From Acidobacteriota bacterium (GTDB lineage: Bacteria; Acidobacteriota; Terriglobia; Acidiferrales; UBA7541), in contig PMAA01000193.1 in assembly GCA_003152355.1 (NCBI GenBank), positions 1 to 37,308 on the forward strand: a stretch of DNA of 37,308 nucleotides, in the 5' to 3' direction. Position numbers and translations under genes: made by a program. The first letter of the stretch is position 1. Each line of letters opens with the position of its first letter. Shown in pieces: positions 1-37,308 of this stretch. The notes under the pieces were generated by a model. It ran no database searches. It had not been told where the DNA came from and was given only the letters and a program-made list of their open reading frames with translations.

Positions 1-340
1 CCCTTCGGCTACGCTCGGGGCAGGCTGAGGGGTTCACTCCAATCTTCCGCGGCTGAAGCCGAAGAGATCGAAGTGCAGATCTTTTCGGAGCGCTGAAGCG
101 CTCCTCTCCCGCATAAATGCGGGAGCTCCCACCAAGCCGGAAAGACCTCACCTCTGGTGCGTGTCGTCCGGCAACGATCTCGCACGCATGCTCGATTGCG
201 CGATTCTCGTCTGAAGATGCCGCACGAAAACCGGTGCGGCGCTACAGGTGAAGATCAAGAGATTCGTTGCGGACGGAATTGACATCTTCGGCGTTTTGTC
301 CAATCCTTGAATGTTTCAAGCGTCTCTCGAGAGGGTATAG
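1..340. other. Non-coding leader with a cluster of small hairpins
   Basis: I see no convincing gene here. The stretch holds several short perfect inverted repeats: cggc-tgaa-gccg near 51-62, ggagcgc-tgaa-gcgctcc at 87-104, ctcccgcat-aa-atgcgggag at 106-125, and gccgcac...gtgcggc at 219-240 followed by gctaca. None has a clear T-run, so they are not ordinary intrinsic terminators. They resemble dispersed intergenic palindromes rather than operators. The last 15 bases carry a purine stretch (gagagg) that may be the ribosome binding site of the phosphofructokinase gene. Confidence 0.6.
87..125. repeat. Two adjacent perfect hairpins, TGAA and TAAA loops
   Basis: A 7-bp stem with loop TGAA (87-104) is followed directly by a hairpin of up to 9 bp (106-125). 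The sequence gggagctccc at 121-130 is itself a perfect palindrome. The TGAA/TTCA-type loop recurs at 35177-35194. I read these as members of a dispersed intergenic palindrome family; the role is unknown. Confidence 0.6.
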
Positions 341-1516
341 ATGGCATCCGGCGGAAAAATCGGCATCCTGACGGGCGGCGGCGACGTTCCCGGGCTCAAT
401 TCGGTGATCAAGTCAGCGGTATATCGCGCGAGCGAGATGGGCCGCGAAGTGATCGGCATTCGTAGAGGGTGGGAAGGGCTCACGCATCTTGATGCATCGC
501 AGGAAGTGGATGCGCGCTACATACGGCATCTGACGCGCGAGAGCACGCGCGCCATCGATCGCAGCGGCGGGACTGTGCTGCACACTTCGCGGACGAATCC
601 CATGCGCATCTCGAAAAACCGGCTGCCCGCGAACATTCCGCAGTCGGAACTCGATAAACTTACGACCGACGGAAAGACGTATAACTTCACGCCAATCGTG
701 CTACGCAATCTCGAACGGCTGGGCATCGGCTGCCTGATCGTCATCGGCGGCGACGATACGCTGGGATTCGCGGCCGCGCTCGATAAACTCGGCGTCCCAT
801 TGATGGCGATTCCGAAAACGATGGATAACGACGTCCAGGGCACTGAGTACTGCATTGGCTTTTCGACCGCGATTACGCGCGCGAAAGAGTTGATCAACCG
901 GCAGCGAACCACACTTGGCTCGCATGAACGCATCGGGATATTCCGGATTTTCGGACGGGATGCGGGATTCACAGCGCTCTACACGGCTTACGTTACGTCG
1001 GCGCGTTGCGTGATTCCCGAATATCCGTTCGACCTCGATCTTCTTGTGAAACTTCTCATGGACGACAAGCGGAACAATCCTAGCAACTACGCTTTCATTA
1101 TCGCGTCGGAAGGCGCGGTGTGGACGGGGCAGAAGGCCGAGGATTACGGCGAAGCCGACGCGTACGGACATCGCAAAAAAGTGGACATCGGCCACGCGCT
1201 GGCCGAAATCCTGCGCCAGCGAACCGGCGAAGAAACCATGACGAGCGACCTGACTTACGATTTGCGAAGCGGCGATCCTGATGCCGTGGATCAGGTGGTG
1301 GCAACGACATTTGCGAACGTTGCGTTCGATCTGATCGGAGACAAAGTTTACGGACGAATGATGGCCATTCGGGAAGGGCTATACTCCCATGCGCCGCTTC
1401 CCGACCACGCGCTCGGGCCGCGCACGGTAGATATCGAGAAACTTTACAACACTAAGCGCTACCGGCCGCGTTACGCCGGAAAACTGGGCGCACCTGTGTT
1501 TCTTATTTCCGCGTAG
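341..1516 (+). CDS. pfkA: 6-phosphofructokinase, probably pyrophosphate-dependent type
   Basis: Phosphorylates fructose 6-phosphate to fructose 1,6-bisphosphate in cytosolic glycolysis. The 391-aa protein carries the phosphate-donor loop TGGGDVPGLN (residues 11-20), GGDDT (136-140) and PKTMDND (158-164), with D162 in the position of the catalytic base. In ATP-dependent bacterial enzymes the residue after GGD is glycine and the residue before the TxDND threonine is also glycine. Here they are D139 and K159, the pair known as the hallmark of PPi-dependent enzymes, which work reversibly. The overall sequence resembles the actinobacterial-type PFK clade. The start at 341 follows a purine-rich gagagg about 5 nt upstream. 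The gene stands alone, with a palindrome-rich spacer in front. Family is certain; donor specificity is inferred from two residues. Confidence 0.93.
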   Translation: MASGGKIGILTGGGDVPGLNSVIKSAVYRASEMGREVIGIRRGWEGLTHLDASQEVDARYIRHLTRESTRAIDRSGGTVLHTSRTNPMRISKNRLPANIPQSELDKLTTDGKTYNFTPIVLRNLERLGIGCLIVIGGDDTLGFAAALDKLGVPLMAIPKTMDNDVQGTEYCIGFSTAITRAKELINRQRTTLGSHERIGIFRIFGRDAGFTALYTAYVTSARCVIPEYPFDLDLLVKLLMDDKRNNPSNYAFIIASEGAVWTGQKAEDYGEADAYGHRKKVDIGHALAEILRQRTGEETMTSDLTYDLRSGDPDAVDQVVATTFANVAFDLIGDKVYGRMMAIREGLYSHAPLPDHALGPRTVDIEKLYNTKRYRPRYAGKLGAPVFLISA

Positions 1517-1656
1517 TCTTGGCATAACCTTGCGGCCGCCGATATACCGAGGCGGAATACGGCCGCTGACGAGCCGGATTGGGTCATGTTCTCTTTCGTA
1601 AACACCTCAAATGGCACGAGATTGAGAAAACAGTAAAATATTGGTACGTTGGTTCG

Positions 1657-2001
1657 ATGGCAATTCAGCCGAGCCCGGATACGAAGTCGCAAAAGCGCCG
1701 CCGAAGCCAGCGTTTGAAAGCCCGCGTAACGATTGAAGTGAGGGCTCAAACTGCGGAAAAGCAGAGCGTTACGGAAAAGACCGAAGCATTGATCATCAAC
1801 GCTCACGGTGGGCTGATCCTTCTCTCGATGAAAGTTGCGCCAGATCAGCTGGTTACTGTGGTGAATTTGAAGACCGGGGACGAACTGCTGTCGCGGGTGA
1901 CTTCACTTGGGCCGAGCTTTATGGGGAAGACGGAAGTCGGAGTGGAATTCATCAAGCCATCTCCGCAATTTTGGGACGTATCGCCAGTATCGAGCCACTA
2001 A
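1657..2001 (+). CDS. PilZ-like domain protein
   Basis: A small 114-aa protein, predicted cytosolic, that looks like a stand-alone PilZ domain. The N-terminal RRRSQR cluster (about residues 11-16) matches the arginine-rich c-di-GMP-binding switch of PilZ. NAHGGLI (about residues 46-52) replaces the usual D/N-x-S-x-x-G motif, and the C-terminal VGVEF strand is typical. Because NAHGG lacks the usual serine, nucleotide binding is uncertain, and it may be a degenerate PilZ. The ORF track starts at 1579, but those first 26 codons read as non-coding, and the ATG at 1657 precedes a plausible short N-terminus. I see no clear Shine-Dalgarno sequence. A TAAAAT hexamer at 1633-1638 could be a -10 box, giving a very short leader. 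Confidence 0.7.
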   Translation: MAIQPSPDTKSQKRRRSQRLKARVTIEVRAQTAEKQSVTEKTEALIINAHGGLILLSMKVAPDQLVTVVNLKTGDELLSRVTSLGPSFMGKTEVGVEFIKPSPQFWDVSPVSSH

Positions 2002-2353
2002 GCCTGCGCGGCGTATTCCGCGTTGTTAGCCATTCAAAGACAATCCACGTTTCAGAGCCAAGACGCTCCAGCGTTAGGTGATGGACGTCGATTGCATGGG
2101 TTCCCGGAGGCGGGGGCTTGCGGGCTCTGATTGAATTCGTGCCGCCCCCTGACCTGGATGTTTGGTGGTCATCTCTCGATGAACCGCCGTCTAGCCGCTT
2201 CTCGATTGGATGTTTCGTGGCGATCTCCTACCTCGACTAACCGGCTCACTTTAAGTCCGAATCGGAGTCCAACTTCGAAGCGTCTAATGTGGAGTTTGGA
2301 GTTGAAGTGTCCTAAGATGTTTGGTCTGCCCTTCAGGAGAATTTTCGCGCTGT
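2002..2353. other. Intergenic region without a supported gene
   Basis: The 352 bases between the PilZ-like gene and the efflux operon contain no ORF with convincing composition. The 80-aa ORF at 2131-2373 has no recognisable features and overlaps the efflux gene start. A 28-nt stretch at 2104-2130 is nearly repeated at 11112-11139. A purine-rich aggaga at 2335-2340 is the likely ribosome binding site for the gene starting at 2354. I found no clear promoter. Confidence 0.5.
2104..2130 (+). repeat. Imperfect repeat, copy 1 (pairs with 11112-11139)
   Basis: The segment shares ccgga, ggcgg, ggc and a 12-nt identical tail tgcgggctctga with 11112-11139, in the same order and spacing apart from one inserted base. 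In one reading frame both copies encode a GGGLRAL-like string, so they may be remnants of a common coding sequence. Confidence 0.35.
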
Positions 2354-3556
2354 ATGTGTGTTACACCAAGTAAACGCTCGGAGTTGCAGGTGCGTCCCGC
2401 GTATCGCAAAAGGCGAGCCACGTTGGCGGACGTCCGCGCGCTGAGCGTTGCGGCCGTCCTCCTCATGGTGGTCTCGGCGAGCTGCGCCGGTTGCGCGAAG
2501 AAGGACGCCTCGGCGGAAGGGCCGCCGCCTGCTGTCGCCGTGAAAACGATCGTCGCGGAGAACGCCACGATCCCGGATGAATCGGAGTATCTCGCCACGC
2601 TGAAGTCGCGGAACTCGGCTACGATCAATCCGCAGGTCGAAGGGTCGATCACAAAAATCTTCGTTAAATCGGGTGACCGCGTTGCGGCGGGCAAATCGCT
2701 GATGGAAATTGATCCGATCAAACAGCAGGCGACGTTGCAAAGCCAGACGGCGGCACGGTCTGCGCAAGAGGCAACTCTCTCCTACGCGAAGGTGCAGCTC
2801 GATCGAGAGAAAAAACTGTACGACGCGGGCATCGTAGCGAAGCAGGAGCTCGACCAGGCACAAACTACGTACGATGCCGCCGAGAAGCAGCTCGAATCAC
2901 TGCAAGCGCAGGAAAACGAACAGCAGGTCGAGCTGCATTATTACAGCGTCATCGCGCCTTCGAGCGGACTTATCGGCGACGTGCCGGTACGCGTGGGGGA
3001 TCGCGTCACGACGACGACGATGCTAACGACCGTGGATGAACCAGGGAGCCTTGAAGCGTACATTTCTGTTCCCGTCGAAAACGCAAAAAATCTGAAGATT
3101 GGGCTGCCCGTGCAGTTGCTCGATCCTACCGGAGCGGTAACCGACGAGACGCGGATTGATTTCATTTCGCCGCAAACCGATTCTTCGACCCAATCCGTGC
3201 TGGCGAAAGCCACGGTCAGCAATCCGAAGGATATCTTGCGCACCGCCCAATTCGCGCGGGCGCGGATCATCTGGGGAACACATCAGGGAACGTTGATTCC
3301 GGTACTCGCGGTGTCGCGGATCAACGGCCAGTATTTCGCGTTCGTCGCCGAGAAGTCCGGCGCCGCAACGGTCGCGAAACAGCGCTTGCTGCACGTCGGC
3401 GATCTCGTCGGTAATAGCTACGCTGTGCTCGACGGAATCAAGCCGGGCGATCACATCATCGTCGAGGGAACGCAAATCCTCGGCGACGGGTCCCCAATCG
3501 TCGAGTCTCCGGCCGAAACTTCCGCAAGGGCTGCTGCCGGGGCGCCACAATCCTGA
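2354..3556 (+). CDS. RND efflux membrane fusion protein (AcrA/MexA family lipoprotein)
   Basis: Periplasmic adaptor that links an inner-membrane RND pump to an outer-membrane channel. From the ATG at 2354 the protein is 400 aa. A hydrophobic segment (ALSVAAVLLMVVSASC) ends in cysteines followed by KKD, fitting a lipoprotein signal whose exact lipidated cysteine (SASC or CAGC) is unclear. Then come a lipoyl half-motif (INPQVEGSITKIFVKSGD), a long alpha-hairpin rich in Q/E/A, the second lipoyl half (YYSVIAPSSGLIGDVPVRVG) and beta-barrel/membrane-proximal domains. I prefer 2354 over the track start 2321 because aggaga lies 13 nt upstream of it, while 2321 has no ribosome site. It is followed after 20 nt by the pump gene, so the two form an operon. 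Substrate unknown. Confidence 0.9.
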   Translation: MCVTPSKRSELQVRPAYRKRRATLADVRALSVAAVLLMVVSASCAGCAKKDASAEGPPPAVAVKTIVAENATIPDESEYLATLKSRNSATINPQVEGSITKIFVKSGDRVAAGKSLMEIDPIKQQATLQSQTAARSAQEATLSYAKVQLDREKKLYDAGIVAKQELDQAQTTYDAAEKQLESLQAQENEQQVELHYYSVIAPSSGLIGDVPVRVGDRVTTTTMLTTVDEPGSLEAYISVPVENAKNLKIGLPVQLLDPTGAVTDETRIDFISPQTDSSTQSVLAKATVSNPKDILRTAQFARARIIWGTHQGTLIPVLAVSRINGQYFAFVAEKSGAATVAKQRLLHVGDLVGNSYAVLDGIKPGDHIIVEGTQILGDGSPIVESPAETSARAAAGAPQS

Positions 3557-3576
3557 GGCCGGGCTAAAACGAATTC

Positions 3577-6500
3577 ATGTTCGTTGACTTCTTCATCAAG
3601 CGGCCAATCTTTGCCACGGTTTGCGCGCTTCTGATTATTCTCGCGGGCGCCGTTTCGATTCCGACGCTGCCCGTGGCGCAGTTCCCCAATCTCGCCCCTC
3701 CGCAAGTAACCGTATCGGCTTCCTACAACGGCGCGAGCGCGCAGACGGTGGAGACTTCCGTCACGATTCCGCTGGAGCAGCAAATCAACGGCGTCGAGGG
3801 CATGAAGTACATGACTTCGACGAGCGGAAACGATGGCTCGTGCGGGATCACGGTGACGTTCGACGTGTCGCGCAACGTGGACCTTGCCGCGGTGGACGTG
3901 CAAAATCGCGTCAACACGGCGCTCGGGCGTATGCCGAACGAGGTTAAGACCACTGGCATTACGATCACGAAGGCGGCGAGCGGTTTCGTTCTCGGAGCGG
4001 GCGTTTATGCCGAGAACGGCGAGTACGACAGTCTGTTTATCAGCAACTATGTGGACATCTACGTTCGCGACGCTCTGAAGCGCGTACACGGTGTCGCCGA
4101 CGTCTTTAATTTTTCGCCGCGCGAATACTCGATGCGACTTTGGCTCGACCCCACGCGACTCGCGAGCCGCGGGCTGACTGCCACGGATGTCGTCAGCGCG
4201 CTCACCGAACAAAATGTTCAGGTGGCGGCCGGCGAAGTCGGGCAGCCGCCGTCCATTCCCGGCCAGATGTATCAGATAAGTGTCCGCGCCGTTGGCCGGC
4301 TTACAGAACCTTCCGAGTTCGACAACATTATTTTGAAAACGGGAAATGACGGCACGCTGATTCGATTGAAGGATGTTGGGCGAGCGGAGCTTGGCGCCGA
4401 AAGCTACGCTTCGAATCTGCGATTCAACGGCCACGATGCGATCGGGTTCGGCGTCACGCAGCTTCCCGGCGCCAATGCGCTCGATGTGGATCGCGAAGTG
4501 AAAGCGGAATTGATACGCCTTTCGAAGCGGTTCCCTCCCGGATTAAAAGCCGCCGTTGCGTTCGACTCGACGACGGTGATCGGCGAGTCCATTCGAGATG
4601 TTCTCTACACGTTGCTCGAGGCAATTTTTCTCGTCATCGCGGTCATCTACATTTTCCTTCAGGATTGGCGCACAACGATTATTCCGGCAGTGACGATTCC
4701 CGTTTCGCTCGTCGGCACGTTTGTGTTCGTGAAGATGCTGGGGTTTTCGATCAACACGCTGACACTCTTCGGAATTACGCTGGCCACCGGACTCGTCGTA
4801 GACGACGCGATCGTGGTGATTGAAAACGTCGAGCGGCATATCGCCGAGGGCGTTGCAGACGCGCACGATGCTGCGTCGGTTGCGATGGACGAAGTTGCCG
4901 GCGCTGTGGTGGCGACGTCGCTCGTGCTCGTGGCCGTGTTCGTTCCGGTGGCATTTTTTCCCGGGACAACGGGAATTCTCTTCCGCCAATTTGCGCTGAC
5001 GATCGCGTTCTCCGTGTCGATATCGGCGTTCAACGCTCTGACGCTGACTCCGGCGCTCTCCGCGCTATTGCTGGGGCACGTGCGTGGGGAGACGGGCGCG
5101 ATTTGGAGGGCGTTTAATCGCGGCGTGGCGGGAATGACGCAGGCTTATCGAAAAACGCTCCATCACATCATGCGATGGCAAGTTGCCGCGCTCATCGTGT
5201 TTCTCTGCGGGCTCGGACTCACTTACTTTCTTTACCAAAAAGTTCCGCGCGGCTTCATTCCTGACGAGGACGCCGGCTATTTCATCATCGCGGTGCAAGC
5301 GCCGCAGGGCGCCTCGCTCGCCTACACGACGAACATTTTTGGACAGGTGGAAGCGGCGCTAAGCAAGTCTCCGGAAATTGAGGGCGCATTCAGCGTCGTG
5401 GGATTCAGCTTCAGCGGCAGCGCGCCGAATCTGGGCCTCGCGTTCGCGAGCCTTAAACCATTCGATCAGCGGCAGGGCGAGCAACACTCGGTGGCCACGG
5501 TGATCGGCCGGTTGCGCGAACCTTTGAGTCATATTTCGGGCGCCATCGTTGTTCCGTTTTCTCCGCCTGCGGTGCAGGGACTCGGAAATTTCGGGGGCTT
5601 CCAATTCATGGTGGAAGATTTGGGCGGGAATACGGTGCAAGCACTCTCGCAAGCGACGAACGCATTGGCGGCCCAGGGAAACGCGAGCAGCGATTTGCGG
5701 GGTCTCTTTACGAGCTTCACGGCAAACGACCCGCAGTTTGTCGTCACCTTCGATCGCGAAAAAGCGAAGGGCCTCGGCGTGCCATTGAGTCAAATTACCG
5801 ACGCGCTGCAAGTCTACATGGGGTCAATTTACGTGAATGATTTTGACTTCAACAATCGCGCGTATCGCGTCTACATCCAGGCGGATAAACAATTTCGTTC
5901 GTCACCGCAAGACTTGCAGCAATATTACGTGCGAGCGGCGTCGGGCGCGATGGTGCCGCTGCAAAGCGTGATTCGCGTCGAGACGGTGGCCTCGCCGCAA
6001 GTGATCAGCCACTACAATTTGTTCCGCTCCGCTGAAATTGACGGCTCGGCCGCGCCCCGCCGCAGTTCGGGCGATGCCATCGCGGCGATGGACAAGCTGG
6101 CGACTCGCGTGCTGCCGCGAGGATTCGGATACGAATGGACGGGGCTGTCTCTCGAAGAATTGCAATCCGGCAGCACGACTGTGGTGCTATTCAGTCTCGG
6201 CTTGCTCGTGGTGTATCTGACGCTCGCCGCGCAATATGAAAGTTTCTCCCTGCCATTGATCGTTCTTTTTGCGGTGCCGATGGCGCTGCTCGGAGCGCTC
6301 GCCGCTCAATCGCTGCGCGGTCTCGAAAATGACGTGTACTGCCAAATCGGTCTGGTCATGCTGATCGGGCTTTCGAGCAAGAACGCGATTCTGATTGTCG
6401 AATTCGCGGAACAGTTGCGCCGCAAGTTTGGCCTCAGCATTGTGGAGGCGTCCATCGAAGCGGCGCGAATCCGGCTGCGGCCGATTCTGATGACTTCGCT

Positions 6501-6723
6501 CGCGTTTATTTTCGGCGTTCTTCCACTCGTGCTGGCGCGAGGCGCGGGACGAGTGGGGCGGCAATCGGTGGGAACGACCGTGTTCGGCGGAATGATCGCG
6601 GCGACGTCGCTCAATCTTCTATTTATTCCCGTGCTGTACGTGATCGTGAAGGGTTTGCAGGAACGGTTGATGCCGGAACGCCATGCTGCTACGCCCGCTA
6701 CACATCCGGAAACCGGCGACTGA
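3577..6723 (+). CDS. RND multidrug efflux permease (HAE1, AcrB/MexB family)
   Basis: Proton-driven inner-membrane transporter of 1048 aa, the normal length for the HAE1 family. The start MFVDFFIKRPIFA is the canonical cytoplasmic amphipathic helix plus TM1. The proton-relay aspartates are present as D409-D410 in GLVVDDAIVV (AcrB D407/D408), and the partner lysine is K935 in GLSSKNAILIVEF (AcrB K940). Both large periplasmic loops are present, so the pump looks intact. It lies 20 nt after the adaptor gene and is cotranscribed with it. No TolC/OprM-type channel follows; the next gene is a glycosidase with its own promoter-like region. A small GC hairpin after the stop may end the operon. Substrates cannot be read from sequence. 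Confidence 0.95.
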   Translation: MFVDFFIKRPIFATVCALLIILAGAVSIPTLPVAQFPNLAPPQVTVSASYNGASAQTVETSVTIPLEQQINGVEGMKYMTSTSGNDGSCGITVTFDVSRNVDLAAVDVQNRVNTALGRMPNEVKTTGITITKAASGFVLGAGVYAENGEYDSLFISNYVDIYVRDALKRVHGVADVFNFSPREYSMRLWLDPTRLASRGLTATDVVSALTEQNVQVAAGEVGQPPSIPGQMYQISVRAVGRLTEPSEFDNIILKTGNDGTLIRLKDVGRAELGAESYASNLRFNGHDAIGFGVTQLPGANALDVDREVKAELIRLSKRFPPGLKAAVAFDSTTVIGESIRDVLYTLLEAIFLVIAVIYIFLQDWRTTIIPAVTIPVSLVGTFVFVKMLGFSINTLTLFGITLATGLVVDDAIVVIENVERHIAEGVADAHDAASVAMDEVAGAVVATSLVLVAVFVPVAFFPGTTGILFRQFALTIAFSVSISAFNALTLTPALSALLLGHVRGETGAIWRAFNRGVAGMTQAYRKTLHHIMRWQVAALIVFLCGLGLTYFLYQKVPRGFIPDEDAGYFIIAVQAPQGASLAYTTNIFGQVEAALSKSPEIEGAFSVVGFSFSGSAPNLGLAFASLKPFDQRQGEQHSVATVIGRLREPLSHISGAIVVPFSPPAVQGLGNFGGFQFMVEDLGGNTVQALSQATNALAAQGNASSDLRGLFTSFTANDPQFVVTFDREKAKGLGVPLSQITDALQVYMGSIYVNDFDFNNRAYRVYIQADKQFRSSPQDLQQYYVRAASGAMVPLQSVIRVETVASPQVISHYNLFRSAEIDGSAAPRRSSGDAIAAMDKLATRVLPRGFGYEWTGLSLEELQSGSTTVVLFSLGLLVVYLTLAAQYESFSLPLIVLFAVPMALLGALAAQSLRGLENDVYCQIGLVMLIGLSSKNAILIVEFAEQLRRKFGLSIVEASIEAARIRLRPILMTSLAFIFGVLPLVLARGAGRVGRQSVGTTVFGGMIAATSLNLLFIPVLYVIVKGLQERLMPERHAATPATHPETGD

Positions 6724-6727
6724 TACT

Positions 6728-6758
6728 CGCGCTTCGCGCGCTTTCGTCTTCGTTTATT
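6728..6758 (+). terminator. Possible intrinsic terminator of the RND operon
   Basis: Just after the pump stop codon, cgcgc-ttc-gcgcg forms a short all-GC stem, followed by a T-rich tail (ctttcgtcttcgttta). The stem is only 5 bp, so this is a moderate call. Confidence 0.4.
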
Positions 6759-6765
6759 CCTGTTA

Positions 6766-6780
6766 CCGTTTATTAAACGG
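6766..6780 (+). promoter_or_regulatory. Operator-like palindrome CCGTTTATTAAACGG
   Basis: A perfect 7+1+7 inverted repeat lies 65 nt upstream of the exo-glucosaminidase ATG. Fourteen of its bases (CCGTTTATTAAACG) recur at 11032-11045 upstream of the APC permease, in the same orientation relative to that gene. This suggests a shared transcription-factor site. A TAGAAT hexamer at 6802-6807 downstream of it could be the -10 element. Confidence 0.5.
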
Positions 6781-6844
6781 TGCGAGCATCAGACGGCGTG
6801 GTAGAATGCGCGGACGCTTTTCGCATTTCGATTCGAGGGATTGC

Positions 6845-9574
6845 ATGCCGAAACTCTCATTGAGGCTCGAAGCACGCCTGCACACCACCGAGGACGTGTT
6901 TCATCGAACCATCGGAACCATTTCAAGATGTTTTTTGGTGGCTGCCGTGGCTTTCGCGGCCGCCACGCTATGGCCAGTTGCTGCCGCCGCGCAAACATTC
7001 GAAACCCCGACTCTTGCACTCAAATCAGAGTGGAAAGTTCAATCTTCGGCGCGAATCTTCGGCGGAGGCGGCAGCGCAGTTTCTCAACCGGGCTTCCCTG
7101 CTCCGGATTGGTATCCAGCGACGGTGCCGAATACCGTTGTGGCTGCGCTCGTCGACGACAAAATATACCCGGACCCAAACTACGGCATGAATCTTCGCAC
7201 TTATCCGGGAATGAGCTACAAGATCGGCGAAAATTTTTCGTGGGAGGAAATGCGGAAAGACAGTCCATTTCGCGTGTCGTGGTGGTATCGGACGGAATTT
7301 CAGGTTCCGGCGGACTGGCGCGGCAAGAGCATCTGGCTGAACTTTCAAGGAATTAATTACCGCGCGAACATCTGGCTGAACGGGCGGCAAATCGCCAACT
7401 CGAACGATGTCGCCGGCGCATTTCGCCGTTACGAATTTGAAGTCAGTTCGGCGCTGGCGATCGGTAAAGCGAACGCCCTGGCCGTGGAAATCTTTCCGCC
7501 GACTTCGCACGATCTCGCGGTGACATTCGTGGATTGGAATCCGCTGCCGCCCGATAAGGACATGGGCATCTGGGGCGATGTGTTCCTGGTGGCGAGCGGG
7601 CCTGTGGCCGTCCGCAACGCGCAGGTGGAAACCAAACTCGATCTGCCAAGCCTCGACAACGCGCACTTGACTGTCCGCGCGGAGGCGCACAATTCGACGC
7701 CGCAGCCCGTCGAAGGAGTTCTGCGCGGAACATTGGGCGACGTGAAGTTCGAGCAGAACGTTTCGCTCGCCGCCAACGAAACAAAAGAGATTACTTTTAC
7801 GCCCGAGCAATTCGCGCAGTTGAATCTCGCCGCGCCGCACATCTGGTGGCCGTACGGCATGGGCAAGCAGGACATGTATTACCTTCAACTGGAATTCGAT
7901 GTCGGCAAGAAGACTTCGGATCGCATGGGGCTCAGGTTCGGCATCGATCAAATCACGTCGAGGCTCACTTCGAAAGGCGGCACTCAATTCAGCGTGAACG
8001 GAAAAGACGTCCTGATTCGCGGCGGCGGCTGGACGCCGGACATGTTTCTTCACCAGGATCCCACGCGCTGGGAAGATGATTTGCGCTACGTTCGCGGCAT
8101 GAACTTGAACACGGTGCGGCTGGAAGGCAAGTTGATGTCCGACGATTTTTTCGATCTGGCCGACCGGTACGGAATTTTGGTGATGCCGGGCTGGTGCTGC
8201 TGCGATCACTGGGAAAAGTGGGGCAAGTGGAAACCGGAAGATCGCAAAGTGGCCACGGCATCGTTGCACGATCAGATCGCGCGGCTGCGGAATCATCCGA
8301 GCGTTTTTGTGTGGCTCAACGGCAGCGACAATCCGCCGCCCGCTGAAATCGAAAAAGCCTATCTCGAAGTGCTGAAGCAAGAGCACTGGCCGAAGCCGGT
8401 GCTTTCTTCAGCGTCGGAGAAACGAACATCGGTGACAGGCCCGTCCGGCGTGAAGATGACGGGACCGTACGACTACGTTCCGCCGAATTACTGGCTCGAA
8501 GACCACGAACATGGCGGAGCCTTCGGATTCAACACCGAGACGAGCCCAGGCCCCGCGATTCCGACGGTGGACAGCTTGAAACGCATGCTGCCGGAAAAAG
8601 AGCTATGGCCGATCAACGATGTCTGGGATTATCACGCGGGCGGCGGGCAATTCAAAAACCTCGGCTTATATAATTTAGCTCTCGACAAGCGCTACGGCCC
8701 TGCGAAAAATCTGGCAGATTACGAGTGGAAATCGCAAGCGACGGCGTACGAGGGCGAACGCGCGATGTTCGAGGCGTTCGGGAGAAACAAAGGCACGGCG
8801 ACCGGCGTCATCCAATGGATGCTGAACAATGCGTGGCCTTCGACTATCTGGCATCTCTATGATTTTTACCTGCGGCCTGGCGGCGGATATTTCGGAACGA
8901 AGAAAGCTTGCGAACCGCTGCACGTTCAGTATTCCTACGACAATCAGTCCGTTGTCGTGGTGAACGATGAACGGACTTCTTTCACCGGATTGAAAGTAAC
9001 CGCGAAAGTTTACGACATCAACGCAACAGAGAAATTTACGCACAGCGAGACGATTGATTCGCCAGCCGGCAGCGTGACCACGGCTCTGAAAGTGCCCGAC
9101 GTGCGCGGGATTACGACGACCTATTTCCTCAATCTGACGCTTGAAGACTCCACGGGCGCGGCCGTGAGCTCGAATTTCTATTGGCTCTCAACCAAGCCCG
9201 ACGTCCTCGCATCGGACGCCTATACCTGGTACACGACGCCGCAAAGATCGTTTGCCGATTTGCGCGATCTCGCACGGCTTACGCCCGTGACGCTGAAATA
9301 TTCCATTGATACTCAGAACGAAAAGGACGAGGGCACGACGACGGTTCACGTTTCCAATCCGAGCGAACATCTGGCGTTTCTCGTTCACTTGCGCCTCACC
9401 CGTGGAGCCGGCGGTCAGGAAATATTGCCGGTTTTGTGGGATGACAATTATTTCGAACTGCTGCCGGGTGAATCGCGCTACGTCAAAGCCAGCTACTGGT
9501 TGCGAGATCTTGGCAAGGACGAGCCCGAGCTTGAGGTGAGCGGATGGAACGTGACGAGCGCCGCGCCGAACTGA
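6845..9574 (+). CDS. Secreted exo-beta-D-glucosaminidase (GH2, CsxA subfamily)
   Basis: Predicted to remove glucosamine from the non-reducing ends of chitosan oligosaccharides (EC 3.2.1.165), in the periplasm or outside the cell. The 909-aa protein has a signal peptide ending near AAAAQTF (about residue 50), a sugar-binding jelly-roll domain (WWYRTEF, WLNGRQIA), the subfamily stretch VDWNPLPPDKDMG, immunoglobulin-like domains and a TIM barrel. The usual GH2 Asn-Glu pair is replaced by Ser-Asp in WLNGSDNPP, with D495 as proposed acid/base. E565 in FNTETSPG is the proposed nucleophile. The 70-residue spacing is close to that of D469/E541 in CsxA. The track start 6683 overlaps the pump gene; I chose 6845 because gaggga sits just upstream and a signal peptide follows. 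An operator-like palindrome precedes it. A related mannosidase-type activity is the main alternative. Confidence 0.88.
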   Translation: MPKLSLRLEARLHTTEDVFHRTIGTISRCFLVAAVAFAAATLWPVAAAAQTFETPTLALKSEWKVQSSARIFGGGGSAVSQPGFPAPDWYPATVPNTVVAALVDDKIYPDPNYGMNLRTYPGMSYKIGENFSWEEMRKDSPFRVSWWYRTEFQVPADWRGKSIWLNFQGINYRANIWLNGRQIANSNDVAGAFRRYEFEVSSALAIGKANALAVEIFPPTSHDLAVTFVDWNPLPPDKDMGIWGDVFLVASGPVAVRNAQVETKLDLPSLDNAHLTVRAEAHNSTPQPVEGVLRGTLGDVKFEQNVSLAANETKEITFTPEQFAQLNLAAPHIWWPYGMGKQDMYYLQLEFDVGKKTSDRMGLRFGIDQITSRLTSKGGTQFSVNGKDVLIRGGGWTPDMFLHQDPTRWEDDLRYVRGMNLNTVRLEGKLMSDDFFDLADRYGILVMPGWCCCDHWEKWGKWKPEDRKVATASLHDQIARLRNHPSVFVWLNGSDNPPPAEIEKAYLEVLKQEHWPKPVLSSASEKRTSVTGPSGVKMTGPYDYVPPNYWLEDHEHGGAFGFNTETSPGPAIPTVDSLKRMLPEKELWPINDVWDYHAGGGQFKNLGLYNLALDKRYGPAKNLADYEWKSQATAYEGERAMFEAFGRNKGTATGVIQWMLNNAWPSTIWHLYDFYLRPGGGYFGTKKACEPLHVQYSYDNQSVVVVNDERTSFTGLKVTAKVYDINATEKFTHSETIDSPAGSVTTALKVPDVRGITTTYFLNLTLEDSTGAAVSSNFYWLSTKPDVLASDAYTWYTTPQRSFADLRDLARLTPVTLKYSIDTQNEKDEGTTTVHVSNPSEHLAFLVHLRLTRGAGGQEILPVLWDDNYFELLPGESRYVKASYWLRDLGKDEPELEVSGWNVTSAAPN

Positions 9575-9605
9575 GCCGATCCCGGCCGCTGCGTTCAGTT
9601 CGGCG

Positions 9606-10964
9606 TTATTCCGCCGCGACAGCGCGGAATGGCCACGTTGCCGAAAGCTTGGCGCGAATCAGAAACACCACGATGCCTACGGCCAGCGTCAGTATCCCCA
9701 CGCCGACATAGCCCCATCCTGACGTAGTAAAGACGAACGCCCAGCCGAAAAACGCAATCACGGCCGGCAATGGATACAGCCACATCTTGAAGGGTCGCGC
9801 TGAGTCCGGAAATTTCTTGCGCAACAGCGGAATTGCATACACCTGCCCGAGAAACTGCACGAGGATTCGCGTGGTAATCAGCGCGCTGATCACCTGATCG
9901 AGTTTGAAGAACGCCGCGCCGATGGAAACGGCGCCAAGAACGAGCAGCGAAACATACGGATAATTCTTCGTAGGGTGCAGCTTTCCGAAAACGCGAAAGA
10001 AATAGCCGTCGTTCGCCGCCGCATACGGAATGCGCGAGTATCCGAGAAGAAGCGCGAAGACGGAGCCGAACGCCGTCCAGAGAATCATCACCGTGATAAC
10101 GATCGCGGCGTTGCGTCCGTACAGGCGTTGCATGAAATCGGAAACGAGGAACGTTGAATTCATCGCTTCGCGCCACGGCACGACCCCTATCAACGCGAGG
10201 TGGATGAGGATATATCCAACGGCGCAAACGGCAATCGAATACAGGATCGAGCGTGGAATCACGCGGCCGGGATCGCGGACTTCATCGCCGATATAGCATA
10301 CGTCGTAATAGCCCATGTAGTTGTATACGGCGACGAGGGTCGCGCCGCCGAGACCCAGGAAAAATCCGCGCTGGAATGCGAATGCTCCTGGCGGAAAATC
10401 AAACGCGAGTTTCGCGTTGAAATGCGGAAAGCCGACGATGAGTACGGCCGCCATGGTGGCAAGGGTTCCAATCCACAGCGTGACCGTGACTTTGCCGAGA
10501 AAATTGATTCGCCTGCTCAACAGAATCACGGCAACGACCCCGACGCCCGCTGCTACAAACTGCTGGCCGCGCATCGTGAGCCCAGGCCAAAGATACGCCG
10601 TGTAATTTCCGAAGCCGATCATTCCAGACGCAATTTCAAGCGGCCCGCTGATCACGAATTGCCAAATGAAGAGGAAAGCCATCAGGCGGCCCCACGTCTG
10701 ATGCCCGTAAGCCTCCCGCAAGAAGTGGTACGTGCCGCCTGAACCGGGCAAAGCCGCGCCGAGTTCGCTCCAGATCATGCCGTCCGCCACGACAATCAGC
10801 GCGCCAGTGATCCAGCCAAGCATCGCCTGCGGGCCGTTCATTGTCGCCATTAAGAGAGGAATGGTGATGAACGGGCCGACGCCGACCATATTTGTGATGT
10901 TGAGCGCGGTCGCTTGAAGCAGGCCGAAGCCGCGAGTCAGGTGCGGATTGGAATCGTTGGCCAT
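9606..10964 (-). CDS. APC superfamily amino acid permease
   Basis: A 452-aa integral membrane transporter of the amino acid/polyamine/organocation superfamily with about 12 hydrophobic segments. The N-terminus has the family pattern: NITNMVGVGPFITIP in TM1 with the unwound glycine-rich loop, and ELGAALPGSGGTYHFLREAYG after TM2. The substrate is probably an amino acid taken up with protons, but specificity cannot be read. The gene is convergent with the glucosaminidase (31 nt apart). Its upstream region has a good sigma70-like promoter (minus-strand TTGCTT, 17 nt, TACAAT) and, behind it, the same palindrome found upstream of the glucosaminidase. I see no strong ribosome binding site; the ATG at 10964 is the natural start because MANDSNPHLTRGFGLL is a typical cytoplasmic tail. 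Confidence 0.9.
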   Translation of the reverse strand: MANDSNPHLTRGFGLLQATALNITNMVGVGPFITIPLLMATMNGPQAMLGWITGALIVVADGMIWSELGAALPGSGGTYHFLREAYGHQTWGRLMAFLFIWQFVISGPLEIASGMIGFGNYTAYLWPGLTMRGQQFVAAGVGVVAVILLSRRINFLGKVTVTLWIGTLATMAAVLIVGFPHFNAKLAFDFPPGAFAFQRGFFLGLGGATLVAVYNYMGYYDVCYIGDEVRDPGRVIPRSILYSIAVCAVGYILIHLALIGVVPWREAMNSTFLVSDFMQRLYGRNAAIVITVMILWTAFGSVFALLLGYSRIPYAAANDGYFFRVFGKLHPTKNYPYVSLLVLGAVSIGAAFFKLDQVISALITTRILVQFLGQVYAIPLLRKKFPDSARPFKMWLYPLPAVIAFFGWAFVFTTSGWGYVGVGILTLAVGIVVFLIRAKLSATWPFRAVAAE

Positions 10965-10984
10965 TTCTTAAACTGAGGCGCGCC

Positions 10985-11013
10985 ATTGTAGCCGCGGGAT
11001 ATGAGCGAAGCAA
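10985..11013 (-). promoter_or_regulatory. Sigma70-like promoter of the permease gene
   Basis: On the minus strand TTGCTT (11013-11008) and TACAAT (10990-10985) are separated by exactly 17 nt, about 20 nt upstream of the permease start codon. The leader would be short. Confidence 0.5.
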
Positions 11014-11030
11014 TGGAAGAGATGGGCCCG

Positions 11031-11045
11031 GCGTTTAATAAACGG
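11031..11045 (-). promoter_or_regulatory. Operator-like palindrome, second copy
   Basis: Read toward the permease this is CCGTTTATTAAACGC, identical over 14 bases to the site at 6766-6779 and 67 nt upstream of the permease ATG. It lies behind the -35 element, so an activator or an upstream-binding repressor would fit. Confidence 0.5.
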
Positions 11046-11111
11046 GAAAGGTTTCGGCGTCTTTTTCGAGAATTTGAACAAATCGGAGGCCGGCGACATT
11101 TGGCAACAGAA

Positions 11112-11139
11112 CCGGAAGGCGGAGGCCTGCGGGCTCTGA
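11112..11139 (+). repeat. Imperfect repeat, copy 2 (pairs with 2104-2130)
   Basis: This stretch nearly repeats 2104-2130, with an identical 12-nt tail tgcgggctctga. It lies in the spacer between the permease promoter and the 3' end of the nucleotidyltransferase gene. Confidence 0.35.
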
Positions 11140-11206
11140 ATTCATCGTATATCTCCGAGTGGATCAGCGGCGACGATTCATCTGCGACGATTCGAGACTT
11201 GTTGAA

Positions 11207-12529
11207 TCAGTCCGCGTCGTGATTCGGTGGGATCTCGACCCCAGACTGCTTTCGAACGAGACGCAGCGGCCTCAGCAGAGACTGCATGGCCGCCGACCAG
11301 ACGCTTCCATGCGCGGCGGTCCATTCGTCTTCGGCCGGTTGCGTCGCGACACGCCAGAGGTATTTCATACCTTCGAAGCGTTGCGGAACCAAACGAGCGC
11401 GGAACCAAGCGCGTTGCAGCAGATTCCATTCTTCAGGACGCGCGGAGAGCAGTTTTCGCTCTACGTGCTGCGTGAGAGAGCCCACCGTGCGGTCGGCTTG
11501 GATTCTCTCAAATACCGGCACTGGAAGCCGCGTGTCGAGCATATCGTGCGCCAGCGAAAGTCCCAGAAGCAGCATTCGCTCGGTGTTCAGCGATTCAGCG
11601 GTATCGAACACGAGATCCCAATTCACGCGGCCCGCCGAGCTAATCAATTCGGAAAGATCCGTAACCCAGGCCAGCTTGGCCCAAAAATCCTTGGCGCCGT
11701 GCACACAGAGCACAACGAGAGCGTCCTCTGTGCAGAATGTGCGCACGTTCGTGCCACCGACGGAAACGTTGACGAGTCTCTCTCCAAAGGTATCGAGATC
11801 GGCGCGCACGGGAAAATGACGCATCGTGTATTCGGTATGCAACTCAAGTAGGCACTCGCTATCTTCACCGCGATAAGTGTACTCGCCAGGAATGCGCACG
11901 AGTGGCATGCCCGGTTCGTGAGGCCATGGAAAACGCGCGCGAAAGCCGGAGGATAGCAGCGCGGAGTTTGCCTCGGCCATGCTTTGCTGGGGCACGATGA
12001 TGTCAATATCGTGGAACTGCCGGTACGCGAGATCGCCGTACGCCTGAGCCGCGAGGACGGGTCCTTTGTACGGAATCGCGTTGATATTGCGAGATTCGAA
12101 AAGTTCGAGAACTCGAAGCAGTTCGGTGGAGAGGTAGAGCGAGCGAGTGGCGTTCGTTCGAAAAGCCTTTTCGAGACGCTCGAGCCAAAGCGGCGGCACA
12201 CGAGTTTCAAATTTTCGAAGGTGCTCGAAAACGAGCGGAGTCAACCCCATCCGATCCGCAGCGGCAATGACAGCTGCCCAATTCAGGTCTGGTCGCACGA
12301 GGAGGCGAATGCGATCAATGTAAGCGGCGCTCAATCGCGTGCGTGCGCAGCAGAGCACGAGTTGAATTTCGGGGCGTAGTTCGTCTCGGCGTCCTGGGGT
12401 CACTTGGGGAGGGCTCGCTTGGGAGGTGTCGCGTTTCGGCACAACCAAGAGGTTCCGGTCGCCCGGGCCCGATATCTGAGGCGCAAATCCACGCTTGCAT
12501 CTTAAATCAACGGCAGGCCAAGAGACCAC
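11207..12529 (-). CDS. Nucleotidyltransferase family protein (PF14907-like)
   Basis: A 440-aa protein resembling the 'uncharacterised nucleotidyltransferase' family. The key region is AIPYKGPVLAAQAYGD (about 151-166) followed by HDIDIIVP (173-180), where D174 and D176 form the metal-binding Asp-x-Asp of the nucleotidyltransferase fold. The rest is helical with no membrane segment. The natural substrate of this family is not known to me; members often sit near polysaccharide or peptide-modification genes, which is not the case here. The first 50 residues look unlike the family core and no ribosome site precedes 12529, so the true start may be further in, for example at an in-frame GTG near residue 29. 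It follows the small gene 12551-12859 by 21 nt, so the two are probably one transcript. Confidence 0.75.
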   Translation of the reverse strand: MVSWPAVDLRCKRGFAPQISGPGDRNLLVVPKRDTSQASPPQVTPGRRDELRPEIQLVLCCARTRLSAAYIDRIRLLVRPDLNWAAVIAAADRMGLTPLVFEHLRKFETRVPPLWLERLEKAFRTNATRSLYLSTELLRVLELFESRNINAIPYKGPVLAAQAYGDLAYRQFHDIDIIVPQQSMAEANSALLSSGFRARFPWPHEPGMPLVRIPGEYTYRGEDSECLLELHTEYTMRHFPVRADLDTFGERLVNVSVGGTNVRTFCTEDALVVLCVHGAKDFWAKLAWVTDLSELISSAGRVNWDLVFDTAESLNTERMLLLGLSLAHDMLDTRLPVPVFERIQADRTVGSLTQHVERKLLSARPEEWNLLQRAWFRARLVPQRFEGMKYLWRVATQPAEDEWTAAHGSVWSAAMQSLLRPLRLVRKQSGVEIPPNHDAD

Positions 12530-12550
12530 TGCTGTGCGTGCCAGGTAACA

Positions 12551-12859
12551 TCAAGCAGCATAATGCAATCGTTGGCGGGTTTCCGGGAGCGGGCCGTTCC
12601 GTAGCCGCTTTAGTTTCGTCCTGAGTGTGGAGGGATCGAGGCCTGCACCGTGGCAGACAGTGTCAAAATCCTTGCCGCCTTCAAATAGAAATACTTCGGC
12701 CTCGCGATGGGTTCTCGCGTTGTTTGACCGCCATTCGTCCACGGCCAAAAGCAGCACTGCCGCCCAAAGCCTGCGTTCGGGATCGGGGCCTTCCTCGCGT
12801 TCCGATACTCGATCGTCTAACTGATCGCGAAATTCAATTACCGCCGTTGTGGTCTCCAT
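12551..12859 (-). CDS. Small conserved protein with HTH-like C-terminus
   Basis: A predicted 102-aa soluble protein. The core ERRLWAAVLLLAVDEW, a charged linker, then EVFLFEGGKDFDTVCHGAGLDPSTLRTKLKRL resembles a widespread small protein type, often phage- or island-associated, in which a conserved Trp-rich helix is followed by an AGLDP-type helix-turn-helix. This resemblance is from memory. I chose the ATG at 12859 (METTTAVIEF) instead of 12937 because cgggaac lies just upstream and the extra N-terminus looks non-coding. A weak minus-strand promoter (GTGACA, 17 nt, CAAAAT) can be drawn at 13012-13040. It precedes the nucleotidyltransferase gene by 21 nt. It may be a DNA-binding regulator; function not established. 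Confidence 0.6.
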   Translation of the reverse strand: METTTAVIEFRDQLDDRVSEREEGPDPERRLWAAVLLLAVDEWRSNNARTHREAEVFLFEGGKDFDTVCHGAGLDPSTLRTKLKRLRNGPLPETRQRLHYAA

Positions 12860-13053
12860 GGTTCCCGCCGTAAGCGCGTCTGCTGTGTTCCGATGAATTG
12901 CTGTGCGCCATATGAACAGCTGCACGATGGAGGCCAACCCCGGCTCGACTTTGGGACAGGCATGTGATGTACCAAGTCGGTTGTCTGCCTATACTTGGCG
13001 TACTTATCAACATTTTGAGTACGGCCTGTGGAATTGTCACATCGGGAAACTAT

Positions 13054-13073
13054 CCCGTTTTGGAACAAACGGG
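13054..13073. repeat. Inverted repeat cccgttt-tggaac-aaacggg
   Basis: A perfect 7-bp inverted repeat with a 6-nt loop lies between the histidine kinase stop and the small HTH-like gene. There is no T-run on either side, so it is as likely a binding site as a transcription-ending hairpin. Confidence 0.4.
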
Positions 13074-13107
13074 CGTTTACTACATGCTCGGGGGGCTCTA
13101 GCGGTGG

Positions 13108-15993
13108 TTACAATTTTGTGCGTTTTGTGGCCAGCGCCTCGCGCAGTTTGTGCGCAAGCGTGCTCATCGTGAACGGCTTCTGAAGGAGCAGGACGTCCGA
13201 AGAAAGAATACCATGATGAATAATAGCCTGATCAGTGTAGCCGGACATGTATACGACGCGGATATCCGGCCGCAGAGATTCCACCCTCTTCGCAAGATCA
13301 CTTCCGCTGATGCCCGGCATCACGATGTCCGTCATGACGAGATCGATCGGGCCAGAATGCTTTGACACGAGCTCAATAGCGGCGTTGCCGTCTTCGGCGA
13401 CGAGCACTTTGTAGCCACAACTTTCGAGGTATTCCTTGGCGAGATTCCTGACGCCTTCTTCATCCTCGACCAGGAGCACCGTTTCCGTGCCGCGCGGAAG
13501 CGCAGCCGCGGCCGGCTTTTTTTCTTGCGGAGCGACTTCCTCTTCAACGGAGGGCAGATAAATCTTGAAAGTCGTGCCTTTGCCGATTTCGCTATAAACC
13601 CAAACGTATCCGCCACTTTGTTTCACGATTCCATAGACGGTCGCTAGCCCGAGCCCCGTTCCCTTCCCTTTTTCCTTGGTGGTGTAGAAGGGCTCGAAGA
13701 TGTGCGCCTGTGTGTCGGCATCCATGCCGCAGCCATTATCAGTGACCGCGAGCATCACGTACCGGCCGGGCATCAGGACCATAGGGGCCCGAGAATAGCT
13801 ATTGTCGAATTCGACGTTTGCGCTTTCGATGGTGAGCTTGCCGCCGCGCGGCATGGCATCGCGCGCATTGACCGCCAAATTCATGATCACCTGTTCGATC
13901 TGGCTTCGATCGGCTTTGACGCGCTTAAGATCGGGTGCGTTCACGGTGACGAGCTCGACGTCTTCGCCGATCAGGCGACGCAGAATCTTGCCCATATCGG
14001 ACACGACCGCCTGAACATTCAACACCACCGGCGCGAGCATCTGCTTGCGGCTGAAGGCCAGAAGCTGGCGCGTGAGCGAAGTTGCGCGCTGCGAGGCTTC
14101 TTGAATCTGTTCCGCGTTGCGGCGCAGGGACTCGCCCGGCTTCATGCGATCGGTAAGCAGCTCGGCATGACCCTGGATGACCATCAGGAGATTGTTGAAG
14201 TCATGGGCAATTCCGCCGGCCAGGCGCCCCACGGCTTCCATCTTCTGCGCTTGACGGAGTTGTTCCTCGAGCTTCTTGCGGTCGCTGACGTCAAGCGCCA
14301 TGCAAATCGCGCCTTCGCAGCGGCCGTTTTCGTTGCGGAGCGGTTCAGCGTGACACGCATAGGAGCCGTTGCGCCATTCCATGTGAAATGTGTTTGGCTC
14401 GCCCATCACGGCGCGGCGGTGCGAAGTGATTGGCAAAAAATTGGCGTCACTGGTTTCGAAGAAATCCGACAACGTCTTGCCGACGATTTCATTGGCATGC
14501 AGGCCGACACGCGTGAGACCGGCGCCCATGGCGGATGTGAACCGGAGGTTCTTGTCGATCGTCCATAGTATGGCGGGCAACTGCTCGATGAGGACGCGGA
14601 GACGCGCTTCACTCTCGCGCAACGCCACTTCGTGGCGTTTCCGCTCGATCGCCAGCGCTATCTGACCCCCGACCGAAGAGAGAAACTCGAGATCACGCTG
14701 CGTGTATGCGCCCGGATCCTGGTAATGCTGGACCACCAAAACACCAATCGTTGCCGACGGAGATCGCAACGGGACACCGAGCCATGAGGGCGAAGGGGTG
14801 CCCACCAGTTCAACTTTTCCCTGTTCCACCAGCCGGTCAAACACCAGCTGCGGAATCAGCATCGCCTTGCCGGTTCGAAAAACGTAGGCCGTGCAACTCT
14901 GGCCAACTCTTTGCGGGGGAGGCGCCGTGTCGAACTGATCGGCGAGAAACGGAAAATGGAACATGTCGGTGGCAGGTTCGTGCAGCGCCACGAAACAATT
15001 CTCGGCGTACAGAACTTTTTTGAGCGCGGCGTGGATGCCGCGCAGCAAGTCATCCAGATTGTCCGTCATGCTGACGCTGCGGATGATTTCCATCGAAGCC
15101 TGGCGTTCAGTCTCGGCGCGCTTTCGTTCGGTGATGTCTTCGACGGTACCTTCGTAATAGAGTAGCTTGTCCTGTTCGTCGCGAACGGCGTGCGCATTTT
15201 CGTTGATCCAGACGCGCTTGCCGTCGCGCCGGATCAGTTCGTATTCGAAGCCTTCGACGTGATCCTGCTCCTCCATGATTCGCTTGAACTCTTCGCGGCG
15301 CCAAGGGTCGGCATATAGCTGGTTTCCGATATTCTCGATTGACCCCATCATGTCGGCGGGCGAGCTGTAACCGAAGAGACGCGCGAGCGCGGGGTTGGCG
15401 CTCAGATAGCGGCCTTCGGCGGTTGTCTGGAAGATTCCCTCGATGGCGTTCTCGAAAAGCGTGCGGAGACGTTCCTCGGCCACGCGCTGTGCGCGCTCGG
15501 CACTCTTTCGCTCGGTGATGTCCTCGTACATGCCGATGGTGCCGATTTGGCGCCCGTGCATGACGAGCGGGACGCCGATGATTTGAACGTCGAGAAAGAA
15601 TCCATCACGGCGGCGGCGGCGCGTCGTGGCGCGTACCGTCGATCCGGTGCCGACGCGTCTTGTCAGGTCGCTCGCCTCATTCGCCAGATTCTCTGACGCA
15701 ATCAAATGGTCCAATCCCTGGCCTTTCAATTCGCGCTGCGTATGCTGGAACAGCCGCTCAAATGCGGGATTGCACATCTCCACGCAGTCGTTGGCGTCCA
15801 GAACGACGATGGCGATTGGATTATTTTCGGTAAGGGACTGCAGGTAAGCGGTCTGAAGATCCTGCGCGCTATCGGAGGCGCGCACTGCGGGGCTCGCGTC
15901 CGTCTGCGAACGCGGACGCTCAATTGAATCAACCGAATCAACAATTATTCGAGTCGTATCCGCCATGCGAGCGGTCAAGCCGGCCAAGGGCAC
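13108..15993 (-). CDS. Hybrid sensor histidine kinase, PAS-PAS-GAF-PAS-HisKA-HATPase-REC
   Basis: A 961-aa cytosolic sensor kinase with no membrane segment, so it senses an internal or diffusible signal. In order: PAS (LTENNPIAIVVLD, about 54-170), PAS (LRTLFENAIEGIFQTT, about 177-295), GAF (about 310-455), PAS (LRVLIEQLPAILWTID, about 468-580), HisKA with H597 in GGIAHDFNN, and an ATPase domain with NLAVNARDAMP (N box), DNGCGM and GTGLGLATVYG. A C-terminal receiver (TVLLVEDEEG onward) carries phospho-acceptor D889 in VMTDIVMPG and the conserved KP near the end. The ggIAHDFNN form is typical of the HPK4-like group that favours fused receivers. No separate response regulator is adjacent. The GTG at 15993 is preceded by aggggtttct, a good ribosome site, which favours it over the ATG nine codons later. 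Confidence 0.9.
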   Translation of the reverse strand: MPLAGLTARMADTTRIIVDSVDSIERPRSQTDASPAVRASDSAQDLQTAYLQSLTENNPIAIVVLDANDCVEMCNPAFERLFQHTQRELKGQGLDHLIASENLANEASDLTRRVGTGSTVRATTRRRRRDGFFLDVQIIGVPLVMHGRQIGTIGMYEDITERKSAERAQRVAEERLRTLFENAIEGIFQTTAEGRYLSANPALARLFGYSSPADMMGSIENIGNQLYADPWRREEFKRIMEEQDHVEGFEYELIRRDGKRVWINENAHAVRDEQDKLLYYEGTVEDITERKRAETERQASMEIIRSVSMTDNLDDLLRGIHAALKKVLYAENCFVALHEPATDMFHFPFLADQFDTAPPPQRVGQSCTAYVFRTGKAMLIPQLVFDRLVEQGKVELVGTPSPSWLGVPLRSPSATIGVLVVQHYQDPGAYTQRDLEFLSSVGGQIALAIERKRHEVALRESEARLRVLIEQLPAILWTIDKNLRFTSAMGAGLTRVGLHANEIVGKTLSDFFETSDANFLPITSHRRAVMGEPNTFHMEWRNGSYACHAEPLRNENGRCEGAICMALDVSDRKKLEEQLRQAQKMEAVGRLAGGIAHDFNNLLMVIQGHAELLTDRMKPGESLRRNAEQIQEASQRATSLTRQLLAFSRKQMLAPVVLNVQAVVSDMGKILRRLIGEDVELVTVNAPDLKRVKADRSQIEQVIMNLAVNARDAMPRGGKLTIESANVEFDNSYSRAPMVLMPGRYVMLAVTDNGCGMDADTQAHIFEPFYTTKEKGKGTGLGLATVYGIVKQSGGYVWVYSEIGKGTTFKIYLPSVEEEVAPQEKKPAAAALPRGTETVLLVEDEEGVRNLAKEYLESCGYKVLVAEDGNAAIELVSKHSGPIDLVMTDIVMPGISGSDLAKRVESLRPDIRVVYMSGYTDQAIIHHGILSSDVLLLQKPFTMSTLAHKLREALATKRTKL

Positions 15994-16022
15994 AGAAACC
16001 CCTGGGATGGCCCCAGACTCGT

Positions 16023-16051
16023 ATCATGTATGGCGACCGCAAAACTGACAA
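16023..16051 (-). promoter_or_regulatory. Possible promoter of the histidine kinase gene
   Basis: Minus-strand TTGTCA (16051-16046), a 17-nt spacer and CATGAT (16028-16023) lie about 30 nt before the GTG start. The -10 match is imperfect. A small palindrome tggtac-cttc-gtacca lies just upstream. Confidence 0.3.
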
Positions 16052-16160
16052 TGGTACCTTCGTACCAACGATGAAGAAAACACAGGGGTTATCAACGCGG
16101 AACAGCGGGTAAACATATTCTAAAATTGGTCTTGAATGAGTGTTGAAAACGCGCCCACGA

Positions 16161-17849
16161 CTATGGCTTCGCCGGCGGAGGTTCCGGGATCGCCTCGCCA
16201 TCTTTTCGCGGATCGGAGGCGCCAAAATTGATTTTGTTCTTGAAATCGCGAAGCACCGCCTGGCCTCCGCCAAAGTGCGAAGAAAAGCCAAGCCACTCCG
16301 TGATCAAGTGTCCGCGCGAGGTTAAGTCGTCGCGAACTGCCTGGGGGACGCGATGTTCCATGTCCACGTCGCAGCCGGAGAATGTGTACTTCGTGAAACG
16401 CGGTGTCTCGAGGGCGGCTTGTATGTTCATTCCGCCGTCGGCGATGTCGGAGACAAATTGCGCGTGAGCCTGCGCTTGATTGAAACCGCCCATGATACCG
16501 AAGGCGATTCGCTCGTCCCCGCGCGTCATGAAGCCCGGAATGATCGTGTGCAGCGGACGCTTGTGGCCCGCAAGCGCGTTAGGAGACGCCGGGTCGAGGC
16601 TAAAGAGGCCGCCTCTGTTCTGGAGCACGAAGCCTGCGCCGCCGGCGACAACGCCGGAGCCAAACCCGCTGTAATTGCTCTGTATCAGCGAGACCATGTT
16701 GCCTTCGGAATCGACGACGGTGAGATAGGTTGTGTCTCCGCCTGCTGGCAGCGTCCCCGCCGCAACATTGCAGTTGGCGCGCTTCATGTCAATTTGCGCG
16801 GCGCGATTTTTGGCGTACTCCTTCGACAGCATTTGCGCGACGGGAATCGCGCTGTATTTCGGGTCGCCGACATATCTCAAAAGGTCCGCGTAGGCCAGCT
16901 TCTTGGACTCGATCATCACGTGCAACGCATCTGCCGACAACGAGCCAAACTGCGCCACGGGAAACCGCTCCATCAGATTCAGCATTTCAAGCGCGGCGAT
17001 TCCCTGCCCGTTCGGCGGAATTTCGTACACGGTCCAGTCGCGATAGGTCGTCGAAATCGGCTCGACCCACTCGCTGGAGTAGGCGGCAAGGTCGTCGAGG
17101 TTCATCGTGCCGCCCAGGCTGCGAGATGTTTCTACGATGGCGCGCCCGATCGGGCCTTCGTAATACGCATCCCGGCCCCCTGCAGCGATTTTTTCGAGGG
17201 AATTCGCGAGATCCGCGTTGCGAAACACCTCGCCTAATCTCGGAGAGTGGCCGCCAGGAATGTAAGTTTTCGAGAAGTTCGCGTCCGCTGCAAAACTGGG
17301 AGAATCTACCACCCAATTTTCGGCCGTTCGCTCGGGAACGGGGAAACCTTCGCGCGCATAGTGAATTGCCGGCGCAAGCACTTCGGCGAATTTCTTCCGT
17401 CCGAAGCGGTCGAGCAATTTCGCCCAGCCATCCACCGCGCCGGGAACTGTTACGGAATTGATGCCCGATTGAGGCATCGCTGTAATTCCATGCGATTTCA
17501 GAAAATCAATCGTCAAGCCGGCGGGCGACCAGCCGCTTGCGTTGATCCCGTACAGTTTCCCCGTCTTCGCATCGTAAACAATTGCGAAGAGGTCGCCGCC
17601 GATGCCGTTCATCATCGGCGCGACCACGCCCATCACGGCATTCGTGGCCACCGCCGCATCAATTGCGTTGCCACCATGCGCGAGAATCGTCGCGCCGGCT
17701 TGAGCCGCGAGCGGGCTTTCGGCAGACACAATCCCGCCGCGGCTCACAACCATCGAGCGCCCTTGATCTCGATCTTGGGCGTGGATACCGAGCAAAAAAC
17801 TCATCCCCGCGAGCAAAACGAACAACAGGCTGGCAGCAACGCTCTTCAT
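16161..17849 (-). CDS. ggt: Gamma-glutamyltransferase, secreted
   Basis: Ntn-hydrolase that cleaves gamma-glutamyl compounds such as glutathione, or transfers the glutamyl group, in the periplasm. The precursor is 562 aa with a signal peptide (MKSVAASLLFVLLAGMSFLLGIHAQ). Large-subunit features include GGNAIDAAVATNAVMGVV, NGIGGDLF and the ASGWSPAGL stretch. Self-cleavage is expected before T373 in DTTYLTVVDSEGN, which aligns with Thr391 of the E. coli enzyme and would give a small subunit of about 190 aa. GHKRPLHTIIPG matches the family's KRPLSSM-type region. The track start 17993 would overlap the DinB-like gene by over 100 nt; the ATG at 17849 begins a clean signal peptide and lies 38 nt after it. 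The two genes are probably cotranscribed. Confidence 0.92.
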   Translation of the reverse strand: MKSVAASLLFVLLAGMSFLLGIHAQDRDQGRSMVVSRGGIVSAESPLAAQAGATILAHGGNAIDAAVATNAVMGVVAPMMNGIGGDLFAIVYDAKTGKLYGINASGWSPAGLTIDFLKSHGITAMPQSGINSVTVPGAVDGWAKLLDRFGRKKFAEVLAPAIHYAREGFPVPERTAENWVVDSPSFAADANFSKTYIPGGHSPRLGEVFRNADLANSLEKIAAGGRDAYYEGPIGRAIVETSRSLGGTMNLDDLAAYSSEWVEPISTTYRDWTVYEIPPNGQGIAALEMLNLMERFPVAQFGSLSADALHVMIESKKLAYADLLRYVGDPKYSAIPVAQMLSKEYAKNRAAQIDMKRANCNVAAGTLPAGGDTTYLTVVDSEGNMVSLIQSNYSGFGSGVVAGGAGFVLQNRGGLFSLDPASPNALAGHKRPLHTIIPGFMTRGDERIAFGIMGGFNQAQAHAQFVSDIADGGMNIQAALETPRFTKYTFSGCDVDMEHRVPQAVRDDLTSRGHLITEWLGFSSHFGGGQAVLRDFKNKINFGASDPRKDGEAIPEPPPAKP

Positions 17850-17887
17850 TCGTTCCACTCGCTTTGATTTGCTGTGCTGTGCGGCGG

Positions 17888-18424
17888 CTACGATGCCTTC
17901 TTGCGCGATGCGGGAGGCACGACGCCATTGTTGCGGTAATACACGACGAGCTGGCCGTAGTGCTCGCCCATATGCTCGATGTAACCAGTCCAATAATCGA
18001 GATGCTTCAGAATTTCGGCGTCGCCGCTTTGTTGAATCGCGGTCGCGCCATCGGCCACCGATTTCTTGAGGTAATCAACGATCTGCGCTTTGGTCTTAAA
18101 CTGGTCTGCCGGCGGATTGTCGCCCTCCACTCCCAATTTTTTCTTCACCGCCAGGTTGACCATCTCATAATTCGATCCCGCGAGGTGGCGCATCACGTCG
18201 GCAAAGCTCCGGACGTCGGGGTTCGGCCGATAGCCGTACTTGTCTTCCGGCCAATCTTCAGCCATGGCCACGAGCCGATTGCCGATGTCGTTCCAGTTAT
18301 CGAGGATCGCTGACGTCGGCGTCACCGGCTTCTTCTGTGCACTGTCCTGAGCGCGTGCCGCAGTCCCTGCGATCAAGAATGCGAGTGCGGCCAAGATACT
18401 CCCTGCAAACAAACGTCTCTTCAT
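17888..18424 (-). CDS. DinB-like four-helix protein with signal peptide
   Basis: A 178-aa exported protein: signal peptide MKRRLFAGSILAALAFLIAGTAARAQ, then a DinB/YfiT-type domain. The three expected metal-binding histidines can be placed in FADVMRHLAG and EHMGEHYGQL (H-x3-H). The family includes metal-dependent thiol transferases and many proteins of unknown function, so the reaction is not known. Being exported is common for acidobacterial members, as far as I recall. A clear ribosome site (aaggag, 8 nt before the ATG) fixes the start. It precedes ggt by 38 nt. A functional link between a possible thiol-handling DinB protein and a glutathione-cleaving enzyme is tempting but only an inference. 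Confidence 0.8.
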   Translation of the reverse strand: MKRRLFAGSILAALAFLIAGTAARAQDSAQKKPVTPTSAILDNWNDIGNRLVAMAEDWPEDKYGYRPNPDVRSFADVMRHLAGSNYEMVNLAVKKKLGVEGDNPPADQFKTKAQIVDYLKKSVADGATAIQQSGDAEILKHLDYWTGYIEHMGEHYGQLVVYYRNNGVVPPASRKKAS

Positions 18425-18578
18425 GAATTTTCTCCTTCGGAAATTTACCCCGCCGCGCGCCCCAGGGCGGGCCTAAGACTATCCATGTTGGGCCACCAAG
18501 TCTAGAGGAACACTCTTTGAACGCTCTTTGCGGAGAAGGATTGCTGGGAACAATCGATTCGCTTTGCGCCGCGATACT

Positions 18579-19265
18579 TCACGCCGCTGTGACGACGATA
18601 CCCGTGCATCGCTCGCGCCCGGTCCGGCGATATCCGTGCAAAACGCTCGAATCGAAATAGATGGCGTCACCGGCAACGAGCGAATTTTCCTCCGAGCCGA
18701 CCCGGATCGCCAATTTGCCCGTCATCACGTAAATCATCTCGACGCCGGTGTGATGATGCAGCCGGATTTTATCGGGCGCAACCGATTCGAACTCGGCCCA
18801 GTAGGAATTCAATTTGCGGTCGACGACCGAAAAATCCAGAGATTCGAAGTGGTACGAGACGTTTTTTCCCGCAGCGGTCTCGGGAAACTTCTTGCGCTCC
18901 CGCTTCCGGACGACCGCCAGCGGGTGACGGGCGCGGTCGTCAACGAAGAAGCTGTCCAAACCGACGCTGAAGACCATCGCGATTCGCAGAAGTGTTGGCA
19001 AAGTCGGATGCAGCTTTCCGCGCTCGAGCTTTGAGAGCATGGCGGGCGATAACCCTGTATGCCGGCCCAACTCCACCAGTCCGAGCTTCTTCCGCAGCCG
19101 CAGCGCCCTCAATTTTTCGCCGATCGCGTATCGCGTGAGACCCTTCTGTAAGGCTTCTGAGAGCATGCGCTTCCCTTTTCCGATGTCGAATTTCCCCTGA
19201 GGAAAACAACGGGCGGAAATTTTCACGCCATTCACATCACTTTCTATTGTTGTCTGTATTTTCAT
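18579..19265 (-). CDS. XRE-family transcriptional regulator with cupin domain
   Basis: A 228-aa cytosolic regulator. Residues about 48-110 form an XRE helix-turn-helix (IGEKLRALRLRKKLGLVELGRHTGLSPAMLSKLERGKLHPTL region), and the C-terminal half is a cupin (IRLHHHTGVEMIYVMTGKL, then DAIYFDSSVLHGY) with the HHH...E...H pattern that usually binds a metal or a small effector. Family members control diverse catabolic or stress genes. The start could be the ATG at 19265 or a TTG at 19274, the latter having a weak agag ribosome site; the difference is three residues. It is divergent from the fasciclin gene, with a 9-bp inverted repeat in between that could be its operator. Confidence 0.85.
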   Translation of the reverse strand: MKIQTTIESDVNGVKISARCFPQGKFDIGKGKRMLSEALQKGLTRYAIGEKLRALRLRKKLGLVELGRHTGLSPAMLSKLERGKLHPTLPTLLRIAMVFSVGLDSFFVDDRARHPLAVVRKRERKKFPETAAGKNVSYHFESLDFSVVDRKLNSYWAEFESVAPDKIRLHHHTGVEMIYVMTGKLAIRVGSEENSLVAGDAIYFDSSVLHGYRRTGRERCTGIVVTAA

Positions 19266-19292
19266 TGCAGTCAAATAGTTTTTCTCTATGAT
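19265..19292 (+). promoter_or_regulatory. Candidate promoter of the fasciclin gene
   Basis: TTGCAG (19265-19270), 16-nt spacer, TATGAT (19287-19292). It overlaps the first codons of the divergent XRE-cupin gene. Transcription would begin just before the inverted repeat at 19301. Confidence 0.4.
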
Positions 19293-19300
19293 ACATCTTA

Positions 19301-19337
19301 GAAACGGGAGTAGCGCAAGCAGGGCTGTTCCCGTTTC
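19301..19337. promoter_or_regulatory. 9-bp inverted repeat between divergent XRE-cupin and fasciclin genes
   Basis: gaaacggga (19301-19309) and tcccgtttc (19329-19337) are perfect inverted arms with a 19-nt spacer, at or just after the predicted start point of the fasciclin transcript. It could be a two-half-site operator for the XRE regulator or a 5'-end hairpin of the mRNA. Confidence 0.45.
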
Positions 19338-19403
19338 GCAAATGCGGTTCGTCCTACGGTTTCAAACGGACTCGATCAGGAATCCGATTCACGAGGAGAA
19401 AAG

Positions 19404-19922
19404 ATGAACGCTTTATCGCAACACAATTTAATTCGCTTCAGCGTCGTCGGCGCATTGGCGCTGGCGGCGGTTCTTGCGCTCACTGTCTTCGGTGCCGCCA
19501 CGCCTCCCCAGAAGAAGGACATCGTTGATACTGCGGTTGCCGCCGGGCAATTCAAGACTCTCGCCGCTGCTCTTCAAGCCGCCGGTTTGGTGGACACACT
19601 CAAAGGCAAGGGTCCTTTCACAGTGTTTGCGCCGACCGACGAAGCTTTCGCCAAGCTGCCAGCAAGTACGGTGGAAGATCTCTTGAAGCCCGAGAACAAG
19701 GCAAAGCTCCAAGCGATTCTGACGTACCACGTCGTTGCCGGACGCGTCACTGCCGCTCAAGTGATGAAAATGTCGTCCGCCAAGACATTGAACGGTGAAG
19801 ATTTAACCATTCATACCGACGGCGACGCCGTGATGGTTAACGACGCCCACGTCGTGAAAACCGACATCCTTTGCAGCAACGGCGTGATCCACGTGATCGA
19901 CACCGTCCTGCTGCCAAAGTAA
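19404..19922 (+). CDS. Secreted fasciclin (FAS1) domain protein
   Basis: A 172-aa exported protein with a signal peptide (about residues 1-32, ending near VFGAAT) and a single FAS1 domain filling the rest. The signature motifs are present: [15 protein letters not shown] (H1 region), LTYHVVAG (YH motif) and [13 protein letters not shown] (H2 region). Such one-domain proteins, related to mycobacterial MPB70, are thought to act in adhesion or surface interactions; the ligand is unknown. gaggag seven nt upstream of the ATG is a strong ribosome site. Divergent from the XRE-cupin gene, which may control it, and followed by a good intrinsic terminator. Confidence 0.92.
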
Positions 19923-19990
19923 AGGCTCAGACGGGTCCGGCCAAACTCTAAAACGAGGGACGGGGCAGGTCAGGCCGGCTCGAGTGAGGG

Positions 19991-20035
19991 AGGGCGCTAT
20001 CCCACAGGGGTGGATGGCGCCCTTCATTTCTTGTG
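19991..20035 (+). terminator. Intrinsic terminator after the fasciclin gene
   Basis: agggcgc (19991-19997) pairs with gcgccct (20017-20023), with additional inner pairing, and is followed by tcatttcttgt. It lies inside the track's extended glgB reading frame, which argues that the extension is not translated. Confidence 0.6.
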
Positions 20036-20085
20036 CACGCGTTTCGCTCGACAATCCGGGGTATCGCGCGACGCCCGCACAGGAT

Positions 20086-20114
20086 TTGGCGTACAGTAAG
20101 ACCTCCGCTAGAAT
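20086..20114 (+). promoter_or_regulatory. Candidate promoter of the branching-enzyme gene
   Basis: TTGGCG (20086-20091), 17-nt spacer, TAGAAT (20109-20114). The -10 box overlaps the ATG at 20113, so if it is real, translation must begin further downstream. Confidence 0.4.
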
Positions 20115-22449
20115 GAGGGCGCAATCCCAGGCGTGCCGCACCAGCGCGCCGCTTCCCTTGCCCGATAAACGACAATCCGATGGCGGCGCGCAAGCCGCGC
20201 CTGCTCACGATCTGCTCTCAATCGAGCTGAATGCCCTCGTACGCGGGGAGCATTCGGATCCATTCCATATCCTGGGACCGCACTACGAAGAAGTTAGCGG
20301 CAAGAATTCCGTCATCGTGCGCGTGTTCCGGCCCGGCGCCGAATCGGTTGCTGTGATTTGGAGCGGCCGCACTTCGCCGGTTGCCGCGGCGCGCACTGCG
20401 GTTGACGACATTTTCGTTGCCGCGATTCCCGTGCAAGTGCCGGAGCTCGCTGTCGGCCAGAAATTAGGGCCAATTAATCCGACGACGTATCGTCTCCGGG
20501 TTACCTACTCCGACGGCCGCGTCGAAGAAGGCTACGACGCCTACGCCTTCCCGCCGGTCCTGACGGAATTCGATCTGCACCTGATCGGCGAAGGCACGCA
20601 CTATTTCAATTACGAAAAGCTGGGCGCGCACGTCCGCGAGCAGGAAGGCGTTCGCGGCGTGCACTTCGGCGTGTGGGCGCCGAACGCGCGGCGCGTGAGC
20701 GTCGTCGGCGATTTCAATCACTGGGACGGCCGAACGCATCCGATGCTGAGCCGCGGCTTCTCTGGAATCTGGGAGCTTTTCGTCCCCGGCCTCGATCACG
20801 GCGATCTCTACAAATTTGAAATTCTCTCGCAGGTAGAACATCAGCTCGCGCTGAAGGCCGATCCATACGCCTTCTACGCCGAGCTTCGGCCGAATACGAG
20901 CTCGATTGTCTACGACGTGGATCGTTACCACTGGAACGATGCCGAGTGGCTCGAGCAGCGCGCCAAACGCGATCTATTGCGCGCGCCGCTTTCCATTTAC
21001 GAAGTGCACCTCGGCTCGTGGCGCAAGCGCGACTCCGAAGGCGGGCGTTGGCTTACCTATCGTGAGCTCGTCGACGAATTAATTCCTTACGCCAAAGAGA
21101 TGGGCTACACGCATCTTGAGCTGATGCCCGTGATGGAATACCCGTACGACGGATCGTGGGGCTACCAGACGGTCGGATATTTCGCCCCGACCAGCCGCTA
21201 TGGCGAGCCGGATGATTTCAAGTTCTTTGTGGATCGCTGCCATCAGGCGGGACTCGGCGTCATTCTCGATTGGACGCCCGCACATTTTCCGCGCGACGCG
21301 CACGGCCTGGCATACTTCGACGGTACGCATCTCTACGAGCACGCCGACCCTCGTAAGGGCACGCAACCGGACTGGGGCACGCTCGTCTTCAATTACGGCC
21401 GGAACGAAGTGCAAAATTTCCTGGTGTCCAATGGGCTTTTCTGGCTCGAGAAGTATCACGCCGACGGCCTTCGCGTGGATGCCGTCGCCTCCATGCTCTA
21501 CCTCGACTACTCGCGAAAAGAGGGCGAGTGGATTCCGAATCAGTTTGGCGGCAGAGAAAATCTTGAGGCAATCGCATTTATAAAGAAACTGAATGAAGTC
21601 GCCCACACGCGAAACTCCGGCATCCTGATGATTGCCGAGGAATCCACTTCCTGGCCGGCGGTCTCGCGTCCTACTTATGTCGGAGGGCTTGGCTTCGATC
21701 TGAAATGGAACATGGGGTGGATGAACGACACGCTGAAATATTTCTCCGAGAATCCGATCCACCGGAAATATCACCACAATCAGCTTACGTTCTCGATGAT
21801 GTACGCTTTCACCGAGAACTTCGTCCTTCCGCTGTCGCACGACGAAGTCGTGCATGGCAAGCAATCGCTGCTCTCGAAGATGCCCGGCGATGATTGGCAG
21901 CAATTCGCAAATCTGCGGCTGCTGTTCGCGTATCTCAACGCGCATCCGGGCAAGAAGCTGCTGTTCATGGGCTGCGAACTCGCGGAGCGCCACGAATGGG
22001 GGGAAACCCGAAGCATCGAATGGTCGCTCGAAGAATCTCCGCCGCACAGAGGAATGCAGCGCTTAGTCGCCGACCTGAACCGTCTGCATACGTCCAACCC
22101 GGCGTTTCACGAAGTGGATTTCGAGTGGAAGGGATTTGAGTGGCTCGAAGTCAACGACTTGGATCGCAGCACGTTGGCATTCATCCGGCGCGCGGCTGAT
22201 CCAAGTCAGTTCGTGCTCGTCGTCTGTAATTTCACTCCAGTCGTTCGGGCCGATTATCGAGTGGGCGCGCCTGTGGCCGGCTCCTATCAGGAGTTCTTCA
22301 ATTCCGATTCTTCCTATTACGGCGGCGGCGACGTTGGCAATCTCGGCGGAGTCATGACTGAGCCTATACCGTGGAATGGCCAGCAATTCTCCCTAAAGAT
22401 CACGTTGCCGCCCCTTGCCGTGATCTACTTCGCGCTCCAGCGCGAGTAA
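20113..22449 (+). CDS. glgB: 1,4-alpha-glucan branching enzyme
   Basis: Makes alpha-1,6 branches in glycogen. The 778-aa form has an N-terminal N1/CBM48 part ([16 protein letters not shown]), a second CBM48 ([22 protein letters not shown]), and a GH13 barrel with [21 protein letters not shown], the nucleophile D456 in GLRVDAV, acid/base E509 in MIAEEST and D577 in LSHDEVVHG, all in the expected order. Length is slightly above the usual 730 aa because of an N-terminal tail. The track start at 19984 runs through a terminator hairpin and is unlikely. The ATG at 20113 is the next candidate but overlaps a promoter-like -10 box and has no ribosome site, so the true start may be later, before residue LSIELNALV. 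No other glycogen gene is adjacent. Confidence 0.93.
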
Positions 22450-22627
22450 CCGCTGGCGTTTGAACGCCGCAACGGAGAATACCTTTTCAGAGCCTGGAGC
22501 CTCCCGCCTCCGGGAGCCAATCGAAATCGAAGGCAATTGCCGCGCATAAAGATTCTTCGCCTCGAAGGAACTTTTCGCAACCCAGCTCCGTATATCCCTC
22601 CAGCAGTTCGAAAGAAAGGAATATGAA

Positions 22628-23269
22628 ATGAATAAAACGCTGCAGTTGGGTGCTGTTCTCTGTCTGTTGGCCGGTTTCGTGGTCATGGGCGCAGTAGCCG
22701 TCAAGAAAACGGCCGCCGCTGCCACTCCCGAAAAGTTCATCCACGTTCGAGTCAACGATGTTTCGAAAGGGGAGATGGTCAGCGTCAATCTTCCACTATC
22801 TCTCGCTGAGAAAGTCATCCCCACAATTCACAACGGCAACCTCCACAACGGAAAAGTCACCATCGGGAATATGGACATGCAAGACGTCGACGTTCGCGCG
22901 CTCCTCGCCGCGGTAGCCAGTTCCCCAGACAACGAGTTCGTAACCGTGAAGGAAAAGGACCAGGAAGTGCGCGTCGCGAAGTCAAAAGGCAACTTCATCA
23001 TCCACGTGACCGACCTGAACTCGGATTCAGACGAATCGAACAAATCAGACAAGTCAGACAAAAAGTACGAAAAGCGCGGCCAGAAAGTGGATATAACCAT
23101 TCCGATATCGGTCGTCAACGCGCTCGTCCCGAACGAAAGGCAGGAGCTCGACCTCGTGGCCGCAATTCACGCGTTGAGCAACGCCAGTGAGGCGCTTCTC
23201 GTAACTGTGCACGACGGAACCCAAGACGTAAGAATCTGGATTGATTCGCAGAACGACGGCTCGAAGTAG
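22628..23269 (+). CDS. Exported protein of unknown function with two copies of a repeat domain
   Basis: I do not recognise a named family. The 213-aa protein has an N-terminal hydrophobic segment (MNKTLQLGAVLCLLAGFVVMGAVAV) that acts as signal or anchor. Two related units follow: about 37-127 (FIHVRVNDV...VSVNLPLSLAEKVIP...VDVRALLAAVASSPDNEFVTVKEKDQEVRVA) and about 152-210 (VDITIPISVVNALVP...LDLVAAIHALSNASEALLVTVHDGTQDVRIWI). A Ser/Asp/Lys-rich linker (SDSDESNKSDKSDKK) joins them. Each unit is a strand ending in a proline, a helix, an A-rich helix and a V-x-V hairpin. The next gene carries the same unit, so the pair looks like a tandem duplication. aaagga about 8 nt upstream of the ATG fixes the start. 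It follows glgB after 178 nt containing small hairpins. Confidence 0.75.
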   Translation: MNKTLQLGAVLCLLAGFVVMGAVAVKKTAAAATPEKFIHVRVNDVSKGEMVSVNLPLSLAEKVIPTIHNGNLHNGKVTIGNMDMQDVDVRALLAAVASSPDNEFVTVKEKDQEVRVAKSKGNFIIHVTDLNSDSDESNKSDKSDKKYEKRGQKVDITIPISVVNALVPNERQELDLVAAIHALSNASEALLVTVHDGTQDVRIWIDSQNDGSK

Positions 23270-23300
23270 CCGCGTCGCGGCGCTCGAAAGTGATGACACG

Positions 23301-23777
23301 ATGATACTGCTTGCCAAACTGGCTCTCGGAACTCTGGGAACGGTAGTCGCTGCGGGCGGAGTGATTTCAAGCGAAGGCTTCGTCAGCGTGCGGGTGCACG
23401 AGAAGAAGCCGGACGGAACGCACGTCTCGCTGATCGTTCCGGCGATGGTACTCGATAGCGGCCTGCACTTCGTTCCGAAGGAGAATCTACAAGACGCGGC
23501 GGAACAAGTCAGGCCGTGGCTGCCGACGATTCACGCGGCGATTGACGCCATGAAATCGGAGGGCGACACGACATTTGTAGAAGTCAGAGAAGAGAATCAG
23601 CACGTCACGGTCGCAACGCACAACGGCGCCATCGTCGTGGACGTTGACGATGACGGTGAAACGGTGCACGTCTCGACGCCGCTTCGAGCCATCGACAACG
23701 CCATTGACCAGATCGCAGCCGCGGGCCCAAAAAATTTAGCCCCACCACGCGGCGCGTTCCAATCCACCGCGCCTTAG
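23301..23777 (+). CDS. Paralogous repeat-domain protein of unknown function
   Basis: A 158-aa protein that shares the repeat unit of the preceding gene: FVSVRVHEK...HVSLIVPAMVLDSGLHFVP...WLPTIHAAIDAMKSEGDTTFVEVREENQHVTVATHNGAIVVDV. This is followed by the first half of another unit (VHVSTPLRAIDNAIDQI), where the protein ends. The N-terminus (MILLAKLALGTLGTVVAAGGV) is a single hydrophobic segment, so export or membrane anchoring is likely. I chose the ATG at 23301; the track start 23241 would overlap the preceding gene, and the added residues look non-coding. It lies 31 nt after that gene, so they are likely cotranscribed. Function unknown; repeated beta-rich units suggest a structural or binding role rather than catalysis. 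Confidence 0.7.
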   Translation: MILLAKLALGTLGTVVAAGGVISSEGFVSVRVHEKKPDGTHVSLIVPAMVLDSGLHFVPKENLQDAAEQVRPWLPTIHAAIDAMKSEGDTTFVEVREENQHVTVATHNGAIVVDVDDDGETVHVSTPLRAIDNAIDQIAAAGPKNLAPPRGAFQSTAP

Positions 23778-23797
23778 GGCGCCCGAGTGGGTCGGCT

Positions 23798-24562
23798 CTA
23801 CTTCGCCGGCACCCAGTACACTTCTTGTTTCAAAGATGCGTTTGCAAATCCCCTGCGCTTTAAAATCCCCAATCCCATCTCAATCATCCCAGGATGGCCG
23901 CACAAGTATCCGGTGGTATCAGCGCCGGTTAATTTCCAGTGATCCGAGTATTTCCGAATCAAGTCCTCAACGCGGCCAACTTCGCCGGCCCACGAGGGAT
24001 CATCCCAAGGCCGACTGATCGTCGCGACATACTTCAGCCACGGAACCTCGGTCGCAATGCGGTCGAGCTCCTCGCGATAGCCAAATTCCCACGAGCGACT
24101 CGCACCATTGATCAGGTAGAAGCGATGATCGCCCGGTGGCTCGCCATTCTTCCAGTCTCGATAAAAGGTTCGCAGGTAACTGACGAACGGGGCAACGCCG
24201 GTCACCGTGCAAATCATCAGGTGATTGGTGGGTCCGCTACGGAGATCAAGCGTGAAGCGGCCCTTGGCAATCTTGCGAATCTTCAACTCCGCACCCGGCA
24301 GCAGACGGAACAGCAGAGGCGTCAAGTCGCCTTGTGGCACGAGTTCAAAGAAAATTTCGAGGGTCTCTTCGTATGGCGAAGAAACGATGGAGTACGCGCG
24401 TTCGACCAGCTTTTCAGGCGTTTGGACGCCAAGCGTCGCGTACTGTCCGGCGACGAAGCTGAACGGGCCGCCCGGATCAACGCGCAGCTTCCACAGGTCG
24501 TTTGAGACGTCTATGCGCTCAAGAACGCGGGCACGATAAAACTTATCCTCCGTAGAAGCCAC
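23798..24562 (-). CDS. Ferredoxin-NADP(+) reductase-like FAD/NAD(P)-binding oxidoreductase
   Basis: A 254-aa cytosolic flavoprotein of the FNR superfamily. The FAD part (residues about 5-105) has FVAGQYATLGV and RAYSIVSSP (the R-x-Y-S flavin motif). The NAD(P) part has TVTGVAPFVSYLR (T-G-x-A-P) and YLCGHPGMIE, and the chain ends in the aromatic-containing EVYWVPAK as bacterial Fpr-type enzymes do. It probably moves electrons between NADPH and ferredoxin or flavodoxin. The start is a GTG at 24562, preceded by gaggag seven nt upstream, a strong ribosome site. It is convergent with the repeat-domain gene, 20 nt away, and is separate from the next minus-strand gene by a hairpin. Confidence 0.88.
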   Translation of the reverse strand: MASTEDKFYRARVLERIDVSNDLWKLRVDPGGPFSFVAGQYATLGVQTPEKLVERAYSIVSSPYEETLEIFFELVPQGDLTPLLFRLLPGAELKIRKIAKGRFTLDLRSGPTNHLMICTVTGVAPFVSYLRTFYRDWKNGEPPGDHRFYLINGASRSWEFGYREELDRIATEVPWLKYVATISRPWDDPSWAGEVGRVEDLIRKYSDHWKLTGADTTGYLCGHPGMIEMGLGILKRRGFANASLKQEVYWVPAK

Positions 24563-24615
24563 TTTGGGTCTCCTCGAAGAGTTCCCGAAATCCTACGTGC
24601 TATGCGCTCCGCTTC

Positions 24616-24654
24616 CAAGCAGAAAATGAATGAGGCGCCCCAATGGAGCGCCTC
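24616..24654 (-). terminator. Possible terminator of the secreted unknown gene
   Basis: On the minus strand gaggcgc (24654-24648) pairs with gcgcctc (24638-24632) across a 9-nt loop, followed by attcattttctg. It lies about 40 nt past the stop of the 24693-25364 gene. Confidence 0.45.
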
Positions 24655-24692
24655 TTGCGACATCGCCGGAGATGGAACCGATCCGCTTCGGC

Positions 24693-25364
24693 CTACTGTG
24701 GTTGTTTTCCCTGTTGCATCATGCGCATCGGATCGAACGCTACCGGCGTCCCCGTGATTCGATCCTTCGCATCAGTGATAACGTGGGCGAGAACTATGGT
24801 CGATCCTTCCTTGGATGATGACTTGATCAGGCCGAACGGCGGCGCCTTCGGCGAAATCCAGACGTCACCGCCGTTATTCGAGTGCCAGTGGTCGCAGACA
24901 AACGTTCCGGCCGGAACGGTAATCGTTTCGCTTCCCACGTTCTGTCCCTGGCTGCGGATGTCGGTGTATTTATTTCCCTGCCGCGCGCCCATCATCTGTT
25001 CGGACATTTCCATCGGCGGTTGACCCTGCATCTGGATGATTGTGCGGCTCACTTGGCTATTCGCACCGTCAAAAGCTATAAGAGACTTGGCGACAATCGC
25101 GCCGGGACGCTGGCCGCCTTCGATCGAGATCTCCAGCCAGTATGCGTCCTTCCCGCCGACGCTTTCCTTGCCGGCGATGAACATATCCATATGACGGGTC
25201 TTACCATCGGCAGATTGCGTGTCGTACGAACCTCCCGAGCCGACGACCGGATTCCAGATACCAGCCATGTCCGGGGTTCGCATTATGCCCATCTGAACGA
25301 TTCCCGCGGGCGACAAGCTGACGAGCAGCAGTGCAGCAATCGCGATCCGACAAGCAGCCTTCAT
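24693..25364 (-). CDS. Secreted protein of unknown function
   Basis: A 223-aa exported protein with a signal peptide (MKAACRIAIAALLLVSLSPAGIVQ). The mature part is beta-rich with no catalytic motif I recognise. It includes SYDTQSADGKTRHMDMFIAGKE, a Met-rich MEMSEQMMGARQG, TITVPAGTFVCDHWHSNNGG and PFGLIKSSSKEGSTIVL. The pattern VPAGTFxCxH...P.GLVK resembles the DUF3108/DUF4412 type of periplasmic proteins, as judged from memory. A good ribosome site (aggaga, six nt before the ATG) fixes the start. It stands alone between two hairpin-bearing spacers. Function unknown. Confidence 0.75.
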   Translation of the reverse strand: MKAACRIAIAALLLVSLSPAGIVQMGIMRTPDMAGIWNPVVGSGGSYDTQSADGKTRHMDMFIAGKESVGGKDAYWLEISIEGGQRPGAIVAKSLIAFDGANSQVSRTIIQMQGQPPMEMSEQMMGARQGNKYTDIRSQGQNVGSETITVPAGTFVCDHWHSNNGGDVWISPKAPPFGLIKSSSKEGSTIVLAHVITDAKDRITGTPVAFDPMRMMQQGKQPQ

Positions 25365-25467
25365 GAGTTTCTCCTGTGGACGTGGAGTGCCAAATCTATC
25401 GAGGCTTCGATCTCAATTCCCTTCCCGGCAGCAATCAGAGATTCCAGATTGTGAGTTATTTCTGCGG

Positions 25468-26451
25468 TTACGACCTTCGCGCCGCGGCCACGCGATCCGC
25501 TCCAACAATGCGCTCGACGCGATAAATGGGCTTGTCACGCCCCTCGAAATGCGTCCGCATTAGCAATTCGCCAATCAAGCCAACGGCAAGCACCTGCAGC
25601 CCAAATAAGAAAAGCATCATGCCCAGAACCAGCAGCGGCCCGTGCTCCTGAAATAAATGCGTCCCGAACAGAATTTTCTCGAAAAATAGAAAAGTCAGAA
25701 TTCCTCCGCCGCCCAAAACGCCCAGGATTCCCGGAGGCCCAAAAAAGTGCAACGGCCGAGTCATGAAGCGCAGAAGAAAACGAATTGTCAGCAGATCGAA
25801 GAACACGCGAATCGTCCTCGAAATGCCGTAGTGAGATTGCCCGCTCGGCCGCACGATATTTTTGATCGGGACTTCCGTGACCTTAGCGCCGTTCCACGCG
25901 GCCAGCGCCGGAATGAACCGGTGCAGCTCGCCGTAAAGTCGAATGTCTTTAATGGTTTCGCGGCGATATACCTTGAACGTCGTTCCGAAGTCGTGGATAT
26001 CCACACCGGAAAACTTCGCCATCATCCAATTGGCCACGCGCGAAGGCAGCCGCCGCAGCAGGTAATTGTCCACGCGCTTCTCGCGCCAGCCGCTGACGAT
26101 GTCGCTGTCAGTCGCCTCGAAAGCATCGAGCATCGCCGGAATATCGGCGGGATCGTGTTGCAGGTCGCCATCCATCGAAATGATGATTTCGCCCGCGGCG
26201 TAGTCGAAGCCGGCGGAAAGCGCTACAGTCTGGCCGTAGTTCCGCTTCAGCCGCAGCGCCACCACGCGCCGGTCAAGACCTGCGAGCTCGGCTAAAATCA
26301 GCGCGGTGCCGTCGAGGCTGTGATCGTCCACGAAAACGAATTCCACCGGCTCGTAGCGGCCGGTCATGACATCGCTCAGCCGCGCGTAGAGCTCGCGGAT
26401 GCTCGACTCCTCATTGTGGAGTGGCACGACGACTGAGTATTTCGGCGGCAT
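25468..26451 (-). CDS. GT2 family glycosyltransferase with C-terminal membrane helices
   Basis: A 327-aa membrane-associated glycosyltransferase of the polyprenyl-phosphate sugar synthase type (DPM1/GtrB/ArnC-like). The GT-A domain shows YSVVVPLHNEE, VFVDDHSLDGT, ALRLKRNYGQTVALSAGFDYA and the metal-binding ISMDGDLQHDP. RRLPSRVANWMM and DFGTTFKVYRR are typical of this group. Two hydrophobic segments near the end (GPPGILGVLGGGGILTFLFF and PLLVLGMMLFLFGLQVLAVGLIGELL) anchor it. It probably loads a sugar onto a lipid carrier for envelope glycan or lipid modification. I chose the internal ATG at 26451 (MPPKYSVVVP); the track's 26469 is six codons earlier. It follows the deacetylase gene closely and is likely in one operon with it. 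Confidence 0.9.
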   Translation of the reverse strand: MPPKYSVVVPLHNEESSIRELYARLSDVMTGRYEPVEFVFVDDHSLDGTALILAELAGLDRRVVALRLKRNYGQTVALSAGFDYAAGEIIISMDGDLQHDPADIPAMLDAFEATDSDIVSGWREKRVDNYLLRRLPSRVANWMMAKFSGVDIHDFGTTFKVYRRETIKDIRLYGELHRFIPALAAWNGAKVTEVPIKNIVRPSGQSHYGISRTIRVFFDLLTIRFLLRFMTRPLHFFGPPGILGVLGGGGILTFLFFEKILFGTHLFQEHGPLLVLGMMLFLFGLQVLAVGLIGELLMRTHFEGRDKPIYRVERIVGADRVAAARRS

Positions 26452-26497
26452 TTGTTCTGATTCTCTCATTGGATCAGCTCAAGTGGCTCATTTTCTC

Positions 26498-27358
26498 TCA
26501 GTTGAGGTCTCGGTAGGGCATAAGCCGCACGCCGGACTCGCAAATCGCTCTCCCGACATCCGCATCAACGAGCGCATTCAGCTCAAGTTGCCGCTGCTGC
26601 TTGAGCCTCGTCGAACATTTTTCGAGCTCCGCATCGCAAATTCCAGGATGGCACATGATTTCGCTCGTGCCCTCCGGCAATTGCTCGATCAGCCGGCGCA
26701 GTGCGCTGCCGCACAATTGACCCGTCAACATTACACCGAAAAAATGGTCTGGAGCGCGCAAGTCGTACGCCTTCAGGCCCCTGCGAAACGCCGGCGCGGT
26801 TATGCTGGCAACCGAAATCAGGAAGCGCTGAGTCACCGCGCCATTCGCTTCCGGCAGTTTTGCCGAGATCTGCGTTTCCTCGAACGGCTTGCGCACTCGC
26901 TTGATACCAAACTCCCGCGCCACGCGGAAAAGCGCTTCCATAACAATAGGATGCGCGTGCGTGTGCTTGTGGCTATCGAGATGCGAAGGGGTAATGCCCG
27001 CCGAGACCACGCGCTCGATTTGAGCCCTTATCTCACGCTCGATATCCTCGCTCGGGATCAGGCCGCTTGTAAGCCGGCCGACCAGCTCCAATAAAGTGCG
27101 CGGCAGCTCGCCATTCTTCTTCGCGAGCGACGGAATTTCGTCTGCCGGAGCCACGCAGTCGCCGCCGACAAGCACGAGGTGGCAGCCAACGTCCATCTCC
27201 GGATTTTCACGGACGCGGGCGACGGCATCGTCGAAAGCACGACCTGTCGCCATCAGCGTGGTGCTAGTGAGAATTCCATCCCGAAACGCTTGGACGATTC
27301 CAGCGTTGACTCCAGCCGTCAATCCGAAGTCGTCCGCATTCACGATCAGCGATTTCAT
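26498..27358 (-). CDS. YdjC/ChbG/HpnK-family carbohydrate deacetylase
   Basis: A predicted 286-aa metal-dependent deacetylase acting on N-acetylated sugars. MKSLIVNADDFGLT gives the D9-D10 metal/catalytic pair, CHLVLVGGD and LDSHKHTHAHP give the metal histidines, and MCHPG is the C-terminal histidine motif. Members include ChbG, which deacetylates chitooligosaccharides, and HpnK, linked to hopanoid glycolipids. The gap to the GT2 gene is only 46 nt, which favours a lipid- or glycan-modifying operon over chitobiose use, though a chitin/chitosan link with the exo-glucosaminidase is possible. The track start 27406 adds 16 residues; I chose 27358 because the family begins at this KxLIVNADDFG. Confidence 0.87.
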   Translation of the reverse strand: MKSLIVNADDFGLTAGVNAGIVQAFRDGILTSTTLMATGRAFDDAVARVRENPEMDVGCHLVLVGGDCVAPADEIPSLAKKNGELPRTLLELVGRLTSGLIPSEDIEREIRAQIERVVSAGITPSHLDSHKHTHAHPIVMEALFRVAREFGIKRVRKPFEETQISAKLPEANGAVTQRFLISVASITAPAFRRGLKAYDLRAPDHFFGVMLTGQLCGSALRRLIEQLPEGTSEIMCHPGICDAELEKCSTRLKQQRQLELNALVDADVGRAICESGVRLMPYRDLN

Positions 27359-27415
27359 AAATTTCGAGGCATCATCTCGTAATGGAATAATATCACGCAG
27401 AGGCACCCAGCCTAT

Positions 27416-27444
27416 CGTAGCGCCGGCATCTTGCCGGCGTTTTT
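27416..27444 (+). terminator. Hairpin with T-run, TGTAGCGCC-type palindrome
   Basis: cgccggca-tct-tgccggcg (27421-27439) is an 8-bp perfect stem followed by five T. No + strand gene ends just upstream, so it may be a dispersed palindrome that only looks like a terminator. The gtagcgccgg start is shared with 35172-35181. Confidence 0.45.
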
Positions 27445-27598
27445 CCGCGCGCCCACTCCATCTGTCGCGACAAAGATCCAGCCAGCATCAAAGATTCTCT
27501 CGCGTGTACGTGAGGAGGCATCGCCAAAAAACTCCACACAGCAATTTCACCGCCGCAATTTACAAATTCGCCCCACAAAAAATAATTTCCCGATAAAG

Positions 27599-27632
27599 TT
27601 TTCAACAGTTGTGTTGAAAAGCTTGTGGAAAA
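27599..27632. promoter_or_regulatory. Three DnaA-box-like 9-mers in tandem
   Basis: TTTTCAACA (27599-27607), its exact inverted copy TGTTGAAAA (27612-27620) and TGTGGAAAA (27624-27632, reverse of TTTTCCACA) are spaced 12-13 nt centre to centre. TTTTCCACA is one mismatch from the DnaA consensus TTATCCACA. An AT-rich tract lies next to it. This could be a DnaA-bound control site or part of an origin; no dnaA or dnaN gene is in the window. Confidence 0.4.
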
Positions 27633-27813
27633 GCCGCCGCTCGCGCACAAAACAGCCCAAGAAACCAATCGTTTATGCGTTTTGCACCACGACAGGGCAA
27701 ATGCGGCCGTTCCCAGTAAAACATTTGGAAGAACGACGCATTCAGAGACGCGCGAAGGAACTGTGGGCAGTTTGAAAAACGCTCTAGACGAAAAAGTCCG
27801 ATCAGCTACGAAG

Positions 27814-28431
27814 CTAGTACCAACGCGGAGGCTTATCGAGCCTGATATTTATTTCTTCTTCGTCCTTTTCGATGTCGTACCATTTCCCGTACGTGTGCCA
27901 ACCCGGCGCGACGATCTGCACCAAAATTTTCCCTCGCGGCACGCTCGGTACCTTCACGCTGCCATCCTGATTCGTTTTGAAATTCATCTCCGCTTCTTTG
28001 TCTTTGTGCGTGAAGAAAGTTTTGCCCTCGGGAAAGCGGATATACACGCTGGCATTCGCCACGGGCTTACCGGTGTCGGCTGCGACGACGCTCACTTTAA
28101 GTTTTGATTCTTCCGCATCGTCCGGCTTGGTCTCCTTCTTCGGTTGCGGATCGGCCGGTTTCGGAGCAGGCACGGGCTTCGCAGGCTGTGCCGGCTCGGG
28201 CGGCTGCTCGGAATGGCCAGTCTGGGCAGACGGCGACGATGACTGTGAAGGCGGATTGTCGCTCTGTTCCTGCGCCGCCACACTCGAGCAGGCAGCGAAG
28301 ACCGCCAGAAGGGTTCCCAGTGTAATTCGACGGAGGGTAAAGCCGCTCAGATGAGTACCTCGAACCTTTGGCCCGATTCCATTCGCCGGTCGCCGTAACA
28401 ATTCTAACCACCGCGTCACACGGGCTAGCAC
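27814..28431 (-). CDS. Exported protein with proline-rich linker and carboxypeptidase-regulatory-like domain
   Basis: A protein of up to 205 aa. After a hydrophobic segment (ITLGTLLAVFAACSSVAAQ) comes a low-complexity Pro/Ser/Lys linker (about residues 55-105), then an Ig-like domain with KVSVVAADTGKPVANASVYIRF, KTNQDGSVKVPSVPRGKILVQIVAPGWHTYGKWYDIEKDE and EINIRL. This matches the carboxypeptidase-regulatory-like/transthyretin fold common on exported bacterial proteins, probably a binding module. The annotated GTG start at 28431 leaves an odd 27-residue N-terminus. A CTG at 28350 has a good ribosome site (gaggt, six nt) and would begin a normal signal peptide; a TAGAAT hexamer on the minus strand at 28406-28401 fits this later start. 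The start is therefore uncertain. Confidence 0.7.
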   Translation of the reverse strand: MLARVTRWLELLRRPANGIGPKVRGTHLSGFTLRRITLGTLLAVFAACSSVAAQEQSDNPPSQSSSPSAQTGHSEQPPEPAQPAKPVPAPKPADPQPKKETKPDDAEESKLKVSVVAADTGKPVANASVYIRFPEGKTFFTHKDKEAEMNFKTNQDGSVKVPSVPRGKILVQIVAPGWHTYGKWYDIEKDEEEINIRLDKPPRWY

Positions 28432-28640
28432 GCAATTTGACTGCCCGCGTCGCCTGGGCTAACTTCGAAGAGTCAGCTGCGGCGCAAGCACCTTGCCGGT
28501 TACGAACTCTCAGAAACCCGAAGAGTGTGTCGCTGCCGCACGCGCGATCGCGTTCGCCAGCCATTGTGCGCAATCTGGGCGTGTTTCGCAAGCCGCGTCG
28601 CTCGCGGTCTACAACGAGAAAAACTCGAGGAGAAAGCTTA

Positions 28641-29780
28641 ATGGGATTTTCGACCGACGCGATCCACGTGGGCCAGGAGCCTGATCCCGCCACGGGATCA
28701 ATTGTTGCGCCGATCTATCAGACTTCCACCTACCTTCAGGACGCGCTTGGCCAGAATAAGGGATATGACTACGCTAGGACGAATCATCCCAATCGCAAGG
28801 CCCTCGAACGGTGCCTCGCGAAGCTTGAGGGCGCGCCTTCCGCGTATGTTTTCACCACCGGCATGGCCGCCATTGACGCGGTTTTCCGTCTTTTGCGCCC
28901 CGGCGATCATTGCGTGCTCTCGGAATCGGTCTACGGCGGCGTTTTCCGGCTGACGACCCAGCTTCTCGTGCAATTTGGGCTCGAATTCAGCTATGTGGAT
29001 ACGTCTTCCGTCGAAAAAATCGAGGCGGCGTTGCGTCCGAACACAAAAATGCTCTACGTCGAGACCCCGACGAATCCGACGATGATCGTCTCCGATCTCG
29101 CCGCGTGCGGCCGCATCGCCAAGGATCGCCACCTGACGCTGACGGTGGACAACACTTTCCTCAGCCCGTATCTGCAACAACCAATTACGTTTGGTGCGCA
29201 CATCGTCGTCCATTCGATGACCAAGTATCTCAACGGCCACAGCGATTGCACCGGCGGCGTCGCCGTCCTAACACGCGCCGAAGACGCGGAGAAAATCTAT
29301 TTCATCCAGCGCTCGGCAGGCGCAGGCCTTGCCCCGATGGATTGCTTTCTCGTTTCACGCGGCGTGAAAACGTTGGCGGTCCGCATGGAACGCCATGATG
29401 CCAACGGGATGGCGATCGCGAAGTTCCTCCATGGGCACCCGAAGGTTGATCGAGTCGTCTATCCGGGCTTGCCGTCGCACCCGCAGCACGACATCGCCAA
29501 GCGGCAGCAGCGAGGTTTCGGAGCGATGATCTCGTTCGACCTCGGCACTCTCGATGCGGCGCGCAAACTTTTGAATCATGTAAAACTTTGCTCGCTCGCT
29601 GAGAGCCTGGGCGGCGTCGAAACGCTGATTTCGCATCCCGCAACGATGACCCACGCGTCGATCCCGGCGGACATCCGCCAAAGAATCGGAATCACCGACG
29701 GGCTGGTGCGGATATCGGTCGGCATCGAGGACATCGAAGACTTGATCGCGGACCTCGAGCAGGCTCTCGATAAAATCTAG
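28641..29780 (+). CDS. Cystathionine gamma-synthase/lyase family PLP enzyme
   Basis: A 379-aa cytosolic enzyme of the Cys/Met metabolism PLP family, acting in transsulfuration (cystathionine synthesis, or cleavage to cysteine). Start motif GFSTDAIHVGQEPDPATGS, PLP-ring-stacking YGGVFRL, VETPTNPTM, VDNTFLSPYLQQP and the PLP lysine K195 in HSMTKYLNGHSD are all present. The C-terminus has SLGGVETLISHPATMTHASIP and ITDGLVRISVGIED, typical of MetB and cystathionine gamma-lyase, which sequence motifs alone do not separate. The track start 28368 is wrong: gaggag eight nt before the ATG at 28641 is a strong ribosome site and the family starts here. I found no SAM riboswitch in the 209-nt leader. Gene symbol left open (metB or mccB). 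Confidence 0.92.
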   Translation: MGFSTDAIHVGQEPDPATGSIVAPIYQTSTYLQDALGQNKGYDYARTNHPNRKALERCLAKLEGAPSAYVFTTGMAAIDAVFRLLRPGDHCVLSESVYGGVFRLTTQLLVQFGLEFSYVDTSSVEKIEAALRPNTKMLYVETPTNPTMIVSDLAACGRIAKDRHLTLTVDNTFLSPYLQQPITFGAHIVVHSMTKYLNGHSDCTGGVAVLTRAEDAEKIYFIQRSAGAGLAPMDCFLVSRGVKTLAVRMERHDANGMAIAKFLHGHPKVDRVVYPGLPSHPQHDIAKRQQRGFGAMISFDLGTLDAARKLLNHVKLCSLAESLGGVETLISHPATMTHASIPADIRQRIGITDGLVRISVGIEDIEDLIADLEQALDKI

Positions 29781-29797
29781 CGTGCGGCCTGCAGAAG

Positions 29798-30145
29798 CTA
29801 CCGCTGCTTTCGCTTCGGCTGAACAGACTCTCCGAGCCAGCGTAGATAGCCGGTCGATCCGTCGGCGATCGGCAAGGCGATAATCTCCGGCACATCGTAG
29901 CTGTGCAGCCGTTCAACTTCTCGGCGGAGCGCGGCGAATCTTTTTCGCGTTGACTTGACGAGAAGCAGGAATTCCTTGGCGCGTTCGACGCGGCCTTTCC
30001 AGCGATACACAGATTCCACCGGCGCAGTAAAAATATTGGCGCAGGCCGCGAGCCTTGCTTCGACCAGTGCGCCTGCCAGCCCCTTCGCTTCCTTCATCGA
30101 ACCGCATGTGACGAGCACAATGATCTTTTCCGTCATGTTCGTCAT
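29798..30145 (-). CDS. cutA: Divalent-cation tolerance protein CutA
   Basis: A small 115-aa trimeric ferredoxin-like-fold protein. The CutA signatures are clear: LVTCGSMKEAKGLAGALVEARLAACANIF, SVYRWKGRVERAKEFLLLVKST and LHSYDVPEIIALPIADGSTGYLRWL. The cellular role of CutA is still debated (copper tolerance or signalling in E. coli). The track start 30187 adds a stretch without family character; the ATG at 30145 or the one three codons later (30136) is likely. It converges with the cystathionine enzyme gene and is divergent from the phosphohexomutase gene. Confidence 0.9.
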   Translation of the reverse strand: MTNMTEKIIVLVTCGSMKEAKGLAGALVEARLAACANIFTAPVESVYRWKGRVERAKEFLLLVKSTRKRFAALRREVERLHSYDVPEIIALPIADGSTGYLRWLGESVQPKRKQR

Positions 30146-30222
30146 TCCAAATCGCGCCCTCGCGACTCCGTTACCAAATCGAAACACATAAAAGTTTTGT
30201 CATCTCTCCTTGCGCGCCAAGA

Positions 30223-30228
30223 TACAAT
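30223..30228 (+). promoter_or_regulatory. -10-like TACAAT next to the phosphohexomutase start
   Basis: TACAAT ends 8 nt before the ATG at 30237, so transcription would begin at about the start codon (a leaderless message). The best -35 (TTGTCA, 30197-30202) is 20 nt away, longer than ideal. Confidence 0.3.
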
Positions 30229-30236
30229 AGCGCCGC

Positions 30237-31649
30237 ATGGCGAGCAACGCGATCCACTTCGGCACCTCCGGCTGGCGCGGCATCATGGCCGAGGATTTCA
30301 CCTTCACCGGCGTGCGTCGCGCCGCCGCCGCCATCGCCGACCACTGCAAGACCCTGAACCGGTCTCCGAAACTCGTCGTCGGATACGACACTCGATTTTT
30401 TTCCGAAGAATTTGCGCGCGCGGCTGCCGGAATTTTGCGATCGCGGGGCTGCTCGATCCTCCTATGCGACGGTCCCGCGCCCACGCCTGCTATTGCTTAC
30501 GAACTCGTTCGCCGAAAATTTGATGGCGCGGTCAACATCACCGCCAGCCACAACCCGGCCGAGTACAACGGCCTGAAGTTTTCCGGCGCCAACGGCGGCC
30601 CCGCCCTTCCCGAGATCACTGGCGACATCGAAGCCCGCGCGGCAAAATACCTGGCCGAAGAATTTGCGGCACCCGATGACGAACATGCGAGCGATTTCGA
30701 GGAAATTGATATTCGCGGGCCTTATCTCGCGCGCCTCGCGGAACTTGTGCGCTTCAAGACTCTCGCCGCTGGGAAAGGCGCGTACGTTTGTGATGCGGTT
30801 CATGGCTGCGGTGCGGGATGGCTCGACCGCGTCCTCGCAGATTATGGAATTCCCGTGACGGCAATCCGAGGCAGCCGCGATGTTCTATTCGAAGGCCACG
30901 GCCCCGATCCGTCCGATGAAAATCTTGCGCCTCTGCGCAAAGCCGTAAGCGAAAAGAAAGCTGTCGCAGGACTTGCCACCGACGGCGACGCCGATCGCTA
31001 TGGCATCGTTGACCGCGATGGCGCATTCATTTCGCCTAACCACATTCTCGCGATGCTCTTTGACTACTTGATTGAGTCGCGCGGCTGGAAACTCGGCGCA
31101 TCCCGCAGCGTCGCAACTTCACACTTCGTCGATGCAGTCGCAAAGTTACACGGCGTGCCGCTCTACGAAACGCCGGTCGGCTTCAAATACGTCGGCGAAT
31201 TTCTGAAGAAGGACGAAATCGTAATCGGGGGCGAAGAAAGCGCCGGCCTCACAATTCGCGGACACGTTCCCGAAAAGGACGGCATCCTCGCATGCCTGCT
31301 CGTCGCTGAAATGATCGCGGCGCGGGGCACGTCCATCGCCGAACAACGCGCAAATCTCTTTCGCCGGGTCGGGCGCGAGTACTGGCCGATCCGTGTGAAT
31401 CTGCATCTGGAAGCAGACGTTCAGCGGCGGCTGATGAACAAGTTGACGTCGGAACCCAAGCAACTCGCCGGCAAGCGCGTCACAAAAATTGATCGCACCG
31501 ACGGGCTCAAGGTTATTCTCGACGGCGGCGACTGGGTCCTCATGCGCCCGTCAGGAACCGAGCCGCTCGTGCGAATTTATTCCGAATCAACTTCCGATCG
31601 TGCCGCGCAACAATTGGCAGAGGAGGCTCGTAAGTGGATCAATCAGTAA
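30237..31649 (+). CDS. Phosphoglucomutase/phosphomannomutase family protein
   Basis: A 470-aa cytosolic alpha-D-phosphohexomutase that interconverts hexose 1- and 6-phosphates, feeding glycogen and cell-envelope sugar synthesis. Domain 1 starts HFGTSGWRGIMAEDF, the phosphoserine is S104 in ITASHNPAEYNG, the Mg loop is TDGDADRYG, the sugar-binding loop is GGEESAGL and the phosphate loop is RPSGTEPLVRIY. Glucose versus mannose preference is not certain, though GEESAG is common to both. There is no ribosome binding site, and a -10-like box lies directly ahead, so it may be leaderless. It overlaps the FtsB-like gene by 16 nt. Confidence 0.93.
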   Translation: MASNAIHFGTSGWRGIMAEDFTFTGVRRAAAAIADHCKTLNRSPKLVVGYDTRFFSEEFARAAAGILRSRGCSILLCDGPAPTPAIAYELVRRKFDGAVNITASHNPAEYNGLKFSGANGGPALPEITGDIEARAAKYLAEEFAAPDDEHASDFEEIDIRGPYLARLAELVRFKTLAAGKGAYVCDAVHGCGAGWLDRVLADYGIPVTAIRGSRDVLFEGHGPDPSDENLAPLRKAVSEKKAVAGLATDGDADRYGIVDRDGAFISPNHILAMLFDYLIESRGWKLGASRSVATSHFVDAVAKLHGVPLYETPVGFKYVGEFLKKDEIVIGGEESAGLTIRGHVPEKDGILACLLVAEMIAARGTSIAEQRANLFRRVGREYWPIRVNLHLEADVQRRLMNKLTSEPKQLAGKRVTKIDRTDGLKVILDGGDWVLMRPSGTEPLVRIYSESTSDRAAQQLAEEARKWINQ

Positions 31650-32020
31650 GCTATCTCGCGCAGCTCCGAGAATTCGCCAAAGCCAACGCGCGCACGATTT
31701 TTATTCTCGGCTTCTTGTTGCTTCTGCTACAGGACGTTTTTGGCACTCACGGCGTGGTGGCCATGCGCCGCTCGCAGCAGGAGGCGGCGCAGATTGGCAA
31801 AGAGATCAAGCAGCTCAACGACGAAAACAAGGAACTCGACCAGCAAGTGAAGGACTTGAAGTCCGACCCGCAAACCATTGAGAAAATAGCTCGCACCGAG
31901 GGCGGACTTGCGCGGCCCGGCGAAGTCATCTTCAAGGTCGCCCCTCCGAAATCCGGCGATTCTACAAGGAACACAAACGTGCCGGACTCGTCTTCAGCCC
32001 CAGCAAAACAATCACCGTAA
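31634..32020 (+). CDS. Septum formation initiator, FtsB/DivIC-like
   Basis: A 128-aa single-pass membrane protein of the divisome. A short cytosolic part is followed by one TM helix (FILGFLLLLLQDVFG, about residues 23-38), a coiled coil (about 44-80, QEAAQIGKEIKQLNDENKELDQQVKDLK) and the conserved end IEKIARTEGGLARPGEVIFKV, in which the family's E-x-GL...P-x-E pattern is clear. A flexible Ser/Pro-rich tail follows. The GTG start is preceded by gaggagg seven nt upstream. Since this site lies in the end of the mutase gene, translation is probably coupled. The pairing with a phosphohexomutase instead of eno, the usual ftsB neighbour, is a small oddity. Confidence 0.88.
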   Translation: MDQSVSYLAQLREFAKANARTIFILGFLLLLLQDVFGTHGVVAMRRSQQEAAQIGKEIKQLNDENKELDQQVKDLKSDPQTIEKIARTEGGLARPGEVIFKVAPPKSGDSTRNTNVPDSSSAPAKQSP

Positions 32021-32044
32021 TTTGAATTCCAACATCGAAATTAA

Positions 32045-33154
32045 TTAGGCGGGCTGTACTTTTCGGCGCAGCGCCGCCCATATCCCCGCGCCACGTCCCT
32101 TTGTCTTTGTTCTGAAGATGGATAGCAGAACCATCGCCGTGAAAATGATGGCGAGCCCCAGCGTCGCCATCGGAATCGTCTGGGCATGCTTCCTGAGAAT
32201 CGAAAAGCGGCCGTAGACAAACTCGATGTGCACCCAATACACGAGCAGCGAAGTCTGACCGAGTTGGATAACCGGACTGAAGGTCCAGCGCGGTAGGCCC
32301 CACCGGCACCACCCATAACTAATCGCGATAATCGCGAACAAAACGCCCACGCGCGCGAGAAAGAAGTTTGGACTGGTGTGCCAGAAATCGTACTCCGAAT
32401 AAATCTGCACCGGCCGCGCGTCAAGCCACAGCGCCAATTTGTATGAAATCACGCCGCCCACGCCAAACGCTCCCACAGCGAACCCTAAATTTTCACGCGA
32501 CCATTCGCTGAATAGCAAAAATCCCGCCGCGAGTCCCGCAAACGCAAACGCCGTCCATGGAAATATCGGGAAGAGCCACGGCTGCGGCTTGTCAAATGTA
32601 TGCACTCCGTTGATGTAGGACTCGAGATACCACGGCAGCCAATGCGGACGCCACGTCGTCCAGAGCGGCGGTGTTGCGAGCGCGATTGCGGCTGAAGTTA
32701 CTGCTGCGAGCATGATATTCGCCGCGCGCGTTTGGGTGAATCGGCAAACGACACCCATCAACATGATCGAAACGCCAATCGTATTCAGAACATCCACGCG
32801 CAGCAGGTCCGACCATGGAGCCCACGGCTGGCCGAGGATGAACTCCTGCACGCGGAAAAGCACGCCGAGGCCAAATATCTCGGCCCCGCGGCGAATCGTC
32901 GTTATCGCGATTTCGTTCGCCGGCACATTTTTTTGCCGCATGCGATCGGTGATAAGCGCAAACGAAACTCCGGCGAGGAATAAAAATAGTGGCGCGGGCA
33001 GAGTTCCGCCAAGCTGCGAAAGCTGAATGAATTTCGATTGCCGCGCCGCGCCGCCGAGCCACGAATCGTAGCAATGCGTCTGGAACATCGCGACGCACGC
33101 GAGTCCCCGCATCCAATCAATGTACGCCAGGCGATTTTTCGACGGCTCAGGCAT
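32045..33154 (-). CDS. DUF1624 / HGSNAT-like multi-pass membrane protein
   Basis: A 369-aa protein with about 10 predicted hydrophobic segments, like heparan-alpha-glucosaminide acetyltransferase and other members of this family. The start NRLAYIDWMRGLACVAMFQTHCYDSW carries the family's D-x-x-RG and TM1 histidine, and PLFLFLAGVSFAL follows. Members probably transfer acyl groups across the membrane onto sugars; the substrate here is unknown. The track start at 33403 would run through the divergent CPBP gene. MPEPSKNRLAYIDWM at 33154 and the ATG at 33175 are the sensible starts; neither has a strong ribosome site. It converges with the FtsB-like gene, 24 nt away. Confidence 0.85.
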   Translation of the reverse strand: MPEPSKNRLAYIDWMRGLACVAMFQTHCYDSWLGGAARQSKFIQLSQLGGTLPAPLFLFLAGVSFALITDRMRQKNVPANEIAITTIRRGAEIFGLGVLFRVQEFILGQPWAPWSDLLRVDVLNTIGVSIMLMGVVCRFTQTRAANIMLAAVTSAAIALATPPLWTTWRPHWLPWYLESYINGVHTFDKPQPWLFPIFPWTAFAFAGLAAGFLLFSEWSRENLGFAVGAFGVGGVISYKLALWLDARPVQIYSEYDFWHTSPNFFLARVGVLFAIIAISYGWCRWGLPRWTFSPVIQLGQTSLLVYWVHIEFVYGRFSILRKHAQTIPMATLGLAIIFTAMVLLSIFRTKTKGRGAGIWAALRRKVQPA

Positions 33155-33241
33155 CGGCCAAAACGCACCAAGCATCGCCGAGCCATGCCGCCAAATCAAC
33201 TTTTTTAAAGTTCGTGAGTCGCCTGCGATAATATTCTGGCG

Positions 33242-34222
33242 ATGTGTGCGCAATCGCAAACTCGAGAGATGCCGCCCATCGCCGCCGCAATCATTTGGGC
33301 GGCGCTGATCGCGCTCGGCGTAACGTTGGGTATCTACCTCGGTTTCGGTGGAATTCGATTCGCCGCCGCGATGACGGTTTGCGGCGTGCTGCTGGCCGGA
33401 CACATTTTTCCAGCGGCGCCGCGCGTTCGAAATCAGTTACTCAGCTTGTTCGCGAAGTGTGGAGGCGTCTTCGCCGTAGTCATCCCGCTCGGAGCATTCA
33501 TCGTCTACTCGACGGCCGTCGCGGGCAATTGGAAAACGGCGCTGGCCGGCGCTGCCTACGTTCTATTGCCCACTCTCGTTCTCATCGGCGTAGCGCGAAA
33601 AGAAACCGCAACCTTCGTGGACTACCTCGCCGTCTTGCTGATTTGGCTGCCCGTCGAATTTCGCTGGATGTACAAGCTGCTACCGTATCCGCCGCCGCTG
33701 ACGCACACTCTCACCATCCTCCTCGCGGTGAACACCGCGCTCGCGGCGTTCCTATTTTCGCGCCAGCTTTCTGGCATCGGCTACTCGGTGGAATGGCGCC
33801 GCGGATTTGCAATGGCTGTCGCATTCAATTTCCTGGTTTTCATCGCCATCGCAATTCCGCTCGGTGAAGCGCTCGGCTTCTTGCACTTCGCTCCGAGTCT
33901 CACTCGATTGCGTTCGGTCCCGCTCGCCGCCATCGGAATTCTCTTCTTCACCGCATGGCCGGAAGAATTATTGTTCCGCGGCTTGCTTCAGAACTTGCTG
34001 ACGAAATCGCTAAAGAGTGAATGGGCAGGTATAATCGTGGCGGCTCTGGTTTTTGGCGCGTCGCATCTCAACAACGGCGGGTTCCCAAACTGGCGCTACG
34101 GCATTCTCGCGACGATTGCAGGAATTTTTTATGGCCGCGCGTGGATAAAGACGGGCTCGTTGCTTCCCGGCGCAATCGTTCACGCGCTCGTAGACGTCCT
34201 GTGGCACATCCTGTTTCGTTGA
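33242..34222 (+). CDS. CPBP family intramembrane metalloprotease (Abi)
   Basis: A 326-aa multi-pass membrane protease of the CAAX-processing/bacteriocin-processing type. The three motifs are present: E241-E242 in WPEELLFRGLL, FGASHLNNGG and HALVDVLWH. About eight hydrophobic segments surround them. Substrates are unknown; other members mature secreted peptides or act on membrane proteins. The gene is divergent from the DUF1624 gene with 87 nt between the starts. A GATAAT/TAATAT sequence at 33227-33234 is within 10 nt of the ATG, so the message may be leaderless, or the true start may be the later ATG at 33269 (MPPIAAAI). Confidence 0.9.
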   Translation: MCAQSQTREMPPIAAAIIWAALIALGVTLGIYLGFGGIRFAAAMTVCGVLLAGHIFPAAPRVRNQLLSLFAKCGGVFAVVIPLGAFIVYSTAVAGNWKTALAGAAYVLLPTLVLIGVARKETATFVDYLAVLLIWLPVEFRWMYKLLPYPPPLTHTLTILLAVNTALAAFLFSRQLSGIGYSVEWRRGFAMAVAFNFLVFIAIAIPLGEALGFLHFAPSLTRLRSVPLAAIGILFFTAWPEELLFRGLLQNLLTKSLKSEWAGIIVAALVFGASHLNNGGFPNWRYGILATIAGIFYGRAWIKTGSLLPGAIVHALVDVLWHILFR

Positions 34223-34291
34223 GCCGAACCGAATGGACTCAAGCGTCACCAACCAGCATGCATCACCAACGATCAACGATGACGCAGGGCT

Positions 34292-35068
34292 CTACCGAAC
34301 AACTCCGCTGAACGGGCTAGACGCCGTCGCATAAAGCTTCTTCTCAATGCGCCCGGCGAGAAACGCTTTCCGTCCCGCCGAAACAGCCTCCCGCATTGCC
34401 TCAGCCATCATCACCGCATCCTGCGCCCCCGCGATCGCCGTATTCATCAGCACGCCGTCGGCGCCCAACTCCATCGCCACGGCCGCGTCCGACGCAGTCC
34501 CAACCCCCGCGTCCACAATCAGCGGAACTTCCGTGATTCGCTCGCGCAAAATTCGAAGATTCGCGAGATTCTGAATTCCCATTCCCGAACCGATCGGCGC
34601 GCCAAGTGGCATCACCGCCGCGGCTCCGGCATCAATCAGCTTTCTCGCGACCACGAGATCATCATTCGTGTACGGCAGCACCACAAAACCACCCTTCACA
34701 AGCACTTTCGTCGCGCGGATGAGATCCTCGGTGTCCGGAAAAAGCGTCTGCTCGTCGCCGATCACTTCGAGCTTCACCCATTCCGACAATCCCACTTCCC
34801 TTCCCAATCGCGCCGTCCGAATCGCCTCATCGGCGGAGTAGCAGCCGGCCGTGTTCGGCAAAATAAAAATCTTCGAGCGGTCAATGTAGTCGAGCAGCGA
34901 TTCTTTCGTTCGATCGGTCAGGTTCACGCGCCGCACGGCAACAGTAACCATATCCGCGCCCGACGCCTCGTGCGCGCGCGCCATTTCCTGAAAGCTGCGA
35001 TACTTCCCCGTGCCAACTATCAGGCGCGATCGGAATGCGCGCCCGGCAATAACGAGTTCACCCGGCAT
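34292..35068 (-). CDS. thiG: Thiazole synthase ThiG
   Basis: A 258-aa cytosolic TIM-barrel enzyme that builds the thiazole of thiamine from 1-deoxy-D-xylulose 5-phosphate, dehydroglycine and ThiS-thiocarboxylate. The Schiff-base lysine is K99 in WVKLEVIGD. Other conserved parts are [26 protein letters not shown] and [16 protein letters not shown], and GVLMNTAIA is the phosphate loop. Length is normal. gggaga six nt before the ATG fixes the start. No thiS, thiC, thiE or thiH is in the window and I found no TPP riboswitch upstream, so the rest of the pathway must be elsewhere. A 152-nt spacer with a hairpin separates it from the acyl-CoA ligase gene. Confidence 0.95.
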
Positions 35069-35170
35069 GAAAGATCTCCCAATTCAATTCTACTCTGTGC
35101 GAGAAATTGTTTGTAGCACGTGCGGAGAATTCCTGTGCGCGCGACTGCAACTCGCGCGCGGGATGGCACT

Positions 35171-35203
35171 TGTAGCGCCGGGCTTCAGCCCGGCAGCCTT
35201 TTT
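35171..35203. repeat. TTCA-loop hairpin in the thiG-ligase spacer
   Basis: tgtagc is followed by gccgggc-ttca-gcccggc (35177-35194), a 7-bp perfect stem, then agccttttt. On the + strand it looks terminator-like, but both flanking genes are on the minus strand, so it is better seen as a member of the dispersed palindrome family also found near 219-246 and 27416-27439. Confidence 0.5.
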
Positions 35204-35220
35204 ATCGTCGCGCAGCCCTT

Positions 35221-37032
35221 TCAGGTGAGCCGTTGCGGACGCGGCTCTTCGACATCCGCGTACAAGCCTTCGATCACATCTTTGTAGCGCTGTTCGATCG
35301 CGCGCCGCTTCAGCTTCATCGTGTAGGTAAGCTGCCCATTCGCGGCCGTGAAATCTTCGGATATCAGCGCGAATCGCTTCGGCCGCTCGTACTGCGCGAA
35401 TGAAGCGGTCAGCCGCTCCATTTCATCGTTCACGAATTGGCGCACCCACGGATTCGCCACGGCTTCATCGTGAGTCCCGATATCATGTCCTGTGTCGCGC
35501 CCTTTCGCCTCGAGCCCCGCAAAATTTGGCACCAGCAAGACGCTGATAAACTTGCGCCGGTCTCCTACGACAATCGCATTCGCGATATACGGGCTGCTCT
35601 TCAGCCGGTTCTCAATCGGTTGCGGCGCCACAAATTTACCAGCCGAAGTCTTGATCAATTCCTTTTTTCTGTCGGTGACGACGAGATATCCGTCCGCGTC
35701 GAGATGTCCGATGTCTCCCGTTCGCAACCAGCCGTCCGGCGTGAACGTGTCGCGCGTCTGGTCGGGCTTACGGTAGTACCCCTGCATCACGCAATTCCCT
35801 TTCACAAGAATCTCGCCATCGTCCGCAATCCGCACTTCGACATTCGGAATGGGACGCCCGACAGTCCCGACCTTATTCGCGCCCGGAGCATTCGCGGCAA
35901 CGATGGGCGAAGTCTCCGTCTGACCGTAGCCTTGAAAAATAGGAACATCTATTGAAGCAAAAAACTCGCCCAACTCCACGGCCAGCGGCGCGCCGCCCGA
36001 ACAAAACGTCCGCACTCGCCCACCAAGCCCAGCGCGAATTTTTGAATACACCAGCTTGTTTGCTATTTTCCATCTCAGCCGCGTCCAGCCCGACGCCTCG
36101 CGCCCATACGCGCGCCACGGCGTCGCTTCCTGCGCCACTCTCAACGCCCACTCGAAGATTTTCCGCTTGAGCCCAGTCGTCCGGCGCCCCTTTTCGAGAA
36201 TGCTGGCGTACATCTTCTCGAAGAAACGCGGAACCGCGGCGACGATCGTCGGCTGCACTTCCATCAGCGCCTGAACGATCGTGTCAATTTGCTCGACGTA
36301 TGCCACCGGCACGCCGCGAAAAAAATACCCGTAGTCGATCGTGCGTTCGTAGACGTGTGCCAGCGGCAATACCGAAAGCGCGAGGTCTGTCGTCAGGAAT
36401 TCGTGGCAAGCGAGAGCGTCCAGTGCGTTGGACGTAAGATTGGCGTGCGAAAGCATCACGCCTTTCGGCTCGCCCGTCGTTCCCGATGTGTAAATGATCG
36501 TCGCGAGTTGGTCCGAAGTCACAGCGGCGGAATTGCGGCGATACTCAACGATGTCAGCGTCGCCCGCCGCCACAATCAAAGTCTCATAACGCAGAGTCTC
36601 GCCGCCGAGATCGGCAGGCCCAGCCACCGCGATCACATGCTCGAGGCCCGGCAAATGGTCGCGGCACTCAAACAATGTCCGCGCCTGTTTCTCGCCGGCT
36701 GAAATTGCGATCTTCGCGCCCGAATCGTTCAGTATGTACGTGATGCGATCGGGAGACTCGTTGAAATAGAGCGGAACGTTAACGCCGCCGATTCCCTGAA
36801 TCGCAAAATCCGCGATGTGCCATTCCGGGCAATTCGGCGCCAGCAGCCCCACGCGGTCGCCCGGTTTCACGCCGAGCTCTTGCAGCGCCTTTGCGAGGCC
36901 CGCCACGCGCCGCAGCATCTCGCTCGCCGGAATGCTCTCCCAGCCCGCGTCAGTCTTCCAAATCTGCGCGCGCGGGCACGCGTAGCGATCAATTGCGTCT
37001 AGGAAGCATTTCGTCGTGGAAGGATAAGCCAT
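35221..37032 (-). CDS. Long-chain acyl-CoA synthetase (AMP-forming, FadD-like)
   Basis: A 603-aa member of the ANL superfamily that activates fatty acids with ATP and CoA for degradation or membrane lipid use. Motifs run in the right order: IIYTSGTTGEPKGVMLSH (P-loop), LPLAHVYERT, VRTFCSGGAPL, GYGQTETSPIV, DGWLRTGDIGHLDADGYL, and DRKKELIKTSAGKFVAP followed by a C-terminal KLKRR near the catalytic lysine region. The long insert (residues about 265-320, FFEKMYASILEKGRR) is typical of FAA1/FadD15-type long-chain enzymes. Chain-length preference cannot be read. There is no membrane anchor. It is the first gene before thiG on this strand, after a 275-nt open stretch. Confidence 0.93.
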   Translation of the reverse strand: MAYPSTTKCFLDAIDRYACPRAQIWKTDAGWESIPASEMLRRVAGLAKALQELGVKPGDRVGLLAPNCPEWHIADFAIQGIGGVNVPLYFNESPDRITYILNDSGAKIAISAGEKQARTLFECRDHLPGLEHVIAVAGPADLGGETLRYETLIVAAGDADIVEYRRNSAAVTSDQLATIIYTSGTTGEPKGVMLSHANLTSNALDALACHEFLTTDLALSVLPLAHVYERTIDYGYFFRGVPVAYVEQIDTIVQALMEVQPTIVAAVPRFFEKMYASILEKGRRTTGLKRKIFEWALRVAQEATPWRAYGREASGWTRLRWKIANKLVYSKIRAGLGGRVRTFCSGGAPLAVELGEFFASIDVPIFQGYGQTETSPIVAANAPGANKVGTVGRPIPNVEVRIADDGEILVKGNCVMQGYYRKPDQTRDTFTPDGWLRTGDIGHLDADGYLVVTDRKKELIKTSAGKFVAPQPIENRLKSSPYIANAIVVGDRRKFISVLLVPNFAGLEAKGRDTGHDIGTHDEAVANPWVRQFVNDEMERLTASFAQYERPKRFALISEDFTAANGQLTYTMKLKRRAIEQRYKDVIEGLYADVEEPRPQRLT

Positions 37033-37308
37033 CGCCTGAAATTACTCTAACCCAGTGAGCCGGAAGTCCAAATCTAAAATTCGTGTTGCTAAGTCCATCA
37101 CAAACAAGCCAAGTCCCATTGACCGGGGCGATCTTGCCATCCAATGTTTAATGGGGCGGCGGATGTCTACTCGGCGTTGGGAATGTCGAATAATATCGCA
37201 GATTCGAAGGATGCGCGCTGTGCTGGTTCGTCCCGAGGCTCGCGCAATCGGGACGCTTCTCGCCGCAGAACCACCCGGCCTGCGTCTCGGTGCTCCCTCA
37301 CGTTCAGA
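37033..37308. other. Unassigned end of window
   Basis: The last 276 bases show no gene I can support. A small inverted pair tcccga...tcggga lies near 37230-37252. A gene may begin or end beyond the window. Confidence 0.4.

What the first reader, a model, noticed from the sequence alone, without database searches (positions are those of the whole stretch)
22628..23777. Two adjacent exported proteins built from a shared, internally repeated domain
Gene 1 has two copies of a unit of about 60-90 aa (strand ending in Pro, helix, A-rich helix, V-x-V hairpin). Gene 2 has one copy plus the first half of another before it stops. Both have an N-terminal hydrophobic segment, and the genes are 31 nt apart. 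I cannot name the family. The truncated unit in gene 2 and the charged linker in gene 1 suggest recent or ongoing repeat shuffling. The repeated VxV pattern could be a beta-sandwich binding module.
Basis: partly seen in the sequence, partly recalled or inferred. Interest (0 to 1): 0.55.

Follow-up and report, generated by a model that had tools for sequence, protein, structure and literature searches.

The report
Envelope-stress protein pair of soil bacteria
Two neighbouring exported proteins built from copies of one unnamed domain turn out to be conserved targets of an alarm switch (an ECF sigma factor) that also turns on known membrane-stress proteins, so they are probably part of an acidobacterial version of the phage-shock envelope defence.

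Summary
Gene 1 (22628-23269) has two complete copies of one alpha/beta unit. Gene 2 (23301-23777) has one copy and the first half of a second. The genes are 31 nt apart. Profile comparison and AlphaFold agree on the repeat. The charged 'linker' is a loop inside unit 2. 'Recent or ongoing shuffling' is not supported: the architecture, half unit included, is shared across the order.

The domain has no Pfam or NCBIfam model. It is the domain that follows the SHOCT-like (DUF2089-C) hairpin in other phyla.

Main new result: 61 nt before gene 1 lies an ECF-type promoter (GGAACTTTT-N13-CGTA, 22567-22592), conserved in 44 of 48 orthologues of the order (0.02 expected). The same element precedes one orthologous ECF sigma operon (30 of 30 loci examined) encoding sigma factor, zf-HC2 anti-sigma factor, LiaI/LiaF-like membrane proteins and Toastrack. 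It also precedes exported Toastrack, PspC and DUF6249 genes elsewhere. The pair is best read as output of a sigma-W/Lia/PSP-like envelope-stress regulon. Regulon membership is well supported in silico; the molecular action (periplasmic scaffold at the inner membrane) is inferred.

The parts
22567..22592 (+). ECF-type promoter element: -35 GGAACTTTT, 13 nt, -10 CGTA; starts 61 nt before gene 1
   Evidence: Only match in the window, even allowing 1 mismatch (expected 0.07). Conserved upstream of gene 1 in 44/48 orthologues of the order vs 0.02 in shuffles.
22628..23269 (+). Gene 1: exported protein, two complete alpha/beta units, 213 aa
   Evidence: family in 68/95 genomes of the order and 90/396 of the phylum sample
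22628..22726 (+). Signal-peptide-like N-terminus of gene 1 (about residues 1-33)
   Evidence: Hydrophobic segment read from sequence; predicted helix 3-19, low confidence; A-x-A-like ends in orthologues
22736..22984 (+). Gene 1 unit 1 (residues 37-119: strands 37-44, 49-56, helices 57-66, 89-98, strands 102-109, 112-119)
   Evidence: AlphaFold model, hhalign
22991..23245 (+). Gene 1 unit 2 (residues 122-206), with a charged loop (about 130-150) between its first two strands
   Evidence: AlphaFold model, hhalign
23301..23777 (+). Gene 2: membrane-anchored paralogue, one complete unit plus the first half of a second, 158 aa
23304..23375 (+). Gene 2 N-terminal hydrophobic helix (residues 2-25), probable membrane anchor
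   Evidence: AlphaFold helix 2-25; sequence
23379..23621 (+). Gene 2 complete unit (residues 27-107)
23628..23720 (+). Gene 2 half unit (residues 110-140: strand, strand, helix)
   Evidence: AlphaFold; complete in deep relatives L097/L124, L110, L123, L130

Best explanation
Genes 1 and 2 form a two-gene operon that answers cell-envelope stress. An ECF sigma factor, encoded elsewhere in the genome (G000 contig C231) and presumably held by its membrane zf-HC2 anti-sigma factor, reads the promoter at 22567-22592. The same promoter element drives the sigma factor's own operon (LiaI/LiaF-like membrane proteins and a Toastrack protein) and, in this or related genomes, genes for exported Toastrack proteins, PspC and DUF6249. 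Shown in silico: domain homology, the conserved pair, the conserved promoter, and its sharing with this regulon. Inferred: gene 1 is secreted into the periplasm; gene 2 is held in the inner membrane by its N-terminal helix with its domain facing the periplasm; the two paralogues bind each other and/or the Toastrack/LiaF-like proteins through their related domains and form a scaffold at the stressed membrane. The half unit of gene 2 would be the likely docking surface.
For: Conserved pair: 68 and 67 of 95 genomes of the order, adjacent and co-oriented in nearly all; 27 of 30 phylum-level loci have gene 2 beside gene 1. Promoter: 44/48 orthologue upstreams vs 0.02 expected; in about 40 sampled loci, mostly 10-18 kb, all 16 strict motif matches lie right before gene 1; order-wide 149 matches vs 14 for the reversed pattern. 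Sigma link: of 24 sigma genes in the own genome and 18 in G047 exactly one in each has the motif in promoter position, the two are orthologous, and 30/30 examined orthologues have it. Sigma operon by Pfam: Sigma70_r2/r4_2, zf-HC2, B-box + LiaI-LiaF TM, LiaI-LiaF TM, LiaF-TM + Toastrack (Toastrack part complete in G047, the own contig ends inside that gene). Other motif-bearing genes: Toastrack, PspC, DUF6249, PadR by Pfam; a further 29 loci gave 12 Toastrack, 7 DUF6249, 3 PspC, 2 gene 1, 1 HlyD-like. In B. subtilis yvlABCD is in the core sigma-W regulon (PMC3498285) and YvlB interacts with PspA and LiaH (PMC9239133). In deep relatives the domain is encoded in ECF sigma/zf-HC2 operons. The sigma orthologue is missing from genera g10 and g12 (10 genomes), which also lack the pair.
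Against: No expression or binding data exist here; the sigma assignment rests on a shared promoter element. 15 genomes have the sigma but no pair, 8 the reverse (mostly incomplete assemblies; Fisher p 0.0014 on phylogenetically dependent data). The autoregulated promoter ends CGTT, the targets mostly CGTA. In other families of the phylum the motif is rare upstream of gene 1 (5/32). The orientation of gene 2 in the membrane and any gene 1-gene 2 contact are not tested. The SHOCT-like relatives seen here lack export signals.
Confidence: 0.65

Rival explanations
1. Feedback sensors: the pair is made under the ECF sigma factor but acts back on its anti-sigma factor or the LiaF/Toastrack proteins in the periplasm, tuning or shutting off the response, rather than protecting the membrane.
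For: In deep relatives the domain sits inside or beside sigma/anti-sigma operons, C-terminal to TPR/HEAT repeats or alone behind a signal peptide, where regulators of the anti-sigma factor would be expected.
Against: In the order the pair is not in the sigma operon, and it is absent from 15 genomes that keep the sigma factor, so it is not an obligatory part of the switch.
Confidence: 0.22
2. Surface or substrate-binding modules unrelated to stress (the first reader's binding-module idea; for example carbohydrate binding, because glgB is upstream).
For: Exported, repeated small domains; glgB lies within two genes in about half of sampled relatives.
Against: glgB linkage is inconsistent, the pair has its own conserved promoter starting 118 nt after the glgB stop, no fold match to binding modules, and homologues are SHOCT-like proteins and sigma-operon proteins.
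Confidence: 0.07
3. The conserved element is not an ECF promoter but a binding site for another regulator.
For: No transcription start is mapped; the element was defined by sequence only.
Against: It is not palindromic; -35 GGAAC, the AAC-N17-CGT spacing and the 30-110 nt distance to start codons are those of ECF promoters (own knowledge); one ECF sigma gene per genome is preceded by it, in 30/30 orthologues.
Confidence: 0.06

Closest known systems
SHOCT-like_DUF2089-C proteins (PF22746) with a C-terminal alpha/beta domain, e.g. L132, L133, L135-L137 (Puniceicoccaceae, Dehalococcoidales, Hydrothermus, Firmicutes, Caldiserica)
   Same: The C-terminal domain is homologous to the units of gene 1 and gene 2 (hhalign 97.7%, E 2.3e-12 and 96.8%, E 2.3e-10)
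   Different: Window proteins have a signal peptide or membrane helix instead of the SHOCT-like hairpin, two (or one and a half) domain copies, and occur as a pair
B. subtilis yvlABCD (YvlB SHOCT-like + Toastrack, YvlC PspC) in the sigma-W regulon; Lia and PSP systems
   Same: ECF-controlled regulon with Toastrack, PspC and LiaI/LiaF-like proteins
   Different: The window pair carries a different domain, no Toastrack; Toastrack proteins here have signal peptides; PspA not looked for
Toastrack neighbourhoods with B-box, LiaI-LiaF-TM, PspC and a linked sigma factor described in PMC11237479
   Same: The sigma operon here (L241, L242) has this kind of content
   Different: That paper's main text does not mention Acidobacteria; I saw no mention there of this promoter, the regulon or the exported two-gene pair
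Acidobacterial ECF sigma/zf-HC2/TPR-HEAT operons with the same domain (L111, L118-L121)
   Same: Same domain, mostly behind a signal peptide (hhalign 98.6%, E 7.7e-16)
   Different: Single unit per protein, fused to TPR/HEAT or alone, inside the sigma operon

Membership tests
SHOCT-like_DUF2089-C protein (PF22746) | SHOCT-like helical hairpin, about 32 residues | tested here: not met
   No Pfam hit in either protein; no PF22746 match in the own genome
Domain found C-terminal to SHOCT-like | Profile similarity over the whole domain | tested here: met
   hhalign 94.7-97.7% for the three units; shuffled controls far lower for the gene 1 unit 1 comparison; SHOCT-like hairpin of the relatives confirmed by Pfam
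Toastrack (DUF4097) | DUF4097 profile, beta-helix fold | tested here: not met
   No DUF4097 hit for either window protein; one of 49 gene-1 members at E 0.043 only; predicted fold alpha/beta
Regulon of the C231-type ECF sigma factor | Shared promoter element at promoter distance, conserved in orthologues | tested here: met
Regulon of the C231-type ECF sigma factor | Sigma-dependent transcription in vivo or in vitro | not testable with these tools
   No expression data
PSP/Lia-type envelope-stress system | PspC, LiaI/LiaF-like and Toastrack partners in the same regulon | tested here: met
   PspC-type targets seen in relatives, not in the own genome's motif list
PSP/Lia-type envelope-stress system | PspA homologue | not tested
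   Not searched for in the genome
PSP/Lia-type envelope-stress system | Induction by envelope stress | not testable with these tools
   Needs an experiment

The most novel reading that the evidence does not exclude
Acidobacteriota of this order have an ECF-driven phage-shock/Lia-like envelope-stress response, with one autoregulated sigma/anti-sigma/LiaF-Toastrack operon and a scattered regulon, one main output of which is a two-gene pair built from an unnamed domain that elsewhere follows the SHOCT-like hairpin.
Probability: 0.6. Interest if true: 0.7.

Novelty: new variant of a known kind. Interest (0 to 1): 0.6.

Why it matters
It turns two anonymous 'hypothetical exported proteins' into predicted targets of a definable stress response in an abundant but poorly understood group of soil bacteria. 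It supplies a promoter that can be used to read out the regulon, and it gives a domain without a Pfam model a functional setting that reaches from Acidobacteriota to Chloroflexi and Firmicutes.

Tried and rejected
Pfam and NCBIfam naming of either protein: only sub-threshold, inconsistent hits. PDB by sequence and by fold: nothing at E<=0.001; the best sequence hit is an implausible dynein chain at 0.007. Single-sequence scan of genome contigs with gene 1 found nothing. Plasmid search with a domain consensus found nothing. A SHOCT-like query written from memory served only as bait: the real sequences it fetched, checked by Pfam, carry the argument. glgB operon idea: rejected because the pair has its own promoter and the linkage is patchy. 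Housekeeping sigma-70 promoter: none found in the region. Ongoing repeat shuffling: rejected.

Full report
What is there. The window holds a two-gene unit on the + strand: gene 1 22628-23269 (213 aa) and gene 2 23301-23777 (158 aa), 31 nt apart. Both begin with a hydrophobic helix. Neither protein has a Pfam or NCBIfam assignment.

The repeat is real. Alignments of 62 gene-1 and 56 gene-2 relatives were cut into units and compared as profiles: gene 1 unit 1 vs unit 2, 98.2%, E 5.6e-14; gene 1 unit 1 vs gene 2 unit, 99.0%, E 2.4e-18. Column-shuffled controls never exceeded a score of 16.6 against 66-94 for the real comparisons. AlphaFold models (pLDDT 84 and 88) show the order strand-strand-helix-helix-strand-strand for each unit, and strand-strand-helix for the half unit of gene 2. 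The charged stretch in gene 1 is the loop between the first two strands of unit 2, and its length varies among orthologues. Fold searches of the PDB gave no match at E<=0.001, so the fold cannot be named from solved structures.

Not ongoing shuffling. Gene 1 is present in 68 of 95 genomes of the order and gene 2 in 67, adjacent and co-oriented in all but about three. Across the phylum sample 90 of 396 genomes match the gene-1 profile, some only through other proteins with the domain; 27 of 30 fetched loci also hold gene 2. Gene 2 ends after half a unit in every order member aligned. Complete second units occur in four deep rows (L097/L124, L110, L123, L130). On the gene-1 tree these need two changes, none within the 36-row clade that holds the window. 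The direction (loss from a complete unit) is the simpler reading but is not proven.

Which domain it is. In other families of the phylum the same domain occurs singly, behind a signal peptide or C-terminal to TPR/HEAT repeats, in operons of an ECF sigma factor and a zf-HC2 anti-sigma factor (L111, L118-L121). In L130 the pair itself is divergent from such an operon. In other phyla the domain follows the SHOCT-like_DUF2089-C hairpin (L132, L133, L135-L137; hairpin confirmed by Pfam), with hhalign 97.7%, E 2.3e-12 to gene 1 unit 1. Pfam has no model for this C-terminal domain.

The promoter. GGAACTTTTCGCAACCCAGCTCCGTA (22567-22592) begins 61 nt before gene 1 and 118 nt after the glgB stop. It is the window's only match, even with one mismatch allowed, and there is no sigma-70-type site in the region. 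With the pattern GGA(A)AC-N-TT-N14-CGT, 44 of 48 gene-1 upstream regions of the order match (200 shuffles: mean 0.02, max 1), as do 5 of 32 from other families of the phylum. This pattern was refined on these sequences, so the shuffle figure is optimistic. The first version gave 47 of 80 against 2.0, and the genome scans below use a fixed pattern with its own control. In about 40 sampled loci, mostly 10-18 kb, the strict motif occurred 16 times, always right before gene 1.

The regulon. GGAACWTTT-N13-CGTA occurs 27 times in 12 relatives against 0 for the reversed pattern, and 149 times against 14 in 95 genomes. Genes directly downstream include Toastrack proteins with signal peptides, zinc-ribbon PspC proteins, DUF6249, a PadR regulator, MacB-like permeases, HlyD-like adaptors and a small family without a Pfam model (the MacB and HlyD names are by eye). 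In a further 29 loci: 12 Toastrack, 7 DUF6249, 3 PspC, 2 gene 1, 1 HlyD-like, 2 small membrane proteins. In the own genome the CGTA form precedes the pair, an exported Toastrack protein (L144, DUF4097 E 3e-14) and one member of the small family (L139).

The sigma factor. Of 24 sigma-70 region-2 genes in the own genome and 18 in G047, exactly one in each has the motif in promoter position; a second perfect match in the own genome (L219) points away from its sigma gene. These two genes are orthologous and open an operon: sigma, zf-HC2 anti-sigma, B-box + LiaI/LiaF-like membrane protein, a small LiaI/LiaF-like protein, and LiaF-TM + Toastrack (the own contig ends inside the last gene). All 30 examined orthologues have the element upstream, with CGTT as the -10. 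The sigma orthologue (E<=1e-40) is found in 75 of 95 genomes and is missing from the genera g10 and g12, which also lack the pair. Over all genomes: both 60, pair only 8, sigma only 15, neither 12, Fisher p 0.0014. The genomes are related and partly incomplete, so this p-value overstates the evidence.

Interpretation. The content resembles B. subtilis yvlABCD, in the core sigma-W regulon (PMC3498285), whose YvlB interacts with PspA and LiaH (PMC9239133). It also resembles Toastrack neighbourhoods with B-box, LiaI-LiaF-TM and PspC proteins and a linked sigma factor (PMC11237479). I therefore read the pair as envelope-stress output under this sigma factor. What the two proteins do there is inference: a periplasmic protein and a membrane-anchored paralogue that dock through related domains and scaffold the stressed membrane. 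A feedback role on the anti-sigma factor is the main rival. The membrane orientation of gene 2 was not tested, and the published view that SHOCT-like-linked domains act on the cytoplasmic side (PMC11237479) is a caution.

Novelty. The domain has no model in the libraries searched, and the few literature searches made turned up no description of the pair or of this regulon. The library holds only open-licence papers, so absence is weak evidence. The parts are of known kinds (ECF switch, Toastrack, PspC, LiaF-like), hence 'new variant of a known kind'.

Noticed in passing
L243-L272 versus gene-1 upstream regions: The sigma operon promoter always ends CGTT (30/30) while gene-1 promoters mostly end CGTA (41/44); a consistent, unexplained difference between autoregulation and target sites.
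   Followed up: partly
L139:1548-1826, L158:1192-1455, L166:1564-1818: A small protein family of 85-93 aa (no Pfam hit for the member scanned, L166) follows the same promoter in three genomes.
   Followed up: partly
L111:7609-8043, L121:7594-7995: A further signal-peptide protein with the same domain lies upstream of the ECF sigma gene, so these operons carry three proteins with the domain.
   Followed up: partly
L133:501-842: The gene just upstream of a SHOCT-like protein looks like the same domain with hydrophobic segments inserted after the second strand.
   Followed up: no
L150:1565-1903, L163:1088-1471: PspC proteins with an N-terminal zinc ribbon lie under the same promoter element.
   Followed up: partly
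window 19984-22449: The glgB-like gene upstream is within two genes of the pair in about half of 20 sampled relatives, without evident functional link.
   Followed up: partly
L140 / G000:C57:14291: A CGTT-type copy of the motif lies divergent from another ECF sigma gene; may be chance.
   Followed up: no
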